The position numbers were made by a program, and so were the translations under genes. From Lachnospiraceae bacterium (GTDB lineage Bacteria > Bacillota > Clostridia > Lachnospirales > Lachnospiraceae): a DNA stretch of 64,000 nt. Positions 1 to 64,000 of this stretch are shown here, piece by piece. The notes beneath the pieces were generated by a model. The model searched no databases. It was given only the letters and a program-made list of their open reading frames with translations, and was not told the origin of the DNA. Each line of letters opens with the position of its first letter. Positions within the stretch are counted from its first letter, which is position 1. Location: NCBI GenBank assembly GCA_017936885.1, contig JAGBEO010000013.1, forward strand, positions 186,001 to 250,000. The letters run 5' to 3'.

Positions 1-1148
1 ATGGAAGAACCCGACACAAAGGCTCCGGCCGCCATAATAACCTTTGAGTCATAGCCCGGCATATCCCAAGGTTCCGGGGTTACGAAGCTGTCCACCGAGG
101 CAGCCGCCTGTATTCCCTGACAGAAGGCAATCACCCCTTCCGGAGAACCGAAGGTCACTGCCTGAATGATATCGTGGCGGCTTTCCGTGCCATTAGGCAC
201 AACCGGAAAACCGATCTTTTCATAAATATTAGCGGCGAAAATAGCACCTTTTAACGCGCTTGCCGTAACAGTCGGCGCCAGAAACAGTCCCTGATAAAAG
301 GAGGAAAGTACGCCCAAGGATGCGCCGACTTCCTTGCCAAGTCCCGGTGACGTCAGGCGGTATGCGGCATTTTCCACGCACGCTTCTTTCCCGGCTATAT
401 AGCCGCCGATGGGAGCCAGTCCACCGCCCGGATTTTTGATAAGGGAACCGACTACCATATCTGCGCCTACATCCGTCGGTTCGATGGTCTCTACAAATTC
501 GCCGTAGCAGTTGTCTACCATGCAGATTATGTCCGGTTTGATCTCCTTAATGAAATGAATCAATTCCCCGATGCGGGTCACAGACAGGGTTGGTCTGGTC
601 TGATAGCCTTTGGAACGCTGGATGGTCACTAATCTGGTCTTATCATTGATCGCTGCCCTGATTCCCTCATAATCAAAGGAACCGTCAGCCAGCAGATCAA
701 CCTGTCTGTAAGAAATGCCGTATTCTTTTAAAGACCCCTTGGATGGCCTGATGCCGATAACTTCTTCCAAGGTGTCGTAGGGTTTTCCGACCGGGGATAA
801 CAGTTCGTCTCCCGGACGCAGATTGCTCATCAGTGCCAGGGCAAGGGCATGGGTTCCGCAGGTGATCTGCGGGCGCACCAGAGCGGCTTCCGTATGAAAA
901 ATATCGGCATAGACACTTTCTAAGGTATCTCGCCCCAGATCGTTATAGCCATAGCCTGTGGTGCCCAGCAGACAGGCTTCACTGACGTTACATGCCTGCA
1001 TGGCGTGAATGACTTTAAGTTGGTTGTATTCTGCTGTCTCATCGATCGTATGAAAACGGTCTTGTAAGGAATCCAGAATCTCTTCGCCATAGGCGAGCAC
1101 TTCTTTAGAGATTCCGAATAATTGATACTGTTTTGATAAATCTGACAT
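1..1148 (-). CDS. Methionine gamma-lyase family PLP protein (YnbB/aluminum-resistance family), 3' end cut by window
   Basis: A PLP-dependent enzyme of fold type I, Cys/Met-metabolism type. About 382 residues are visible and the C-terminus runs off the left edge. The probable PLP lysine is K238 in a GSLIKNPGGG motif, and a TGYGYND stretch lies near residue 65. The start ATG at 1146-1148 is preceded by AAAGG. The gene follows miaA on the same strand; in Bacillus the related gene ynbB also lies just beyond miaA, which supports the family call. The physiological substrate of this family is not established; the aluminium-resistance name is historical. There is no hfq-sized gene between this gene and miaA, unlike Bacillus. 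Confidence 0.85.
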   Translation of the reverse strand, partial: MSDLSKQYQLFGISKEVLAYGEEILDSLQDRFHTIDETAEYNQLKVIHAMQACNVSEACLLGTTGYGYNDLGRDTLESVYADIFHTEAALVRPQITCGTHALALALMSNLRPGDELLSPVGKPYDTLEEVIGIRPSKGSLKEYGISYRQVDLLADGSFDYEGIRAAINDKTRLVTIQRSKGYQTRPTLSVTRIGELIHFIKEIKPDIICMVDNCYGEFVETIEPTDVGADMVVGSLIKNPGGGLAPIGGYIAGKEACVENAAYRLTSPGLGKEVGASLGVLSSFYQGLFLAPTVTASALKGAIFAANIYEKIGFPVVPNGTESRHDIIQAVTFGSPEGVIAFCQGIQAAASVDSFVTPEPWDMPGYDSKVIMAAGAFVSGSS

Positions 1149-1249
1149 AATTTTCTAACCTTTATTCCTTTTATCTTTTCTGTTTTTGATTGCTTATGTT
1201 TATACTTAATATCCGGTCTTGCTTTTCATGATAATATAAATTTCATGTC

Positions 1250-1292
1250 ATAAATATCCCATAGGAAAACTACCAAAGTCTATGATATTTAT
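1250..1292 (-). other. Imperfect hairpin in the miaA / methionine gamma-lyase gap
   Basis: ATAAATATC at 1250-1258 pairs with GATATTTAT at 1284-1292, and CATAG/CTATG can extend the stem inward. No clear T run follows on the minus strand, so it is a weak terminator candidate for miaA or a leader structure for the downstream gene. Nothing else is seen in the 186-base gap. Confidence 0.3.
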
Positions 1293-1334
1293 TTGCTTAG
1301 AATTTTTGCAGCTTCTAATTCTTTTTTCGTTGTT

Positions 1335-2333
1335 TTATATGATATTTTTCATATATAATTTTTCCATCATATAATCCAAAATTTGTTGACTGTTATAGTC
1401 AAATATCTGCTTATCTACCCACGTGACATCTTTTTCCCGGCGAAACCATGTAAGCTGCCTCTTGGCGAAATGTCTGGTGTCGCGCTTAATCAGATAGATA
1501 GCTTCTTCCAGAGAACAACTGCCGTTTAAATAATCCAGTATTTCTTTATAGCCCAGTCCCTGCATGGACACCAGATCTCTGGTACATCCCATAGCCTTCA
1601 GCTTCTCTACTTCTGCTACAAGCCCCTGTTCGATCATCTCGTCTACACGCCTGTCAATTTTCTCATAAAGCTTCGCCCTGTCATCGTTTAAGACAAAATA
1701 AGCGAAATGATAGGGCGAAATATTTTCATGCTGCTCTTTGTTATGCTGGGAAATCTTTTTGCCTGTCTTCCGGTAAAATTCAATGGCACGGATCACCCGT
1801 TTTACATTATTGGCATGAATCGTCTCGCAGGATTCGGGATCAATCTGCTTTAGCTGTTCATAGAGCACTTCATTGCCCTGCGTTCTGGCAAGCTCTTCCA
1901 GTTGTGTGCGAAGAGAGGTATCTTCATCATTATGGGTAAAATCAATATCGTATAATACCGCCTGAATATAGAAGCCGGTACCGCCCACCAGAATCGGAAT
2001 ATGTCCTCTGCTTCGGATCTCGTCTATAGCAGCCTTCGCCATCTTCTGGAAAATGACTACGTTAAACTCTTCCATCGGCTCTAACACATCGATCAAATGA
2101 TGGGGCACACCGTCCATTTCCTCCGACAGAATCTTGGCGGAACCAATGTCCATATTCCGGTACACCTGCATGGAATCGGCAGAGATGATCTCCCCGCCTA
2201 TTTCTTTGGCAAGGGCGATGGAAAGGGCGGATTTGCCCACTGCCGTTGGCCCGGTCAGTATCACAAGCTTCTTCATATCCTTATCTGCTATATTCATCAG
2301 ATCTGTATCATTGATCAGGTTTGCTTCACTCAT
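1335..2333 (-). CDS. miaA: tRNA dimethylallyltransferase MiaA
   Basis: Transfers a dimethylallyl group to A37 of tRNAs reading UNN codons, the first step of ms2i6A synthesis that MiaB completes. 332 residues. The P-loop is GPTAVGKS near residue 27, followed by the DSMQVYR and GGTGFYIQA family motifs. The N-terminus carries about 19 extra residues before an internal MKKL that is the usual family start. I keep the upstream ATG because AAGGA lies 10 bases before it and the ATG overlaps the mutL stop (ATGA), a translational coupling signature. Last gene of miaB-mutS-mutL-miaA. Confidence 0.96.
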   Translation of the reverse strand: MSEANLINDTDLMNIADKDMKKLVILTGPTAVGKSALSIALAKEIGGEIISADSMQVYRNMDIGSAKILSEEMDGVPHHLIDVLEPMEEFNVVIFQKMAKAAIDEIRSRGHIPILVGGTGFYIQAVLYDIDFTHNDEDTSLRTQLEELARTQGNEVLYEQLKQIDPESCETIHANNVKRVIRAIEFYRKTGKKISQHNKEQHENISPYHFAYFVLNDDRAKLYEKIDRRVDEMIEQGLVAEVEKLKAMGCTRDLVSMQGLGYKEILDYLNGSCSLEEAIYLIKRDTRHFAKRQLTWFRREKDVTWVDKQIFDYNSQQILDYMMEKLYMKNII

Positions 2334-4264
2334 CAGGTCACAATCCTTTTAAATTTCTTCTCTATCTCATATTTGCTCATGGAAATGATAGTGGGTCTTC
2401 CATGAGGGCAATTATAGGGATTATCCAATGTCAAAAGTTCATCAATCAGTTTCTTCATTTCTTCCCGGCTCAGTCTGGTATTGCCCTTTACCGCAGCCTT
2501 GCATGCCATCGTGGCAATACGGATGCGGATGCTCTCCGGTGTGCCTGTCACAGCCTCGTCCACCAGTTCGTCCAGAATTTCATAGAAAAACTCGCCCTCT
2601 TCATAACCGTACAGATCCATTGGCACCCCGCGGATGGCATATTCATTTCCGCCGAATTCCTCGATTACAAAGCCAAGCGCCTCGAAGTCACCGGCATGGT
2701 TCAGATAGCATTCCTTTTCTTTGCCGTTTAAGGTAATGATCATCGGCGGATTCATGGTCTGGGAAATCATGTCATGTTCGCGGAAACGTTTCATAAACCG
2801 CTCGAATTTTACTTTTTCATGAGCGGCATGCTGATCTACGATCAGCAGCTTATCCTGATAAGCGATGAGCCAGTAAGTTTCAAAAAGCTGACCCAGGATT
2901 TCATACTGTTCTTTTGCTTTGGCGGATAGTAATTTGTCATCAAACAGCTCCATCTGTTCCGCCTTATCGATAACGGGCTGTGCTGTTGTTTCCGACGTTT
3001 TATCCAAAACAACCGGGGACGCTTCCGCACCCATCCCATTTGCAGCAGACGGTTCTTTCGAATTCGTGTCATATGTTATTGCTTCATGCAGGATACTATT
3101 CTTTTGCATCACGATATTTGCCGGTCTGCTCTTTTGATAAATTTCCTGTATTGCGGCAGATCTGGCAGGCATAACCGTTTGCTCCAGTCTTCTGTGCTCA
3201 AAGGGTTCCGGCACGGATTGACGCACAGCCTGTTTTTCTTTCACTTCTTCTGTCAATAGGACTTCCGGTATCATTTCCTGAGCGTGCAGCGTCTCATGGA
3301 TCGCCTGTTTTATCGTCTCGTAGAATACCGGGCCGTCCGCGATGCGCACTTCCATTTTAGTAGGATGGACATTGACATCGATCCTGTTGGTGTCAATCTG
3401 AAAATGCAGAACGCAAAACGGGAATTTATGCTGCATCAGATATTCCCGATAGCCTTCTTCGATCGACTTACTGATCAGTGAACTGCGGATATATCTTCCG
3501 TTAATATAGAAAATCTCGTAATTGCGGTTGGAACGGTTGATTACGGGTTTTCCCAACAACCCGGTAACAGACATCCCATCAAATTCCTTCTGAAAAGGAA
3601 TCAGCTCTCCCGAAATGTCTTTCCCGTAAATGCGGTATATGATCTCTCTCAAATCATTATTTCCTGTGGTATAGAATTTGTTCTGTCCGTTTAGGATAAA
3701 TTTGAAAGAAACCCTAGGATTGGACATGGCAAGATGCTCCATCAGGTCAGCCACATAAGAGCCCTCCGTCTGGGGCTGCTTTAAAAATTTCTTTCGGGGC
3801 GGGGTATTGTAGAAAAGATTGCGAACCAGAATGGTTGTGCCCGTGGGGGCACCGATTTCTTCTTTTTCCTTCTCTACACCGCCTTCTATGACATAGCGGA
3901 TACCCGTCAGGTCTTCCGGTGTTTTAGAAATCATCTCCACCATGGATACGGCAGCAATACTTGCCAGTGCCTCACCGCGGAATCCAAGACTGACTAACTT
4001 GGTCAAATCATCCGCCGATGTAATTTTACTGGTGGCATGGCGCAGAAAGGCATTTCCGATCTGGGTCTTCTCAATACCGCTTCCGTTGTCGGTGACACGG
4101 ATAAACGAGGTGCCGCCGTCTTTGATTTCTACGGTAATGGCATCTGCTCCTGCATCAATGGCGTTCTCCACTAACTCTTTTACGACACTGGAAGGTCGCT
4201 CTACCACCTCACCGGCAGCAATCTTGTCAATTGTCTGATGATCCAACACATTTATTCTGACCAT
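2333..4264 (-). CDS. mutL: DNA mismatch repair protein MutL, endonuclease type
   Basis: Mismatch repair matchmaker and strand-nicking subunit. 643 residues. The N-terminal GHKL ATPase is shown by ELVENAIDAGA, DNGSGI and FRGEAL. A poorly conserved linker covers roughly residues 330-430. The C-terminal domain carries DQHAAHE near residue 475, ACKAAVKG and CPHGRP, the metal-binding set of endonuclease-competent MutL from bacteria without MutH. ATG is preceded by AAGGA at good spacing. The stop overlaps the miaA start by the ATGA motif; mutS lies 78 bases upstream. Confidence 0.97.
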   Translation of the reverse strand: MVRINVLDHQTIDKIAAGEVVERPSSVVKELVENAIDAGADAITVEIKDGGTSFIRVTDNGSGIEKTQIGNAFLRHATSKITSADDLTKLVSLGFRGEALASIAAVSMVEMISKTPEDLTGIRYVIEGGVEKEKEEIGAPTGTTILVRNLFYNTPPRKKFLKQPQTEGSYVADLMEHLAMSNPRVSFKFILNGQNKFYTTGNNDLREIIYRIYGKDISGELIPFQKEFDGMSVTGLLGKPVINRSNRNYEIFYINGRYIRSSLISKSIEEGYREYLMQHKFPFCVLHFQIDTNRIDVNVHPTKMEVRIADGPVFYETIKQAIHETLHAQEMIPEVLLTEEVKEKQAVRQSVPEPFEHRRLEQTVMPARSAAIQEIYQKSRPANIVMQKNSILHEAITYDTNSKEPSAANGMGAEASPVVLDKTSETTAQPVIDKAEQMELFDDKLLSAKAKEQYEILGQLFETYWLIAYQDKLLIVDQHAAHEKVKFERFMKRFREHDMISQTMNPPMIITLNGKEKECYLNHAGDFEALGFVIEEFGGNEYAIRGVPMDLYGYEEGEFFYEILDELVDEAVTGTPESIRIRIATMACKAAVKGNTRLSREEMKKLIDELLTLDNPYNCPHGRPTIISMSKYEIEKKFKRIVT

Positions 4265-4342
4265 CTTAACTGTCCTTTCTCTCCGACATAGAGATTATGA
4301 TACACCGGATATCCGGGGTTGGGCAGACGCTGCAAAATACGC

Positions 4343-6988
4343 CTACCAACGGTTTTTCAATTTATTCTGTAACCGGTACAACGTGTTGAGGGCATCTACA
4401 GGAGTTAAGTTGCTTACATCGATCTCCTTAAGTTCCTGCAGCACATCTTCATCTTTGACTGTGTCAAAAAGCGATATCTGCTCTAAATCTACTTCGTCAT
4501 ATTTAACCGCTTTGCGCTTCTCATTCTTTACCTTGATTTCAATATTCTGTACTTTTTCAGTAATATCATTATCACTAAGCTGCTCTACAATCTCTTTGGC
4601 ACGGTCGATAACCATATCCGGCACTCCGGCAAGTTTTGCTACCTGAATACCGTAACTCTTATCTGCGCCGCCCTTAATAATCTTACGGAGGAATACAATG
4701 TCATCCCCCTTTTCCTTGACGGCAATGCAGTAATTGTTTACATTGTCTATCTTACCTTCTAATTCCGTTAATTCATGATAATGTGTGGCAAACAGAGTCT
4801 TTGCACCCAATATCTTACGATTGCTGATATGCTCAATCACCGCCCAGGCTATGCTCAAACCATCGAAGGTGGAAGTCCCTCGTCCGATTTCGTCTAATAC
4901 CAGCAGGCTGTTTGGTGTGGCATTGCGGAGAATATTGGCCACTTCGTTCATCTCTACCATAAAAGTGGATTGTCCGCTGGCCAGATCGTCAGAAGCCCCG
5001 ACCCTCGTAAAAATCCGGTCTACAATAGCAATATTTGCCTTTTTGGCCGGAACAAAGGAACCGATCTGTGCCATTAAGACGATCAGGGCGGTCTGGCGCA
5101 TATAGGTGGACTTGCCCGCCATATTAGGACCTGTGATCACAGAGATACAATGTTTCTGGTTATCCAGATAGGTATCGTTTGCGATAAACATATCATTCTG
5201 GATCATCTGTTCTACCACAGGGTGCCTGCCGTCCTTAATATCAATCACACCCTTTTCATTGAGTGCGGGCCGCACATACTGATTGCGTTCCGCCACGTAA
5301 GACAGGGATGCGAAAACATCCAGTTCCGCGATGGCTTTTGCCGTTTGCTGAATTCGCTCTATCTCGGCAAATATGGCATCCCTGATCTCGCAGAACAAAT
5401 CATATTCCAAAGCATAGAGTTTATCTTCGGCATTTAAAATGGAGTCTTCCAGCTCCTTTAGGCGCGGTGTCGTATAACGCTCCGCATTGGTAAGGGTCTG
5501 TTTACGGATATAATCTTCCGGCACCATATTTTTATAGGAATTGGTTACCTCGAAATAGTAACCGAATACCTTGTTATATTTAATGCGCAGGTTTTTAATT
5601 CCGGTGCGCTCTCTGTCTTCTTCTTCTAATTCCGCCAGCCATTTCTTGCCGTCTGTCTTGGCTGCCCTGAGCGTGTCGATGGTCTCATGGAACCCTTCTT
5701 TGATGATACCGCCTTCTTTGGTCAAAATAGGAGGCTCTTCCACAATCGCATCATCAATCAAATGGTAGATATCGTCCAGCGTATCCAGTCGGTCTTTGAT
5801 ATCACGCAGTAATGAAGTATCAAAGTCTTCCAAAACAGTCCTGATCGAAGGCAGCATGGATAAGGAATTGCGAAAGGCAATCAAATCTCTTGGATTGGCA
5901 GTCTTATAGCTTATTTTGCCGAGCAGTCGTTCCAAATCATAAATGGTATTCAGATATTCTCTGAGTTCATCTCTGTCAACGCTCTTTTGCCCCAGCGCTT
6001 CTACCGCATCCAGATTCTCTTCGATTTTCTCTTGATCAATAAGAGGCTGCTCGATATATTTACGAAGCAGTCTGCCGCCCATCGCTGTTTTGGTACGGTC
6101 TAATACGCCTAACAGGGAACCTTTCTTTTGTTTCTCACGCAATGTCTCAGTAAGCTCCAGGTTCCGTCTGGTGGAGCTGTCCAGCAGCATATATTTACTG
6201 GTCAGGTACGGATAGATATGCGTAAAATGTGCCAGAGAGTTTTTCTGTGTCTCATAGAGGTACTGTAAAAGGGCTCCGGCAGCAATCATGCCTGTAGGAA
6301 AATCCTCGATTCCAAGTCCGATTAATGTATTGACATGAAAATGCTTCAAAAGGCTCTTACGGCAGGTATCCTCATCAAAATAATGGGGGGCCAGAGAATA
6401 GACTGACACATGCAGGCGGGTCTTCAAATCTTCTATCTCATAGCCGCTGACAAAGAACTGTTCGTTGCAAATCAACTCAGAGGGCTCATATTTATTGATT
6501 TCGTCCTGCAATTTGCGGATATCGTCCACTTCTGTCAAATAGTAATCGCCTGTAGTGACATCTGCCACTGAAATACCGATTCTTCCCGGAAAATAACATA
6601 CGCAAAGCAGATAATTATTCTTGCGGTCATCCAGTGCCTGAATATTCAAATTCGTACCGGGGGTTACGATGCGGACTACTTCCCGCTTCACGAGACCTTT
6701 GGCTAATTTCGGATCCTCCATCTGCTCGCAGATGGCAACTTTATAGCCTTTGGATACCAGCTTGTTCAGATAGCCGTCTACGGCATGATAAGGGATACCG
6801 CACATAGGGGCACGTTCTTCCTGCCCGCAGCTTTTGCCGGTCAGTGTGATTTCCAGTTCCCTGGATGCAGTCAGCGCATCATCGAAAAACATCTCATAGA
6901 AATCGCCGAGGCGGTAAAATAAAATACAGTCCGGATATTCCTGTTTCGTTTCCAAATATTTCTGCATCATTGGTGTAAGTTCTGACAT
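4343..6988 (-). CDS. mutS: DNA mismatch repair protein MutS
   Basis: Mismatch recognition ATPase. 881 residues, full length for the family. The mismatch-wedging Phe-X-Glu is F30-Y31-E32 in GDFYEMF. The ABC-type ATPase has GPNMAGKST around residue 620, Walker B LLVLDEIGRGTST, and the FATHYHEL switch. The C-terminal tail keeps a short dimerisation-like segment. Lies 27 bases downstream of miaB and 78 bases upstream of mutL in one transcription unit. Confidence 0.97.
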   Translation of the reverse strand: MSELTPMMQKYLETKQEYPDCILFYRLGDFYEMFFDDALTASRELEITLTGKSCGQEERAPMCGIPYHAVDGYLNKLVSKGYKVAICEQMEDPKLAKGLVKREVVRIVTPGTNLNIQALDDRKNNYLLCVCYFPGRIGISVADVTTGDYYLTEVDDIRKLQDEINKYEPSELICNEQFFVSGYEIEDLKTRLHVSVYSLAPHYFDEDTCRKSLLKHFHVNTLIGLGIEDFPTGMIAAGALLQYLYETQKNSLAHFTHIYPYLTSKYMLLDSSTRRNLELTETLREKQKKGSLLGVLDRTKTAMGGRLLRKYIEQPLIDQEKIEENLDAVEALGQKSVDRDELREYLNTIYDLERLLGKISYKTANPRDLIAFRNSLSMLPSIRTVLEDFDTSLLRDIKDRLDTLDDIYHLIDDAIVEEPPILTKEGGIIKEGFHETIDTLRAAKTDGKKWLAELEEEDRERTGIKNLRIKYNKVFGYYFEVTNSYKNMVPEDYIRKQTLTNAERYTTPRLKELEDSILNAEDKLYALEYDLFCEIRDAIFAEIERIQQTAKAIAELDVFASLSYVAERNQYVRPALNEKGVIDIKDGRHPVVEQMIQNDMFIANDTYLDNQKHCISVITGPNMAGKSTYMRQTALIVLMAQIGSFVPAKKANIAIVDRIFTRVGASDDLASGQSTFMVEMNEVANILRNATPNSLLVLDEIGRGTSTFDGLSIAWAVIEHISNRKILGAKTLFATHYHELTELEGKIDNVNNYCIAVKEKGDDIVFLRKIIKGGADKSYGIQVAKLAGVPDMVIDRAKEIVEQLSDNDITEKVQNIEIKVKNEKRKAVKYDEVDLEQISLFDTVKDEDVLQELKEIDVSNLTPVDALNTLYRLQNKLKNRW

Positions 6989-7015
6989 TTGTATTAACCA
7001 TCTTTCTGTAATTAC

Positions 7016-8449
7016 CTATATATACGATACGATGTGTCCCGTATAATAAAAGCCGTGGCATTCATCCAGCGATACCATGACTAATTGTCCGATTAAGGAC
7101 TGTTCTGCCGGGAAATGTACCAGCATATTATTGGATAAACGCCCGGTCATAAGCGAAGCATCCTGCTCATTTACTTCTTCCACAAGAGCTTCCATCACGC
7201 TGCCCTGCAATCGTGCCGCACGTTCTTTGGCGGTATCCTGTACAACTTTCAGAAGCTTGTCAAAGCCATTTTTGACAACATCTTCCGGCACCTGATTTTC
7301 CATTGCCGCCGCAGGCGTCCCTGTTCTTTTGGAATAGATGAACGTAAAGGCATTATCATACTGAACCTTCTTAACGACATCTATTGTCTCCTCCACATCC
7401 GCAAGGGTTTCGCCCGGAAATCCCACAATCAGGTCTGTGGTAATTGAAATATCCGGCATTGCTTTCTTAATCTTCTCTACCAGTGTCAGGTATTGCTCTT
7501 TCGTATATCTTCTGTTCATTGCCGCTAAAATTCTGTCGGAGCCTGCCTGTACGGGCAAATGCAGATGGCGGCAGATCTTCTTTGAGCTCTTCATAACCTC
7601 TATCAGCTCATCGGACAAATCCTTCGGATGGGAGGTCATGAAGCGGATTCGTTTCAATCCGTCTATCTTTTCTACTTCCTGCAACAGTTCGGCAAAGGTA
7701 ATCGGCTGCTCCAGCGTTTTGCCATAGGAATTCACATTTTGTCCAAGCAGCATAATCTCTACCACACCGTCTGCCACCAGACATTCTATTTCCTTAATGA
7801 TTTCTTTCGGATCACGGCTTCGTTCTCTGCCGCGCACATAAGGGACAATGCAGTAGCTGCAGAAATTGTTGCACCCGAACATAATATTAATACCTGATTT
7901 ATACGGATATTTGCGGTTTACCGGCAACGCTTCCACAATCTGGTCAGTTTCCTGCCAGATATCAATAATCATTTCCTCGTTCTCAAACATTGTTACCAAA
8001 AGTTCCGCGAACTTGAAAATATTGTGTGTGCCGAAAATCAAATCCACAAACCGGTAACTCTTTTTAATTTTATCAATCACGGAAGGCTCCTGCATCATGC
8101 AGCCGCATAGGGCAATCCTAAGATGCGGTTTCTTTCGCTTCATGCTGTTAAGGAACCCCAGTCTGCCGTAAACACGCTGATTGGCGTTATCCCGTACGGT
8201 ACAGGTATTATAAATGACAAAATCGGCATCTTCCTCCGATTCTGTGAGTTCATAGCCGATTTGTGTCAAAATGCCGGATAGCTTCTCGGAATCTCTGGCA
8301 TTCATCTGACAGCCGAATGTGGTCACACAGCACAGAGGCTTATGACCGATCTGCGCTTCCAAATCTGCCACATAGACAGCGGCTTTTTCCATATACTGTT
8401 TTTGAAGGGATACTTCGTTTTCATCCGTTGTCGCTGTATATTTTACCAT
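7016..8449 (-). CDS. miaB: tRNA-2-methylthio-N6-dimethylallyladenosine synthase MiaB
   Basis: Radical SAM methylthiotransferase that converts i6A37 to ms2i6A37. 477 residues. The UPF0004 cluster cysteines are C47 (TFGCQMN), C83 (NTCTVRDN) and C117 (CGCMMQ). The radical SAM CxxxCxxC is C193, C197, C200 in FGCNNFCSYC. A TRAM domain occupies roughly the last 65 residues. The roughly 35 residues before the UPF0004 domain are charged and less conserved, as in other Clostridia. First gene of the operon that also holds miaA, so both steps of the ms2i6A pathway are encoded together. Confidence 0.96.
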   Translation of the reverse strand: MVKYTATTDENEVSLQKQYMEKAAVYVADLEAQIGHKPLCCVTTFGCQMNARDSEKLSGILTQIGYELTESEEDADFVIYNTCTVRDNANQRVYGRLGFLNSMKRKKPHLRIALCGCMMQEPSVIDKIKKSYRFVDLIFGTHNIFKFAELLVTMFENEEMIIDIWQETDQIVEALPVNRKYPYKSGINIMFGCNNFCSYCIVPYVRGRERSRDPKEIIKEIECLVADGVVEIMLLGQNVNSYGKTLEQPITFAELLQEVEKIDGLKRIRFMTSHPKDLSDELIEVMKSSKKICRHLHLPVQAGSDRILAAMNRRYTKEQYLTLVEKIKKAMPDISITTDLIVGFPGETLADVEETIDVVKKVQYDNAFTFIYSKRTGTPAAAMENQVPEDVVKNGFDKLLKVVQDTAKERAARLQGSVMEALVEEVNEQDASLMTGRLSNNMLVHFPAEQSLIGQLVMVSLDECHGFYYTGHIVSYI

Positions 8450-8526
8450 ATTTTATCAACATGTTCCTTTCTTTTCTGCATTCACTCGTCTTAGAAAATC
8501 TTTTCACACTTTTCTTTTTAACAAAT

Positions 8527-8559
8527 ATAAAGTGTGAAAGGTTCTCTCCCACACTTTAT
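8527..8559 (-). terminator. Probable terminator of the degV gene
   Basis: A perfect 10-bp inverted repeat, ATAAAGTGTG at 8527-8536 and CACACTTTAT at 8550-8559, with a 13-base loop. On the minus strand the stem is followed by a T-rich stretch (TATATTTGTT). It lies 34 bases beyond the degV stop and before miaB. Confidence 0.6.
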
Positions 8560-8592
8560 CATGGTACATTACTGTTTGTATCCTTTTCCTGC

Positions 8593-9471
8593 TTAAATCT
8601 TTACACTGCACGCAAGGGCAAGGGCTCCCGGTCCGATGTGGCACGCTACGCTTAAAGACAACGGGTCCATATGAATATCAAAGCCCGGGAAAGCCTGCAT
8701 CACTTCTTCCTTGAACTGATTGGCAGCTTCCAGATCATAGGTATAGGCTATCTGCAGCCAGATACGGTCTTTGTCTACACCGCCGAAGCGCTTCTCCATA
8801 TCATTGCGGATCGCATTGATCATAATGGATTTGCCTTGCGATACGGTTCTTGCTTTGGCAAAGGCATCCAGTTTCTCTCCCTGAATCTGTAAGACGGGTT
8901 TCAGTCTGAGAATCGTGCCCAGTGCTGCCGCAGCCGGTGTAATTCGGCCGCCTTTCTTCAGATAATATAAAGTGTCCAGCATAATATAAATACTGGAATT
9001 AAATTTATCCTCTTCCAGAAATTGCTTTATTTCAGCCCCGTTCATACCACGGTCAATCAATGTAAGCGCGTCCAGTGCGGATTGTCTCTGGGTTACAGAA
9101 ATACGCTGATTGTTGACTACTTCCACTTTACCCTTATAATCCTCAGCCAGCATAAGAGCGCTCTGGCAGGAGCCGCTTAACCCGCTGGACATGGGAATGT
9201 GTACGATTTCGTCATATTCTTCTAAAAGCTTGTCCCATAACTGCATTACGGAATCCGGAGTAGGCTGACTGGTAATCACATCCGCTCCCCCTGCCAACTG
9301 CACATAAAACTGTTCCTGGGTCAGCGTAATATCCTCATAAAAAGTTTCTTCATTAATCATAAAAGGCATTGGCAGCACGTAAAGCCCTTTTCCGTTACTC
9401 TGTGCTTCTTTCGCCTGCTCTTGTGTGATACCGCTGTTACTGTCGGTAACGACTGCAATCTTCTTTGACAT
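8593..9471 (-). CDS. DegV family protein (fatty acid-binding, FakB-like)
   Basis: DegV/FakB proteins bind a fatty acid and present it to the kinase FakA to make acyl-phosphate for phospholipid synthesis. 292 residues. Family signatures seen: VVTDSNSGI at the N-terminus, the TSQPTP loop near residue 78, and SSGLSGSCQSA around residue 110. A FakA-like gene lies two genes upstream (11719-13425), so binding protein and kinase are close neighbours with recG between them. Which fatty acid is bound cannot be read from the sequence. A hairpin terminator follows. Confidence 0.9.
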   Translation of the reverse strand: MSKKIAVVTDSNSGITQEQAKEAQSNGKGLYVLPMPFMINEETFYEDITLTQEQFYVQLAGGADVITSQPTPDSVMQLWDKLLEEYDEIVHIPMSSGLSGSCQSALMLAEDYKGKVEVVNNQRISVTQRQSALDALTLIDRGMNGAEIKQFLEEDKFNSSIYIMLDTLYYLKKGGRITPAAAALGTILRLKPVLQIQGEKLDAFAKARTVSQGKSIMINAIRNDMEKRFGGVDKDRIWLQIAYTYDLEAANQFKEEVMQAFPGFDIHMDPLSLSVACHIGPGALALACSVKI

Positions 9472-9580
9472 ATGCGTTTACTTTCTCCATCTTCTATCTT
9501 TTATCAAACATCAGTACCATGTGCGGTTTGTATGCAAACATGACCTGCTGTCTCAAAACACTTTTATAAACATATTACTT

Positions 9581-11626
9581 TTAGATAGTTCTAAAGTCAA
9601 CCTCATTTATCGTTGACTGTTCTAAAAAATCTCTCAGTCCGTTGTATTCCGGTTTCTGCAGTTCTCTGTCCTCTGCCAGAATCTGATCTGCCCATTTACT
9701 GGCACATTGTAAGAGAGCCGCATCCTGAAAAATATCTCCCAGCACAAAACGCAGGTCACCGCTTTGTCTGATCCCGAACAGGTCACCCGGCCCCCGAAGT
9801 TTTAAATCCTGACCGGCAATATAGAAACCGTCATTGGATTCATTTAGAATTTTAAGTCTTTTCATGGTCTCTGGTTTATCGGATTTGCTGATAAAAATAC
9901 AGTAGGATTGCTCGGCCCCCCGTCCTACACGCCCCCGAAGCTGATGGAGCTGTGCAAGTCCGAATCGTTCCGCATTTTCTACCATCATAACCGTGGCATT
10001 CGGGACATTGATTCCTACCTCTATTACGGTGGTAGATACCAGTACATCTATATGATGGGCGGCAAAGTCTTCCATGATCCGGTTTTTCTCTGCGGGCTTC
10101 ATTTTGCCGTGCAGGGATGCGATCTGAATTGCGGGCGAAAGCGCCTGCTTCAGCTTGGCTGTATAGGATATAACATCCTCTAATTCTTCCATTTCCCCCT
10201 CTTCTACCATGGGGCATATCACATACACTTGTCTGCCGGATGTCACTTCTTTTTCGATAAAACGATAGGCTGTTTCACGATAAGAAGTGTTAACCACACA
10301 GTTTTTGATGGGAAGACGGTTGGCGGGCAGTTCATCCAGCACCGAAATATGCAGATCGCCGTATAAAATAATGGCTAACGTTCTCGGAATCGGTGTGGCG
10401 CTCATAACGAGTACATGAACCGTATTTCCTTTCTGTGCAAGGCTTTCCCTCTGCCGCACGCCGAAACGGTGCTGCTCGTCCGTAATGACAAGCGCCAAAT
10501 TATGATAACATACCTTATCCTGAATCAGGGCATGGGTACCGATGATGATATTTGCCGTACCGTTCTCAATCTGTGCATAAATCTCCCTGCGGTCTTTGGC
10601 AGAAGTAGAGCCTGTCAATAATACCGGATGAATCGGCAGACGGTACTGCTCCTTCATCTTAAGAAGTGTTTCATAATGCTGTCTGGCAAGAACTTCCGTT
10701 GGTGCCATCATAGCTCCCTGATAACCGTTTGCCACACACATAATCAGGGCCAGAAAGGCAAGAATCGTCTTGCCGGAGCCTACATCGCCCTGAATCAGAC
10801 GGTTCATAGTGTGCTCGGAGGTCAGATCAGCCTGTATTTCCTGCCATACCTTTTGCTGCGCTTTGGTAAGATGATATGGCAGAGCTTCTATCAGACGGCG
10901 GGTATCCGCCACTTCTATCATCGGATAGAGGTTTGGCAGTTCCTGATTGGTATCCCGCAGCCTGCGAAGCATCAAAATGAACAGGAAAAACTCATCGAAC
11001 ACAAGCCGTTCCCTTGCCTGAATCAGTTCCGCTTTGCCGGTAGGAAAATGCATCTGTTTCACGGCATCTTTCAGGGAACAAAAACCCTGTTTTTCTTTGA
11101 TTTTGGCAGGCAGATAGTCGTTAGACAAGTCCGTTTGTGCTATCGCCTGCTGCATTGCCTTGGTAATGGTGTGATTGGTAAGCCCTTTGGTGGTGGAATA
11201 CACGGGAAGCATACGGTCAATCATCTTTCCGTATTCCTCAGGCTTATAAATCTTCGCCTGTTCCATCACATAATGGGTTCCCTTCCTGTGCAGAACGCCG
11301 CGGAAGATGTATGTCATGTTCTGTTTAAGACTGTTTTTCAGATAGGGCATATTGAAATAGGTCATATGCAGTTCGCCGCCGATACACAAGGCTTTAAAGG
11401 TGGTGATACTAAGCCCGCGCACATGTCTTGTCGCAATATTGCCGCATATATGCCCCGAAACAGCCACAAGACTTTCCGTATCTGCCCCACTTAAATCAAC
11501 CGGTGCTGCAAACTGTTCATAATCTCTGGGATAATACCGCACCAACTGCTCTGTTGTGGTGATATTTAATTTTGCAAAGAGTCCGGCTGTTTTCTCACCG
11601 ATGCCTTTGAGGGCAGTCAGGTTCAT
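9581..11626 (-). CDS. recG: ATP-dependent DNA helicase RecG
   Basis: Branch-migrating superfamily 2 helicase that remodels stalled forks and recombination intermediates. 681 residues, family length. The N-terminal OB-fold wedge domain spans roughly residues 1-240. Walker A GDVGSGKT lies near 280, the DEQH box (DEQHRFG) near 380, and motif VI-like QLRGRVGRG near 590. RecG usually lies beside the fakA/asp23/rpmB cluster in Firmicutes, as here. Confidence 0.96.
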   Translation of the reverse strand: MNLTALKGIGEKTAGLFAKLNITTTEQLVRYYPRDYEQFAAPVDLSGADTESLVAVSGHICGNIATRHVRGLSITTFKALCIGGELHMTYFNMPYLKNSLKQNMTYIFRGVLHRKGTHYVMEQAKIYKPEEYGKMIDRMLPVYSTTKGLTNHTITKAMQQAIAQTDLSNDYLPAKIKEKQGFCSLKDAVKQMHFPTGKAELIQARERLVFDEFFLFILMLRRLRDTNQELPNLYPMIEVADTRRLIEALPYHLTKAQQKVWQEIQADLTSEHTMNRLIQGDVGSGKTILAFLALIMCVANGYQGAMMAPTEVLARQHYETLLKMKEQYRLPIHPVLLTGSTSAKDRREIYAQIENGTANIIIGTHALIQDKVCYHNLALVITDEQHRFGVRQRESLAQKGNTVHVLVMSATPIPRTLAIILYGDLHISVLDELPANRLPIKNCVVNTSYRETAYRFIEKEVTSGRQVYVICPMVEEGEMEELEDVISYTAKLKQALSPAIQIASLHGKMKPAEKNRIMEDFAAHHIDVLVSTTVIEVGINVPNATVMMVENAERFGLAQLHQLRGRVGRGAEQSYCIFISKSDKPETMKRLKILNESNDGFYIAGQDLKLRGPGDLFGIRQSGDLRFVLGDIFQDAALLQCASKWADQILAEDRELQKPEYNGLRDFLEQSTINEVDFRTI

Positions 11627-11674
11627 AATGATCCCATTCCTTTCCGCGTCATACGCAAAGCTTTGATATGAAAA

Positions 11675-11697
11675 TCCCCCGATGATGAATCGGGGGA
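11675..11697 (-). terminator. Terminator of the asp23-fakA transcription unit
   Basis: TCCCCCGAT (11675-11683) pairs perfectly with ATCGGGGGA (11689-11697) around a 5-base loop. On the minus strand the stem is followed by TTTTC. It sits 22 bases beyond the fakA-like stop and before the recG start. Confidence 0.8.
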
Positions 11698-11718
11698 AAT
11701 TAAGTCGGCGTACAAAAG

Positions 11719-13425
11719 TTACTCTGCTGATACAATATAATAGTAAATCGGCTGACCGCCATATTGCAGTTCAATATCACAATCAGGATGTTTAGCCGCC
11801 ACCCTGTCCCGTAAGTTTTCTGCACTCTCCTCCGTGATTTCGTCACCATAATAGATACTGATCAATTCAAATCCATCCTCTGTTTTCGTATTGTCAAGCA
11901 TCATTTCCACAATCATGTCGGCAGTCACATCTGCCACATCGGTTCCCACAGCCAGGATACCGGAATCACCGATTCCCATGAAATCACCCTGTTTGATCTC
12001 CTTGCCGTCAATGTTTGTATCCCTTACCGCATAGGTCACCTGACCGGTTGATACCTTCTTGATTTCCTCATTCATCGTTTCGGTATTATCCTCTACCGAT
12101 AAGTCAGGAACATAATTAATCACTGCCGTAATGCCCTGCGGAACCGTCTTCGTCGGAATTACCACGATCCGCTTATCTTTCACAAGAGATTGTGCCTGAT
12201 TCGCTGCCAGTATGATATTCTTGTTATTCGGAAGAATATAGATGGTATCTGCATTGACCTTATCGATGGCATTGAGCATATCTTCCGTACTCGGATTCAT
12301 GGTCTGTCCGCCCTCAATAATATAATCCACACCTAATCCTTTAAATATTTCATTGATACCTTCGCCCACGGATACGGCGATAAAGCCTACATCTTTTTTA
12401 GGCATCGGAAGTTCTTCTTCTTGCCGGGCATCGGCTTCTTTCTGGGAAAGCTTAAAGAGCTTCTCCTGATGTTCTAAGCGCATATTATCAATTTTCATAT
12501 TCGATAACGCGCCGTACTTCAATGCTTTCTGAATGGCAAGGCCGGGATCATTGGTATGTACATGTACCTTGACCACGTCCTCATCCGCAACAACTACGAT
12601 AGAATCGCCGATCGATTCAAGATATGCCTTGAAATCCATCTCTGTTTTAATATTAAACACTTTATTTAACATAATGATAAACTCGGTACAATATCCGAAT
12701 TTAATCTCTGCATTCGCTTGCACTTCCAGATTGCTGCCGGCAGATTTGCCGGTTGAAGCTGCTCCGTTATCGGTTTTGATTGTAAAATCTGTTTCTTTGC
12801 CAAGATAAGCGTCATAAGCGCCTTTTAGTACCTGCATCAAACCTTGACCGCCGGAGTCAACTACGCCCGCCTGTTTCAGAACAGGAAGCATTTCCGGTGT
12901 CTGCTCCAATACTTCATCCGCATAGGCTATAACCTGTGATAAGAATTCGGAAAGATCCTCCACGCCTGCATCTGCCAGTTCTCTCGCTTTCTCGGCACCG
13001 CCTTTGGCAACCGTCAGAATCGTACCTTCCTTCGGTTTCATAACCGCTTTGTAAGCTGTTTCGACCGCTTTCTCGAAAGCGGAAGCAAGAACCGGAATTG
13101 TAATTTCATCGCATGTTTTAACGCCTTTGGTAAAACCACGGAACAACTGGGATAAAATAACACCAGAATTGCCTCTGGCACCCCGTAAAGAACCGGAAGA
13201 AATCGCTTTACACAAAGAGGTCATATCCAGATCGCCTACATCATATAACGCGGACACCTCTCTTGCTGCCGACATGATCGTCAGGGTCATATTTGTTCCG
13301 GTGTCACCGTCCGGTACAGGGAAAACGTTTAATTCATTAATCCATTCTTTTTTACTTTCAAGATTCTTTGCTCCTGCCAAGAACATCTTAGCCATCATCT
13401 TAGCATCAATTATATTTGAAGACAC
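11719..13425 (-). CDS. DAK2/FakA-type fatty acid kinase (YloV family)
   Basis: Predicted to phosphorylate fatty acids held by FakB/DegV proteins. 568 residues. The N-terminal DhaL nucleotide-binding domain shows the metal-binding aspartates in VFPVPDGDTGTNM and the SLRGARGNSGVILSQ loop. A middle domain follows, and the C-terminal third is DegV-like, ending in IQYGGQPIYYY-type sequence. Fifteen bases downstream of the Asp23-family gene, the same yloU-yloV order as Bacillus. Start ATG at 13423-13425 is accepted on family alignment. Confidence 0.93.
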   Translation of the reverse strand: MSSNIIDAKMMAKMFLAGAKNLESKKEWINELNVFPVPDGDTGTNMTLTIMSAAREVSALYDVGDLDMTSLCKAISSGSLRGARGNSGVILSQLFRGFTKGVKTCDEITIPVLASAFEKAVETAYKAVMKPKEGTILTVAKGGAEKARELADAGVEDLSEFLSQVIAYADEVLEQTPEMLPVLKQAGVVDSGGQGLMQVLKGAYDAYLGKETDFTIKTDNGAASTGKSAGSNLEVQANAEIKFGYCTEFIIMLNKVFNIKTEMDFKAYLESIGDSIVVVADEDVVKVHVHTNDPGLAIQKALKYGALSNMKIDNMRLEHQEKLFKLSQKEADARQEEELPMPKKDVGFIAVSVGEGINEIFKGLGVDYIIEGGQTMNPSTEDMLNAIDKVNADTIYILPNNKNIILAANQAQSLVKDKRIVVIPTKTVPQGITAVINYVPDLSVEDNTETMNEEIKKVSTGQVTYAVRDTNIDGKEIKQGDFMGIGDSGILAVGTDVADVTADMIVEMMLDNTKTEDGFELISIYYGDEITEESAENLRDRVAAKHPDCDIELQYGGQPIYYYIVSAE

Positions 13426-13440
13426 TCTACTGTTCCTCCC

Positions 13441-13800
13441 TTAGTCAATCACTTTCACACCTTCAACGAAGATGTTTATTTTTTCTATCTCAATTCCGGT
13501 AAATTCCTCTACTTTATATTTTACACTGTCAATCAAATTATCCGACACCGCAAGAATACTGACTCCGTAGGAAACAATGATATGAAAATTCAATGTCAGT
13601 TTATTATTATTCAAAAGAACCTGAATGCCGCGTGTCATACTATCCATCTTAAGCAATTTCACAAGCCCGTCTTTCACACTCATACTCGCCATGCCTACTA
13701 CACCAAAGCATTCCATGGCAACCGTACCGGCATACTGTGCAATCACTTCCTGATCGATAGAAATATTCCCCATATGTGTATCCATTGAAGAAACTTTCAT
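13441..13800 (-). CDS. Asp23/Gls24 family protein (YloU-like)
   Basis: Small envelope-stress family protein, 119 residues. Asp23/Gls24 features include an N-terminal GNISIDQEVIAQYAG segment, VVGMASMS, and the alternating hydrophobic IVSYGVSILAV core. No signal peptide or membrane segment. AAGGAGG precedes the ATG. A TATAAT -10 lies at 13837-13842 on the minus strand, between this gene and the divergent rpmB. Co-transcribed with the FakA-like gene; the molecular role of YloU is not firmly known. Confidence 0.9.
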   Translation of the reverse strand: MKVSSMDTHMGNISIDQEVIAQYAGTVAMECFGVVGMASMSVKDGLVKLLKMDSMTRGIQVLLNNNKLTLNFHIIVSYGVSILAVSDNLIDSVKYKVEEFTGIEIEKINIFVEGVKVID

Positions 13801-13836
13801 AAATTACCTCCTTAATTATTTTAGACATATATTGCT

Positions 13837-13842
13837 ATTATA
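13837..13842 (-). promoter_or_regulatory. -10 element for the asp23-fakA unit
   Basis: TATAAT on the minus strand, 37 bases before the start codon. No convincing -35 hexamer is visible 16-18 bases upstream, where the DNA is a T-rich tract. Confidence 0.5.
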
Positions 13843-13926
13843 ACCCGATATGCTGAAAAAAGAAACAAAAAATATACTATATTTTCCATCAATATAATTT
13901 TTACACCCAAAATATGTAATTTATGC

Positions 13927-13955
13927 TTGCAATCTGCTTTACTTTCTGCTATTAT
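13927..13955 (+). promoter_or_regulatory. rpmB promoter
   Basis: TTGCAA at 13927-13932 and TATTAT at 13950-13955 with a 17-base spacer. The start of transcription would fall about 50 bases before the rpmB start codon. Confidence 0.7.
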
Positions 13956-14011
13956 ACAAATGTTGCGAAAGCGATAAATAAGAATCGATTGTATCGTTAG
14001 GAGGTGCAAAG

Positions 14012-14197
14012 ATGGCTAAATGTGATATTTGTGGTAAAGGCGCTCATTTCGGAAACAACGTAAGCCATTCTCATAGAAGATCTAACAGAATTTGGAATTC
14101 CAATGTTCAGAACGTTAAATGTAAAGTGAATGGTACAGCTAAGAAATTACACGTATGTACACGTTGTTTAAGAGCCGGTAAAGTTGAAAGAGCTTAA
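14012..14197 (+). CDS. rpmB: 50S ribosomal protein L28, zinc-ribbon form
   Basis: Large-subunit ribosomal protein. 61 residues. The two CxxC pairs (C4/C7 and C49/C52) mark the zinc-binding C+ paralogue. The RBS AGGAGG lies just before the ATG. Divergent from asp23-fakA as in Bacillus, with its own promoter and a strong terminator, so it is a monocistronic unit. Confidence 0.98.
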   Translation: MAKCDICGKGAHFGNNVSHSHRRSNRIWNSNVQNVKCKVNGTAKKLHVCTRCLRAGKVERA

Positions 14198-14236
14198 GTT
14201 TTTAAGACGAATACCCATCGGGCGTACAATAATAAC

Positions 14237-14268
14237 AAAAGACCAATCCTGTCGGGTTGGTCTTTTTT
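14237..14268 (+). terminator. rpmB terminator (probably bidirectional)
   Basis: A 13-bp stem (AAAAGACCAATCC with GGGTTGGTCTTTT, one G-T pair) and a 4-base loop, followed by a run of T on the plus strand. The reverse strand also reads TTTT after the stem, so it can end the convergent J-domain gene, whose stop is at 14276. Confidence 0.92.
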
Positions 14269-14275
14269 ATACACT

Positions 14276-14815
14276 TTAAGCGTGTTTGAAACTTTCATAC
14301 TCTCTCTTCAAATGTTCATATTCCATGTTGATTCGCTGAATGATCTCCTTATCTCCTGCCAAATTATCCGGATGGAATATTTTGATCATATCTTTATACC
14401 GCTTCTTTAAGGCTAACGGATTCTTGACCCCCTGGAAAAAAACTGATACATCCAAACCGGCATCATAGGAAACCCGCTCACTCATCAGCTCTTTTTCGGC
14501 ATATAATCTGGCACGCTCTTTTTCCAGGCGCCTGCGGTCAAGATCCAACTGCTGGAAGCCGCTTTTCAAAATTTCCATTTTCTTGGCAAAAAACTGTTCA
14601 TCGCCTTTGAGCCGCTGGCGTTCAGTTGAAATCTTATGGTTTAAAAGCTTCATTTCATCCTGAAACTGCTCTTTTTCCTTCATAAATTTCTCCTGCATCT
14701 GCTCTAAATCTTTTTGTGCCGTCGCCAGCCGTATATTTTCCTGAAACAACCATGATTTCAGTTCCTGCAGCTCTGCTTCAGAGCCGCCATCTAATATTTC
14801 TTCAAAATTATCCAT
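14276..14815 (-). CDS. Coiled-coil protein with C-terminal J domain
   Basis: 179 residues. Residues about 15-105 are a charged, heptad-like coiled coil rich in Glu, Lys and Gln. The last 60 residues resemble a DnaJ domain: LKKRYKDMIKIFHPDN contains the HPD tripeptide that activates DnaK ATPase, followed by INMEYEHLKREYES as helix IV. The order, coil first and J domain last, differs from DnaJ itself, so it is probably a specialised co-chaperone or a J-domain-like protein. No membrane segment. Convergent with rpmB. Confidence 0.75.
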   Translation of the reverse strand: MDNFEEILDGGSEAELQELKSWLFQENIRLATAQKDLEQMQEKFMKEKEQFQDEMKLLNHKISTERQRLKGDEQFFAKKMEILKSGFQQLDLDRRRLEKERARLYAEKELMSERVSYDAGLDVSVFFQGVKNPLALKKRYKDMIKIFHPDNLAGDKEIIQRINMEYEHLKREYESFKHA

Positions 14816-14833
14816 ACAAATAACCGTGTCTTT

Positions 14834-14974
14834 CTAATCACATAAAAAAAAGTTATATCCAATCAACAACAATAAAACAATCAGAACCAAACCGATGAAA
14901 CGATTCGTAAGGAAAAGCATAAACAGCATTCCACATGCAACACAAACTGCTACAAACCCAATTAATTTCTTCAA
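14834..14974 (-). CDS. 46-residue two-helix membrane protein
   Basis: A small frame starting with TTG (14972-14974) and ending TAG at 14834-14836. It begins MKKLIGFVAV and has two hydrophobic stretches, roughly residues 4-22 and 27-44, split by TNRF. AGGG lies about 10 bases before the TTG and a TATAAT about 25 bases before it, so it could be transcribed alone. Positive residues before the first helix suggest an N-in orientation. It lies between ytfJ and the J-domain gene. I do not recognise it beyond being a short membrane peptide. Confidence 0.55.
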   Translation of the reverse strand: MKKLIGFVAVCVACGMLFMLFLTNRFIGLVLIVLLLLIGYNFFLCD

Positions 14975-15042
14975 TATAATATCCCTGCATATGCTTTTAT
15001 TATACTATATGAACCTAATCCGAAAATGATTCTGTTTTATCC

Positions 15043-15435
15043 TTACTCTTTTTCTTCCGGAAAAGCAATATCAACCGCAGTATCATCTGCGATCATTTCC
15101 TCTTTCGGTGTTGTAAATTTATCCACAATATCCGGGATCATATCCAGTACTTTGGTAATGGTATCCTGATTCTTAATATTTACAAGCTTTGTGGAACCGT
15201 TTTTAATCACAAGCACCGCACTTGGAGACATTTTGGCACTGAATCCGCCACCGCCGCCATTTTTCTTATCTGCTGCACTGGCACCTGCACCCACACCGAA
15301 ACTGACATCCACAAGCGGCAGGATAATGGTATCACCAACCTGTGTCGCATCTCCCACTACTGTCTTCGTTCCGATTACAGCATTCATACCCTTCATAAGG
15401 GATTCAATTACTCCGGTAAAATTATTCTCTGCCAT
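15043..15435 (-). CDS. ytfJ: GerW family sporulation protein (YtfJ)
   Basis: Spore protein family needed for normal germination in Bacillus. 130 residues. Recognised by the N-terminal ESLMKGMNAVIGTKTVVGD, the DTIILPLVDVSFGVG core and a GGGGGFSAKMSPSA glycine loop. Sits directly downstream of the DUF2953 gene with no gap, the same ytfI-ytfJ arrangement as in Bacillus, which strengthens both calls. No signal peptide. Confidence 0.9.
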   Translation of the reverse strand: MAENNFTGVIESLMKGMNAVIGTKTVVGDATQVGDTIILPLVDVSFGVGAGASAADKKNGGGGGFSAKMSPSAVLVIKNGSTKLVNIKNQDTITKVLDMIPDIVDKFTTPKEEMIADDTAVDIAFPEEKE

Positions 15436-16482
15436 CTACACAGCCTCCTTTTTCAATAGCTTAATCAACTTCTTAATATCCTTGTTAAAATAAATCCGTA
15501 TTGCCGCCCTCACAAACGTGATGACCTTAATCTTACCCTTTAATAATACATGGCCTTCTATACGATTGTTTTCAAAATCTCCTGTTATATTCACATGTTC
15601 TCCAATAAGCGGATATAACATGCCCCATATTGCAAGAATTTCTCCGGTAACAGCAGGATCATCCATTCCAACAATCAGATTTGCCTCAAACTTTTGAGGC
15701 TTCAAACTTTTTAAAATAGAGATAAGTTCGCCTTTACACAGCTTTAGGGACTGTTGAAAAACGTCGCTTTCCATAATCTTGCGATAATAGCCGATCTGAT
15801 CCAATACAGATTTTATTCTATCACAGAAATTTCTGATTGTGTACTGTATATTTTGAATCAGCTCTTTTATTTTACGAAAGATATTTTTGATCCATTCTAT
15901 TATTTTACCCAGTTTCTTTAATAAGGACGTTTTTTCTTCCTTCTCTTCTGTTTTCCCGCATTTCTGCGCCGGAATGGTCACAGTCGGAATGTTTTGGTCT
16001 CTTTCCGCGCTTATATCTTTGTGGATATCGGATTCTTTCCCGGATTCTTTAGAAGCTGCTTCTTCTTTTTCTTGTCCGCCTTTATCTTCCGGTTTTTCTT
16101 CGATTTTCGGCTCTTTTGTATTCGTTGATTCAGTTTGCGCACTTTCGGATTTGGATGTTTGTGATTTCTTGTTACGTTTCGTACTTCCGGACGGTTTCGG
16201 GGATTTCTCCGGCATTCTGAACAGGGTAAACACAAATATCCTAACCCTCACACAGGTTTCATCTGCTGGATACCGAATCAGGATATTCACCAAATGCAGA
16301 AGCCATGTGATCTTAGCTTTTGCCGCTAAAGGCGGTTTGCCTTCTCCTTCTTCTCTGCATAATTCAATCCGGTAGCGTACCGGAACAAAAAGAACACACA
16401 GAATTGTGAGAAGAAGAATGCCCAGGATACATAACAATATAATTCCTATGATTTTTAAAATAAGCAATATGATATGTAACAT
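15436..16482 (-). CDS. DUF2953 membrane-anchored protein (YtfI-like)
   Basis: 348 residues. An N-terminal hydrophobic anchor covers residues 5-35. A long Lys/Glu/Ser-rich, probably disordered region runs from about 95 to 175, then an amphipathic Ile/Lys-rich helical region, and a conserved C-terminal DUF2953-like part (LIVGMDDPAVTGEILAIWG). The low-complexity insert makes it longer than its Bacillus counterpart. Adjacent to ytfJ; function unknown, presumably sporulation-linked from the pairing. Confidence 0.75.
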   Translation of the reverse strand: MLHIILLILKIIGIILLCILGILLLTILCVLFVPVRYRIELCREEGEGKPPLAAKAKITWLLHLVNILIRYPADETCVRVRIFVFTLFRMPEKSPKPSGSTKRNKKSQTSKSESAQTESTNTKEPKIEEKPEDKGGQEKEEAASKESGKESDIHKDISAERDQNIPTVTIPAQKCGKTEEKEEKTSLLKKLGKIIEWIKNIFRKIKELIQNIQYTIRNFCDRIKSVLDQIGYYRKIMESDVFQQSLKLCKGELISILKSLKPQKFEANLIVGMDDPAVTGEILAIWGMLYPLIGEHVNITGDFENNRIEGHVLLKGKIKVITFVRAAIRIYFNKDIKKLIKLLKKEAV

Positions 16483-16531
16483 ATGGTTTCATTCAATTCC
16501 TTTTCTAATTATTGCCTGTCGTCTCTTCTCC

Positions 16532-16840
16532 CTAAGCTTCATCAAACAAATAGGCAATCAGATCAGCTTGTCCTGTCCGGCTAAGTGCATCCTCAGTCAT
16601 CTGCCTGATCACATCAATCGCTTCTTCCTGACTGCCTGCTATGCCAATGATATAAGGCGGATACTCTTTATAATACCATTGCTGCATAAACAGACTATGA
16701 TAGATTTCCAACTGATTATTTTCCTGCTGATAAGCAATAACATAAACATTGGGAAGCTTTGCATATTTCTTTAATTTTTTTTTGATTTTGTCGGGTTTTT
16801 TAATAGTATCGCCCACATAGAGATTTTTATAAAATTTCAT
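16532..16840 (-). CDS. Conserved-looking hypothetical protein, 102 residues
   Basis: Not recognised. A basic N-terminus (MKFYKNLYVGDTIKKPDKIKK) is followed by a compact alpha/beta-like body (VYVIAYQ, PYIIGIAGS, EEAIDVIRQM) and an acidic end. No signal peptide or membrane helix. A longer frame begins at GTG 16858, but the ATG at 16838-16840 has AGGG at better spacing and is preferred. A TATAAT-containing palindrome (16921-16937) upstream may hold its promoter, back to back with the HD-GYP gene. Confidence 0.6.
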   Translation of the reverse strand: MKFYKNLYVGDTIKKPDKIKKKLKKYAKLPNVYVIAYQQENNQLEIYHSLFMQQWYYKEYPPYIIGIAGSQEEAIDVIRQMTEDALSRTGQADLIAYLFDEA

Positions 16841-16954
16841 AGTTTTACCCTGCAGCACTTCTTTTTTCAGATTATCAACTATTTTACCATATTTTATCCG
16901 AATTAAATAGATTATCTTATTGATTATATTATAATCATATTGCGCGGAAAAATG

Positions 16955-16982
16955 TTGACTTATTTTCCAAAAGAACTATACT
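16955..16982 (+). promoter_or_regulatory. Promoter of the HD-GYP gene
   Basis: TTGACT at 16955-16960 and TATACT at 16977-16982, spacer 16. It lies downstream of the longest possible start (16940), which therefore cannot be used from this promoter; this argues for the start at 17021. Confidence 0.7.
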
Positions 16983-17020
16983 ATAAATTAGATATTTTTG
17001 ACAAAAGACGGAGAATTTAT

Positions 17021-18076
17021 ATGAAAACTATTGCGCGAATGGCACTAAAAAACGGAATGGTAATCGGCGAGGATGTCTATAACTACCAAAATGATCTTAT
17101 TTATCCGAAAGATACAGCGGTAGATGAGTATGTGATTGCAAGACTGGCCCGTCATTCTATCATGTGCGTTTCCATTAAAGAAGATATTGATTATGCAACG
17201 ACCCATTTTGAGAAAATTCGTCTCAGTACAGAATTTAAATGTTTTGAGGCTGCTTACAACGATTGTATGCCGGTTTATCGGAAAATCATGACAGATTTCG
17301 CAGAACAGGGCATTCCGGTGCGTATGAGCAGTCTGATGGAACTGTATGTCAAAATATCTTCCTGTGCACGCAACGGAGAACAGCTTCTTGATTTTCTGTA
17401 TAATATGCTGCCCAGCGAGGATGATATGACACATGCCCACTGCCTTAATTCAGCTTTGATTGCCGGTGTATTCGGCACCTGGCTTGGGCTGTCCAAAGAA
17501 GATATCTTCCTGTTAATCCAGTGTGGATTCTTTTATGATATCGGCAAATTGAAGCTGCCGCAGGAATTACTCTGGAAACCGGGTAAACTGGATGAACTGG
17601 AATTTACAAGACTGAAAACACATACCATGCTGGGTTTCAATTTACTGAAAAACCAAAGATTAAACGAACATGTAGTCAGGGCGGCTTTGATGCATCATGA
17701 GCGTTGTGACGGTTCCGGATACCCGTCCAGACTTAAGAAAGACCAGATTGATATTTTTGCAAAATACATTGCGGTGATTGATGCCTATGAGGCTATGACA
17801 TCCGCCAGAACTTACAGACAATCCCTGAATCCGTTCCAGGTGATCGCTAATTTTGAACGGGACGGTTACGTGAAATATGACGGGGCGATTCTTCGTCCCA
17901 TCCTCTCCCACATCGCATCCGCGCAGCTTGGATTAACGGTACGTCTCTCCAATGACGTGGAAGCGGAAATTATAAAAATCAATCCGGGACGCCTCTCCAG
18001 GCCTGTACTGAAAGCAGGGGATCAGGTGATTGATCTTGCCATGGAACGGGATCTTGATATTGCAGCGATTTATTGA
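17021..18076 (+). CDS. HD-GYP domain protein with an altered HD motif
   Basis: HD-GYP domains hydrolyse cyclic di-GMP. 351 residues from the ATG at 17021, which has GGAG before it. The N-terminal 110 residues resemble the DUF3391-like partner region (KNGMVIGEDVYNYQND). The catalytic domain shows FFYDIGKLKLP, ALMHHERCDGSGYP (H225, H226, then the GYP loop) and VIDAYEAMTSARTYR. The residue that should be the His of the HD pair is Tyr172 (YD at 172-173), so metal binding and catalysis may be changed or lost. No membrane segment or receiver domain. Own promoter. Confidence 0.85.
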   Translation: MKTIARMALKNGMVIGEDVYNYQNDLIYPKDTAVDEYVIARLARHSIMCVSIKEDIDYATTHFEKIRLSTEFKCFEAAYNDCMPVYRKIMTDFAEQGIPVRMSSLMELYVKISSCARNGEQLLDFLYNMLPSEDDMTHAHCLNSALIAGVFGTWLGLSKEDIFLLIQCGFFYDIGKLKLPQELLWKPGKLDELEFTRLKTHTMLGFNLLKNQRLNEHVVRAALMHHERCDGSGYPSRLKKDQIDIFAKYIAVIDAYEAMTSARTYRQSLNPFQVIANFERDGYVKYDGAILRPILSHIASAQLGLTVRLSNDVEAEIIKINPGRLSRPVLKAGDQVIDLAMERDLDIAAIY

Positions 18077-18105
18077 CCCTTCATAACACCTGTACTGGTA
18101 AAGCC

Positions 18106-18161
18106 AGAAAGCTGCTTCCCCGGAGACTTACGTGCAACAAGACACAGGGAAACAGCTTTCT
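18106..18161. terminator. Hairpin between convergent HD-GYP and Nudix genes
   Basis: AGAAAGCTGCTTCCC (18106-18120) pairs with GGGAAACAGCTTTCT (18147-18161), 14 of 15 positions, with a 26-base loop. T-rich sequence is limited on both sides, so it is a possible bidirectional terminator in the 138-base gap. Confidence 0.55.
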
Positions 18162-18214
18162 ATCATTGTCCTATCATTTAACTGCATCAAGAGTTTTCAC
18201 ATCGCTGTCTTACG

Positions 18215-18655
18215 CTATTTAATCCACAGATTATTCTTTTTCATTTCCAGATATTCATTGTACGCTTTCTCCAGAATCTGCTTTTCATTAGGGAATTTCA
18301 ACAGATGATACGCTTCATGATACTTATAGTAGCCGGAATCCGTAAAATATTCTTCACGCTGCGGCTTACTGTAATAGCTGTCAGCCATCATCAGATACCA
18401 GTGTACTTCTTTCGATACCATATCTTCCGGTACATTGAAGGTATATTGACTCTTGCCGATATATTTCTTGATAGATGCCGTAGCACCTGATTCTTCCAAG
18501 ACTTCCCTAAGTGCGGTTTCGGGATACTTTTCATCCTCTTCTACCGTTCCTTTCGGCAACACCCAGCCTTCGTATTTATTATGAAAATGTTTATACAGCA
18601 CAAGTATTTTTCCGCGAAAAATAACCACGCCTCCGCAGCTTACCGCTTCAATCAT
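18215..18655 (-). CDS. Nudix hydrolase
   Basis: Hydrolyses a nucleoside diphosphate linked to another moiety; the substrate cannot be told. 146 residues. The Nudix box is complete: G-TVEED-E-KYPETAL-REVLEESGA. The N-terminus (EAVSCGGVVIF) is the usual first strand. Thirteen bases downstream of the PBP gene and probably the last gene of the U32-ftsW-pbp unit. Confidence 0.9.
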   Translation of the reverse strand: MIEAVSCGGVVIFRGKILVLYKHFHNKYEGWVLPKGTVEEDEKYPETALREVLEESGATASIKKYIGKSQYTFNVPEDMVSKEVHWYLMMADSYYSKPQREEYFTDSGYYKYHEAYHLLKFPNEKQILEKAYNEYLEMKKNNLWIK

Positions 18656-18667
18656 ATGTCAGTCCTC

Positions 18668-20164
18668 CTATGCACCAAAATAGGCATCAAATATTCTTTT
18701 TGCGATAGGCACCGCATAATCGCCGCCTGAACCGGCACCCTCAATTATGATCGTAACGCATATTTCCGGATTTTCTACCGGTGCAAATCCTGTAAACCAT
18801 GCGTGGGAATCTGTTTTTACACTGTTATATTCAGCAGAACCGGTCTTCCCGGCAGCCGTATAGGTTAAGCCGGATAATTTTGTCCCGGTACCACTTTCCA
18901 CCACTTCATGCATCAGCTCCGTAAGCGCGCTGGCCTCTTCTGCGGACATCAGTCTTTTATAAGTATTCGGATTAAACTGTTTGATAACAGCGCCTTCATA
19001 ATTTTCTACATGATCTACCAGATAGGGCTTCATAAGCATACCTTCATTGGCGATCGCGTCAGTAATCATATTCAGATGCAACGGCGTTATCTGTGTCGTT
19101 CCCTGACCGATTGCTGCCTGCATTACATCTGAATCGGGCGTTGATTCATTCAGAATAAGCTTGCTTTTATTATAAGCAAAACTAACCGGTAATTCTTCAT
19201 TGAACAGCAGCGTATCCAATGTATCTGCAAATTTGGTGCGGTCTAACTGCATACCGATATTGGCAAAGGAAGCATTGCACGATTTCGCAAAAGATTTTGT
19301 AAAGTCTTCTGCTCCGTGCACCGTACCGTGATAACAGTTAATAGTATCCTGTCCGTGTGTGAATCTGCCATTACACTGATATCTATATTGACCATATGAG
19401 TCAGGATTCTCGCGGATATACTCTAAGGCCGTCACAATTTTAAAAGTAGAGCCCGGCGGATAAAGTCCCTGCGTTACACGGTTTAGAAGAACACTGCTTT
19501 CTCTATCTGAAAGCAGATCATTCCAGATTACATCGATCTCATTGGGATCAAAATCCGGCTTTGATACCATGGCAAGAATCTTGCCGGTGGAAGGTTCCGA
19601 TACGATAACAGCTCCTTTGTAGACACCCAGCGATTGATATGCAATTTCCTGTAAATCCACATCAAGCGTTGTTACCACGTTATCACCCGGATATTTTTCA
19701 CCGGACACTTCGCTGGCAACTTTGTCAGATAATTTGGCATTGGAATTAATCAGGTAATAATTGCTTGCGGCTTCAATACCGTACTTGCCGTTGGTCGCAT
19801 ATCCGACCACATGTGCAAACATATTGGCATAAGGATAGGTGCGGGTCTCCTTACCGTTTTCATCGGTCTGTGTCTGTGCCAGTACCTGTCTGCCGCTGGC
19901 GTAGATGGTTCCCCTGGTATTTTGTGCTACCAAAAGCTCCTGCCTGCTGTTATAGCTGTTATTAATCAGCTCCTGTTGATTGGTAATGGCATAATAGCAT
20001 GTATAGCCCATCATTCCCAGAAATAATGCCACAAAAAGATACGTAACCGTCAGAATCTGTTTATTCCTCTTCTTCTGCTTCTTGTTCTTCGTCGTCTTCC
20101 TCTTCTTCGTCTTCGAAGCTGTCATATTCAATTCTTCTTCGTCTTCTCTTCTTCTTTTTAGCAC
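18668..20164 (-). CDS. Class B penicillin-binding protein (transpeptidase)
   Basis: Peptidoglycan D,D-transpeptidase. 498 residues. A very basic N-terminal tail, one membrane anchor at about 41-62, then the transpeptidase fold with S239-TFK (active serine), S295-CN and K440-TG. There is no PASTA domain and the dimerisation part is short, as in PbpA/PBP2-like partners of RodA/FtsW. The start is GTG 20164: AAGGAG sits six bases before it, inside the ftsW coding region, giving a 104-bp out-of-frame overlap. The internal Met14 has no good RBS. Forms a SEDS-bPBP pair with the gene upstream. Confidence 0.92.
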   Translation of the reverse strand: MLKRRREDEEELNMTASKTKKRKTTKNKKQKKRNKQILTVTYLFVALFLGMMGYTCYYAITNQQELINNSYNSRQELLVAQNTRGTIYASGRQVLAQTQTDENGKETRTYPYANMFAHVVGYATNGKYGIEAASNYYLINSNAKLSDKVASEVSGEKYPGDNVVTTLDVDLQEIAYQSLGVYKGAVIVSEPSTGKILAMVSKPDFDPNEIDVIWNDLLSDRESSVLLNRVTQGLYPPGSTFKIVTALEYIRENPDSYGQYRYQCNGRFTHGQDTINCYHGTVHGAEDFTKSFAKSCNASFANIGMQLDRTKFADTLDTLLFNEELPVSFAYNKSKLILNESTPDSDVMQAAIGQGTTQITPLHLNMITDAIANEGMLMKPYLVDHVENYEGAVIKQFNPNTYKRLMSAEEASALTELMHEVVESGTGTKLSGLTYTAAGKTGSAEYNSVKTDSHAWFTGFAPVENPEICVTIIIEGAGSGGDYAVPIAKRIFDAYFGA

Positions 20165-21473
20165 GTTTTGCTCCTTCGTCCTGTCTGATAATATACAGGC
20201 CTTCTATGATAAAAAACATGATAAGTGTTGTTAAGACTGAACTGCCGCCATAACTGATTAACGGTAATGTTACGCCGGTCATCGGTATGAATTTCGTGCC
20301 GCCGCCAATGGTCAAAAAGACCTGAAAAATATAAGTGACGCCAAGGCCGAAAGCAATCAGCCGGTAAAACTTGTCCTGCAATCTGATTGATATATTCATA
20401 AACATAATAAAGCAACTGATACATATAAGAATCACACACATGGAAAATGCAATTCCCAATTCCTCCGCCACTGCTGAAAATACGAAATCCGCCTCCACAA
20501 AAGGAATGGATGTGGGATTTCCCCGAAACAGTCCCAGACCAAACCAGCCTCCGCTGCTTATGGCAAATAATGATTGTGTAATCTGATATCCGGCGTCATC
20601 GATACAACTGAAAGGGTCCTGCCATGCCTGCACACGAACCTGTACATGTGAGAACAACTGATAAGCAAGTACCGCAGCACCGCATCCGCCAGCACTGCCC
20701 AGTAACAGATAAATCCATTTCCCCGTAGCGATAAACACCATCATTACATAGACGATAAAGAAAATCAACGCGCTTCCCAGATCTCTGGATGCTACTAAAA
20801 TCAACACATGAATGCCTGCCAGCACTGCCGTCAGCACCACCCGTATAAAATCATGAGTTTCACAGAGTGCACCGGCAATAAAGAAAACAAATATAATTTT
20901 GACAAATTCTGAGGGCTGGAACGTAATTCCTCCGACAGAATAGGAAATCTTAGATCCGTAGGTAGTAGAACCGAGAATCAGTACGATTCCCAAAGCCACA
21001 ACGCCTACTGCCGCATAAATCCATGTGAGACTTTTCAGAAACTTAAGCTTGCGAATAAAAAACGGTATAATCATGCCTGCTATAATAGATACCGTGACGA
21101 TAAAAAACTGTTTGATTGCCTTATCATAAGAAAGTCTGGATAAGACCACAAACCCAACGCTTAAGAGCATACACATATTATTGATGATGAGCCTGTTTCC
21201 TTTCGGATAAATCATGTGGAACAGAACAATGGTAGAAAACAGAAGAATCTGCTGCAATGCATAGAACAAGAGATATTCTATCTTACCTGTCTCAAAACAA
21301 ATAACAAGAAAGCATGAAAAATGAACCAGAAACATTAACAGGTTCTGGCGGATATAAATACCTTTACGCTTCTCTTCGTCCTGAAAACGAAATACAAGGA
21401 AGCATTCTAATGTATATAATGCGATAAACAAAGTAATAAAATACTTAGAAAGCTCTGTGATATACAATTCCAT
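20061..21473 (-). CDS. FtsW/RodA/SpoVE family glycosyltransferase
   Basis: Polytopic SEDS peptidoglycan polymerase. 470 residues with about ten hydrophobic segments. SEDS signatures include GGITFQPSEFVKIIFVFF, SRDLGSALIFF and the C-terminal GGTKFIPMTGVTLPLISYGGS. The last ~45 residues are a basic then strongly acidic cytoplasmic tail (KKKKRRRRR then runs of Glu/Asp). That tail DNA also encodes the basic N-terminus of the PBP in another frame. Whether this serves elongation, division or spore cortex cannot be decided from sequence. Confidence 0.93.
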   Translation of the reverse strand: MELYITELSKYFITLFIALYTLECFLVFRFQDEEKRKGIYIRQNLLMFLVHFSCFLVICFETGKIEYLLFYALQQILLFSTIVLFHMIYPKGNRLIINNMCMLLSVGFVVLSRLSYDKAIKQFFIVTVSIIAGMIIPFFIRKLKFLKSLTWIYAAVGVVALGIVLILGSTTYGSKISYSVGGITFQPSEFVKIIFVFFIAGALCETHDFIRVVLTAVLAGIHVLILVASRDLGSALIFFIVYVMMVFIATGKWIYLLLGSAGGCGAAVLAYQLFSHVQVRVQAWQDPFSCIDDAGYQITQSLFAISSGGWFGLGLFRGNPTSIPFVEADFVFSAVAEELGIAFSMCVILICISCFIMFMNISIRLQDKFYRLIAFGLGVTYIFQVFLTIGGGTKFIPMTGVTLPLISYGGSSVLTTLIMFFIIEGLYIIRQDEGAKRAKKKKRRRRRIEYDSFEDEEEEDDEEQEAEEEE

Positions 21474-21479
21474 AAGTTC

Positions 21480-23690
21480 TTATTCTATGCCTCTTTTCAA
21501 ATGCCCTGTTGTATATTCTTTATAAGGGAACGTTTTGCCGCTTAAAATCTGACGGCACTCATCAACTGATTCCATAATAAAATCGTATCGCAATACGCCT
21601 GCGCCGATTCTGTTTACCTCTTTTTGCTTCAAATGCAGCGAATACGGCACTGAATTATAGATAATATTATAACAATGTTCACAATTAGTCTCTACCGGGA
21701 AAATAGTTCCATACCGGTCTTTAAGCTGAGATTGCTGTATGCTGCCGTCTTTTCCTTTGATACATCTGTCAGAAGTCTTTTTCAGGCAATTCGCCGTGAT
21801 CATCATTGGGATTCTGCCATACACCACCATGGAAGGAGTCATGTTCAGATTCCGGGCTTTCTCTGCCAACAGGGAAGCTTCTTTCACATTCACCTCGTAG
21901 GGCAGATAGAACTCGGTGCTGTATTGTGTAAAGAATCGGATCGTTTCGGCATTGAAACAATACAATCCGGTATCGGGTACGATAAAATACGTTCCCTGTA
22001 AATCCCGGACATAAGCAAGTTCTTCCAGATTACGAATCAGGAATCCGCAAATCAAACTGCCATCTTCTTTCAGACTCATCTTAAGTCTTTGCAGATAGTC
22101 CTCATCCCTTGCACGAAGCACATAAGGAAGTGCCAGTGCATACTCAAAGCGATTGTGTTTCGACAGCAGCTCCACAACCTGTTTGTGATTTTTTATATAT
22201 AAATCACTGTCAATGTAAATGCGTCTGCAAGGATATTCTGTCACAATCTTAAGCTGATCGTAAGTGGATATCACACAGTCTGTTATCTGCTCAGGATTGT
22301 TTTGATCCATATCCGGCTGCTGATATGCACCTGTTTGAATGCGGCTTGTACCATTTGGGGAAATCTGTTCGTCCTGCTGTCGTCCTGCCGTCAATCCGTA
22401 CTGACCGATTATCTGCTGTTCAAAGGCATCCACAGCATCTCTGCGGAGCTGATTCAGGGAACGCACCGGAACAAACACTTCTCCCTGCATGGTGATCTCA
22501 CAATCGGATACGGCAACACGGGAATTTCCGGTTTTCAGCAGTTGCTTTCTAATATCAGCTTCCTGCAGCGGTAGCTTCTTGGCCTGCTCTACCATATCAC
22601 CCGTAACGGTAATCTCACTGTGTGGTCCAATAATCTGCAGCCGAAGCGGCTCTCCGACTGTTACATCAGCACGCATCTTTACCGGCATTTTATCCGGCTC
22701 ATGAAGATACATTATGCGAATCTCGTTAAGGACCGATTCATCGCTGCCCATATAACTGGGCTTGTTCAACGTGATCATATCTTTGCTGTTATGTCTTCCA
22801 TAATAGCCTGTCTGAATTTCACTGCGGATATACAGATTCCGCAGCTTGTCTAAATCTTTGGCTTCTACCTGATAGTTCTTTTTACCATTCTGATAATACC
22901 GATCGATATATTTACGGTATAATGCAGTTACACCAGCCGCGTATTCCGGCTTTTTCATGCGTCCTTCTATCTTAAACGAATCGATTCCGGCTTCAATCAG
23001 TTCAGGAATATAAGAAAGCGTGCACATATCTTTCAGACTAAGCGGATATCCTTCACCGGTAACAGGCTGATCCTTCTCATAAATCTGATAGGGAAGTCTG
23101 CACGGTTGGGCACATCTGCCGCGATTGCCGCTTCTTCCGCCTAAAATACTGCTGAAAAGACATTGCCCCGAATAGCAATAACACATAGCGCCATGAATAA
23201 AGCACTCGATCTCCATATCGGTCTGCACTTTCATCCGGCGTACTTCCTCTAATGACAGCTCTCTGGCAGGAACAATCCGCACAGCCCCCTGTGATTTTAA
23301 GAATGCGGCGCCTCTTACACCGGTCAAAGTCATCTGGGTACTGGCATGCAGCGCAAGATTCTTAAAATGATCCCTGATATAGCAAAATACGCCCAGATCC
23401 TGCACAATCACGCCGTCCAGTCCTGCTTCATAGAAAGGAAGGATGTAATCATACAATTCTTCAAATTCAGATTCTTTCAGTAATGTATTAACCGTAAGAT
23501 ATATTTTCCTGCCCATAAAATGAGCGGTCTGCAATGCCCTGCATATTTCTTCTGTAGAGAAATTGTCCGCATAAGCCCTAGCACCAAACTTCTCACCGCC
23601 AAGATATACGGCATCTGCCCCGGCATTTATTGCACCGATAAAGGCCTCGTAATTTCCTGCCGGTGCCAATAATTCCACTCTATGTTCCAT
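21480..23690 (-). CDS. U32 family peptidase (RlhA-like, with DUF3656 region)
   Basis: 736 residues from the ATG at 23690; a TTG 18 bases upstream is the other candidate start. The U32 core begins VELLAPAGN and continues GADAVYLGG and FIHGAMCYCYSGQCLFS. Four cysteines in CSGQCLFS and GRCAQPCRLPY match the iron-sulfur ligands of RlhA/TrhP-type enzymes, which hydroxylate RNA; this supports an RNA-modifying rather than protease role. A long C-terminal extension (residues ~360-736) is DUF3656-like and may be a second alpha/beta domain. Located between zapA and ftsW. Confidence 0.88.
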   Translation of the reverse strand: MEHRVELLAPAGNYEAFIGAINAGADAVYLGGEKFGARAYADNFSTEEICRALQTAHFMGRKIYLTVNTLLKESEFEELYDYILPFYEAGLDGVIVQDLGVFCYIRDHFKNLALHASTQMTLTGVRGAAFLKSQGAVRIVPARELSLEEVRRMKVQTDMEIECFIHGAMCYCYSGQCLFSSILGGRSGNRGRCAQPCRLPYQIYEKDQPVTGEGYPLSLKDMCTLSYIPELIEAGIDSFKIEGRMKKPEYAAGVTALYRKYIDRYYQNGKKNYQVEAKDLDKLRNLYIRSEIQTGYYGRHNSKDMITLNKPSYMGSDESVLNEIRIMYLHEPDKMPVKMRADVTVGEPLRLQIIGPHSEITVTGDMVEQAKKLPLQEADIRKQLLKTGNSRVAVSDCEITMQGEVFVPVRSLNQLRRDAVDAFEQQIIGQYGLTAGRQQDEQISPNGTSRIQTGAYQQPDMDQNNPEQITDCVISTYDQLKIVTEYPCRRIYIDSDLYIKNHKQVVELLSKHNRFEYALALPYVLRARDEDYLQRLKMSLKEDGSLICGFLIRNLEELAYVRDLQGTYFIVPDTGLYCFNAETIRFFTQYSTEFYLPYEVNVKEASLLAEKARNLNMTPSMVVYGRIPMMITANCLKKTSDRCIKGKDGSIQQSQLKDRYGTIFPVETNCEHCYNIIYNSVPYSLHLKQKEVNRIGAGVLRYDFIMESVDECRQILSGKTFPYKEYTTGHLKRGIE

Positions 23691-23743
23691 ATTTCTTATC
23701 CATTCCAAAGCAATTTTTCAGTCTCATTATCCTATGATGAAAA

Positions 23744-23766
23744 TAGCTGTCTATGAAAGACAGCTA
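23744..23766 (-). terminator. zapA terminator
   Basis: TAGCTGTC (23744-23751) pairs with GACAGCTA (23759-23766), 7-base loop. The minus strand continues TTTTC after the stem. It lies 5 bases beyond the zapA stop. Confidence 0.75.
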
Positions 23767-23771
23767 CAATC

Positions 23772-24179
23772 TTACTTTTTCAATTCTTTTAATTCAGTTT
23801 CCAAACGAACAATCTTTTTGGCATTTTCATTTGCTTCATTTTGAAGCTTATGAACATTCTTTTCCGTATTCTCTAACTTGATCTGGGAAGCAATCAATTC
23901 ATGCTTCAGATCATACATCTCTTTTTCTTTATTCTGCAGCTCCTCTTCCAAAAGGCTAATCTGCTTTTTGGCTTTAAAATAATCATCTGCTATATTAAGC
24001 TGCAAGAGAACATTCTGCGTGTCGAGAGACTGCCTTTTAAAGCTGTCAACTTTATTGTACTCAGCTACTTTATTGTTAATGTAAGAAGCCACTTTCTGTA
24101 AGTACTCTTCACTTTCATAGCCGCTTAATGTAAACACCTTACCGGCGATAATAACCTCTGTATCTGTCTTCGTTGACAT
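23772..24179 (-). CDS. zapA: Cell division protein ZapA
   Basis: Z-ring associated protein. 135 residues. The N-terminal 60 residues follow the ZapA pattern (VIIAGKVFTLSGYESEEYLQKVASYINNK). The rest is a continuous coiled coil of about 75 residues. It lies downstream of ruvAB and upstream of a U32/ftsW cluster, a common Clostridia neighbourhood. Followed by a terminator. Confidence 0.9.
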   Translation of the reverse strand: MSTKTDTEVIIAGKVFTLSGYESEEYLQKVASYINNKVAEYNKVDSFKRQSLDTQNVLLQLNIADDYFKAKKQISLLEEELQNKEKEMYDLKHELIASQIKLENTEKNVHKLQNEANENAKKIVRLETELKELKK

Positions 24180-24249
24180 AGGGCTTCCCCTCCCATACTA
24201 AATATGTGGTCTTATATAAATGCCATACACTACATCTATTATATCCAGC

Positions 24250-25248
24250 TTATGAAGGAATTTCAAGCCCTAAATGATGATACGCCAAATCGGTGACTAC
24301 ACGCCCTCTTGGCGTACGGTTCAGAAAGCCGTTCTTAATCAGGTAAGGTTCATAGACATCTTCTATGGTTCCGGCATCCTCTCCGATTGCTGCGGCCAAT
24401 GTATCCAGTCCTACCGGACCTCCCTTAAACTTCTCAATCATAGTACACAGAATATTACGATCAATATGGTCTAATCCCATCTTGTCAACATCCATCAGGT
24501 CTAAGGCGATATTAGCAACTTCCTCTGTTATAATGCCATCGTATTTAACCTGTGCAAAATCCCGAACCCTTTTCAAAATGCGATTGGCAAGACGCGGTGT
24601 TCCTCTGCTTCTTCTGGCAAGCTCCAAAGCCCCCTTCTCATCGATCTCCACACCAAGTATCCTCGCCGAGTGTAAAATAATGAGTTTTAATTCCGGCACC
24701 GAATAAAATTCCAGCCGGTGAATCACACCGAATCTGTCCCGAAGCGGTGCCGTTAAAAGTCCGGCTCTGGTAGTAGCACCGACCAACGTAAAATGAGGCA
24801 AATCCAAACGGATAGAACGTGCTGTGGCACCTTTACCGATCATAATATCTATGGCATAATCTTCCATGGCCGGATACAGTACTTCTTCTACCTGGCGGTT
24901 CAGCCGATGGATCTCATCCACGAAAAGCAAGTCTCCTTCCTGCAAATTATTGAGAATCGCCGCCATTTCACCCGGTTTCTCGATTGCCGGTCCGCTGGTT
25001 ACTTTCATATGAACGCCCATCTCATTGGCAATGATTCCGGCAAGGGTCGTCTTGCCCAGTCCCGGCGGTCCGTAAAAAAGAACATGATCCAAGGCATCAT
25101 TACGCTGCTTTGCTGCCTCGATATATATTTTAAGATTGTCCTTCACTTTTGATTGACCTATATAGTCATCAAGTGTCTGTGGGCGCAATGATCCTTCTAT
25201 CTTGCTGTCTTCTTCTATTAAGTTGGTTTCAATCATTCTGTTAGCCAT
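24250..25248 (-). CDS. ruvB: Holliday junction helicase motor RuvB
   Basis: Hexameric AAA+ motor that drives branch migration with RuvA. 332 residues. The start of the conserved core is [12 protein letters not shown], the P-loop GPPGLGKTT at 60-68, Walker B DEIHRL, sensor VGATTRAG, and a C-terminal winged helix ending [12 protein letters not shown] at 25246-25248; Met5 is a possible alternative start. 34 bases downstream of ruvA. Confidence 0.97.
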
Positions 25249-25282
25249 TGATTATGCTGTCTCCAAGTATTTAATGTGTATA

Positions 25283-25915
25283 TTAAAACATATACTTTAA
25301 TGCCAGTTTTAAAATACTCTCTACAGTGGTCTTCTCATTTATTTCTACCTTTTTCACCGCAGCAGTGGCATCGGAAGCGGAATACCCAAGCGCTACCAGC
25401 GCTTCAATCGCTTCTTTCTTCATGACATTATCTAAAGCAGCCCCCTCAGCTCCGGCACCCGCCTTCGTATTCCGCGTATCTGCTTCGCTGGCAAGAATCT
25501 TCAGCGTATCTTCCAAAGATATCTTATCACGCAGATCCAGAATAACGCGCTCAGCAGTCTTGGCTCCCACACCGGGGGCTTTGGCGATGGATTTGGCATC
25601 ACCTGCCATAATCGCAAAGCGAAGGGCATCCGCGCTCATAACGGAAAGAATCGCCAGACCGCCTTTGGGTCCGATTCCGTTGACCGTAATTAGTTTCTTA
25701 AAAATCTCCAAGTCGTCTCTGGTCAGGAATCCGTATAAGGACAAAGCATCTTCCCGAACAAGTGTATAGGTATAAATTTTGACTTCATTGCCAAATCCCG
25801 GCAATAAATCGGCCGTGGTCGTTGAAACCTTCACATTATAACCGATTCCACCCACCTCTATCACAATATTATCTTCTGTTACTTCTTCTAAGGTTCCTTT
25901 TAAATATGCATACAT
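25283..25915 (-). CDS. ruvA: Holliday junction binding protein RuvA
   Basis: Tetrameric junction-binding partner of RuvB. 210 residues. OB-fold N-terminus (MYAYLKGTLEEV, GGIGYNV), tandem helix-hairpin-helix signatures (VNGIGPKGGLAIL and APGVGAKTAERVILDL), a flexible Ala-rich linker and the C-terminal domain III (EAIEALVALGYSASDA). Forms a ruvA-ruvB operon; no ruvC is seen nearby, as expected for Firmicutes. Confidence 0.96.
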   Translation of the reverse strand: MYAYLKGTLEEVTEDNIVIEVGGIGYNVKVSTTTADLLPGFGNEVKIYTYTLVREDALSLYGFLTRDDLEIFKKLITVNGIGPKGGLAILSVMSADALRFAIMAGDAKSIAKAPGVGAKTAERVILDLRDKISLEDTLKILASEADTRNTKAGAGAEGAALDNVMKKEAIEALVALGYSASDATAAVKKVEINEKTTVESILKLALKYMF

Positions 25916-25985
25916 AATTAACTCCCGCTTTTTAATTAATAAAAATAGTGATCTGTCAAAACTTGTATGTTTAAATCGTATAATA

Positions 25986-26540
25986 TCAATAATATTGTCT
26001 GAAATGCATCAAGTATGGTGTGATTTCCATAACAATCAATCCAAGCAATGCTCCCGTCAATGTTCCTGATATAATTAGAAAAGGCAAATAATAACTTACC
26101 GCAAAGGTCTCTACAACAAACATTGCCACGAGAATTTGACCCACATTGTGAAAAACACCACCAAGCACACTGACACCAACCACGGAAAAACAATTCAGTT
26201 TCCTGCCGATCAGCATAGCAGTCAGGCTAAAGACCGCTCCTGAAAGCGCATACAAAATGGTATAAAAATTACTAAACAAAAATCCGGACAACACAATCCG
26301 TAAACTATTGACCAGAACCGCTTCTTTCACGCTGCCGGAGGTGACCTTTGTATTTTCTTCAGTAACAGTGTTGCCAAGCCCTACTGCCTCCTGATCATAC
26401 AACAATAGAACCACCACCGCATTAGGCAGCCCCAGCTTAATACCCGGAATGCCAAAAGAAATCGGGATCAGGGACTCAACATAAGAAAGGATTAACGCTA
26501 CTGCCAGAAAAAAACCAAGCTCCACCGTCTTCTTCATCAC
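25986..26540 (-). CDS. Gx transporter family membrane protein (HepS-like)
   Basis: 184 residues with about five membrane helices. The motif PGIKLGLPNAVV and the GGVFHNVGQ segment identify the Gx transporter family, sometimes labelled heptaprenyl diphosphate synthase component I. It overlaps the upstream NusG-II gene by 4 bases, so the two are coupled. This pair is often found near flavin or redox membrane genes, but none is adjacent here. The substrate is unknown. Confidence 0.85.
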   Translation of the reverse strand: MMKKTVELGFFLAVALILSYVESLIPISFGIPGIKLGLPNAVVVLLLYDQEAVGLGNTVTEENTKVTSGSVKEAVLVNSLRIVLSGFLFSNFYTILYALSGAVFSLTAMLIGRKLNCFSVVGVSVLGGVFHNVGQILVAMFVVETFAVSYYLPFLIISGTLTGALLGLIVMEITPYLMHFRQYY

Positions 26541-27034
26541 TTCACCATCCCGTCCAGCATAACATCATCCTGAGAATCACCGGTAATCTCTGCCACCAGC
26601 TTATGCGGCAGGCAGATGATATTTTCACGATTACCGGATATAGACTTATGATGCACACAAATTTGATCCCGGCAGTCAGCCGCTTCCATCCTGACTGCTC
26701 CATCAGCAATGCAGAGCAGATTATAAGCGGTATCTGTTGGAAGATCCGGTTTGACGGACATTCTGCTGATTTCGGGTAAGCTTTCCGAATCAGAATAAGT
26801 AATCAGCAAATACTGTTCGTCATTCCCTGTCCCAAGACTGCCTGCACTGCTGTTATTTTCCAGCTTAAGGGTGTAAAGTTCTGATCCATCATAAGAAATT
26901 CTAAGCATTGTACCGCTTGACTGTCCAAAGAAAACCCATATTCCTGATAATAATGCCGAAAGCAGGCAAATGACCATCAATATAATATCTGCTTTCCGAA
27001 TGTGTTGTGTTTCAATTGAATCTTTTTTCTGCAT
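26537..27034 (-). CDS. NusG domain II-containing exported protein
   Basis: 165 residues. One N-terminal membrane anchor (about 16-35), then an extracytoplasmic domain. The second half carries the typical DUF/NusG-II pattern CRDQICVHHKSISG followed by ENIICLPHKLVAEI, with conserved Cys and His. It overlaps the Gx transporter start by 4 bases. Despite the name this is not a transcription factor. The function is not established; the pairing suggests an envelope role. Confidence 0.85.
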   Translation of the reverse strand: MQKKDSIETQHIRKADIILMVICLLSALLSGIWVFFGQSSGTMLRISYDGSELYTLKLENNSSAGSLGTGNDEQYLLITYSDSESLPEISRMSVKPDLPTDTAYNLLCIADGAVRMEAADCRDQICVHHKSISGNRENIICLPHKLVAEITGDSQDDVMLDGMVK

Positions 27035-27123
27035 ATCATTATACTATCACAATCGAACATATGTTTCAAGCGGTAATTTTCGATATTGCGTCTCTCAACT
27101 ATTCAAACCCCAAAATGCAGGCG

Positions 27124-28068
27124 CTATGTGATTTTTTGAAGCACCGTCTGTATATGATTCTGCAGGAAATTATCCTGAAGATCAGACAATCCCTGTGCAT
27201 TCAATTCCTGCACAATAATATTGCAGATGGCTTCCATAATAAGAACCCTTCCGTCATTGGTATTCAAATGATAAACGTATTCTTCCGGCGCTACATTCTC
27301 CCACGCTGCCGCCGGGTCCGGTATCTGATAGAACAGACTTATCATATCGCCGATTTCCGGGCACACGGCAAGTTCTTTCATTCCTCTGTGCATCCATTTA
27401 TAGAAAGGCGCATATTTCTTATTCAGCAGATATACAAGCTGCATAATCTCCCGAATAAACTCTGTCAGGGCGATCTCTGCCGCAACCCGTTCCCCGCGTT
27501 TCATGGCTCGGGCATAATTGTACTGTCCTGCCTGTGCCGCTTTAGCCATGGAATTGACAATTTTACGAATCCAGACTTCCTTCGGATAATACGATAGCAA
27601 GCCGTCTCGAATCTCAGTAAATTTCCCTAAATAATCCGCAAACACCTTGCCGTTTGTGGCAGTTGCCAGCGCGTGCTCATCTAATGCAAACCATTCCTGT
27701 GCAGTAACCGGTACCGTACTTTGCCCCAGCAATCCTTCATAGAAATCTTCCAGACAGAGCACTCCAACACGTCCTTTGCCCTGTTCTTCCTCCACCCTGC
27801 CATGGAATCCCATAAACTCCTGCGGTAAACCCTGATAGGCTTCCTGCATTGCGGCACCATATTGGGTGTAAACCTCTCTCGGCAGCCAGATACAGAAGGA
27901 CGGACCGTAATCATGATCTTTGGATAATTCATCGTCAAAGCCCAGGCATTCCGATCCCTGTCCCACCAGTCCGACAGCAATTTGATCCTTGATTTCGGCA
28001 AATTGTTCCATGATCATTTGATATCCATAGGCTTCATAATATTTCTCAGATAACTCTAACCCTTTCAA
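27124..28068 (-). CDS. DUF4037 protein with nucleotidyltransferase-like motif
   Basis: 314 residues. GQGSECLGFDDELSKDHDYG near residue 37 has the G-S-E...D-x-D arrangement of nucleotidyltransferase-fold proteins. The central and C-terminal parts look helical and resemble DUF4037. No membrane segment. It follows a TPR protein by 35 bases, a pairing that suggests partner proteins. Substrate and role are unknown. Confidence 0.8.
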   Translation of the reverse strand: MKGLELSEKYYEAYGYQMIMEQFAEIKDQIAVGLVGQGSECLGFDDELSKDHDYGPSFCIWLPREVYTQYGAAMQEAYQGLPQEFMGFHGRVEEEQGKGRVGVLCLEDFYEGLLGQSTVPVTAQEWFALDEHALATATNGKVFADYLGKFTEIRDGLLSYYPKEVWIRKIVNSMAKAAQAGQYNYARAMKRGERVAAEIALTEFIREIMQLVYLLNKKYAPFYKWMHRGMKELAVCPEIGDMISLFYQIPDPAAAWENVAPEEYVYHLNTNDGRVLIMEAICNIIVQELNAQGLSDLQDNFLQNHIQTVLQKIT

Positions 28069-28103
28069 TACAGTGACCTTGCCTTTCCCAAACTGCAGCT
28101 TTT

Positions 28104-28964
28104 CTATACGCCAAGCTTTGCCTGCACCTCTTTCGCCTTTGTTATATAATGTGCCTGTTTTTCCTTATCCCCTAATCTCTCACAAACAGCCGCACAGTTT
28201 TCACACAAAATGGCATAGCTCATATTTTCACCGAAATGTTTCTTGACTTCTTCCAATGCCTTCTCGTAATACTCCAGCGCTTTATCAAATTCCTGCATAT
28301 GATAACAGGCTTCCCCTATTCCTGCCAATGCACCGCTGTAGTGGGCATCACTATTTTCACCGCTGTTCTCATATAAAGATAAGGCCCGCTCTAACAACCC
28401 TTTCGCTTTTTCATGCTGGGATACTTTGAAATAAAGCAAAGCCAGATTGGTCAGTGTGGTAGCAGTCTCCATCTCGCCGCCTTCTATTTTCTCTATAATG
28501 GCAAGGGCATTCTCTGCATAGCGGATGGCCTCTTCATTCTCATTCATTTTCTCTAACAGAATACTCATATTATTATAGAGTCCGGCATAGCGGTAATCGT
28601 CCGGTTTTAATAACCCGTCATAAATCTGCACTGCCTGACGGTAATACCTAAGCGCCTGTGCGAAATCACCCGCGGCACGATATGCGGTAGCCGTATTCAA
28701 TAACGTAGTCGCAAAGTGTTCCGAATGATCTAACTGTAATTCCTCCATCAGAAGAAGTACATCCTCTGCCGCTACATACGCCTTTTCAAAAGCGGAAACG
28801 CTTCGGTAAAACCCGATCATCTCATTGCAGATGGAAATATATGCGGCATAATCTTCTTCCTCTTTTGCCTGCTGTAAGGAAGACACAAGAAAAGGATCGA
28901 CTTTGTCAATCTCCTGTCTTGCAAAATAAGAATCCAGTGTTTCGTAAAATTGATCTACGTTCAT
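28104..28964 (-). CDS. Tetratricopeptide repeat protein
   Basis: 286 residues made of about five to six TPR units. Examples are AYRAAGDFAQALRYYRQAV, LYNNMSILLEKMNENEEAIRY, LALLYFKVSQHEKAKGLLER and GEACYHMQEFDKALEYYEKA. No signal peptide. A protein-binding scaffold, probably for the DUF4037 protein encoded next; the partner is inferred from position only. Confidence 0.88.
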   Translation of the reverse strand: MNVDQFYETLDSYFARQEIDKVDPFLVSSLQQAKEEEDYAAYISICNEMIGFYRSVSAFEKAYVAAEDVLLLMEELQLDHSEHFATTLLNTATAYRAAGDFAQALRYYRQAVQIYDGLLKPDDYRYAGLYNNMSILLEKMNENEEAIRYAENALAIIEKIEGGEMETATTLTNLALLYFKVSQHEKAKGLLERALSLYENSGENSDAHYSGALAGIGEACYHMQEFDKALEYYEKALEEVKKHFGENMSYAILCENCAAVCERLGDKEKQAHYITKAKEVQAKLGV

Positions 28965-29008
28965 AATAAAGCCAATCCTTTCTAAAATACCTATTCTATT
29001 ATAAAACT

Positions 29009-30061
29009 CTAATACTGCCCGTTAAAAATCTGGGCAATCGGTGAATCATCCGATAAGATAACAGTCTTATCATCACCGGATATACTTTCTTTTAATGCAT
29101 CCAAAGCACGGACAAAGGAATAGAAATCCGTCTTCTCCGGATCGGAATATGCATCAGACAGGATACGCATGTATTCTGCTTCTCCCTCAGCAATCGTTGC
29201 TTCCGCCTTGGCCTGCGCATCGGAAAGCATAATGGAAACCTCTTTATCTGTGGTATTCTCAATCATCTTAGCCTCGGATTTGCCTTCTGCGGTATACTGG
29301 GCTGCAATATTCTCGCGCTCGGAAATCATCCGGGTATAAACAGCCTGCTTATTATCATCCGGAAGATCCAACTTCTTTACTTCCACCGTTACGATCTCAA
29401 TACCATACTGATCCTCCACATGGTTGATCTGCTCCATAATTTCTTCTGTCAAAGACTTGATCTCAATCACTTCCTCCGTATCAGAGGACAGATCCATGTC
29501 ATTATTTGTGACCTCTGTCTCTGTTTCATCAACCGTAATTGTCATCTTACCATCACGGCTGCGGATTACTTCATCCTGTTTCATATTGGAGATCGTATTT
29601 TTCATTGCATTGTAGACAATCGCATCAATACGCCCCTCGGCATTGCTTACTGAACAGCTTAATGTCTGGGCAAATTTAAGCGGATCTGTCACATGCCATA
29701 ATACGTAGCTGTCCACGATCATGGTTTTCTTGTCCGAAGTAATGACATCGGAAGCAGCAATATCATACAATAATAATTCCTTAGGAATGGTATCGACCGA
29801 TTCAACAAACGGTATTTTAAAGCTAAGTCCCGCATCAGTTACCACCCTTTGTACCCGTCCAAACTGCCGGATGAGTTTGAACTGATTCTGTCTGGTTACC
29901 ACCTTGCTGTTGGACAGAATAATCGCTGCAAGAATCACCACAACAACTGCTATCGTGCCGGTTTTGGAAGATTTTTTCTTATCCTTCTTATCCTTTTTCT
30001 TCGTCCCATCGGAGTTAAAACGTTCAAACTCCGCGCCTGTATTCTGATTAAAGTCTGCCAT
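29009..30061 (-). CDS. hflC: SPFH/Band 7 protein HflC
   Basis: 350 residues. A Lys-rich cytoplasmic start, a membrane anchor at about 34-50, then a Band 7 domain beginning VTRQNQFKLIRQFGRVQRV, followed by an Ala/Glu-rich coil (MLSDAQAKAEATIAEGEAEY) typical of HflC. In other bacteria HflKC forms a large membrane vault around FtsH; no ftsH is nearby. It carries an acidic insert near residues 170-215 (NNDMDLSSDTEEVIE). Three bases downstream of hflK. Confidence 0.9.
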   Translation of the reverse strand: MADFNQNTGAEFERFNSDGTKKKDKKDKKKSSKTGTIAVVVVILAAIILSNSKVVTRQNQFKLIRQFGRVQRVVTDAGLSFKIPFVESVDTIPKELLLYDIAASDVITSDKKTMIVDSYVLWHVTDPLKFAQTLSCSVSNAEGRIDAIVYNAMKNTISNMKQDEVIRSRDGKMTITVDETETEVTNNDMDLSSDTEEVIEIKSLTEEIMEQINHVEDQYGIEIVTVEVKKLDLPDDNKQAVYTRMISERENIAAQYTAEGKSEAKMIENTTDKEVSIMLSDAQAKAEATIAEGEAEYMRILSDAYSDPEKTDFYSFVRALDALKESISGDDKTVILSDDSPIAQIFNGQY

Positions 30062-30064
30062 CGT

Positions 30065-31066
30065 TTATTCCTCCTCTTCTGCACTGTCTGCGTTATTTTC
30101 GGAACTATTGCCAGTTGTGCTCTCTTCTTTGACAAAACTGTCAAGCGGAAGAACCGTACTGGTATTGCCGTCTTTACTCTGGATTACAACTTTGACATTC
30201 GGCAGGATGTCTTCCATTGCCTCATAGAACATACGCTTCTTCGTTACTTCCGGATATTTTACATATTCCTGATACATGGAGTTAAAACGTGCCACCTGAC
30301 CGTTAGCTTCATTGATTCTCTCCTGTTTCTGAGCTTCCGCATCCTGTAAAATTTTGTCTGATTCGGCTTCCGCATTCGGGATTTGCTCATTCCGGTATTT
30401 ATTCGCATTGTTAAGAGCAGTTTCTTTACCCTGCTTGGCGGTTTCTACCTGTTTAAAGGCATTCTCAACTTCTACGGTGGGCGGTGTGGCATCCTGAATC
30501 GTAATATTAACCAATTGAATACCGATATCATATTCTTCCAGTTTGTCCAGAATCATCTGCTTGATATTCGACTGAATCTCATTTTTGCCTGTTGTCAATA
30601 CGCTGTCTACACTGTAGGAGCCGATCGTTGTTCTGATACAGTTTTGAGCGATATTTCTTAAAATAGACTCCGGATTCTCTGACGCATACAACGCTTTGAC
30701 CGGATCAGTCACCCTGTATTCTGCATAGAAATCCACGAAGATAAAATTGTAATCAGACGTAATCATTAAGGCATCCGCCTCTTCTCCGTCCGCATGATAA
30801 CCGATATTAAATCCCTGAATCGTAGTGTTAACCTTTGTTACACTCTGAATAAACGGGACCTTAAAATGAAGTCCCGGCGTGGTCACCGCTTTGGGCGAAC
30901 CAAAGGTACATACAACTGCCTGCTCTTCCTCTTTAATGGAATAGTAAGAATTACTTACAAGAATAAACAGGAGTATTACAGCGATCACAATTTTAACCGT
31001 AAACATACCTTTTCCGTTTGTAATCTTACTTATCGTTTCGTTTTTATTCTTTTTTGCGCCAAACAT
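30065..31066 (-). CDS. hflK: SPFH/Band 7 protein HflK
   Basis: 333 residues. One membrane anchor at about 21-42, then the Band 7 domain (EEEQAVVCTFGSPKAVTTPGLHF), the HflK-type IGIQLVNITIQDATPP motif and a long coil (TALNNANKYRNEQIPNAEAE). The acidic tail ends NSAEEEE-like. First gene of hflKC. Upstream there is an AT-rich gap of about 150 bases holding only a possible -10 (TATAAT at 31150-31155, minus strand). Confidence 0.9.
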   Translation of the reverse strand: MFGAKKNKNETISKITNGKGMFTVKIVIAVILLFILVSNSYYSIKEEEQAVVCTFGSPKAVTTPGLHFKVPFIQSVTKVNTTIQGFNIGYHADGEEADALMITSDYNFIFVDFYAEYRVTDPVKALYASENPESILRNIAQNCIRTTIGSYSVDSVLTTGKNEIQSNIKQMILDKLEEYDIGIQLVNITIQDATPPTVEVENAFKQVETAKQGKETALNNANKYRNEQIPNAEAESDKILQDAEAQKQERINEANGQVARFNSMYQEYVKYPEVTKKRMFYEAMEDILPNVKVVIQSKDGNTSTVLPLDSFVKEESTTGNSSENNADSAEEEE

Positions 31067-31216
31067 ATTACTCCTCCGTTTCTCTTACAGCAGCACAAAA
31101 TAATCATCAATATATTTATTAGATAAATCACATATATAAAACAATTCTGATTATATAACATATTAAAAGGAAATACTAATTAAAATTTACTAAACTCCCT
31201 CATATGGGCAAAATAT

Positions 31217-31265
31217 AAAAAATCAGAATATTTCACATTTGTCAATGAAAAACATTCTGATTTTT
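31217..31265 (-). terminator. trpS terminator
   Basis: A 12-bp stem, AAAAATCAGAAT ending 31229 with ATTCTGATTTTT from 31254, and a 24-base loop. On the minus strand it is followed by TTTATATTTT. It lies about 73 bases beyond the trpS stop. Confidence 0.8.
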
Positions 31266-31338
31266 AAATTCACATAGCCATAAACTTAATGACATTGACT
31301 GTCAAGCCCGCTTTTTATATGAAACGCCGTTTTCACTT

Positions 31339-32343
31339 TTATCGAATCCTCTCGGGAAAACCGACTTTCTTCTGCACCTTGCGAAGCGTCTTTAAAGCAT
31401 AATAGTTTGCTTTCTCACCGTTTTCCTTGATTATCTTATCAATGTAATCCTTATTCTTACTCAAATCTTCATAGCGTTCCTGCAACGGTTTCAGGACACC
31501 GACAACCGCTTCCCCCACTGCCAGCTTGAAGTCGCCGTAGCCTTTGCCTTCAAATTCTTTCTCTGTCTCTGCGGGTGTCTTACCGGTACATGCGCAGTAA
31601 ATGTCAATCAGATTCATAATACCCGGCTGATTCTCTGTATAACGGACACAAGCCTCGGAATCGGTAACCGCACGTTTAAACTTACGGATAATGGTATCCG
31701 GGTCATCCATCAGATAAATGCTGGCATTCGGATTCTCGTCAGATTTGGACATTTTCTTAGACGGGTCCTGTAAGCTCATGATCTTAGCGCCGGACTTGCC
31801 GATATAAGGCTCCGGAATGGTAAATACGTCACCATAGATTCCGTTGAAACGCTGTGCAATATCTCTTGTGATTTCTAAGTGCTGTAATTGGTCTTTACCG
31901 ACAGGGACAACGTCCGACTGGTATAACAGAATATCTGCAGCCATCAGTACCGGATAAGTAAAGAGTCCCGCATTGATATTATCTGCATGCTTGGCAGCCT
32001 TATCCTTAAACTGTGTCATACGGTTTAACTCACCCATATACGTGAAACAATTCAGAATCCAGGATAACTCAGCATGTCCGGACACATGGGACTGATAATA
32101 CAGACAATTCTTCTCCGGGTCAAGACCTGCCGCAATATATAAAGTAAGCAGATTTCTGGCACGCTTACGAAGCTCGGAAGGGTCTTGTCTGACCGTAATA
32201 GAATGTAAATCTACCACAGAGTAAAAACACTGGTATTCATCACACAGGGTAACCCAGTTCTTTAGGGCACCCAGATAATTACCAAGCGTCAGATTACCGG
32301 TCGCCTGCATACCACTGAACAAAACTTTCTTTCCATCTATCAT
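31339..32343 (-). CDS. trpS: Tryptophan--tRNA ligase
   Basis: Class I aminoacyl-tRNA synthetase. 334 residues from the ATG at 32343, which has GGAGG eight bases before it; a longer frame reaching 32397 is not needed and exceeds the usual family length. The HIGH equivalent is TGNLTLGNYLGA, the signature KKMSKSDENPNA is the KMSKS loop, and GKDQLQHLE binds tryptophan-AMP. No T-box-like leader is visible in the short upstream gap. Confidence 0.96.
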   Translation of the reverse strand: MIDGKKVLFSGMQATGNLTLGNYLGALKNWVTLCDEYQCFYSVVDLHSITVRQDPSELRKRARNLLTLYIAAGLDPEKNCLYYQSHVSGHAELSWILNCFTYMGELNRMTQFKDKAAKHADNINAGLFTYPVLMAADILLYQSDVVPVGKDQLQHLEITRDIAQRFNGIYGDVFTIPEPYIGKSGAKIMSLQDPSKKMSKSDENPNASIYLMDDPDTIIRKFKRAVTDSEACVRYTENQPGIMNLIDIYCACTGKTPAETEKEFEGKGYGDFKLAVGEAVVGVLKPLQERYEDLSKNKDYIDKIIKENGEKANYYALKTLRKVQKKVGFPERIR

Positions 32344-32404
32344 AATATCTGCCTCCAAACATATGTAATATATCAGCCTTAAGTGTATCATTCTCATACG
32401 AAAA

Positions 32405-32425
32405 GCGCAAGCATAAAACTTGCGC
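32405..32425 (-). terminator. Terminator of the Cys-rich gene
   Basis: GCGCAAG (32405-32411) pairs with CTTGCGC (32419-32425), 7-base loop. The minus strand continues TTTTC. It separates the 32446-32658 gene from trpS. Confidence 0.8.
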
Positions 32426-32445
32426 CTTTCCTCTCATCCATGTAT

Positions 32446-32658
32446 CTACTGTTCTTCGCATCCACAGGTAGATCCGCCGAATGGTCTGCTCTCAAACCGG
32501 GGCTCGAATCGGGAATCATTGCATGAGCAGGAATCTTTATCAGACTCTCTCGGACAGCGTGGCTCCACCTTTTCACAGCCGCAGTCATTATCATTGTGAC
32601 AGCCGAACCCATTCTGATTGCAGAACAATAACAGCAATAAAATAATACAACAGTTCAT
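32446..32658 (-). CDS. Small cysteine-rich protein, 70 residues
   Basis: Starts MNCCIILLLLLFCNQNG, a short Leu-rich hydrophobic stretch, then a hydrophilic region with ten or more cysteines in pairs (GCHNDNDCGCE, CSCNDS, STCGCEEQ). The start at 32656-32658 has AGGAG before it; the frame is open further upstream to 32715 but without a comparable RBS. The Leu-rich start could be a signal or anchor. Not recognised; small Cys-rich proteins of this kind occur in spore-forming Clostridia, so a spore-coat or surface role is only a guess. Confidence 0.65.
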   Translation of the reverse strand: MNCCIILLLLLFCNQNGFGCHNDNDCGCEKVEPRCPRESDKDSCSCNDSRFEPRFESRPFGGSTCGCEEQ

Positions 32659-32716
32659 AGTTTCATCTCCTTTTTTCTCATACGATATACTATGCAAAAA
32701 AGGAAATGCGGTCACT

Positions 32717-33262
32717 CTATCTAATCCTGTTTTTCAGAATTCTTACCCTTATATACCGAAAGGTTTTCTCTTCTCCCTGCTCTGCTAACATATGAAGTAA
32801 AAACTCCAAAAGTTGTTTGGTCTTGGGGTGAAGAAACGGCGGGGTCTTGCCCGATTCATAGTAAGCCAGAGGATCTTTATCCGTATAGGCATCCTTGTGA
32901 TACACTTTACATGCCGCAATACGATCCATAAACATCTCTACAATATAGCGTTTGGGCATAGGTGCCGGCGCCATACCGCCCGGAATGTCTTTGTTGCTGT
33001 AATCAATCCAATACTCATAATGATGTTTATTGCGTCCTTTGTGATGAAGCCATGCAGAGGAATAACCGACATCCTCGCGTTCTGCATTATTGGGGCTGCG
33101 GTCTCCCTGCCAGTATTTGGCACCTACACTGAATTCTGTAGGACTGTATTTCGATAAATCATGCAGCAGTCCCTGTTTATAAAGTCCGACTTTAAAACAC
33201 CCTTCCATGACTAATACTTTGTGGTAGGTAATGGTTTTAAAATGTTCCCATGCTTTGCTCAT
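32717..33262 (-). CDS. DUF5662 family protein
   Basis: 181 residues. Family features seen: AWEHFKTITYHKVLVMEGC, LLHDLSKYSPTEF with an HD pair, WLHHKGRNKHHYEYW with several His, and MDRIAACKVYHKDAY. The His/Asp pattern suggests a metal-binding helical protein of the HD type, but activity is not known. The start overlaps the end of the GH13 gene by 4 bases, so they are coupled. Confidence 0.82.
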   Translation of the reverse strand: MSKAWEHFKTITYHKVLVMEGCFKVGLYKQGLLHDLSKYSPTEFSVGAKYWQGDRSPNNAEREDVGYSSAWLHHKGRNKHHYEYWIDYSNKDIPGGMAPAPMPKRYIVEMFMDRIAACKVYHKDAYTDKDPLAYYESGKTPPFLHPKTKQLLEFLLHMLAEQGEEKTFRYIRVRILKNRIR

Positions 33263-35220
33263 ACGCTCATACTTCCTTTAGTTACAGATTTTCTTTTATT
33301 CTTAACAGTTTCCTGTACCGGACAATCCCTGAGGGTATAAATTTCGATCGTTCTGGGGGCAACCCTGATTTCCTGCGAATATTCTTCCGTGACGGGACAA
33401 ACATCATGCTGCGGAAATGTAGAAGATACCATTGTCCAGATTTTGCCTTTCGGAGGCTGCGGAAGTCCCAGTACATGAGTTTCCCAATGCATATTAATGC
33501 CAATATAAAACAGAGTATCGTCTTTTTCTTCCCCTTTTTGTCCATAATAACCGCAATACAGGATTCCCATGCTTCTGCTGGCAGGACCGGTATCCGGTCT
33601 CCACGCCTCTCTTCCATGATAAGAAATATCCGGATATCCGCAGGATAAGTAATCCATACCTTTCAGCGGTGCCGGATTGTGCAGAATCGGATGTTCTTTC
33701 CTAAGCTGAATCAACATCTTGGTATAATTCAGCAATTCCTTTCCACTTTCCATCTGATTCCACTTAACCCAGGTTACTGCGTTATCCTGACAATAAGGAT
33801 TGTTGTTGCCCTCCTGCGTATTACCAAATTCGTCCCCGCTGTAAAGAAGCGGTGTTCCCTGTGATAAAAACAGCATTGTCATGGCATTTTTCATTTGCCT
33901 TGTCCGTAATTCCAGAATGCTTTTTTTACGGCTTCGTCCTTCCATGCCACAATTCCAACTGCAATTATAATCATTACCGTCCTGATTATCCTCGCCGTTT
34001 AGCTCGTTATGCTTACGGTCATAGCTTACCAGATCAGCCAGTCTGAAACCGTCCCATTTCGCTATATAATTCACAATACCTGCTTCAGAACTATTATTTC
34101 GAAGGTGAAGCAGGAAGGCATTAATCATATTGTCATCGCCCTTTAGGAATCTACGCATATCATAGAGAAATCCGTCGTTCATCCGTCCGAAATGACGGTA
34201 GTTTAGCTTATTTGCATCCCACTTAGGCTGATATTGCTGCTCCGTAAGAATCTTCGTCTCTGCAAGAAGAGGCTCCTGCATCAGCAGATCAATCGGAAGG
34301 TTGACTCCCATCACATGAAAACCGTCTATATGATATTCCAATACCCAGTGTTTCATAATTTCTACAATTTCCAGGGGTGAAACATCAGTAGGAAAATAAA
34401 ACTGCATCAGCACTTCTATGCCATTTTGATGCAATGTTTTAACCATATCTTTATATTCCGTTACAGCATCTTTGCTGTAAGCATATCTGCTTTTCGGGAT
34501 GTAATACAACCCCTTTTGATATCCCCAGTAATTGATCTTATACGACTTCTCTTTCGGCACGTTATCTTCCTGTGCGGATATCTCCTGCATATAGGAAACG
34601 GCTGCCTGTTCCATGGACATTGGCTGGGCAGTATTCTCCTGGAGCAACAGTTCATCAAATTCATAAGCGGGCATAAGAAGCAGCGAAGTGATTCCCAGTT
34701 CCTGCAGATAAGGAATCTTCTCTACGATACCCGCATAGGTTCCTTTGTATTTTACATTGGAAGACCGATGCCTGGTAAAGCCTCTAACATGCAGGGAATA
34801 AAGGATCATATCTTCATAGGGTATTCGGAGCGGACGATCATTCTCCCATACATAAGCAGAATCCAACACCTTACATCTGGGCAGATTTTTCCTAACTTCA
34901 CCGTACCGATAAGGATTATCTATCTTTCTGCAATAGGGGTCCTGAAAGATGTGCTCTCCCTGATAGAACAGATAACTGCACTCCCTATCCTGATAATCCC
35001 TCAGAAGCATGGAATAAACAGAACCAGTTCTGTTCTCTTCCGGAAAGGGAATCCTGATTCCGTCTTTGTGCTTTCTATCATAAAGCAGCACGCCTGTTTC
35101 CTGATAAATGCCGCTTCTGTCTGTCTGATCAAACACGGCAGAAATATGCATGCCTTCCGGTTGGAAGCACACTCCTAACGGATATACCTGTGTTTTCTCT
35201 ATTTTAAATGCTTTTTGCAT
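33259..35220 (-). CDS. GH13 glycogen-debranching-like protein with substituted catalytic residues
   Basis: 653 residues, laid out like pullulanase/isoamylase: an N-terminal beta domain (residues 1-110), the start of a barrel (LHVRGFTRHRSS), and the conserved block with LADLVSYDRKHNELNGEDNQDG and SWNCGMEG. In region II the family reads D-G-F-R-x-D, but here it is D299-G-F-H302-V-M304, so both the Arg and the Asp nucleophile are missing. The usual HDG of region IV is W389-D390-G. A Glu (E321) stands where the acid/base may be. It may be a non-catalytic carbohydrate-binding relative. Coupled to the DUF5662 gene. Confidence 0.8.
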   Translation of the reverse strand: MQKAFKIEKTQVYPLGVCFQPEGMHISAVFDQTDRSGIYQETGVLLYDRKHKDGIRIPFPEENRTGSVYSMLLRDYQDRECSYLFYQGEHIFQDPYCRKIDNPYRYGEVRKNLPRCKVLDSAYVWENDRPLRIPYEDMILYSLHVRGFTRHRSSNVKYKGTYAGIVEKIPYLQELGITSLLLMPAYEFDELLLQENTAQPMSMEQAAVSYMQEISAQEDNVPKEKSYKINYWGYQKGLYYIPKSRYAYSKDAVTEYKDMVKTLHQNGIEVLMQFYFPTDVSPLEIVEIMKHWVLEYHIDGFHVMGVNLPIDLLMQEPLLAETKILTEQQYQPKWDANKLNYRHFGRMNDGFLYDMRRFLKGDDNMINAFLLHLRNNSSEAGIVNYIAKWDGFRLADLVSYDRKHNELNGEDNQDGNDYNCSWNCGMEGRSRKKSILELRTRQMKNAMTMLFLSQGTPLLYSGDEFGNTQEGNNNPYCQDNAVTWVKWNQMESGKELLNYTKMLIQLRKEHPILHNPAPLKGMDYLSCGYPDISYHGREAWRPDTGPASRSMGILYCGYYGQKGEEKDDTLFYIGINMHWETHVLGLPQPPKGKIWTMVSSTFPQHDVCPVTEEYSQEIRVAPRTIEIYTLRDCPVQETVKNKRKSVTKGSMSV

Positions 35221-35321
35221 GAAAACCTCCGCTGATTCAAGTCTTATTATCTGGCAATATAATTATTTTACCATAGAAACAACCTTTTCTGTATAAAAAT
35301 TTATTTATTGATTGAATATCA

Positions 35322-35350
35322 GCTTTAACTTCTGTAAAATATAACTATTC
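35322..35350 (+). promoter_or_regulatory. Promoter of the DUF1292 gene
   Basis: TTGAAT at 35322-35327 and TAAAAT at 35345-35350 with a 17-base spacer, 23 bases before the start codon at 35373. AAGGAGG lies in between. Confidence 0.65.
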
Positions 35351-35372
35351 CAGCACAGAAGGAGGAATTATT

Positions 35373-35714
35373 ATGGGTAAAAACAATACAGATAACGGTT
35401 ATGATGCAGAAGAAATGACAGTAGAATTGGAATTGGATGACGGTACTTGTGTCGATTGTGCTATTGTTACCATACTGACCGTATCCGGTCAGGACTATAT
35501 CGTACTACTGCCGCTTGATGAAAACGGGGAAAATTCCGATGGCGAAGTCTGGTTTTACCGTTACAGCGAGAATCCCGATGATCCCAATGAGGAACCGGAA
35601 TTAGGATATATTGACGATGATGAGGAATATGAGGCTGTAGCAGACGCTTTCGATGAATATTTAGACGCTTCCGAATTCGATGAATTGGTCGATGATCAGG
35701 ATTCGGAAAAATAA
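35373..35714 (+). CDS. DUF1292 family acidic protein
   Basis: 113 residues, very acidic. DUF1292 pattern: VELELDDGTCVDCAIVTIL, DYIVLLPLDENG, GEVWFYRY, ending in a Glu/Asp-rich helix (EAVADAFDEYLD). AAGGAGG RBS. Small soluble protein of unknown role, common in Firmicutes. Its last 19 bases overlap the end of the convergent helicase gene. Confidence 0.88.
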   Translation: MGKNNTDNGYDAEEMTVELELDDGTCVDCAIVTILTVSGQDYIVLLPLDENGENSDGEVWFYRYSENPDDPNEEPELGYIDDDEEYEAVADAFDEYLDASEFDELVDDQDSEK

Positions 35715-37594
35715 TCAGATCTTTCATGTCCTGCTTCCGGCTTTGGCGGGAATCGGGCAGCAATTGCTTGTAAGAACCGGGAAGGTGCATCTTTCCCGGT
35801 TTTTCCTTTTGCCGCACTGATATACAGATTGTTCTTTGCCCTTGTCGTAGCCACATAGAACATACGCCGTTCTTCTTCCAGATCGGCTTCTGTTACAGCT
35901 TTCTTAGAGGGAATTTTGCCCTCCGTACATCCGGGCAGATATACGCTGTCATATTCCAGACCTTTGGAGGCATGCATGGTAAGCAGCTCAATGCCTTTCT
36001 TAGCATCAGCAGAGGCACCTTGAGCAGCATCTTTTTGCCGGCTTAACATTTTTTCATATTCACTGATGTAGTGTTCCACCTCTTCATAAGAAGCAAACTG
36101 TCGTACAAATTCCTGAAATTCATCCGCAATCTGCAGCAATTCCTTAGATTGTACAATACCGTACTTATCTGTCAGATAAGAATCATATCCTATAACATTT
36201 CTGATATAACGGACTGCCAGATATGGTTTCTTACCGCGGATACACTCTAATCCTCTGAAAAGTGTATCTATCGCATCTTGTATCGCAGGTGTATCACGAT
36301 AATAATGCTTCCATAGCTGCTCCGTAATATCTTCCGTGGTCAGGCTTTCTCTCCTGATATAGCGTACCGGCCGGTTCATAATGCCAAGAAACAGGCTGCG
36401 CCGTCTGCTTCCGGCTGCCAGTTCCATATAAGCTAACAGATCTTTTATGATAAAGTGTGAAAATCTGCTCTTTGGTACATCTTTTAATTGATACGGAATT
36501 TTGTTCTGTTCTAAGACCTGTGCCCATAAGGCACACTCATAATTTGTTCTGCAAATAATGGCCGACTGTTGCAGTGTTTTATCTTTTAACTGCGCATTTA
36601 GCCTGTCAATCAAATCGGCCTGTTCTTCTTCCTGCGTATCAAAAATGTGACAGCAGACGCCCTCGCCATCCGCATGGCTGGCTTCTATTTCTTTCTCAAA
36701 CCGCTCTTTATTTTCTGACACAACAGCTAAAGATGCTTCCACAATCTGTCTGTGACAACGGTAATTAACATTGAGAAGAATCTGCACAGCTTCCGGGTAA
36801 TCCTTTAAAAACTGCTGCATATTTGCCGGGCTTGCTCCGCGAAACCGGTAAATGGACTGGTCATCATCTCCTACAATAAATATATTGTTATCCGGTGCCG
36901 CTAACAAGCGCATAATACGATATTGTCCCGGTGCAATATCCTGAAATTCATCAATCAGAATGTAATGAAATTGAGATTGCCACTTTTTAAGCAACTTTGG
37001 GTTTTGCACTAATAAGGCTTCGCAGTGGATCATGATGTCGTCGAAATCCATTTGTTTGAATTCGGTCAGATACTTTTGATATTCAGAAATCAGGAACAGC
37101 AAATCCTCTTCCGTCATCTCCGCGAGAGGAAGTTCTGCTGACGAAAATCGGACAGGCATATTTTTAACGGCACTGATCACCTTTATAAGCTTATCATAAT
37201 CCTCCTCTTTGACATAGGCAAAGCGTTTCTGCATCCGTACGATGTTTCTAATCAGTTTTCTTTTCTCGAATTCTGTAATAATGGTATAGCCGCGATATTG
37301 CGCTGACTGTTTCAGAATATGATAGAATACGGCATGAAAAGTGCCGAACCACACAGGCGGTTTCAAAGGTTCCATAAGGTGGAAAAAGCGTTCCTGCATT
37401 TCGAGAGCAGCCGCTTTGGTAAAAGTGATCACAAGAATATGGGCGGGATCAACGCCATGATGTGTAATGAGATGTTGAATACGATGAACGGTAACATAGG
37501 TTTTACCACTGCCGGGACCGGCTAAGATCATTGCCGGCCCGGCAGTGTGCCAAATTGCTTTCTTTTGATTGGGATTGCTTGTCCGATCAGGCAT
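35696..37594 (-). CDS. UvrD/Rep-like ATP-dependent DNA helicase
   Basis: Superfamily 1A 3'-5' helicase. 632 residues. Walker [15 protein letters not shown], motif [12 protein letters not shown], motif [17 protein letters not shown], motif [20 protein letters not shown] and motif [16 protein letters not shown]. It is shorter than PcrA/UvrD and lacks a long C-terminal tail, so it may be a distinct paralogue rather than the main PcrA. Its start overlaps the gltX stop by 8 bases. Confidence 0.92.
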
Positions 37595-39041
37595 TCTGTA
37601 ATTTCTCGATTCCCTTACGGATTCTTGCTAAGGACTCGTCCTTCCCTAAGATTTCCATCAGTTCTGTGGCGCCGCCCGGTGTCATCTGTTTGCCGGATAC
37701 GGCTGTTCTGACAGGCCACATCACATAACCGTTCTTACATCCCTTTTGTTCCACATAAGCGGATAAAGTCTGATACAGCGCATCATTGCTGTAATCTTCC
37801 TGCGCTTCCAAAATCGGAAGGAGTTCTGTCAGAACTTCCAATGATGTCTCTGCATTGGTCTTCATCTTCTTATGGGTATACATCTCCACATCATATTCCG
37901 GAAGTTCTTCAAAGAAATCGATATGTTCTTTGATATCCGGGAAAATTTCAATTCTGGTTTTAACCATAGCGGCAATCTTCTTAAGATCCATGTCCTTCGT
38001 GATGACTTCTTTCAAATAAGGTTCTGCCATCTCATAGAACTTGTCAAAATCCATGGCTTTCATATATTCACCGTTCATCCACTTTAATTTGGTGTAATCA
38101 AACACCGCAGGGGATTTGGATAAATGGTGGTAATCAAATTTCTGCACCAGCTCTTCTAACGTAAAAATCTCGTTATTGTCTTCCGGGCTCCAGCCAAGCA
38201 GCGCCACAAAATTCACGATAGCTTCCGATAAAAAGCCCTGATCAATCAGATCTTCATAAGAAGAGTGTCCGCACCGCTTGGACAGCTTCTGGTGGTTTTC
38301 GTCTGTAATTAACGGACAATGAATGTATTCCGGTACTTCCCATCCGAATGCATCATAAAGACGATTGTACTTAGGCGAGGAAGATAAATACTCGTTTCCT
38401 CTTACCACGTGGGTAATTCCCATCAAATGATCATCTACTACATTGGCAAAATTATAAGTCGGATATCCGTCGGATTTGATGAGGATCATATCATCCAATT
38501 CCGCATTATCTACCGTAATGTCACCGTAGATATCATCATGGAAAGTTGTAGTACCCTCTGTGGGATTGTTCTGTCTGATGACATAAGGCTTACCGGCAGC
38601 GAGATTTGCTTCGATTTCTTCCTTGGATAAATGCAGACAGTGCTTGTCATATACATTGATCTCTTTTCCTGCTACTGTCTGGGTCAGCGTTGCCAGTCTT
38701 TCTTTATCACAGAAACAATAATAGGCTTCTCCCTTATCGATCAGCTCTTTGGCATATTTCAAATAAATACCCTGTTTCTGGCGGTCACTCTGTACATAAG
38801 GACCCACACCCCCGTCCTTATCCGGTCCCTCGTCATGTACCAGACCGGTCTTCTCTAAGGTTCGGTAAATAATCTCCACAGCACCTTCTACATAGCGCTC
38901 CTGATCAGTATCCTCTATTCTTAAAATAAAATCTCCGCCTTCATGCTTCGTGATCAGATATGCATACAATGCGGTTCTGAGATTACCTACATGCATACGT
39001 CCGGTAGGACTCGGTGCATATCTTGTTCTGATTTTTTTCAT
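37587..39041 (-). CDS. gltX: Glutamate--tRNA ligase
   Basis: Class I synthetase charging tRNA-Glu (and possibly tRNA-Gln, as expected when amidation is used). 484 residues from ATG 39041, preceded by AAGGAAA. The frame is open to 39236, but that would add 65 residues and overlap the hydrogenase gene, so the inner start is chosen. [18 protein letters not shown] is the HIGH region and KLSKRCGH the KMSKS loop. The C-terminal anticodon-binding helical domain is complete. Confidence 0.96.
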
Positions 39042-39108
39042 GGTTCTGTTTTCCTTTGCAATCTTTATCGTTTCTCTGTCAATTTTTGGGATTGCATCCT
39101 TTCTCTTG

Positions 39109-40587
39109 CTATATATTGTCCGGCAGTTTCTTTTCCGCCGCATTCTGGAAAGCGCCCACTGCTTTGGTTGCAACAGCGACAGGAATATTCGTTCCGGCTC
39201 CTGCAACACAGCCGCCAGGACATGCCATTCCTTCAATCAGACAGCCGTTTTTCTTTCCTGCCTTTGCAAGCATCAGCATCTTCTTACATTCCGCAAGGCT
39301 TTCCGCGTGTTCAATGTTAACTTCCACATCAGGATAATATTCTCTGACACATTCTTCAATGGCGCTTGCCACACCGCCAGCCACACCGTATCCGCGTCCG
39401 GCTCCGGTAGCACCTTTTAACTCGTCCATTGCCTGGATTTCTTTGAGCAGAATTCCTCTCGCTTCAAAAATACCCGTCAATTCCTCGAAGGTAATAACGA
39501 AATCCACATCGGAACGAATAGTTCTTCTGGAGGCTTCCAGCTTCTTGGATGCACAGGGTCCGATAAAGACTACCTTGGCATCAGGATGTTCTTCTTTAAT
39601 AACACGTGCAGTCGCCACCATAGGGGTAAGTGCATTGGATATTTTATCAATCGTTTCCGGGAAGAATTTCTTCGCCAGCACAGACCAGGACGGACAGCAG
39701 GATGTCAGACTAAAAGGCAGATTGCCGGTAGCTACTTCCTTAGCATAATGCTCTGCCTCTGCAATGGCACCCATATCCGCACCGATGGCTGTTTCATACA
39801 CATCATAGAAACCTAATTCTTTTAATGCGGTCTTAAACATATCCGGTGTTACATCCGGCCCGAACTGTCCGGCGAATGCCGGTGCAACCTGTGCAATAAT
39901 CTTTTGACCGGACTGCATAGCACGGATCAACTGGAAAATCTGAGACTTGTCCGCAATCGCACCGAACGGACAGCTTACCATACATTGACCGCAGGATACA
40001 CACAATTCATTATCAATGACTGCTCTTTTCTTATCATCATTCTTAATCGCATTCACACCGCAGGCACCTGCACAAGGTCTTACCTGATGGGATATGGCAT
40101 CATAAGGACAGACTGCCTTACATTTACCGCATTTGATACACTTCTCCTGATCAATAATGGATTTACCGTTCTTCATGGAAATCGCACCGCGCGGACATAC
40201 CTCTCTGCAGGGATGCGCCACACAGCCCATGCAAAGGTCCGTCACATGATAACAATTCTCCGGACATGCATTACAGGCAGACGGAATAACCTGCATCAGC
40301 GGCGGCTCATAGTATTTCTCTGAAATATTACTCTCTTCCAGCCCCTGTGTTAAGTGAACCGGCTGATTTTCCGGGCGAAGTGATAATCCCATGGCAAGAC
40401 GAATTCTCTCTCGCACAATTGCACGTTCTCTATAAATACTTTCATATTCGGACTCATCATAATCCACAATCTTATAGGGAAGAGCTTCAATATCATCTTT
40501 CAGATTATCTGAATGATATGCCAGATTGGCTACTTCCTTAAAAATCCGTCTTCTGTTCTTGCGAACCTGCGTATCAATTCCTCTCAT
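39109..40587 (-). CDS. Monomeric [FeFe] hydrogenase, group B-like
   Basis: 492 residues. An N-terminal helical region (~90 residues) is followed by a set of ferredoxin-like Cys motifs ([48 protein letters not shown]). The H-cluster loops follow: TSCCPSW near 295, GPCASKK near 342 and [12 protein letters not shown] near 452, so all cluster ligands are present. It should oxidise or produce H2 or sense redox state; group B members are poorly characterised. No hydE/F/G maturation genes or electron-bifurcating partners are nearby. Located between gltX and an ABC exporter operon. Confidence 0.9.
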
Positions 40588-40668
40588 AAAAATACCACGC
40601 CTTCTTGTTTATTTTCTACAGTGTTCAGAAAAACTGTTAATATTTTCACAATCCATTTACATAAATAT

Positions 40669-40710
40669 CCCCGTAAGTAGACATGTCTATTTTTACACAA
40701 ACTTACGGGG
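40669..40710. terminator. Long hairpin in the gap before the hydrogenase gene
   Basis: CCCCGTAAGT (40669-40678) pairs perfectly with ACTTACGGGG (40701-40710). The loop begins with the 10-bp palindrome AGACATGTCT (40679-40688). It lies 32 bases beyond the GldG-type gene stop, so it probably ends that operon, but no strong T run follows; a regulatory role for the hydrogenase gene is also possible. Confidence 0.5.
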
Positions 40711-40741
40711 AAATCAAGTGAATTTACGTAATCTGAAAATT

Positions 40742-42865
40742 CTATTTTTTACGGCGGCTCAAACAAATGATAAGCCCCGCTGCCAGCGCACCGATCGGAA
40801 GAATAAAGACTGCTATTACCCCTACCAGATACACTGCCTGCGCACGAAAGACCAGATTGCCGATTTCAAAGCTTTTCGCCGGAATTGCGACAGAACTCTC
40901 ATGATCTGCCAGAGAACTGATCATACTGCAAAAAAGCTTAATATTATAACCGGGAACCATATCATCTGCCACGGTAGTAAACATACTTTCATTGGCAACA
41001 ATCAGCGCTTGGGAAAGTTCTCCCTGATCCGTTGTTTTCTCTGCTCTTAAACTGATTACAAAAGGGCCATCAATATCGTCAGCTGACTTGCTGTAGTCTT
41101 CCACATTCGAAACATTGACTTTGCTGAAAGAACTGTCGCTGGTTGTCAAAAGTGGTGTATAGTAAACGCCATCTGTTGCCTCATCATAGGATAATCCGCG
41201 GGAAAGCGGCGCAAAAACCGCACCGTCTACAACTCTCTGCGTCACTTCATCATAAGCAATCTCAGGGAAGAGATAATAAGGGCTCTGGTAATAATATTCC
41301 CGATCTCCTTCCACGATCATACCGTCCACAACAGAGACACCGTAATAATCCAGAATTCGCTCAAAATTATCCATACTTTCTTCGGTAAAGGTAGGAAGCA
41401 GGAAGGCATTGCCGCCCTGTTCAAGGTATGCAATGATCATATCCGCATCATCCTCTGAAAAATCACTGGTAGGTGCATTAATGATAACACCCTGTGCATC
41501 TGCCGGGATTTCATCCACAGAGTACAAGGTCAATTCTTCATATGTTACATTCTCTTTGGTGAGAGCATTTAAAAAGGTCTCTTCGAAGCCCAGTTCTCCA
41601 TGTCCGGCTATAATATAAAATTTAGGAATATCCTCTGTCGTCACATAAGCAATGGCCGATGCAAGCTGTCCTTCCCCGTCATATCCGGTAATCTCATAAC
41701 TATAAGAGGTATAATTCATCTCATAGGCATAGATGGAATTGTAGTCCACCACAGTACTGTTGGCCGGGCCTACCACGATCAGACTGTTGTTCGTCGGCTC
41801 TTCACTTGTGTAGTTATAATAGAATTTCGGATTAGCCACAGGACTGACATATTCTACCTTAATATGATCGGACAAACCTTCCATCTGCGTCAGCGTCTTG
41901 TCCAGATCTTCGTCTTTGGAGGCTTCCTCTGCCAGAACATAAATTGTAATATCGTCTGTAAGATTTGACAACATTTCTTTCGTATCATCTGTCAAAGTGT
42001 AAATCTTGTTAGACGTCACATCAAAAGAAGTATACTGATCCGGCACATAGTTTAATCCAAGATTTACAGCAATCGTCAATACTGCCATCACAAGAATTGT
42101 GGCAACACTGTAAGTTCCCAGCTTAATTCCTTTGCCGGATACACTGTATCTGCGCTTCTGAATGGACTGTGCCGTGCAGAATAATACAAATGCAGTCAAG
42201 GTGATATAATAAGCCACGGCTTCTATCTGAAAATAGCCGCTGGAAAGCATATCAAATCTGCTTACCATATCGAAGCAGCGTAATACCTTAGACACAATTT
42301 CTGCAAACACAGTTGTACCGGAGCTTGATAAAATGCTGCAAAGCCCTGACATAATATAGCCTAAAAACAGTACAACTAATGTAAGGACAGCAGCAATCAC
42401 TACACTGTCCGTCAAAGAGGATAAAAATAATCCGATTGCCAGAGCAAGACAGCCGTATAAGAAAAATCCAAACAAGGACGAATATGATATTCCTATCTGG
42501 AATTCCCCTGCCTGCATCAGGGCGAGAGGTGTCAGGCCGATCACAACTGTCGGAATCGCAAGCACAGTTACCAGGGCAAGATATTTACCCATAACAATCC
42601 TGCCAACCGACACCGGCGCCGTTAAAATTAACTGATCCGTTTTATATTTCCGGTCTTCCGAAAGACTGCGCATAGTCAGAATCGGAATCGTAATGATAAA
42701 TAAAAACACAATACTCTGCAGCACATAAGATATGGTGGGATATCCTGCCAGCATATTAAATACGGTAAAATAAATTCCCATCATAAAAAGAGTTGCCGCA
42801 ACAAATAACCACCCGATAAAGGAATGAAAGAAGGATCTTAAATCTCTCTTATAAATTGCTATCAT
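40742..42865 (-). CDS. ABC-2 type permease fused to GldG-like auxiliary domain
   Basis: 707 residues from ATG 42865, which has AGGAGG nine bases before it. Residues 1-240 hold six membrane helices with ABC-2 permease features (FIITIPILTMRSLSEDRK). Another helix lies near 255-275, followed by a large extracytoplasmic GldG/ABC_transp_aux region (YTLTDDTKEMLSNL, DIPKFYIIAGHGE, LLPTFTE) and a final helix with a basic tail. Fusing the GldF-type permease and GldG-type domain in one chain is a common arrangement. The transported substrate is unknown. Overlaps the ATPase gene by 17 bases. Confidence 0.85.
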   Translation of the reverse strand: MIAIYKRDLRSFFHSFIGWLFVAATLFMMGIYFTVFNMLAGYPTISYVLQSIVFLFIITIPILTMRSLSEDRKYKTDQLILTAPVSVGRIVMGKYLALVTVLAIPTVVIGLTPLALMQAGEFQIGISYSSLFGFFLYGCLALAIGLFLSSLTDSVVIAAVLTLVVLFLGYIMSGLCSILSSSGTTVFAEIVSKVLRCFDMVSRFDMLSSGYFQIEAVAYYITLTAFVLFCTAQSIQKRRYSVSGKGIKLGTYSVATILVMAVLTIAVNLGLNYVPDQYTSFDVTSNKIYTLTDDTKEMLSNLTDDITIYVLAEEASKDEDLDKTLTQMEGLSDHIKVEYVSPVANPKFYYNYTSEEPTNNSLIVVGPANSTVVDYNSIYAYEMNYTSYSYEITGYDGEGQLASAIAYVTTEDIPKFYIIAGHGELGFEETFLNALTKENVTYEELTLYSVDEIPADAQGVIINAPTSDFSEDDADMIIAYLEQGGNAFLLPTFTEESMDNFERILDYYGVSVVDGMIVEGDREYYYQSPYYLFPEIAYDEVTQRVVDGAVFAPLSRGLSYDEATDGVYYTPLLTTSDSSFSKVNVSNVEDYSKSADDIDGPFVISLRAEKTTDQGELSQALIVANESMFTTVADDMVPGYNIKLFCSMISSLADHESSVAIPAKSFEIGNLVFRAQAVYLVGVIAVFILPIGALAAGLIICLSRRKK

Positions 42866-43847
42866 CGTCTGTATCCTCCTGCTCATCATTTATGATATCT
42901 TCATTTTCTTCCGCCTGTGTATCGGTTAATTCAAGGAAGATATCTTCCAATGTTTTTTCCACTCTGTTCATGGATAAAATCGGCAGTCCGGCACCGGATA
43001 ATGCCACGGACAATTCCTTACGGATATCAATATTGTCTTTCGATATAATCCTTATCTTAATACCATTTGCTTCTTCCGACTGCTCAAAGATATAGGTCTC
43101 TATCTGCCCCATCGCCTTAAGCACTTCTTCAGCCTGTACTTTATCACCCAACACGGTTACTTCCAGTTCTACCTTAACCCGCATCATCTTCTGCAGTTCT
43201 TCCGGGGAACCGCTTGCCACAAGCTTTCCTTCGGAAATAATCATGATGTGGTCACATACCACACTGACTTCAGACAAAATATGCGAACTCAGGATTACCG
43301 TATGTTCCTTTGCCAGACCTTTGATCAAATCCCGCATCTCTATAATCTGCTTAGGGTCCAGTCCCACCATCGGCTCATCTAAAATAATCACTTCCGGATA
43401 ACCAATCAGTGCCTGTGCCAATCCTACACGCTGTTTGTAGCCTTTGGAAAGATTTTTAATGAGGCGGTTTTCAACCTCATTTAACTGAATCTTATTAACG
43501 ATCTCTTCCACATGCTCTGTTCTTTCTTTCTTCGGTATCTTCTTAAGTTCTGCCACAAACATCAGATATTCCCGCACTGTCATATCCGTATACAACGGTG
43601 GAATCTCCGGCAGATAGCCAATACATTGTTTGGCTTTGATCGGCTCCTTCAAAATGTCATATCCGTTTATCGTCACTGTACCGCTGCTTGCGGCGATATA
43701 GCCTGTCATCATATTCATCGTCGTGGATTTACCCGCACCGTTTGGACCTAAAAAGCCATAAATCTGCCCTTTTTCTACCGTAAACGACAAATGATCCACT
43801 GCCGTGTGGTTTCCGTATCTCTTGACTAAGTTCTCTACCTGTATCAC
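42849..43847 (-). CDS. ABC transporter ATP-binding protein (GldA/CcmA-like)
   Basis: 332 residues starting at GTG 43847 with GGGAGGAG before it; the frame is open to 43874 but without a good RBS. Walker A GPNGAGKSTT, signature NLSKGYKQRVGLAQAL, Walker B VIILDEPMVGLD, and the H-loop SSHILSEV. The C-terminal 100 residues resemble DUF4162-type regions of ABC-2 exporters, ending in a Glu/Asp-rich tail. It drives the membrane protein encoded next. Confidence 0.93.
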   Translation of the reverse strand: MIQVENLVKRYGNHTAVDHLSFTVEKGQIYGFLGPNGAGKSTTMNMMTGYIAASSGTVTINGYDILKEPIKAKQCIGYLPEIPPLYTDMTVREYLMFVAELKKIPKKERTEHVEEIVNKIQLNEVENRLIKNLSKGYKQRVGLAQALIGYPEVIILDEPMVGLDPKQIIEMRDLIKGLAKEHTVILSSHILSEVSVVCDHIMIISEGKLVASGSPEELQKMMRVKVELEVTVLGDKVQAEEVLKAMGQIETYIFEQSEEANGIKIRIISKDNIDIRKELSVALSGAGLPILSMNRVEKTLEDIFLELTDTQAEENEDIINDEQEDTDDDSNL

Positions 43848-44061
43848 AGAAAACTCCTCCCTTCTGTCTGACAAACACTTCTTTCAATATACCGGATAAA
43901 TGTGTCTCTATTCGTATCAAATTGTGAAAAATCTGTGTTCTATTTCTTCTGCTGTACCTAAAAGGATTCGTGTCACAATAAACACACTGTAAGGATTATA
44001 TCATATTATAGTAGTAAAAACATCTGTAAACATAGTGGATTACCACTAGGAAAGGTATCTT

Positions 44062-44235
44062 ATGAAAGATTATATATACAAAGAAACCCTTGCCAACTTT
44101 CCGCTTGCAATGGCATATGTTCCCATGCAGCACTTTAACGGCATCTGCGATAATCTGGAAGAAGCCTTCAGCGACGGAACAGTTTTCCCTGAGCTGAATA
44201 AGCCATTTACCGGAAGGAGGCACTGTAAGAAATGA
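44062..44235 (+). CDS. cotJA: Spore coat associated protein CotJA
   Basis: A 57-residue protein recognised from the LAMAYVPMQHFNGICDN core and the EAFSDGTVFPELNKPF motif. AAAGG lies six bases before the ATG. The TGA overlaps the cotJB start (ATGA at 44232-44235). First gene of cotJABC, which makes a spore coat layer in Bacillus and Clostridia; expression in the mother cell (SigE) is expected but I could not place a convincing SigE promoter in the 187-base gap to the divergent ABC operon. Confidence 0.9.
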   Translation: MKDYIYKETLANFPLAMAYVPMQHFNGICDNLEEAFSDGTVFPELNKPFTGRRHCKK

Positions 44236-44510
44236 TGAATATGCATTTTGCCAATGAGCAGGAAAAACTGCTCCACGATATCGGCATACTCAGCTTCGTG
44301 GTTGTGGAACTGACTTTATATCTGGACACCCACCCGGATGACCGAAATGCCATGGAATATTTTAATCATTATAATCGTATGACCAATCAGGCGAAAAAAG
44401 AATATTCTGCCAAATACGGTCCGCTGACAATTTCTTATGCAGATACATCGGAATGCAGTGACTGGAAATGGGCGCTTGGCCCAATGCCCTGGGAAGGAGG
44501 ATGCAACTAA
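44232..44510 (+). CDS. cotJB: Spore coat protein CotJB
   Basis: 92 residues. CotJB pattern: LLHDIGILSFVVVELTLYLDTHPDDRNA, EYFNHYNRMTNQAKKEYSAKYGPL and the C-terminal WKWALGPMPWEGG. AAGGAGG precedes it. Overlaps cotJA by 4 bases, and its stop overlaps the cotJC start (TAATG), so the three genes are translated in step. Confidence 0.95.
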   Translation: MMNMHFANEQEKLLHDIGILSFVVVELTLYLDTHPDDRNAMEYFNHYNRMTNQAKKEYSAKYGPLTISYADTSECSDWKWALGPMPWEGGCN

Positions 44511-45115
44511 TGTGGAATTATGAAAAAAGATTACAGTTCCCGGTCAATATTACAAGCCCGAATGCCAGACTGGCGCAGGCTATCATCAGTCAATACGGTG
44601 GACCGGACGGGGAAATGGGCGCATCTATGCGTTATCTCTCACAGCGATATGCGTCTCCCTATCGGGAGGTTTCCGCCATCCTGACAGATATCGGCACGGA
44701 GGAACTGGCGCACTTAGAGATGGTGGCTACTATTGTCCATCAGCTGACTAAAGATTTATCTATGGAAGAAATCGAAGAATCCGGATTTGCCAATTATTAT
44801 GTAGATCATACGGTTGGTATCTGGCCCCAGGCAGCAAGCGGCTTCCCGTTTACCGGTGCACAGTTCCAGTCTACCGGTGATATTATTACTGATTTGATGG
44901 AGGATATGGCGGCTGAACAAAAGGCGCGAACTACTTACGATAACATTCTGAGGCTTATTCATGACCAGGAGGTTTGTGAACCGATTAAGTTTTTGCGGGC
45001 GCGTGAGATTGTGCACTTCCAGAGGTTTGGCGAAGCACTGCGCATCGTTCAGGATAAATTAGATTCCAAGAACTTCTACGCATTCAATCCGGGCTTTGAT
45101 AAGTGTCCGTCATAA
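44510..45115 (+). CDS. cotJC: Spore coat protein CotJC, manganese catalase family
   Basis: 201 residues from ATG 44510 (AAGGAGG nine bases upstream). A four-helix dimanganese catalase fold: NARLAQAIISQYGGPDGEMG, TDIGTEELAHLEMVATIVHQ with Glu/His ligands, and the C-terminal FGEALRIVQDKLDSKNFYAFNPGFD. After FNPGFD the end is KCPS. A second copy of this 3' end, ending SSTGKGSCPCN, lies at 50302-50412. The last 12 bases and terminator recur at 53464. The gene's end is therefore the edge of the accessory island and its present C-terminus may not be the original one. Confidence 0.94.
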   Translation: MWNYEKRLQFPVNITSPNARLAQAIISQYGGPDGEMGASMRYLSQRYASPYREVSAILTDIGTEELAHLEMVATIVHQLTKDLSMEEIEESGFANYYVDHTVGIWPQAASGFPFTGAQFQSTGDIITDLMEDMAAEQKARTTYDNILRLIHDQEVCEPIKFLRAREIVHFQRFGEALRIVQDKLDSKNFYAFNPGFDKCPS

Positions 45116-45186
45116 ACCGATTATATCAATAAGAAAAGAAGCTGTTGCAAAGGTTGATTACTCACTACCGAAGCAATAGCTTCTTT
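45104..45186 (+). repeat. Direct repeat copy A: cotJC stop region plus terminator hairpin
   Basis: It starts with the last 12 bases of cotJC (TGTCCGTCATAA). It includes AAGAAGCTGTTGCAAAGG (45136-45153), TCACTACC (45162-45169) and AAGCAATAGCTTCTTT (45171-45186). AAGAAGCT/AGCTTCTT with TTGC/GCAA form a hairpin followed by TTTTT, so it acts as the cotJ terminator. The same blocks in the same order occur at 53464-53555 (copy B). Confidence 0.85.
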
Positions 45187-45245
45187 TTCCGATTTTAATA
45201 TGTTGTGTTTATAAATATGCAGCATAACAAAAAACATGCACCACC

Positions 45246-45351
45246 TACCGAAACACCAGTTCTCTGACAAGTCCCTATTTTAGATCTTTCACCCTCTCGA
45301 GAAAATCCTTTGCAGTTTTTGGTTCAATTATGAAATACAGTGCGATCATAT
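45246..45351 (-). pseudogene. Fossil of a SWIM gene joined to a GNAT gene
   Basis: 45299-45351 matches 44 of 53 bases of the intact SWIM gene (48462-48514). It can still be read as the 24-residue frame MIALYFIIEPKTAKDFLERV... at 45275-45349. Next to it, 45246-45280 matches 30 of 35 bases of the intact GNAT gene (47684-47718). The order SWIM then GNAT on the minus strand is the same as in the intact pair, but the sequence between is deleted. Confidence 0.75.
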
Positions 45352-45391
45352 ATAAACTTCGCAAACAACCCTTAGAAAGTGAAAAGAATAA

Positions 45392-46786
45392 CTATGACAT
45401 CAAAATCAAATCTTTTCTCACTTTGGAAAACTCCATCAACTCATCAGTAAATCCATTAATGGAAAACAAAATGAAACAATCTTTTCGCTCGTTCCTTTTC
45501 CATTCAACCTGTTCGGCTTTCTTCTCCAGACTCCGTAATACATCCACACCAACTTTATGCGTCCAGTATTTACATTCCCCAAAAATAATATGATTACCCT
45601 CTTTATCAAGAGCCACAATATCAATTTCAGTATTGTTATTCCACCATCTGCCGACTTTATCAAAGTGAAAATCCCATGTATCACTGGCATTAAGCTCCCA
45701 CATTTTTTCAATACATACATTCTCATATACATAGGCTATGTGTGCATCCACTAGGTTTGCCCGTATTTTGTTCATTGCCAGTTCAACATGTCCCGATTCA
45801 ATATAGTTCAGATTCGGAAAAATAAACCGAAACCAGAACAGCATAAAATTATCCTTAATTTTGTATAATCCCTTCTTGCTATTTTCTGGATTATCCTCTG
45901 TTACAGGAACCTCCCTCTCTAAAATATCAAGATTAATCAAGGTTTTCAGATATTTGGTAAGTCCCGTCTGTTTTAACTCAAGTGCAGTCGCTATTTTGGA
46001 AAGTTTCTGATTACCGGACGCGATTGTCTTAATAATAGAAAAATAACTCCCTACCTCACTGACCTCACGCTGCAGCAAAAAATTAGGCTCATCATATAAG
46101 AAGCTGGATTTCGACAATACATTATTTTCTATTGCCGAATAAACATTCGCGGAATCATAAAACAGTTCAATATATTTTGGCACGCCTCCGGTTATGGCAT
46201 AATACTCAATGAGTTCCTTTTCACTTTTATCAGGAAAGAATTCATGATAATGCCGGAAAGCTATCTGTTTCAGCTTGATTTGCCCTGTTCTACGTCCATA
46301 TAAAGGGCTGGAATAGGCAAGGGTCTGGCTTTCCATCATGGAGATAAGCGATCCACAAAGAATCACCATGACATTTCTGTCCTTCAATATCGTATCCCAT
46401 ATTCGCTGAAAGACAGAGGGAAAGGCACGGTTCGCCTTTCCGAGATATTGAAATTCATCAATAATCATCAGCTTTTTTCCATCGGAAGCAGCATCAGCGT
46501 CAATCCATACCTTGAAGATCATATCCCAACTGTCTACATTGGCATTCATCAGCAGTTCGTTGCCCATCTGCTCTGCGACAACGTTTTTAAAAGCAATCCT
46601 GTTTTGGGTTTCATTTTCTTCTGTTGCCAAAAAATAGATCGCCTTTTTATTTTCGATAAATTTATTTGTAAGTGCTGTTTTCCCTACTCTCCGTCGTCCA
46701 TATAGAATCACAAGGGAAGAACCGTCACGCTTATATTCTTTTTCCAAAAAGCCAAGTTCTTCTTGCCTGTTTATAAACTTTTTCAT
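45392..46786 (-). CDS. ATPase_2 / DUF234 family ATP-binding protein
   Basis: 464 residues from ATG 46786 with GAGGTGAT before it. The N-terminal STAND-like ATPase_2 domain has RQEELGFLEKEY, Walker A LYGRRRVGKTAL and Walker B LMIIDEFQYL. A winged helix lies around 260-310 (KIATALELKQTGLTKYLKTL). The C-terminal DUF234 domain carries a PD-(D/E)XK-like pattern, EIDIVALDKEGNHIIFGECKYW. Such proteins are common in mobile and accessory regions and their role is unclear. A collapsed copy of its 3' end lies at 50508-50579. Confidence 0.88.
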   Translation of the reverse strand: MKKFINRQEELGFLEKEYKRDGSSLVILYGRRRVGKTALTNKFIENKKAIYFLATEENETQNRIAFKNVVAEQMGNELLMNANVDSWDMIFKVWIDADAASDGKKLMIIDEFQYLGKANRAFPSVFQRIWDTILKDRNVMVILCGSLISMMESQTLAYSSPLYGRRTGQIKLKQIAFRHYHEFFPDKSEKELIEYYAITGGVPKYIELFYDSANVYSAIENNVLSKSSFLYDEPNFLLQREVSEVGSYFSIIKTIASGNQKLSKIATALELKQTGLTKYLKTLINLDILEREVPVTEDNPENSKKGLYKIKDNFMLFWFRFIFPNLNYIESGHVELAMNKIRANLVDAHIAYVYENVCIEKMWELNASDTWDFHFDKVGRWWNNNTEIDIVALDKEGNHIIFGECKYWTHKVGVDVLRSLEKKAEQVEWKRNERKDCFILFSINGFTDELMEFSKVRKDLILMS

Positions 46787-46808
46787 TCCATAATCACCTC
46801 TCACTATT

Positions 46809-46843
46809 ATTATACTTTAAATTATAATAATTTCAAGTATAAT
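46809..46843 (-). promoter_or_regulatory. Promoter of the ATPase_2 gene within a 35-bp palindrome
   Basis: On the minus strand TTGAAA (46831-46836) and TATAAT (46809-46814) are 16 bases apart. Both lie in an imperfect palindrome (arms of 17 bases, 16 matching). A dimeric regulator could bind here. Confidence 0.6.
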
Positions 46844-46885
46844 ATATGAGAATCGTCAGGAATACCCCGACGATTCTCATATATT
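46841..46885. terminator. Perfect 17-bp hairpin between the broken frame and the ATPase gene
   Basis: AATATATGAGAATCGTC (46841-46857) and GACGATTCTCATATATT (46869-46885) with an 11-base loop. It overlaps the stop of the remnant at 46877 and probably ends the relB transcript before the ATPase promoter. No strong T run follows. Confidence 0.6.
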
Positions 46886-47114
46886 CCAATTGGCAATTGT
46901 CAGTAGGTCTTCATTGAAGCCGCTTATCAGCATGGTATCTAAAAGTTGCTTCTCTGCCTTTTCAATCGCCTTGATTTTCAATTTCAAATCATTAATTTCA
47001 GCTGTGTCACTTTTTCGCCGTATGCTTTGCTTCAGTAAGTTCCGACAGTTTTGCAGCGATACAGCCATAAACCATATTCTCTAAATCTTCCTCTGCATCT
47101 TTGGTAATATATAT
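46877..47114 (-). pseudogene. Frameshifted remnant downstream of relB (serine recombinase C-terminus or toxin start)
   Basis: Right after the relB stop one frame reads YITKDAEEDLENMVYG...AKHTAKK and stops at 47007. Shifting by one base in the GAAAAAG run continues as SDTAEINDLKLKIKAIEKAE...LISGFNEDLLTIAN, ending at 46877. The second half resembles the helical C-terminus of large serine recombinases. The first half could belong to it or be the beginning of a ParE/RelE toxin, given its place after an antitoxin. No start codon with an RBS is seen. Confidence 0.5.
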
Positions 47115-47414
47115 TTATAATCCATATTTTGACCTCATATCGGAAATCACTGCATCTGCCTCACGATATTTGCCTTCTTCACCATGTTTTCTGGATTTCT
47201 CCAGCTTTGCTAACATTTCTTCTTCCGTCATTGCCGCATATGGACTATAATATACTGTATTTCTCTTGATTTCAAAAGGAAAACCATTGTTTGCTACAGC
47301 CTGTGTTAAAAACATTCTGATTGCAGTTGTTGTATCAGTACCCAAATCTTTAAATAACATATCAGATTTCATCTTCAAATCATCATCAACTCTCACCTGA
47401 ATTGTGCTTGCCAT
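47115..47414 (-). CDS. RelB/DinJ family antitoxin, without intact toxin
   Basis: 99 residues from ATG 47414 (AAGGAAG before it). Ribbon-helix-helix N-terminus: STIQVRVDDDLKMKSDMLFKDLGTDTTTAIRMFL, then the RelB-type QAVANNGFPFEI. The C-terminal tail (EEEMLAKLEKSRKHGEEG) would wrap the toxin. No intact RelE/YafQ gene follows; only the frameshifted remnant does. It may be an orphan antitoxin or an isolated repressor. Confidence 0.85.
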   Translation of the reverse strand: MASTIQVRVDDDLKMKSDMLFKDLGTDTTTAIRMFLTQAVANNGFPFEIKRNTVYYSPYAAMTEEEMLAKLEKSRKHGEEGKYREADAVISDMRSKYGL

Positions 47415-47517
47415 AAAATACACTTCCTTCTTTTTTAATTAGAATGCTCATTCATTGCCAAATCAATGCATTTGCAATATTTTATTTAATTTTGGAGAGC
47501 CTTGGATGTTAAAGGTG

Positions 47518-48303
47518 TCAAATAAACTCAATACGATATGTCATCTCATGCCATTCTTCTCCACCCCAGGTTGAATCTGCAATGCCACGATCAACAAATC
47601 CCATCTTCTTATACATTTTCACCTTATTTTGCAGGCATGTCAGTACCAGCATTCCACGGTCATTTTCTCTTTCTCGCCTTAAGTACTGAAACACCAACTC
47701 TCTGGCAAGTCCCTGTTTCCGATATTCCGGTAACACATCCAGTCCCAACAACATAATATTTTGTCCATCCTGCTTGTGTAAATCCGCATCTGTAAAAAAA
47801 TCATCCCTGAATGAATATTCATCCGTTGCCAAACCATTCAGAAATCCTGCAAGCTTACCATTTGTCTTGTCAACTGCCACTAAGAACAATTCCGGTGCTT
47901 TAGCAATTCTTTCTTTCATACATTTTTCAGAACATGCCTCATTGGGCGGGAAGCATATCTGTTCAATGAGCACTGCCTGTTCTGCTTCCTCCTGTCTGAT
48001 AGAACGGAACTCATACTTTTCCATCAGGTCTTTATCTGCCAGATGATACTCTGCAAGCAGCTTCCTCGCATATTCTTTTCCCTCTTCAGATAAATATACA
48101 CATTTACTCTTCTTTGGCTGATACAGTAATTCTTTTTGTTCTAACACATTTAATGTGTCAAAATCATAACCTTTCCAGCTCGGTTCCAAGTATTTGCAAT
48201 ATTCATTATTCTCCTGAAACCTCGTCAGATATAAAAGCATCAGCGACAATTCCTCAACCGCTTGTTTTCTTGATTTCTTATTCATATTCCTATTCATATT
48301 CAT
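47518..48303 (-). CDS. DUF6429-like / GNAT acetyltransferase fusion
   Basis: 261 residues. Residues 1-90 look like a DUF6429-type helical domain (SWKGYDFDTLNVLEQKELL, VYLSEEGKEYARKLL). The rest is a GNAT N-acetyltransferase with the acetyl-CoA loop YRKQGLARELV and the final strand VKMYKKMGFVDRG. The ATG at 48303 overlaps the SWIM stop (TGATG); an upstream TTG is less likely. The acyl acceptor is unknown. Part of this gene is duplicated as a fossil at 45246-45280. Confidence 0.85.
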   Translation of the reverse strand: MNMNRNMNKKSRKQAVEELSLMLLYLTRFQENNEYCKYLEPSWKGYDFDTLNVLEQKELLYQPKKSKCVYLSEEGKEYARKLLAEYHLADKDLMEKYEFRSIRQEEAEQAVLIEQICFPPNEACSEKCMKERIAKAPELFLVAVDKTNGKLAGFLNGLATDEYSFRDDFFTDADLHKQDGQNIMLLGLDVLPEYRKQGLARELVFQYLRRERENDRGMLVLTCLQNKVKMYKKMGFVDRGIADSTWGGEEWHEMTYRIEFI

Positions 48304-48737
48304 CACCAATAATGATTCCTTATATCTTCCAGTTCTACGAGTGCATCATATAGTCTCTCCTGAAGTTCAGCTTTTGAAAGACTATTTACATATTTACGAA
48401 GTTCTATATAGTGCTGTTTTTCTCTTTCTTCTTCCTCTCGTTCCCATTCTTCCACTTGTTTGAGAAAGTCCTTGGCGGCCTTTGGTTCAGCCGTGAAATA
48501 CAGTGCGATCATATGCTTACATACCACTCGTCTGCCATCTGCAAACGGACAATTGCAGACAGAATGCCTTGGATGCGCTTTATCAATATGCACCGTATAA
48601 GAATTGCCTTCACTGCCAGAAACCATTCCGTCATATGTATCATCCCCGGATTTACTCCATGAAATGACTTTCTTATTTTCATAATAATCCATACCACGCC
48701 AGACAGATTTACCGCTGGCAAGTTCTATTAGTCCCAT
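48303..48737 (-). CDS. SWIM zinc finger protein
   Basis: 144 residues. SWIM motif CNCPFADGRRVVCKH (CxC then CxH) near residues 61-75, usually a DNA- or protein-binding zinc module. The N-terminus (ASGKSVWRGMDYYENKKV) is typical of the family. A charged Glu/Arg coil follows (WEREEEEREKQHYIELRKY). GAGGA lies nine bases before the ATG. Coupled to the GNAT gene; the pair appears again as a fossil next to cotJC. Confidence 0.88.
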   Translation of the reverse strand: MGLIELASGKSVWRGMDYYENKKVISWSKSGDDTYDGMVSGSEGNSYTVHIDKAHPRHSVCNCPFADGRRVVCKHMIALYFTAEPKAAKDFLKQVEEWEREEEEREKQHYIELRKYVNSLSKAELQERLYDALVELEDIRNHYW

Positions 48738-48808
48738 ATACTTTAATCCTCACTTTAGTTCTTAAAGATGTAAACCATAAACAATATTCAACGCTCCAAA
48801 GCAAATCA

Positions 48809-50143
48809 TTATCTGTTTTCATAATAACGTAGATTTTTAGCCTTACCTCTTTTCAATAAAGTTCCATCCTCTGTCAACTCACGCAAAAGCAAAATTGCTG
48901 TTGCCTGAGAAATACCAAGTTCTTCTTCAATATCTTTACGTACTACATATCCGTTGCGATGACAAAGTTCCAGAACCGTATTGATCCGTTCCTCTTTTTT
49001 CGTCAGATTCATCATGCCCCTATTTTTTGTATCATCCATAGTATTACATTTTTCTATATGATAGTTTGTATTGGGCAGAGTAATTTTAAATGCATGATCT
49101 GTCGTTTCAATCAGAGGTTTTTCCATGTACTCGTCATAACATTCATTGATTTTCAAAATACCAGTTCCATACGCTTCGATCAATTTCAGGCGATAAAAAA
49201 TATTGGCCAGATACTGATTGCGCAAAACTGAAACACCAAGCTTCACATCATCCAAAGATATGCCTTTCACCAATCCACCAATCGTCACAAATTCAATTCG
49301 ATCTTCAAAAATGCTAATCAGAGTAGGTCCACTGAAAGAATAATCCCGATGCACAATGGCATTCAGCAATGCTTCACGAACAGCTTCAACCGGATAATCA
49401 CGCATATCCACACGATCAAGACCTGAAAATTCTGCACGGGTACGATTATAGCGATCAATATATGAAAAAGCCTCTTCAAGCTGTTCCAACAAGGAACCGG
49501 AAAGTTCTTGCCTGTCCTTGAAAACAGATTTTTTACTCCCCTCAAATACCGCCAGCTTAATTGTATGAGAACATTGTTCTGACAGCAAAAAAGCAAGATT
49601 TGTATATGTGTTATCGTCACCAATCAGGTGCAAAGTTTTCATCTGTGCATTTCCAAACTCTACATTTCGTTTTTTAAAAAAATTAGAAGCCTTTTCAAAT
49701 GTCAGTTGCTGATTAATAGATCTTGCTGTTTCGTAACTGTCCCCACTTGTTTCTTTGATCATATTCAGAATAGCTGCATCGGATGCCGGAACTGTAGAAG
49801 CACCCTGCCGTACATATACCCCTTCAGGCCGAATCCCTTTACTATGAAGATAGTATGGTCTTGCGGTACCACGCTGTACGGTAACACTAACAATCTTTTT
49901 TCCGTCCATAATTTCATTGCGACACTCCATAAACATGGTAATATCAGGGCGTACTGTATCACGAATAGCATTTGTAACACGCAGCATTGTTTCATCCACA
50001 TCATCAACACCGCATACGCTTCCATCATCATTTAAACCAATAAAAAGAGTACCACCATCACAATTGGCAAAAGCAATAATGGTATTTTTTATATCATCCA
50101 CATATTCTCTTTTGAATTCAGTTGTCTTATTTTCCGTAAGCAT
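48809..50143 (-). CDS. AlbA_2 (Schlafen-type) domain transcriptional regulator
   Basis: 444 residues from ATG 50143 (GGAGG six bases before). The N-terminal AlbA_2 domain (EFKREYVDDIKNTIIAFANCDGGTLFIG) binds nucleic acid in relatives. The middle has the HATPase-like block NAIVHRDYSFSGPTLISIFEDR. The C-terminus is a winged helix (VRKDIEEELGISQATAILLLREL). COG2865-type proteins of this layout are usually predicted regulators. A piece of a second copy (about 90% identical over 96 bases) lies at 50580-50675. Confidence 0.87.
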   Translation of the reverse strand: MLTENKTTEFKREYVDDIKNTIIAFANCDGGTLFIGLNDDGSVCGVDDVDETMLRVTNAIRDTVRPDITMFMECRNEIMDGKKIVSVTVQRGTARPYYLHSKGIRPEGVYVRQGASTVPASDAAILNMIKETSGDSYETARSINQQLTFEKASNFFKKRNVEFGNAQMKTLHLIGDDNTYTNLAFLLSEQCSHTIKLAVFEGSKKSVFKDRQELSGSLLEQLEEAFSYIDRYNRTRAEFSGLDRVDMRDYPVEAVREALLNAIVHRDYSFSGPTLISIFEDRIEFVTIGGLVKGISLDDVKLGVSVLRNQYLANIFYRLKLIEAYGTGILKINECYDEYMEKPLIETTDHAFKITLPNTNYHIEKCNTMDDTKNRGMMNLTKKEERINTVLELCHRNGYVVRKDIEEELGISQATAILLLRELTEDGTLLKRGKAKNLRYYENR

Positions 50144-50301
50144 ATGCAACCTCCAACAATCTAATCTAATTTAATCAAATCTAATAATTATTATAATTAT
50201 ATTTTACCCTTTTTCAAGTAGAAATAAAAATTGTTTTTCTTATTTAACAACAGTTTTGTTACATTTATCAGCCTTTCACCCCGCTTACTTAAATCGCTAA
50301 T

Positions 50302-50412
50302 TTCGGCGAAGTACTGCGCATCGTTCAGGATAAATTAGATTCCAGGAACTTCTATGCCTTCAATCCCGGCTTCGACAGTTCTACCGGCAAGGGAAGCTGT
50401 CCCTGCAATTAA
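50302..50412 (+). pseudogene. Second copy of the cotJC 3' end
   Basis: Codes FGEVLRIVQDKLDSRNFYAFNPGFD followed by SSTGKGSCPCN and TAA. The first 25 codons match the cotJC end with only two residue changes, then diverge. No upstream part of the gene is present; the 150 bases before it (50150-50301) are AT-rich with nothing recognisable. Either a leftover of the original cotJC end displaced by an insertion, or the att-like end of a second unit. Confidence 0.85.
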
Positions 50413-50475
50413 CAACCAATTATGGAATGCTATGCAGTATACTAAAATTCCTCAAGCATAAACACAGATAGGCAA

Positions 50476-50505
50476 TACGGCAGGCTCTATTACAAGCCTG
50501 CCGTA
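50476..50505. terminator. Hairpin after the cotJC 3'-end copy
   Basis: TACGGCAGGCT (50476-50486) pairs perfectly with AGCCTGCCGTA (50495-50505), loop 8. It sits 64 bases beyond the fossil stop, where a cotJC terminator would be. Its sequence differs from the hairpins in direct repeats A and B and lacks a T run. Confidence 0.55.
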
Positions 50506-50507
50506 AT

Positions 50508-50579
50508 CAAAACCAAATCTTTCTTCACTTCTGAAAGCCCATTAACACATCCGTAATCCATTGATAGAAAACAAAATAA
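50508..50579 (-). pseudogene. Fossil of the ATPase_2/DUF234 gene 3' end
   Basis: Aligns with the last ~75 bases of the intact gene (45401-45475). It still reads ILFSING in one frame, but the frame then shifts and meets a stop. It directly abuts the AlbA_2 fossil, marking a deletion junction. Confidence 0.7.
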
Positions 50580-50675
50580 TTTGTATTAGGTAAAGTAATT
50601 TTAAATGCATGATCTCTCATTTAGATCAGAGGTTTTTCCATATACTCGTCATAACATTCATTGATATTCAAAATA
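50580..50675 (-). pseudogene. Fossil of the AlbA_2 regulator gene
   Basis: 96 bases aligned without gaps to 49065-49160 of the intact gene, about nine differences. It includes the codons for NINECYDEYMEKPLI. The 50621-51289 frame runs into this fossil and uses it as its C-terminus. Confidence 0.85.
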
Positions 50676-51289
50676 TTTTTTTTCAATATACCTTTATTAT
50701 ATTCTTCAATCCAATACATCATATCTGCATATGCCAATAAGTCAAAATCTCTGCCATAAATATCATTTAATGCCAACGCTTTTATTCTACCATAGGAATA
50801 AGAATCATGTCCTGAATTTGTTGGAGGAAAATAAAATTGTTTTTGTTCTTTTAATTTATTATATTGGGAAATTTCCCCAGCCCGCTTGTATTCTGCCAAA
50901 AGATTCAAATACATAATCCCCAGACTGATTGAAAATGCCGCACAATAATTACAAATCAAAACCTGAACCGGAATGTTATCTATAAGTTTAAATCTAAATA
51001 CTTTATTGTCTATGACACTTTTGCAAAAACATGCCGAAATCTTATGTATATCAATAAGATTTTCATCAACACACTGATTAATTCCTATATAAAAAAATTT
51101 CTCTTTTAAACTGTTCTTAGTTTCAATATAATTTGTATATAGAACTTCTTTATATTCATTCAAGTCTCTAATTTGAAAATCATAATACTGCTCTGCATAA
51201 TATGACTGCTTTAATAATCGGGCAATATTAACTATTTGTGGTTCGATTGCCCTCTCCCATAAGAAACTATATGTGATCTCTTTATTCAA
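50621..51289 (-). CDS. Unrecognised soluble protein whose C-terminus is borrowed from an AlbA_2 fossil
   Basis: 222 residues starting at TTG 51289 with GGGAGGA before it; the start overlaps the previous gene by 8 bases. Mostly helical, Tyr- and Asn-rich, no membrane segment. A notable segment is LIDIHKISACFCKSVIDNK near residues 78-96. The last ~15 residues (NINECYDEYMEKPLI) are identical in character to the AlbA_2 regulator and come from the fossil at 50580-50675, so the natural end has been lost and the protein may be truncated. Low GC compared with core genes. Function unknown; last gene of an AT-rich three-gene unit. Confidence 0.65.
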   Translation of the reverse strand: MNKEITYSFLWERAIEPQIVNIARLLKQSYYAEQYYDFQIRDLNEYKEVLYTNYIETKNSLKEKFFYIGINQCVDENLIDIHKISACFCKSVIDNKVFRFKLIDNIPVQVLICNYCAAFSISLGIMYLNLLAEYKRAGEISQYNKLKEQKQFYFPPTNSGHDSYSYGRIKALALNDIYGRDFDLLAYADMMYWIEEYNKGILKKNILNINECYDEYMEKPLI

Positions 51290-51557
51290 GAATGTCCTCC
51301 CATCCCATAGAAAAACTTATGCTCTCATCATTATAGATAAACTTTATATTTTCGTCTAAACTATGCCCCTTATTTTTTAATTTAATATCTGCCAGCTTTA
51401 CTTCAAGTATTTTGATGTCTTGCATACTATTTTTTTTATCATTTGCTACTTTTTTCGCATTATCAAAGTATCTGACAAATTTAAAAATAACAATCAGTAC
51501 ACAAACAACTATCATTACTAATGAAAACATTAACAACCAATCTAAACCGTTTTGCAT
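51282..51557 (-). CDS. Unrecognised single-pass membrane protein
   Basis: 91 residues. A strong N-terminal membrane helix (LLMFSLVMIVVCVLIVIFKF, residues 8-27) is followed by a Lys-rich juxtamembrane stretch, a short coil (MQDIKILEVKLADIKLKNK) and an acidic end. AAGGAAG precedes the ATG. Predicted N-out/C-in from the positive residues after the helix. Coupled by overlap to the 222-residue protein and probably acts with it. Confidence 0.65.
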   Translation of the reverse strand: MQNGLDWLLMFSLVMIVVCVLIVIFKFVRYFDNAKKVANDKKNSMQDIKILEVKLADIKLKNKGHSLDENIKFIYNDESISFSMGWEDILE

Positions 51558-51584
51558 ATCAAATATCTTCCTTTCTGATTATTC

Positions 51585-52130
51585 TCAATAACTTACAACA
51601 TTTTTAACTGGTTTCTTATAAATAATAATCTTGTCTCTTATGCCATACTTCAAAAGTATAAACATGTATAAGAACTGCATAACAATCAAAAAAATCTGAT
51701 TTCCGAAATTTACTTTAAAACTCAATAACACATACAAAAATGCTAATAAAATAGTACTCACCATGGTAAGAGCCGCATACTCAAGCTTTACTTCCATATT
51801 ATCAATCTGCTGTATTTCTCTATCATTATTAAAAGAATTACTTAATGAAAAATGCTGATACAGAAAAACTGTGGTTGTCGCTATATGCGTTGGAATAAAA
51901 GTGGTGTTAAGTAAACGTAATATATTAAGCCAATCCACAGATTCTTCAGCCACATAATACACACTATAAATTTCAACAACAAAAACCAAAATTGAAATAA
52001 ATATTGGAATCATTACATTGTATCTTGTAGTATGAAATGTCAATACACTCTTTTCCGACTCCAACTCATGATATCTCTTTTTATCCTTAAAACACATACA
52101 AAAATTTTTTGTTCCTTCCTGTATGCTCAT
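51585..52130 (-). CDS. Unrecognised four-helix membrane protein
   Basis: 181 residues. Hydrophobic segments at about 40-60, 70-92, 118-138 and 142-162, with basic cytoplasmic ends (CFKDKKRYHELESEK and IYKKPVKN). No catalytic motif is visible. The assigned ATG has AAAGG touching it, which is unusually close, so the start is uncertain. First gene of the AT-rich unit, with its own promoter at 52185-52212 and a divergent regulator-like gene beyond. Confidence 0.65.
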   Translation of the reverse strand: MSIQEGTKNFCMCFKDKKRYHELESEKSVLTFHTTRYNVMIPIFISILVFVVEIYSVYYVAEESVDWLNILRLLNTTFIPTHIATTTVFLYQHFSLSNSFNNDREIQQIDNMEVKLEYAALTMVSTILLAFLYVLLSFKVNFGNQIFLIVMQFLYMFILLKYGIRDKIIIYKKPVKNVVSY

Positions 52131-52184
52131 CCTTTGTGCACACTATTATTTGTTAATTTCAATTCTATACAAACTATATATATA

Positions 52185-52212
52185 ATTATACATCACTTTT
52201 GTTATTTTGCAA
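52185..52212 (-). promoter_or_regulatory. Promoter of the AT-rich membrane-protein unit
   Basis: On the minus strand TTGCAA (52207-52212) and TATAAT (52185-52190) with a 16-base spacer, 55 bases before the start codon. Confidence 0.65.
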
Positions 52213-52229
52213 TTTAATAATTATATTTT

Positions 52230-52257
52230 ATGAACCATCCTTTTGCAAAAGGTTCAT
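52230..52257. promoter_or_regulatory. Nested palindrome between divergent promoters, operator candidate
   Basis: The perfect 14-bp palindrome CCTTTTGCAAAAGG (52239-52252) sits inside a wider inverted repeat, ATGAACC (52230-52236) with GGTTCAT (52251-52257). It lies between the minus promoter (52185-52212) and the plus promoter (52313-52341). The plus strand continues TTTTTCTT, so a terminator reading is possible, but no transcript is known to enter from the left. The rest of the 299-base gap is AT-rich with no frame of note. Confidence 0.5.
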
Positions 52258-52312
52258 TTTTCTTACCATTTATTTATTTTGTTCATCTTTGTGATATTTT
52301 AACCAAATTTCA

Positions 52313-52341
52313 TTGAAATCAGACATATTTTTAGCTATACT
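52313..52341 (+). promoter_or_regulatory. Promoter of the winged-helix-like gene
   Basis: TTGAAA at 52313-52318 and TATACT at 52336-52341 with a 17-base spacer, giving a leader of about 80 bases. A 10-bp palindrome TCTACGTAGA (52402-52411) lies in the leader just before the RBS. Confidence 0.7.
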
Positions 52342-52429
52342 ATAATCGTAATTAGTTTTTTTAAGAACTCTAGAAAAATGTATTTAAAACAGAAATACTA
52401 TTCTACGTAGATTTGAAAGGACATATATA

Positions 52430-53419
52430 ATGAACCAGAAAAACCGCACAATCTCTAATAGTCAACTATCAAAAAATAATATTTCATACTTAAATAGCAA
52501 TCTAACCAAAAAAGGAAAATTACTTTTATTAACACTATATAAGTATCATCCTTTAAAACATAAGGATTTGGCAAAAATGCTAGACATGCAAACTAATGGT
52601 CTCACAAATTTGATTTCTCATATCAACAATAAGATTTATAAAGATTTGATAGAATTTCAACGTGTTGGACGTTGTAAATTTTACTCCCTTTCTCAAATTG
52701 CAGAAACATATACAGAAAACATATTATTGCCAGAAGAAACAGTTCGCTTAAATGCTCACACGTCTTTTCTGCATAATGATTTCATAATTAGAGATGTTCT
52801 GGACTCTCTCAGAAAATTTCAAGAATTTGAAGGATCTGACTGGTATATCGTATTAGATGATTTATTATATGTTGAAACAAGAAATAGTCATGCAACAACC
52901 ATAAACTCGAAAGATACAAGCAATCATACTTATAATAATTTAAAAAATTTCAAACAAGAAACCTATCAAAATTACATCAGATTTAAAAATGCATTGATAT
53001 CTTTAATCGTGCAACATGGAAAACAATCTGTACAAAAAATATATGACATATTGGATCAAAAAATACTATCTAAGCGCTTGGATTTTTTATTATCAAATAT
53101 TTTAGATGATTTTTACAAAATAGAACCGCTTTTCCATCTGGAAAAGGAAGACTTGCAATCTGCATATTCCATTATTGATAAGATATTTTCAGATTGTTTT
53201 CCTGAAACGTTTGGAACCAATTCCTATATATTACCAACAGAATATTGCAGTATTTATTCTGTTATTATTAATATGACTAATGAATTTAAAGAGAATAATT
53301 ATGATAAAGCCATTTCCATTGAACAATGGGAAAAGAAATTCTATACCAAGAATCATTTTAGCTGTATATCTTATATTGCAGAAAAGTGTAACACCATTTA
53401 CATAAGGCCGTCACAATAA
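52430..53419 (+). CDS. Unrecognised protein with N-terminal winged-helix-like domain
   Basis: 329 residues, very AT-rich codons (many AAA, ATA, TTA) unlike the core genes. Residues ~25-95 look like a winged helix: GKLLLLTLYKYHPLKHKDLAKML, QTNGLTNLISHIN as recognition helix, and KFYSLSQIAETY as wing. The remainder is helical with no known motif. AAAGGA lies before the ATG. Divergent from the three-gene unit with a palindrome between, which fits a local regulator. It could also be an effector that senses something through its large C-terminal part. Confidence 0.65.
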   Translation: MNQKNRTISNSQLSKNNISYLNSNLTKKGKLLLLTLYKYHPLKHKDLAKMLDMQTNGLTNLISHINNKIYKDLIEFQRVGRCKFYSLSQIAETYTENILLPEETVRLNAHTSFLHNDFIIRDVLDSLRKFQEFEGSDWYIVLDDLLYVETRNSHATTINSKDTSNHTYNNLKNFKQETYQNYIRFKNALISLIVQHGKQSVQKIYDILDQKILSKRLDFLLSNILDDFYKIEPLFHLEKEDLQSAYSIIDKIFSDCFPETFGTNSYILPTEYCSIYSVIINMTNEFKENNYDKAISIEQWEKKFYTKNHFSCISYIAEKCNTIYIRPSQ

Positions 53420-53463
53420 AACATTCCTATCTCTTGGCAAACATCCGATTTGGTTGCAGTTCT

Positions 53464-53555
53464 TGTCCGTCATAATTTGATTTATTCATGAAAAAGAAGC
53501 TGTTGCAAAGGTAAATGAAAAACTAATTATTCACTACCAAAGCAATGGCTTCTTT
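53464..53555 (+). repeat. Direct repeat copy B: cotJC stop region plus terminator hairpin
   Basis: TGTCCGTCATAA (53464-53475), AAGAAGCTGTTGCAAAGG (53494-53511), TCACTACC (53531-53538) and AAGCAATGGCTTCTTT (53540-53555) repeat the blocks of copy A in order; spacing differs by some bases. The triplets before it (GGTTGCAGTTCT) continue in frame with the CPS-stop codons, so it looks like the end of a cotJC gene whose body is absent. It marks the right edge of the island. The remaining gap to manA holds nothing else recognised. Confidence 0.8.
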
Positions 53556-53648
53556 AAGATGTCCACCCCTAATATTATATCCACGAAAGAAGCAGCCAAA
53601 TATATGATGCGGCAACAACATATTTGGTTAATAATAGATACTCTTCGA

Positions 53649-54668
53649 TTAACAGCTTACCTTCAACAGACAAGCCTTCCCATGCAGCTTAAACGCCACG
53701 GAATCAGCCGGTACAAAGATACAGTCTCCTTTATAGAAATTGAGCATCTGCATATCCTCCCAGAACAACACGCCGCATCCTTCCGTACAAAGAAATACCT
53801 GAAAGGAATTACTTCCCGTTTGAAAATCTGCCATTTCCCGGCATCGCTCCGTATTGAGCAGCATACGTTCTACTTGAAAATATTTGCAGCGGCACAGCAA
53901 GTCTGTCGCATATCCTCTGTGGAATTTCAAAACCCTCATAGGCTGCGCAGGTTCAGAGCTGCCTTTTAAGTTTGCTACTTCAAGCGCTTTATCCAGATGC
54001 AAAGCGCGTTTCTGCCCGTTCTTATCTACACGGTTATAATCATATAAGCGATAAGTAAGATTAGAATTTTCCTGAACCTCGGCAATCAGCGCTCCTGCTC
54101 CGATTGCATGAACCTGTCCTGCTTCAATAAAAAATACATCATCCTTTTTTACGGCTATCTTTTGCAGGTATTTTTCAACAGTGCCATCCTCTATACTGTT
54201 TCTGAGAACCTCTTTATCCATGTCGTGATAAAAACCATATACAAGGTTGGCATCCTTTCCCGCATCCAGAACATACCACATCTCAGTCTTCCCGAGGGAA
54301 CCATTCTCATACTTTCCGGCATACTCATCATCGGGATGCACTTGCACCGACAAGTTTTGTTTTGCATCAATCAGTTTTATAAGAACCGGTAACTCCCCGT
54401 CTGTTTTCGGATGTGTGCCCAGATATTCCGGATGTTTTTTAATGACATCTGTCAACAGCATGCCTTTATGTATTCCGGATACAACTTTACTACTACCATC
54501 CGGATGCGTGGAACATTCCCATGTTTCAGCAAGCGGTGACATATCAATCTCTTTGGAAAAATCATCCTTTAATCTTCTTCCGCCCCACAGGTAGTCTTTC
54601 CCGGCCGGTGCCAATAAAAAAGGTTGCGAATTGTTATCAAGTTTCCAATTCATATTTTTGTTTGTCAT
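53649..54668 (-). CDS. manA: Mannose-6-phosphate isomerase, class I
   Basis: Zinc enzyme that interconverts fructose-6-P and mannose-6-P. 339 residues from ATG 54668 (AAGGA upstream); the frame is open to 54701. Zinc ligands are visible in LSVQVHPDDEYA (Gln, His), LGKTEMWYVL (Glu) and FFIEAGQVHAIG (His). The start lies 32 bases inside manC, so the genes are tightly coupled. Together with manC it feeds GDP-mannose for glycans; no glycan cluster is adjacent. Confidence 0.93.
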   Translation of the reverse strand: MTNKNMNWKLDNNSQPFLLAPAGKDYLWGGRRLKDDFSKEIDMSPLAETWECSTHPDGSSKVVSGIHKGMLLTDVIKKHPEYLGTHPKTDGELPVLIKLIDAKQNLSVQVHPDDEYAGKYENGSLGKTEMWYVLDAGKDANLVYGFYHDMDKEVLRNSIEDGTVEKYLQKIAVKKDDVFFIEAGQVHAIGAGALIAEVQENSNLTYRLYDYNRVDKNGQKRALHLDKALEVANLKGSSEPAQPMRVLKFHRGYATDLLCRCKYFQVERMLLNTERCREMADFQTGSNSFQVFLCTEGCGVLFWEDMQMLNFYKGDCIFVPADSVAFKLHGKACLLKVSC

Positions 54669-55959
54669 GAACGCTGATTTCCTTACCGATCTGAACTTCA
54701 ATCACCTTAAGTTCTGTTTTAGCAATAATTGTGTGTCGGCACCCTGCCTGCATCGTCACAACATCACCGGACTTCACCGGCTGTTCCATTCCGTCTACGA
54801 TCACCGTGCCTTCGCCGGAAATAATATTCCAGATTTCATTCCGTCTTTCATGACTGTGATAGTTCATTTTATGTCCGGGATTCAAGGTGACCTTCACCGT
54901 AATACTGTCATCTTCTATATCGAGAACCCGATAGCTTCCCCATGACTTCTCCGCAAACATGATCTGCCCGTCCAGTTTGTCTACATAAGGTTTAATATAA
55001 CTGGACTGCTCTTTGTCAGACACCAGAATACCTTCCGGCGAGGCAGATACCACGACATCCTTAAGCCCCATACAAAGCACCGGTACGTCCAATTCATTGA
55101 TCACATGCACATTTTCACACTTATCATTGAGAATGGCATCACCGATGGTTTCCTCTTCCATCGCTTCCGTCAACGTATTCCATGTACCGAGATCCTTCCA
55201 GTCTCCTGCGAAGCGCTGAACCTGAATTTTCGGTTCCTTTTCAACGACTGCATAGTCAAAACTGATTTTGGTTAAGGTATCGTACTTTGCAAACAAGTCG
55301 TAATAATCTGTAAAATCAATTAATTCATGTGCTCTTTGCAGCACGTATTTCAGCTTGTACGCAAACACACCGCCATTCCAGAGAGCACCCTGGGCAATAT
55401 AACTCTTTGCCGTCTCCGTATCCGGTTTTTCTTTAAAAGTTTCTACCATACTGGTATGCTCTTTCGATACCGGAACAATATAACCATATTTTTCACTGGG
55501 ATAAGTCGGCTCTATTCCCATCAGTACAAGATTGGCTTCCCCTTTTTCCGCCTGTTCTCCAAGCATTTTCAGTGCCATGAAATAATCATCATCAACATAC
55601 GGATCAACCGGACACACAACCACGGATTCTTCTTCGGATATTCCCTGCACATCATGCAGATAGGCAGTTGCCAGAACAATTGCCGGAAACGTATCTCTTC
55701 TGCAGGGCTCTACACTGATTCCGACATCATCTCCAAGCTGATTATGGATTGCGGATACCTGCGTTTTAGAAGTCGCAATCGTTACGGTTGCGTCTGCATC
55801 GATTTTCTTAATCTGACGATAAACGCGCTGAACCATGGATTCATATTCATTTTCCGAACCGGGCTTCTTAAAAATTTTAATAAACTGCTTAGAACGGATA
55901 TCATTCGACAGCGGCCACAACCTTTTCCCGGAACCTCCGGACAGTAGTACTATATTCAT
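54637..55959 (-). CDS. manC: Mannose-1-phosphate guanylyltransferase with cupin domain
   Basis: Makes GDP-mannose from GTP and mannose-1-P. 440 residues. The nucleotidyltransferase domain starts MNIVLLSGGSGKRLWPLSN and has FKEKPDTETAKSY and WNGGVFAYKL. From about residue 330 a cupin domain follows (VKVTLNPGHKMNYHSHERRNEIW), as in fused ManC types, but the isomerase is encoded separately by manA here. No phosphomannomutase gene lies in the window. Promoter and palindrome lie upstream at 55987-56045. Confidence 0.92.
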   Translation of the reverse strand: MNIVLLSGGSGKRLWPLSNDIRSKQFIKIFKKPGSENEYESMVQRVYRQIKKIDADATVTIATSKTQVSAIHNQLGDDVGISVEPCRRDTFPAIVLATAYLHDVQGISEEESVVVCPVDPYVDDDYFMALKMLGEQAEKGEANLVLMGIEPTYPSEKYGYIVPVSKEHTSMVETFKEKPDTETAKSYIAQGALWNGGVFAYKLKYVLQRAHELIDFTDYYDLFAKYDTLTKISFDYAVVEKEPKIQVQRFAGDWKDLGTWNTLTEAMEEETIGDAILNDKCENVHVINELDVPVLCMGLKDVVVSASPEGILVSDKEQSSYIKPYVDKLDGQIMFAEKSWGSYRVLDIEDDSITVKVTLNPGHKMNYHSHERRNEIWNIISGEGTVIVDGMEQPVKSGDVVTMQAGCRHTIIAKTELKVIEVQIGKEISVHDKQKYELET

Positions 55960-55986
55960 TGCATATTTTTCCTCTCCAATTTTTTA

Positions 55987-56045
55987 TATGTACAACTGCA
56001 AAGTGTACATAAAATCATTATATAACATGCAATATCACTTTGCAA
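55987..56045 (-). promoter_or_regulatory. manCA promoter with downstream palindrome
   Basis: On the minus strand TTGCAA (56040-56045) and TATAAT (56017-56022) with a 17-base spacer. TATGTAC (55987-55993) and GTACATA (56005-56011), 11 bases apart, form a palindrome just past the -10, over the expected transcription start. It could be an operator or a 5' leader stem. Confidence 0.7.
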
Positions 56046-56136
56046 TCGAATCATCCGCTGCACAATACATCCTTGCCGGCTCCGCAATCATGCAGCATTT
56101 AACTTCCACACTTTTCAACATTCAGCATATTTCTTC

Positions 56137-57633
56137 TCATTTTTTTGCTTCCGGCAGACGCAATCTTAAAAGCCGCTTCATAAGCTGCTTGAAATTAAAA
56201 GGTATCAACGGATAGATATAGCTCTTATCCGACAATGTCTTATTGCATACGATAGATATTACAAAAATAAGAATTGCCGTGATATAACCATAAATTCCAA
56301 ACGCCGCCGTCAAAATCAAATTAATAATACGCATAAATTTCAGTGCATATCCCAATTCATAATTTTGCTGCGTATAGTTTGCAAGTGCAACAAATGCCAT
56401 GTAGAGCATAACTTCCGAGTTAAACCAGCCGCTGTTGACCGAGAATTCTCCGAGTACTAACGCCGCCATAACACTTAAGGGCGTACTCAGCATGTTAGGG
56501 GTATTGACCGCCGCCAGCTTCAATCCGTCGATTGCCAGCTCCAGAATCAGAAACTGCGCAAGCAGCGGAATATTCACATCTTCCTGTATCATAATAAACT
56601 GAAACGATTCCGGTATCCAATCGGGATGCAGCATAAGCAGCAAAAAGGTCGGTGTCATGATGTATGTTAAAATAGCAATGAGAAATCGTGACAGCCGCAG
56701 ATAGGTTCCGGTAATCGGCGGAAAATAATAGTCATCCGCTTCTTCCACAATATCAAAGATAGAAGTCGGAATAATCATGGCAGAAGGCGAATTATCCACT
56801 AATATAACAATATCACCTTCTAATACCTGTGCCGCTGCCACATCCGGCCTCTCCGTAAATTTAAATTTCGGAAAAGGATTGAACCATTTCCGCTGGTAAA
56901 GACATTCCGCCAGACTCTCCTGATTCATCGTGAGGGCATCCACACGGATGTCCGCAATTTTTCTTTTAATCGAATCGAGGAACTTATGATCCACCCGGTT
57001 ATCCATATAACACAATACTATATCTGTCTGCGAACTTTTTCCTGCATTCATCATCTCCATGCGAAGCTCGGTGCTGCGGATACGCCGTCTGATCAGCGCG
57101 GTATTAAAAACAACAGTTTCCACGAATCCGTCCTTAGATCCGCGCAGGGTCTTATCTTTATCCGGCTCATCTACGCTTCTTGCCGGATAGGTTCTGGAAT
57201 CAATCAGAATACATCTGTCAAATCCGTCGATAAAGAGCGCAAAAACACCGGAAAGGATATTATAAATAATATCGTCCCATTTATCTTTCAAGTCGATTTC
57301 GACATAAGGTGTGGACTTCTTGGACATTTCATAAGCACTCTCAGGCATATCTTCCGGCTTAATATCAATAAAGTACTGCAGAATTTTCATCATCAGTTCA
57401 TCTTTGCAGAATCCGTCGATAAAATAGATGCACGCCTGTTTACCACCCACTTCAATGACCCGGTAAACCACATCAAAACTCACATCCGGCGCCATATGTT
57501 CTTTCATATACTCCATCGTATGCTGCAGAGACGTTGTCATACGGTCATTACCTGTACTCCATACTTTTCCGTATTCTCTCATATCTTTATACTGTTTTGG
57601 GCTGTGATCGTTATTTTCGCTATGTTTTTGCAC
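56137..57633 (-). CDS. GerA-family spore germination protein, SpoVAF-like
   Basis: 498 residues. The N-terminal cytoplasmic half contains the family block LRGSKDGFVETVVFNTALIRRRIR and QTDIVLCYMDNRVD. Near residue 275 is LEGDIVILVDNSPSAMIIPT. About five to six membrane helices lie between 310 and 480. The double RRR and missing B/C partner genes point to SpoVAF rather than a tricistronic gerA, but sequence alone cannot settle it. Start is GTG 57633 with AAGGAG nine bases before. That RBS is the 3' arm of the hairpin at 57639-57695. Confidence 0.87.
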   Translation of the reverse strand: MQKHSENNDHSPKQYKDMREYGKVWSTGNDRMTTSLQHTMEYMKEHMAPDVSFDVVYRVIEVGGKQACIYFIDGFCKDELMMKILQYFIDIKPEDMPESAYEMSKKSTPYVEIDLKDKWDDIIYNILSGVFALFIDGFDRCILIDSRTYPARSVDEPDKDKTLRGSKDGFVETVVFNTALIRRRIRSTELRMEMMNAGKSSQTDIVLCYMDNRVDHKFLDSIKRKIADIRVDALTMNQESLAECLYQRKWFNPFPKFKFTERPDVAAAQVLEGDIVILVDNSPSAMIIPTSIFDIVEEADDYYFPPITGTYLRLSRFLIAILTYIMTPTFLLLMLHPDWIPESFQFIMIQEDVNIPLLAQFLILELAIDGLKLAAVNTPNMLSTPLSVMAALVLGEFSVNSGWFNSEVMLYMAFVALANYTQQNYELGYALKFMRIINLILTAAFGIYGYITAILIFVISIVCNKTLSDKSYIYPLIPFNFKQLMKRLLRLRLPEAKK

Positions 57634-57638
57634 CGTAA

Positions 57639-57695
57639 AAAACTCCTTCCAAGACTATACCATTGTTTTCCATAGTATGTCTTAAAAGGAGTTTT
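57639..57695 (-). terminator. dut terminator hairpin that overlaps the germination gene's RBS
   Basis: AAAACTCCTT (57639-57648) pairs with AAGGAGTTTT (57686-57695), and AAGAC/GTCTT extends it inward. On the minus strand the stem is followed by a TTTTTT run, as for an intrinsic terminator of the dut-nrdGD unit. The 3' arm contains AAGGAG, the RBS of the next gene. Confidence 0.75.
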
Positions 57696-57708
57696 ATTAT
57701 GCACACTT

Positions 57709-58143
57709 CTATTGTTTTCCGGTACTGCCATGTCCGCCGCGGTCTTCTCCGAGAAGGTGGGCTACCTCATCAAATACAATTTTCGGCTGATTCTCCATAA
57801 TACGGAACTGACAGATTCTGTCATTTACATGAATCTCTGTATCACGCACCGCATAAGCAGGCATGAACCACTGGTCATTGTCCCCGCAGTAGGAACCGTC
57901 AATTACACCCTGATGATTCGTCTGAATGATACCGTAGTTTTTGAAAGTAGAGCTTCTCGGTACCACGTGTGCCTCATATCCTTTCGGCAGCTCCATGGCA
58001 ACCCCTAACGGAATCAGTTTAAACTCACCCTTTTTCATAACGATCTCTTCTGCGGCACGCAGGTCAATCCAATCGGATTTGCCGTCAATATAAGTTAATT
58101 TTTCTATTTTATCCGTAAAATATTTAATTTTAATCGTTTCCAT
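57709..58143 (-). CDS. dut: Trimeric dUTP diphosphatase
   Basis: Removes dUTP and supplies dUMP for dTMP synthesis. 144 residues from ATG 58143 (AGG six bases before); the frame is open to 58185. Conserved motifs: DLRAAE (motif 1), [15 protein letters not shown] (2), [14 protein letters not shown] (3), RICQFRI (4) and a C-terminal GGHGSTGK (5), here preceded by EDRG. Close behind nrdG in the deoxynucleotide operon. Confidence 0.93.
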
Positions 58144-58184
58144 CGCAAGCCTTTTCCTACTATCATATTCTTGTACATCAAACA

Positions 58185-58724
58185 TTATTTTTCACTGCTG
58201 TCTCTGCCGGGAAAATATGCATAATCTCCACAATAGAGCACCGGAATCATCGGGTCTGTCTGTTCCAGACTCTTCTGTACGTCTATGACACGCTGATTGC
58301 TGCTTCCTTTCCAGAGAAGCTTCGTATCCTTGAGATCTGCCATGAACTCTCCGTCCACCAAAACATCCACATATTTTAACATAGGATAATGCAGAATATC
58401 TTCCCAACGGTCACCGGTATACAGCCAGATCGTCTTATTCGGATACGATGCCTTAATCTCTTCCATCAGACTTCTCACGTCCAGACGATTCGCCGCGTGG
58501 AGCGGATCTCCCCCCGAAAAGGTAATTCCGCTGATATACGGTTTATCTAATTGTGCAAAAATTTCTTTTTTGGCTTCCTCGTCAAACAACAAGCCGCCGT
58601 CCGGGTCCCATGTAATCGGATTGTGGCACTCTTTACAGCAGTGCGCACACCCGGCCACCCAAAGTACAACCCGCAGGCCGTCACCGTTAAGCATATCATC
58701 TTTTGTTATATTGTGATATCTCAT
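58185..58724 (-). CDS. nrdG: Anaerobic ribonucleotide reductase activating protein
   Basis: Radical SAM enzyme that makes the glycyl radical on NrdD. 179 residues. The cluster cysteines are C26, C30 and C33 in [20 protein letters not shown] is the SAM-binding GGE-like motif. The start overlaps the nrdD stop by one base at 58724. A longer-than-usual C-terminus ends in DYAYFPGRD. Confidence 0.95.
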
Positions 58725-60913
58725 TACATAGATTTCCTTTCTGCGATCTCTGCCATCTTAGCGTCACTCAGTCTGGTATCTCCGTGTACGCGGGAATAAG
58801 CCAGATAACCGTTCATACGATCGATCTTCGTCAGATTACGGCTGCCGCATACAGGGCAGACATCCATTTCCAGTTCCTGATGTCCGCAGTCATCACAATA
58901 TGCCAGTGATAAATTAACCCCTTCATAGAATCCCATATCCATCGCGCGGCGGATTAGGGTTTTAATCGCATCAATATTGTAATCGATCGGGTATTTTACA
59001 TACTGTATCTTACCGCCGTTAGCAAGCTCCCAGAAACGGTATTCCAAATCCTGTTTCTCAATAGGAGTAATATCCTCTGTCACATGACAATGGAAACTGT
59101 TGGATACATATTCCTTGTCGGATACGCCTTCCACAATACCGTATTTGGCTCTGAACTGCTTTACCTGCAGACCGCATAAATTCTCTGCCGGCGTACCGTA
59201 GATAGCATACAGGTTGCCGTCCTCTTCCTTAAATTCCGTAATTTTATTATTGATATGTTCTAATACTTCCAGTGCAAAAGCTCCGTCTTCCACCAAAGAC
59301 TTACCATTATAAAGCTCCTGTAATTCATTAAACGCAGTAATACCAAAGCTTGCCGTAGCAGTTTTTAAAATCGGCTTAATCTTATCATGCAGCTGCAAAT
59401 GCCCGCCTAAGAAGCCGCCCTCACAATAAGCTAAAGGGTTAGTGGACGCACGCATTTCACCAAGATAAGCATAGGTTCTTATGTGTAACTGTCTGATCAG
59501 ATTCAGATAGTAGTCCAGAACTTCATAGAAGTCCCGGCTCTCCTGGCGTGCTTTTGCCAGAATCATCGGAAGATGTAATGATACGGCTCCGATATTGAAT
59601 CTGCCTACAAACACAGGCGTATCCCCCTCATCCGCAGGATGCATACCGCCTCTCTCATACCAGGGGGACAGAAATGCTCTGCAGCCCATCGGGGAAATAA
59701 CCTTGCCATACTGCTTATACATGCTTGCAATATATCCCTTACCGGTCAGACTTAACCAATCGGGATACATCGTCTTGGCAGAACACTGTACACCGGCCTC
59801 AAACACATCTTCCAGCTCCTTGCCGGGACCATGCAGATTCTCATCATAAAGAAATACAATTTTCGGGAATAATACCGGTTTCTTGCATTCCTTTTTCCCC
59901 TGTCCTTTGCGGCGTACATTTAACATAACGATCGTAGCCATCTTAGCAAATCTGCCGGTTCCGATCCCCGCCGTCACTGTGATGAACGGATAATCGCCGC
60001 GGCTGCTGGCTACCGTATTAAATTTATATTCCCAGCCCTGAAATCCTTGTTCAAATTCCTTCTTCACATCTGCCAGTGCTTCCGCCTCGGCAGTCTCTTT
60101 ATCAATTCCAAGTCTCGTATACTTTTCGATATTACGTATATAAGATTTTTCAGCATAAGGTTCCAGAATCTTGTCTACTTCCGGCACGGTAAAACCGCCG
60201 TACTGCTGACTTGCGGCACTGAGCACGATATCACCGATTACATCGAATGCCACATCCAATGTCTTCGGCTCATTGTACCAGATATTGCCCATCTCGAAAC
60301 CGCCGCTTAACACCTCTGCCACATTGAACAGACAGCAGTTCATGGTATCACGTCTGGCAGACATATCATGCACATAAATATAACCGTCACGGCATGCCTG
60401 TATTTCTTCTGTCGTCATAAAGAATTTCTGATATAATTCCTTGTTAAACTGATTGAAAATCAAGCTTCTTTTGGTAGACACAAGGGCACTGTCCGTATTG
60501 GCATTCTCCTTATCCCCGATATACATGATAGACTGGCTCTTCTTGTAAACATCATCCATCATCCGGACAAAGTCCTGCTTGTAATTGCGATAGTCGCGAT
60601 AACTCTTGGCTACAATCGGCTTAACGTCCTCCAGTGCGCTCTCCACAATATTATGCATAATCTGGATCGGAATCTGTTCCACATCCAGTTCATTGACTTT
60701 TTCAATAACGGTCTGGCATATATGGCGTTTCTCTTCATCCGTAAACTTTGTCAGTGCACGGTATGCACTTTTTCCCACTGCATCAATAACCTTCTGAACA
60801 TTAAAAGCTTCAAGACTGCCATCCTTTTTAATAACCTTTACAATTTTATCCGGCTTATACTCCAGACCAAAATTCTCTCCGCTCTTATTGTCAGTTTCAA
60901 ATAAATTGCTCAT
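58724..60913 (-). CDS. nrdD: Anaerobic (class III) ribonucleoside-triphosphate reductase
   Basis: Converts NTPs to dNTPs under anoxia. 729 residues. An ATP cone lies at residues ~25-115 (KVIKKDGSLEAFNVQKVID), with the barrel active site in the middle. A C-terminal zinc ribbon uses C673, C676, C686 and C689. The glycyl radical site is G702 in RMNGYLAYSR. First gene of nrdD-nrdG-dut, under a promoter with two NrdR-like boxes. Confidence 0.97.
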   Translation of the reverse strand: MSNLFETDNKSGENFGLEYKPDKIVKVIKKDGSLEAFNVQKVIDAVGKSAYRALTKFTDEEKRHICQTVIEKVNELDVEQIPIQIMHNIVESALEDVKPIVAKSYRDYRNYKQDFVRMMDDVYKKSQSIMYIGDKENANTDSALVSTKRSLIFNQFNKELYQKFFMTTEEIQACRDGYIYVHDMSARRDTMNCCLFNVAEVLSGGFEMGNIWYNEPKTLDVAFDVIGDIVLSAASQQYGGFTVPEVDKILEPYAEKSYIRNIEKYTRLGIDKETAEAEALADVKKEFEQGFQGWEYKFNTVASSRGDYPFITVTAGIGTGRFAKMATIVMLNVRRKGQGKKECKKPVLFPKIVFLYDENLHGPGKELEDVFEAGVQCSAKTMYPDWLSLTGKGYIASMYKQYGKVISPMGCRAFLSPWYERGGMHPADEGDTPVFVGRFNIGAVSLHLPMILAKARQESRDFYEVLDYYLNLIRQLHIRTYAYLGEMRASTNPLAYCEGGFLGGHLQLHDKIKPILKTATASFGITAFNELQELYNGKSLVEDGAFALEVLEHINNKITEFKEEDGNLYAIYGTPAENLCGLQVKQFRAKYGIVEGVSDKEYVSNSFHCHVTEDITPIEKQDLEYRFWELANGGKIQYVKYPIDYNIDAIKTLIRRAMDMGFYEGVNLSLAYCDDCGHQELEMDVCPVCGSRNLTKIDRMNGYLAYSRVHGDTRLSDAKMAEIAERKSM

Positions 60914-60971
60914 ACAATCCCCTCCATGGTAATTTGCAGCAGGAAGTCAAAGATTCCTTACCTGTCCTCTA

Positions 60972-60992
60972 TGCACAATGCGTCATTGTGCA
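60972..60992 (-). promoter_or_regulatory. Perfect palindrome in the nrdD leader
   Basis: TGCACAATG (60972-60980) and CATTGTGCA (60984-60992) with a 3-base centre, in the leader between the NrdR boxes and the RBS. It may be a leader hairpin or a regulator site. Confidence 0.5.
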
Positions 60993-60999
60993 ATAAAAT

Positions 61000-61045
61000 G
61001 CACAAAATATAGTGTCGGTTTACATAAATCTACTATATTTTGTGG
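61000..61045 (-). promoter_or_regulatory. Two NrdR-box-like sites
   Basis: On the minus strand ACACTATATTTTGTGC (61000-61015) resembles the NrdR consensus ACACTATATATTGTGT, and CACAAAATATAGTAG (within 61030-61045) is its mirrored partner. The centres are 30 bases apart, about three helical turns, which is the usual NrdR tandem spacing. They lie just downstream of the -10, where binding would block transcription. Confidence 0.8.
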
Positions 61046-61054
61046 TTTAGTCAT

Positions 61055-61083
61055 AGTATAAAATAAGAATCACTTTATGTCAA
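61055..61083 (-). promoter_or_regulatory. nrdD-nrdG-dut promoter
   Basis: TTGACA (61078-61083) and TATACT (61055-61060) on the minus strand with exactly 17 bases between. Confidence 0.85.
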
Positions 61084-61113
61084 TGATCCCATTTGCAGAA
61101 AAACTACCAAAAA

Positions 61114-61140
61114 GGGATATGTCTTTTTGTGACATATCCC
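61114..61140 (-). terminator. Terminator of the aminotransferase gene
   Basis: GGGATATGTC (61114-61123) pairs perfectly with GACATATCCC (61131-61140), loop 7. The minus strand continues TTTTTGG and then TTTTT. It lies 57 bases beyond the aminotransferase stop. Confidence 0.9.
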
Positions 61141-61196
61141 AAAGTTTTATGAATACAATATATTGTGGTTATTTCCTCTTGACAAAGCTAAATCTT

Positions 61197-62369
61197 CTAT
61201 TTCAGGATACCTGACTTTGCAATAGCTGTGATGGCTTCCTCGATCACTTCTGCCGGAAGCGTAAGGGCAAAACGCACATGTCCTTTCCCCAGAGAACCAA
61301 AGCTGCTACCCGGTGTACATAACACTCCCGTCTTATCTAACAGATGCATCACAAAATCTACATCATCCGTATATCCTTCCGGGATCTTCGCCCAGGCAAA
61401 CATGGTTCCTTCACTGTCTTCTATCTGCCATCCCAGCTTGCGAAGTCCGCCGCAAAGGGCATCTCTTCTTTTCTGATATTCAGCACACTGCTCTTTTACC
61501 ATCTGATCGGAACCGGTAAGCGCCGCCACGGCTCCATACTGAACCGGAAGGAAAGTTCCGTAATCGATCTGGGAGCGAAGCTTCTTAAAGTTTGCCACAA
61601 TCTCTTGGTTTCCCACTAAGAAACTCACTCTTGCTCCGGTATAGTTATAGGACTTGGACAGAGAATAGAATTCCACTGCAATTTCTTTTGCATGAGGAAT
61701 CCGTAATATGGATTTCCCGATTCTGCCGTCATATACAATATCCGAATATGCATTATCATGAATGATAATAATATTATGTTCTATCGCCCAGGGAATCAGT
61801 TTCTCATAAAACTCATCCGGAGCAGCCTTGCATACCGGATTTAAGGGATAGGATACAATCATGCATTTCGTCCGTGCAAGCAACTCCTCATCCATGCCAT
61901 CCAGATCCGGCAGATAATGATTCTCTTCTGTCAGGTCATAGGTAACTACCTCTGCTCCTGCTAAAGAAGGGCCTATTCCAAAGATGGGATATCCCGGATT
62001 AGGTACTAAAACCACATCTTCGGGATTACAAATCGACAGGCAGATATGTGCTATTCCCTCCTGAGATCCGTAAACGGACATCAGTTCATTCTTCTCGAGG
62101 GTAACGCCATATCTTGTCCGGTACCGGTTCTGCACAGCTTCTACAAGCTCCGGAATATCAACAAGGGCATATTTATAGTTTTCCGGCTTCTTTGCCGCCT
62201 CAATCACGGCATTCATAACATGCGGAGCGGGCTCAAAATCCGGTGTTCCCACAGACAAATTATAAATCCTCTTCCCCTGTTTGACGGCCTCATCCTTTTT
62301 CTCATTTAATAGTTGAAAAATGCCTTCTTCATAGTCTTTCATTCGATCTGCAAATTCTAATTTCATCAT
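61197..62369 (-). CDS. Class I/II PLP-dependent aminotransferase
   Basis: 390 residues; the double ATG at 62364-62369 follows GAGGAG, and the longer frame to 62429 is not favoured. PLP-binding features: YGSQEGI, YPLNPVCKAAP, IIHDNAYSDIVYD and SLSKSYNYTGAR with the Schiff-base lysine. Closest in look to LL-diaminopimelate or alanine/aspartate aminotransferases of the MocR-free type; the substrate cannot be fixed. The usual YPNNP is YPLNP here. Followed by a terminator, so probably monocistronic. Confidence 0.87.
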   Translation of the reverse strand: MMKLEFADRMKDYEEGIFQLLNEKKDEAVKQGKRIYNLSVGTPDFEPAPHVMNAVIEAAKKPENYKYALVDIPELVEAVQNRYRTRYGVTLEKNELMSVYGSQEGIAHICLSICNPEDVVLVPNPGYPIFGIGPSLAGAEVVTYDLTEENHYLPDLDGMDEELLARTKCMIVSYPLNPVCKAAPDEFYEKLIPWAIEHNIIIIHDNAYSDIVYDGRIGKSILRIPHAKEIAVEFYSLSKSYNYTGARVSFLVGNQEIVANFKKLRSQIDYGTFLPVQYGAVAALTGSDQMVKEQCAEYQKRRDALCGGLRKLGWQIEDSEGTMFAWAKIPEGYTDDVDFVMHLLDKTGVLCTPGSSFGSLGKGHVRFALTLPAEVIEEAITAIAKSGILK

Positions 62370-62491
62370 ACTCCTCATTTCTGCGCAAGTTATGCATTTT
62401 TTATTCCCAATCATGACACCTGATGGCACGAATCATCCATTCAGGACATTGACTCCTTATATAGAAAATCATTACACCTTATCACGATATC

Positions 62492-63487
62492 TTACCCAGA
62501 ATACTGCCCGAGTACCCGTTCTAAATATCCCCGATATTCCTCCGCTATTTCCTCCGGTGCCACAATCCTGGCGCCTATACCAAGTCCGGTCAGCCATCCG
62601 AAGAATTGTCCGCTGATCGCGACCCGGACTCTGACTGAGAAATGTTCCTCATCCCGCTTGCGGACTGCCACCTCTTTCCCGAAACGATCCATCACCACAC
62701 CGATCAGACGGTTCTCAAACTCCAGCGAAACGGTCTCCTCCCTGCCGCCGTACATACCAAAGGTTTTATTGGCATAATCCGCTATATCAAACCGCTCAAA
62801 TAATTCTGCCCCCTGCCTTTTTACACCCTCTAATACCTTTACATGTCCCAGTTTGTCGACTCTGAAGTGTTTAATCTTATTTTCTTCTTCATCATGGGCG
62901 ATCAAATAATAATTTTCATCTTTACAGGTCAGCGCCCATGGGCTGATTTGATAAGTCTTTCCTTCCTTGCGGGGCACCAGTTCTTTTTCCAGATTCCATT
63001 CCAAATACTGAAAAGAAATCTGTACATTGTACTGAATTGCCCTGTGAATATCATCCACTATGTAATAAATGCTTTCATTGGCGGTTTTAATGCGGTTCGC
63101 CACATAGACCTGCCTTTGCAGTTGTCCTGCTTCCGCCTTGGAAGCTAACTTCTCTATCTTGGATATCAATTCCCTTGATTTCTTTACGGTTAGGAATCTG
63201 GATGCCTGCACTGTTTCTACCAACAGCTTAAGCTCCGCCAATTCAAACTCTCTGCCGGCCAGATAATAACCGCCGCCTGCTTTCGCTTTCACCAATACAA
63301 TATCATACCCAAAATCAATTAACTGCGCAATATCATCATAAATACTTTTGCGCTCTGCCTTAATGTCATAGGCAGCCAGTGCTTCAATCAAAGCCTGTGC
63401 ACTCAGGCAATGGGCTTCATCCGACTGTTCCGTAAGAATCTTGAGTAAATATAATAGTTTTAATTTTTGATTAGGGGACTTTGCCAT
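62492..63487 (-). CDS. WYL domain transcriptional regulator (YafY family)
   Basis: 331 residues. An N-terminal helix-turn-helix (KLKLLYLLKILTEQSDEAHC, RKSIYDDIAQLIDFGYDI) is followed by a WYL domain: KTYQISPWALTCKDENYYLIAHDEEENKIKHFRVDKLG. The C-terminal WCX-like part ends FGWLTGLGIGARIVAPEEIAEEYRGYLE. WYL domains sense nucleic acid ligands in several regulators; the target here is unknown. Flanked by an aminotransferase and a HAD phosphatase. Confidence 0.92.
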   Translation of the reverse strand: MAKSPNQKLKLLYLLKILTEQSDEAHCLSAQALIEALAAYDIKAERKSIYDDIAQLIDFGYDIVLVKAKAGGGYYLAGREFELAELKLLVETVQASRFLTVKKSRELISKIEKLASKAEAGQLQRQVYVANRIKTANESIYYIVDDIHRAIQYNVQISFQYLEWNLEKELVPRKEGKTYQISPWALTCKDENYYLIAHDEEENKIKHFRVDKLGHVKVLEGVKRQGAELFERFDIADYANKTFGMYGGREETVSLEFENRLIGVVMDRFGKEVAVRKRDEEHFSVRVRVAISGQFFGWLTGLGIGARIVAPEEIAEEYRGYLERVLGQYSG

Positions 63488-63595
63488 AGACCATTCTCTC
63501 CACTGCTTCTTATCGTTGTTATATTCCCCGGCTTTATTCCCTGCATTCTATTCCTGATACAATCAACGATACCTCCGCTATGATTTTATCTTTTC

Positions 63596-64000
63596 CTATT
63601 TCAGTATTTCATAGATTTCTTCCAAATGTTTGATTTCATAATCAACCGTCACATCCAGCGTATTCTCTATCCCATGAGGATTATACCAACACGCCGCAAT
63701 CCCGGCATTATTGGCGCCCTTTATGTCACTGGTCAGGGAATCACCGATAATCAGACATTCCTCTCTGCTGATGCCTTCCAACTGAGCAAAGCACGCGTCA
63801 TAGTATTCCTTCATCGGCTTTGGGTATCCGATCAATTCGGACACAAAGACACCATCCGTCAATTGGTCTAAGCCAGAAATCTTCATTTTATGTGCCTGCG
63901 TTCTATTAACCCCGTTAGTCAACACATATTGCCTGTACCCTTCCGCTTTCAACCGGATGACCACCTTGTCCGCATTCTCCAGGAAAAAAGCTACACTGCC
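63596..64000 (-). CDS. HAD family phosphatase, YjjG-like (5' end cut by window)
   Basis: The frame is open to the right edge, with 134 residues visible; the N-terminal motif I (DxDxT) is outside. Motif II is VLTNG, motif III the lysine in GYPKPM, and motif IV LIIGDSLTSDIKGANNAG. The cap region lies upstream of the visible part. The pattern is that of YjjG/pyrimidine 5'-nucleotidases or related phosphoglycolate-type enzymes. A GTG at 63962-63964 should not be taken as the start. Confidence 0.87.
   Translation of the reverse strand, partial: GSVAFFLENADKVVIRLKAEGYRQYVLTNGVNRTQAHKMKISGLDQLTDGVFVSELIGYPKPMKEYYDACFAQLEGISREECLIIGDSLTSDIKGANNAGIAACWYNPHGIENTLDVTVDYEIKHLEEIYEILK

Follow-up and report, generated by a model that had tools for sequence, protein, structure and literature searches.

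A whole cotJC gene beside the scar of a large serine recombinase element in a Lachnospiraceae bacterium

The window analysed here is a stretch of 64,000 nucleotides from a Lachnospiraceae bacterium (GCA_017936885.1, contig JAGBEO010000013.1). From the cotJ operon to the right flank, the locus carries the following features.

44062..44235, + strand: 57-aa open reading frame (ORF call), upstream member of the cotJ operon, which we take from its position to be cotJA-like
44232..44510, + strand: 92-aa ORF (ORF call), presumably cotJB-like, again from its position
44510..45115, + strand: cotJC, manganese-catalase-like spore coat protein, whole, C-terminus FDKCPS
45026..45036, + strand: S3 core (putative attB) within live cotJC, TTTGGCGAAGC, codons 173-176
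45104..45190, + strand: last 12 bases of cotJC and terminator T2, copy A
45285..45351, - strand: fragment of a SWIM gene, 78% identical to 48448-48514
45392..46804, - strand: DUF234/ATPase_2 protein, PADLOC PDC-S27 candidate defence
46834..46892, no strand: hairpin whose last 14 bases recur near the 3′ end of the L135 large serine recombinase (LSR) gene
46876..47090, - strand: dead LSR remnant, frame shifted and with large deletions; 203 columns align with the L135 LSR gene at 91%
47115..47423, - strand: RelB/DinJ-type antitoxin
47518..48309, - strand: DUF6429-GNAT protein, 92% aa identity to the GNAT protein of the L071/L135 element
48303..48737, - strand: SWIM zinc-finger protein
48809..50149, - strand: SLFN_AlbA_2 / HATPase_c_4 protein
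50284..50312, + strand: attR, with the element arm (50284-50301) running into core TTCGGCGAAGT from 50302 (from the 28-mer and relatives)
50302..50412, + strand: 3′ end of an old cotJC, from codon 173 to the stop, with tail FDSSTGKGSCPCN, resembling FDNSTGKGSCPCD of L135
50476..50505, no strand: hairpin terminator T1 after the old 3′ end (by eye)
50520..50577, - strand: ATPase gene-end fragment, the weaker match (23 nt at 91%, the rest by eye)
50576..50675, - strand: AlbA_2 gene fragment, 100 nt at 90% to 49061-49160
50621..52130, - strand: three ORFs (222, 91 and 181 aa)
52430..53419, + strand: 329-aa ORF without family match
53464..53555, + strand: cotJC-end relic (12 bases) and terminator T2, copy B, adjoining manA
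53649..54701, - strand: manA-like gene, right flank (name from the preliminary description)

The live cotJC is matched weakly, below cut-off, by the NCBIfam model ManCatBAC. Three copies of its end had been described at this locus, and all three were recovered: 74 nt of the live gene recur at 91% identity in the 37-codon copy (50302-50412), and the third copy consists of the 12-mer TGTCCGTCATAA followed by a similar terminator. This 12-mer occurs twice in the window, against 0 occurrences expected from shuffling. A search of the organism's own genome with the cotJC end and terminator returned four places: besides the query, these are 50302, 53464 and, on a different contig, a weak match resembling the terminator. 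The repeat is therefore not dispersed genome-wide. Of three genomic occurrences of the T2 pattern, two lie at the window locus, and a cotJC-linked T2 was found at the window's own loci and at no other. Rfam gave no family at gathering score over the whole window. A chance origin of the repeats was rejected on the 74-nt match, the genome search and the shuffled counts of the 12-mer and of the 28-mer described below. The C-termini of the two longer copies differ, FDKCPS in live cotJC versus FDSSTGKGSCPCN in the 50302 copy; by eye, the live tail is closest to the KCKS of L053, and the two copies show 5 silent and 2 coding differences. The preliminary description had passed over these differing C-termini, the SWIM fragment at 45285-45351 and the arm at 50284-50301.

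Family matches bear out the gene content given earlier for the interval between the first two copies (DUF234/ATPase_2, RelB, GNAT, SWIM and SLFN_AlbA_2). The block beyond 50412 had been read as collapsed fragments of the same ATPase and AlbA_2 genes, a reading that is solid for AlbA_2 and weaker for the ATPase. The three ORFs of this block received no name from the family searches, of which NCBIfam covered the 222-aa and 181-aa ORFs; the C-terminus of the 222-aa ORF is derived from AlbA_2. Among the family matches of the window cargo there was no tyrosine integrase, as would mark a tRNA-type island, and no relaxase, as would mark an integrative mobilizable element.

The junction at 50302 is explained by a relative. 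In L071/L135, cotJC is split at codons 173-176 by an element of 4.4 kb whose LSR is intact (Resolvase, Recombinase and Zn_ribbon_recom domains in L135), and the same 28 nt that join arm and core in the window (50284-50311) are present in L071. This 28-mer occurs once in the window, with 0 expected; arms resembling it are also found in L054 and L075/L166. On this match, the repeat at 50302 is the attR of an LSR element. The tail type of the 50302 copy is shared with L071 and differs from that of the live gene, and in L071 manA comes within 170 bp after the old cotJC 3′ end. A reduced mover had been suspected at 46877-47114; it belongs to the same LSR, with 185 of 203 aligned columns matching the L135 gene in two reading frames that correspond to LSR residues 386-412 and 411-453, together with the 14 bases near the gene's 3′ end. 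Site-specific insertion, as proposed earlier, is thereby upheld. Its placement at the gene terminus is not: the site lies inside cotJC, at codons 173-176. The element would therefore have truncated the gene, and today's whole gene would be a later repair.

Of an LSR integrative element the window retains attR and the LSR remnant only; the island has no LSR ORF, and a search for attL at the locus gave 0 matches. The L071 element keeps pieces of the SWIM gene, and the ATPase that lies between the live gene and the LSR remnant is absent from it. Relatives carry different genes at this site rather than one constant set. The alternative alleles that had been anticipated were thus found in part, as other cargo with an active mover (L071/L135), and no empty site of the window's own species was found, the relatives covered being of other species. 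With its cotJC whole again and its LSR dead, the window locus is the scar of mobile DNA that once lay inside cotJC.

Split cotJC genes are common in the genus. After setting aside 11 of 77 genus genomes without a cotJC match, 34 of the remaining 66 have the gene split (hand tally), against 4 partial among 75 close copies of nrdD, the single control gene. Within the genus, three fixed sites take the breaks (codons ~60, ~134 and ~174), and six LSR families serve them; a fourth site (~codon 29) was seen in other genera and families; the earlier picture is thus amended by further insertion sites in cotJC. In one genome cotJC lies in four pieces, and three of the breaks bear an LSR. An LSR ORF of at least 200 aa lies at the break in 24 of the 34 split genomes (hand tally); in the other 10, insert-side DNA is 28 to 2405 bp or unscanned. 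One LSR examined from each of the six families has Resolvase, Recombinase and zinc-ribbon domains. Short identical cores are present at attL and attR for S1, S2 and S3, and attP arms show dyad symmetry (read by eye).

S1a elements carry an LSR, a Mob_Pre (MobV-type) relaxase, a DnaG-type zinc ribbon and DUF3987, with no phage gene noticed. This gene set is like that of LSR-borne integrative mobilizable elements, from which the S3b element of L135 differs in having no relaxase among its listed ORFs. A search of IMG/VR with the S3a LSR gave no match and one with the S3b LSR two contigs; the phage collection gave no match to the S3b LSR at E 1e-60, and the plasmid collection returned 80 records for the S1a LSR, every one below 60% identity.

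Errors in the assembly of metagenome bins were rejected as the only source of the splits, since an LSR also lies at the break of the S1 and S0 splits in G398 and G453, both single-contig genomes. In the count of contig ends, over 35 hand-picked pieces, one (G092 C1) lay away from any att core; this first half of the G092 gene stops at a contig end at codon 152, and the genome was counted as S3 because the other half carries an S3a attR and LSR. G004 was counted as split, its apparently full-length gene ending in the S3a left arm. Second copies of 66-67% in G017 and G079 were set aside as paralogs.

The arrangement seen in the window recurs. A whole cotJC with an old 3′ piece downstream was found in 12 further genomes of the 32 in the genus with a full-length gene (hand tally), the piece being on another contig in G096, G031, G019 and G074. 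As in the window, no LSR ORF separates the live gene from the first old piece in L047, L048, L054 and L075/L166; an intact LSR is found in a more distant old piece in L047 and L167. Where a single full-length gene stands by itself, an LSR ORF was found in the examined flank of 0 of 79 loci, 68 of which had at least 2 kb of 3′ flank to examine.

We consider it very probable that an S3b-type LSR element entered cotJC and that the gene was later regained whole, the old 3′ end and cargo being left behind. The cotJC coding sequence would hold attB for LSR elements. The S3b-type element would have entered an ancestral allele with an SSTGKGSCPCN tail at codons 173-176 (core TTYGGCGAAGC), removing the last ~25 codons, as is still the case in L071/L135. 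A whole cotJC with KCPS tail and terminator would then have been regained upstream of the old element, presumably by uptake of a whole allele. Loss of attL and most of the LSR would have trapped the cargo, while the old 3′ end remained as attR and tail. The second relic, 12 bases and a terminator beside manA, suggests more than one cycle of insertion and repair, and the second block (50412-53463) may have come from a second insertion of the same kind. Some observations sit less easily with the insertion-and-repair history: attL is gone, the ATPase is missing from the L071 element, the T2 relic by manA misfits a single insertion into an SSTGKGSCPCN allele, and the silent and coding differences, taken by themselves, are also compatible with an ancient duplication.

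If the cotJC end had been duplicated in tandem or by unequal crossing-over, with no integrase involved, and had then decayed, this would account for the repeated gene end and terminator and for AlbA_2 and ATPase fragments lying in the same order in both blocks. However, the 50302 copy is preceded by no cotJC sequence; upstream of it stands the LSR attR arm of an element intact in L071, and a piece of an L135-type LSR sits in the island; duplication is already unlikely for the 50302 junction, and as a history of the locus we regard it as quite improbable. That the element itself brought a whole 3′ end, on an attP with a substitute gene end such as many tRNA-targeting integrases carry, so that cotJC stayed unbroken throughout this lineage, is unlikely. 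A live gene with an old 3′ piece would look alike under that history, and live and old tails do differ here and in L047 (live FDCTK, old FDCDSQKSN). Elements with intact LSR nevertheless truncate cotJC, their S3 attL junctions running directly into non-cotJC DNA (L035, L037, L041, L046, the old copy of L047, L135, L136, L141 and others), and the old pieces of L047, L048 and L049 have diverged from the live copy as much as the gene of a different species (dS 0.35-0.5). The like live and old tails of L048, L049 and L054 are predicted by neither model alone.

The old 3′ end might also be kept as a spare C-terminal cassette, swappable into cotJC via the shared core; here it is still an open frame, with the core on both sides. 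We give this very little credence, given that the locus is without LSR, that other old pieces are broken or out of frame (L166/L075, L168, L170) and that the pooled dN/dS of old pieces is higher, at 0.17.

For the split genes of the relatives, in silico joining at the core kept an open frame in 19 of 19 distinct split loci, and selection on split copies is like that on whole copies. There, a sporulation gene has foreign DNA within its coding sequence and the element codes for the recombinase; in the window, the gene is whole today and the recombinase a remnant. Upstream of the LSRs no conserved sigma-E/sigma-K-like promoter was found, scattered pattern matches only. The one match common to all members of a family is sigE-like and present in both S1b members, whose upstream regions are near identical; it was not used as evidence. 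Free joined attP of S1a was found in 0 of 77 genus assemblies; the S3a pattern matched in 16 of 77, all of them attR by their last bases.

By analogy, the elements that split cotJC resemble skin-type sporulation intervening elements. The skin element of Clostridioides difficile splits sigK and has the LSR CD1231 and the RDF CD1234 (PMC5025042). In both cases an LSR-bearing element splits a sporulation gene and joining at the core gives an open frame (for cotJC, in silico); the gene hit here is cotJC, at four sites and by many LSR families, excision and a directionality factor are candidate features, and the element's representative in the window is dead. Exogenous DNA inside a sporulation gene is likewise described for gin in gerE of Bacillus cereus, which is not a prophage (PMC5595907) and resembles S1a elements in this, for yin in yabG (PMC10747680), and for vfbin and SP-beta/spsM. 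These are reported as single genes with one element, whereas cotJC is hit at several places, by up to three elements at once, over an order. The attR of C. difficile phage phi027 adjoins CDR20291_1465, a CotJC-like manganese catalase gene; the cited passages place the gene downstream of attR, do not describe it as split and draw no link to sporulation (PMC11222575). Cyanobacterial heterocyst elements also interrupt functional genes of a terminally differentiating cell, leave on differentiation and may number more than one per genome (PMC4874684), but in other genes and another phylum; the cotJC elements are seen here as sequence, with excision a candidate. In the literature searched, cotJC was not found as a target of skin-type elements.

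Taken more broadly, there is in our judgement about an even chance that cotJC is a gene reassembled during development throughout an order of gut Clostridia: LSR elements, as many as three of which would occupy the gene together at its four fixed codon positions, would leave in the terminal mother cell during sporulation, with up to four pieces stitched per spore, while riding the germ line at no cost. The window would then hold the leftovers after element death and repair by whole-allele uptake. The cotJC sites represent natural attB/attP pairs for several LSR families. If split cotJC is not rejoined, a conserved spore-coat gene is broken in about half of a genus's species and repeatedly restored with imported alleles, an outcome just as odd as rejoining. 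If it is rejoined in sporulating cells, this would be programmed gene assembly in common gut bacteria, to our knowledge the most frequent and most fragmented in spore formers, and would explain the choice by mobile elements of genes needed only in a dying cell.

In the window, cotJC is whole and is separated from manA by an island:

44510-45115, cotJC, whole
45116-53555, island between cotJC and manA, downstream of cotJC

The preliminary description had seen here repeated units at the cotJC end, as left by repeated site-specific insertion or a tandem duplication, a finding that proved right in substance, the window representing the scar. Its copy of the cotJC end at 50302 has 74 nt in common with the live gene end at 91%. 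Immediately left of this copy lies CTTACTTAAATCGCTAAT, an arm plus core, found once in the window (0 expected) and letter-for-letter identical in L071 (a metagenome contig of a related species; L135 is this locus as present in genome G073), where a large serine recombinase (LSR) gene is present at the cut. The 50302 repeat is an attR of an LSR element.

In L071, a 4424-bp insert interrupts cotJC at codons 173-176; up to there (codons 1-176) the gene is 95% identical in amino acids to that of the window. The insert starts with an antisense LSR gene. It also carries the window's GNAT gene (92% aa) together with fragments of the window's SWIM gene, and it finishes with an arm identical to that of the window, followed by the native cotJC 3′ end and manA. 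Window positions 46890-47090 match the L071/L135 LSR gene in 185 of 203 columns; the frame shifts by 2 bases within this match, and a stretch near the 3′ end of the gene corresponds to 46876-46889, identifying the suspected reduced mover (46877-47114) as an LSR piece. A search of the window's own genome with this LSR (type S3b, at the break site S3) recovered only the 46876-47090 fragment at the locus, LSRs elsewhere reaching at most 33%. In this lineage the S3b element is therefore dead, and it is trapped at the locus. Outside the island, this genome matches the LSR domain PF07508 six times (contigs C10, C16, C18, C22 and C36), none near the S3b type.

Within the island, the C-terminus of a 222-aa ORF (50621-51289) derives from an AlbA_2 gene fragment; this ORF is a fusion created on collapse of the second block. 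Among the PADLOC candidate defence models, PDC-S27 is matched by the DUF234 ATPase (45392-46804; E 1.6e-53) and PDC-S62, weakly, by the SWIM protein. The trapped cargo may include a defence gene.

The tail of the 50302 copy, FDSSTGKGSCPCN, resembles that of L135, FDNSTGKGSCPCD, while the live cotJC tail, FDKCPS, is nearest to FDKCKS of L053, a further relative with manA downstream of cotJC. In the simplest reading of these sequences, an allele with the first tail would have been split by the element, and the locus would later have acquired an unbroken allele bearing the second tail. The third copy previously described, next to manA at 53464, is a real remnant of the second tail, and its origin is explained in part only: insertion and repair occurring a second time, or a longer stretch being taken up, would each suffice.

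The split state is common in the genus. By protein search, cotJC matched in 66 of 77 genomes; tallied by hand, 32 carry a full-length copy and 34 none. The breaks fall at S1 (codons ~58-69, 14 genomes), S2 (codons ~132-137, 5) and S3 (codons ~167-180, 15), several genomes being broken twice (S1 and S3, for example, in G036, G013, G023, G082 and G086). The neighbouring gene nrdD, taken as a control, has 3.6 times the length of cotJC. Of the 75 genomes in which a close copy occurs, 4 have it incomplete (G011, G090, G003 and G020; one covers 1-704 of 729), and the matches listed include no second piece that would complement these. Old cotJC 3′ pieces accompany the whole gene in 13 of the 32 full-length genomes, including that of the window. 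L156 (G080) carries two S1 attR junctions 3.5 kb apart, and in L038 (G012) one S1 attR is followed downstream by another with a deletion, pointing to repeated insertion at S1 too.

Each site has its own core, GAYATCGGT-like at S1, GCAGCRGA-like at S2 and TTYGGYGAAGC at S3, and two LSR families, six in total within the genus. These families are 39-52% identical at one site and 19-24% across sites; one tested protein per family contains Resolvase, Recombinase and zinc-ribbon domains. Of the 34 split genomes, 24 have an LSR ORF of at least 200 aa at a break (hand tally); in the other 10, insert-side DNA was scarce or absent, or they fell outside the LSR scan. No LSR ORF was detected in the available flanks of 79 loci with a single full-length cotJC and nothing else, 68 of which extend 2 kb or more on the 3′ side; the profile was made from these same families, so that distant recombinases could escape it.

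Is split cotJC still functional? Joining in silico kept an open frame in 19 of 19 split loci, including L162 and L185, which have an alignment gap and for which core on both sides and open frame were confirmed separately. Pooled pN/pS is 0.10 for S1 3′ pieces and 0.09 for S1 5′, S3 and S2 pieces, compared with 0.12 and 0.08 for the corresponding codon ranges of whole genes; old pieces lying 3′ of a whole cotJC give 0.17, some without intact frame. These results argue for a split gene that is alive, as does the L159/L161 pair, in which silent divergence is similar for the LSR (0.94) and cotJC (0.90; cotJC dN 0.039), as if the element had been in place while cotJC stayed under selection. In most pairs, however, the LSRs are far more alike than cotJC. 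Elements therefore move often and many insertions are young, in which case a dead gene too would be expected to show low dN/dS. The S1a LSRs of L039 and L042, from two species, have a dS of 0.03 versus 0.93 for cotJC, a case of recent spread between species.

Also speaking against a live gene, the regions upstream of the LSRs showed no conserved sporulation promoter, although in C. difficile a passage of PMC5025042 describes a constitutive LSR, with control acting on the directionality factor. A joined attP was not found in the 77 genus assemblies. Loss of cotJC may also be tolerated, since in C. difficile the coat is little affected by mutation of cotJC relatives, as quoted in a passage of PMC11222575. 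For 11 of 35 pieces chosen by hand, the contig runs out no more than 200 bp from the break on the insert side, and in G013 the two contigs both stop at the S1 core; these ends hint at mixed populations, although other explanations exist.

Among 15 stretches from other genera of the family, selected for partial cotJC matches, a fourth site (S0, codons ~28-31) was found in L175, L176, L178, L180 and L188, each with 5′ and 3′ pieces and an LSR; L186 has the same arrangement with a slightly offset break. In five of the 15, no LSR ORF was found. Of 88 genomes sampled across the order, cotJC matched in 55 (E 0.01), and a hand tally gives about 23 of these with complementary pieces, G040 and G410 being less clear. 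In G444, cotJC is spread as four pieces over four contigs, and LSRs adjoin the S0, S1 and S2 breaks (L207, L208 and L210); the alignment of its second piece crosses a stop, as expected where it overruns the break. Two single-contig genomes are split at S1 with 52.5 kb between pieces (G398) and at S0 with 4.8 kb (G453). In G438, the 18 kb of L218:149-18010 hold three copies of codons ~99-187 and a single one of codons 63-187. This array of old ends resembles that of the window but is longer, with no LSR ORF in the stretch; a further insertion site perhaps exists near codon 98.

Two IMG/VR contigs carry an S3b-like LSR (83%) and an attL in cotJC, the host gene being 53 and 71% identical to that of the window. 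In both contigs (L194:7453-11184 and L195:3615-6040), the cotJC piece is also bounded 5′ (codons 26 and 17, respectively) with another LSR ORF near that side, perhaps reflecting two breaks in one cotJC. In four human-gut phage records (MT839049, MT839831, MT839280 and MT835881), the cotJC match stops at S1 or S2 positions.

The nearest known cases, the skin, gin, vfbin, SP-beta and yin elements, each lie in genes other than cotJC, and the attR of phage phi027 adjoins a CotJC-like gene. No description of cotJC split by an intervening element was found among the open-access papers listed. LSR elements in sporulation genes are already known; what appears new, to the extent of these searches, is cotJC as a target, and a single gene struck at four places by many LSR families across an order.
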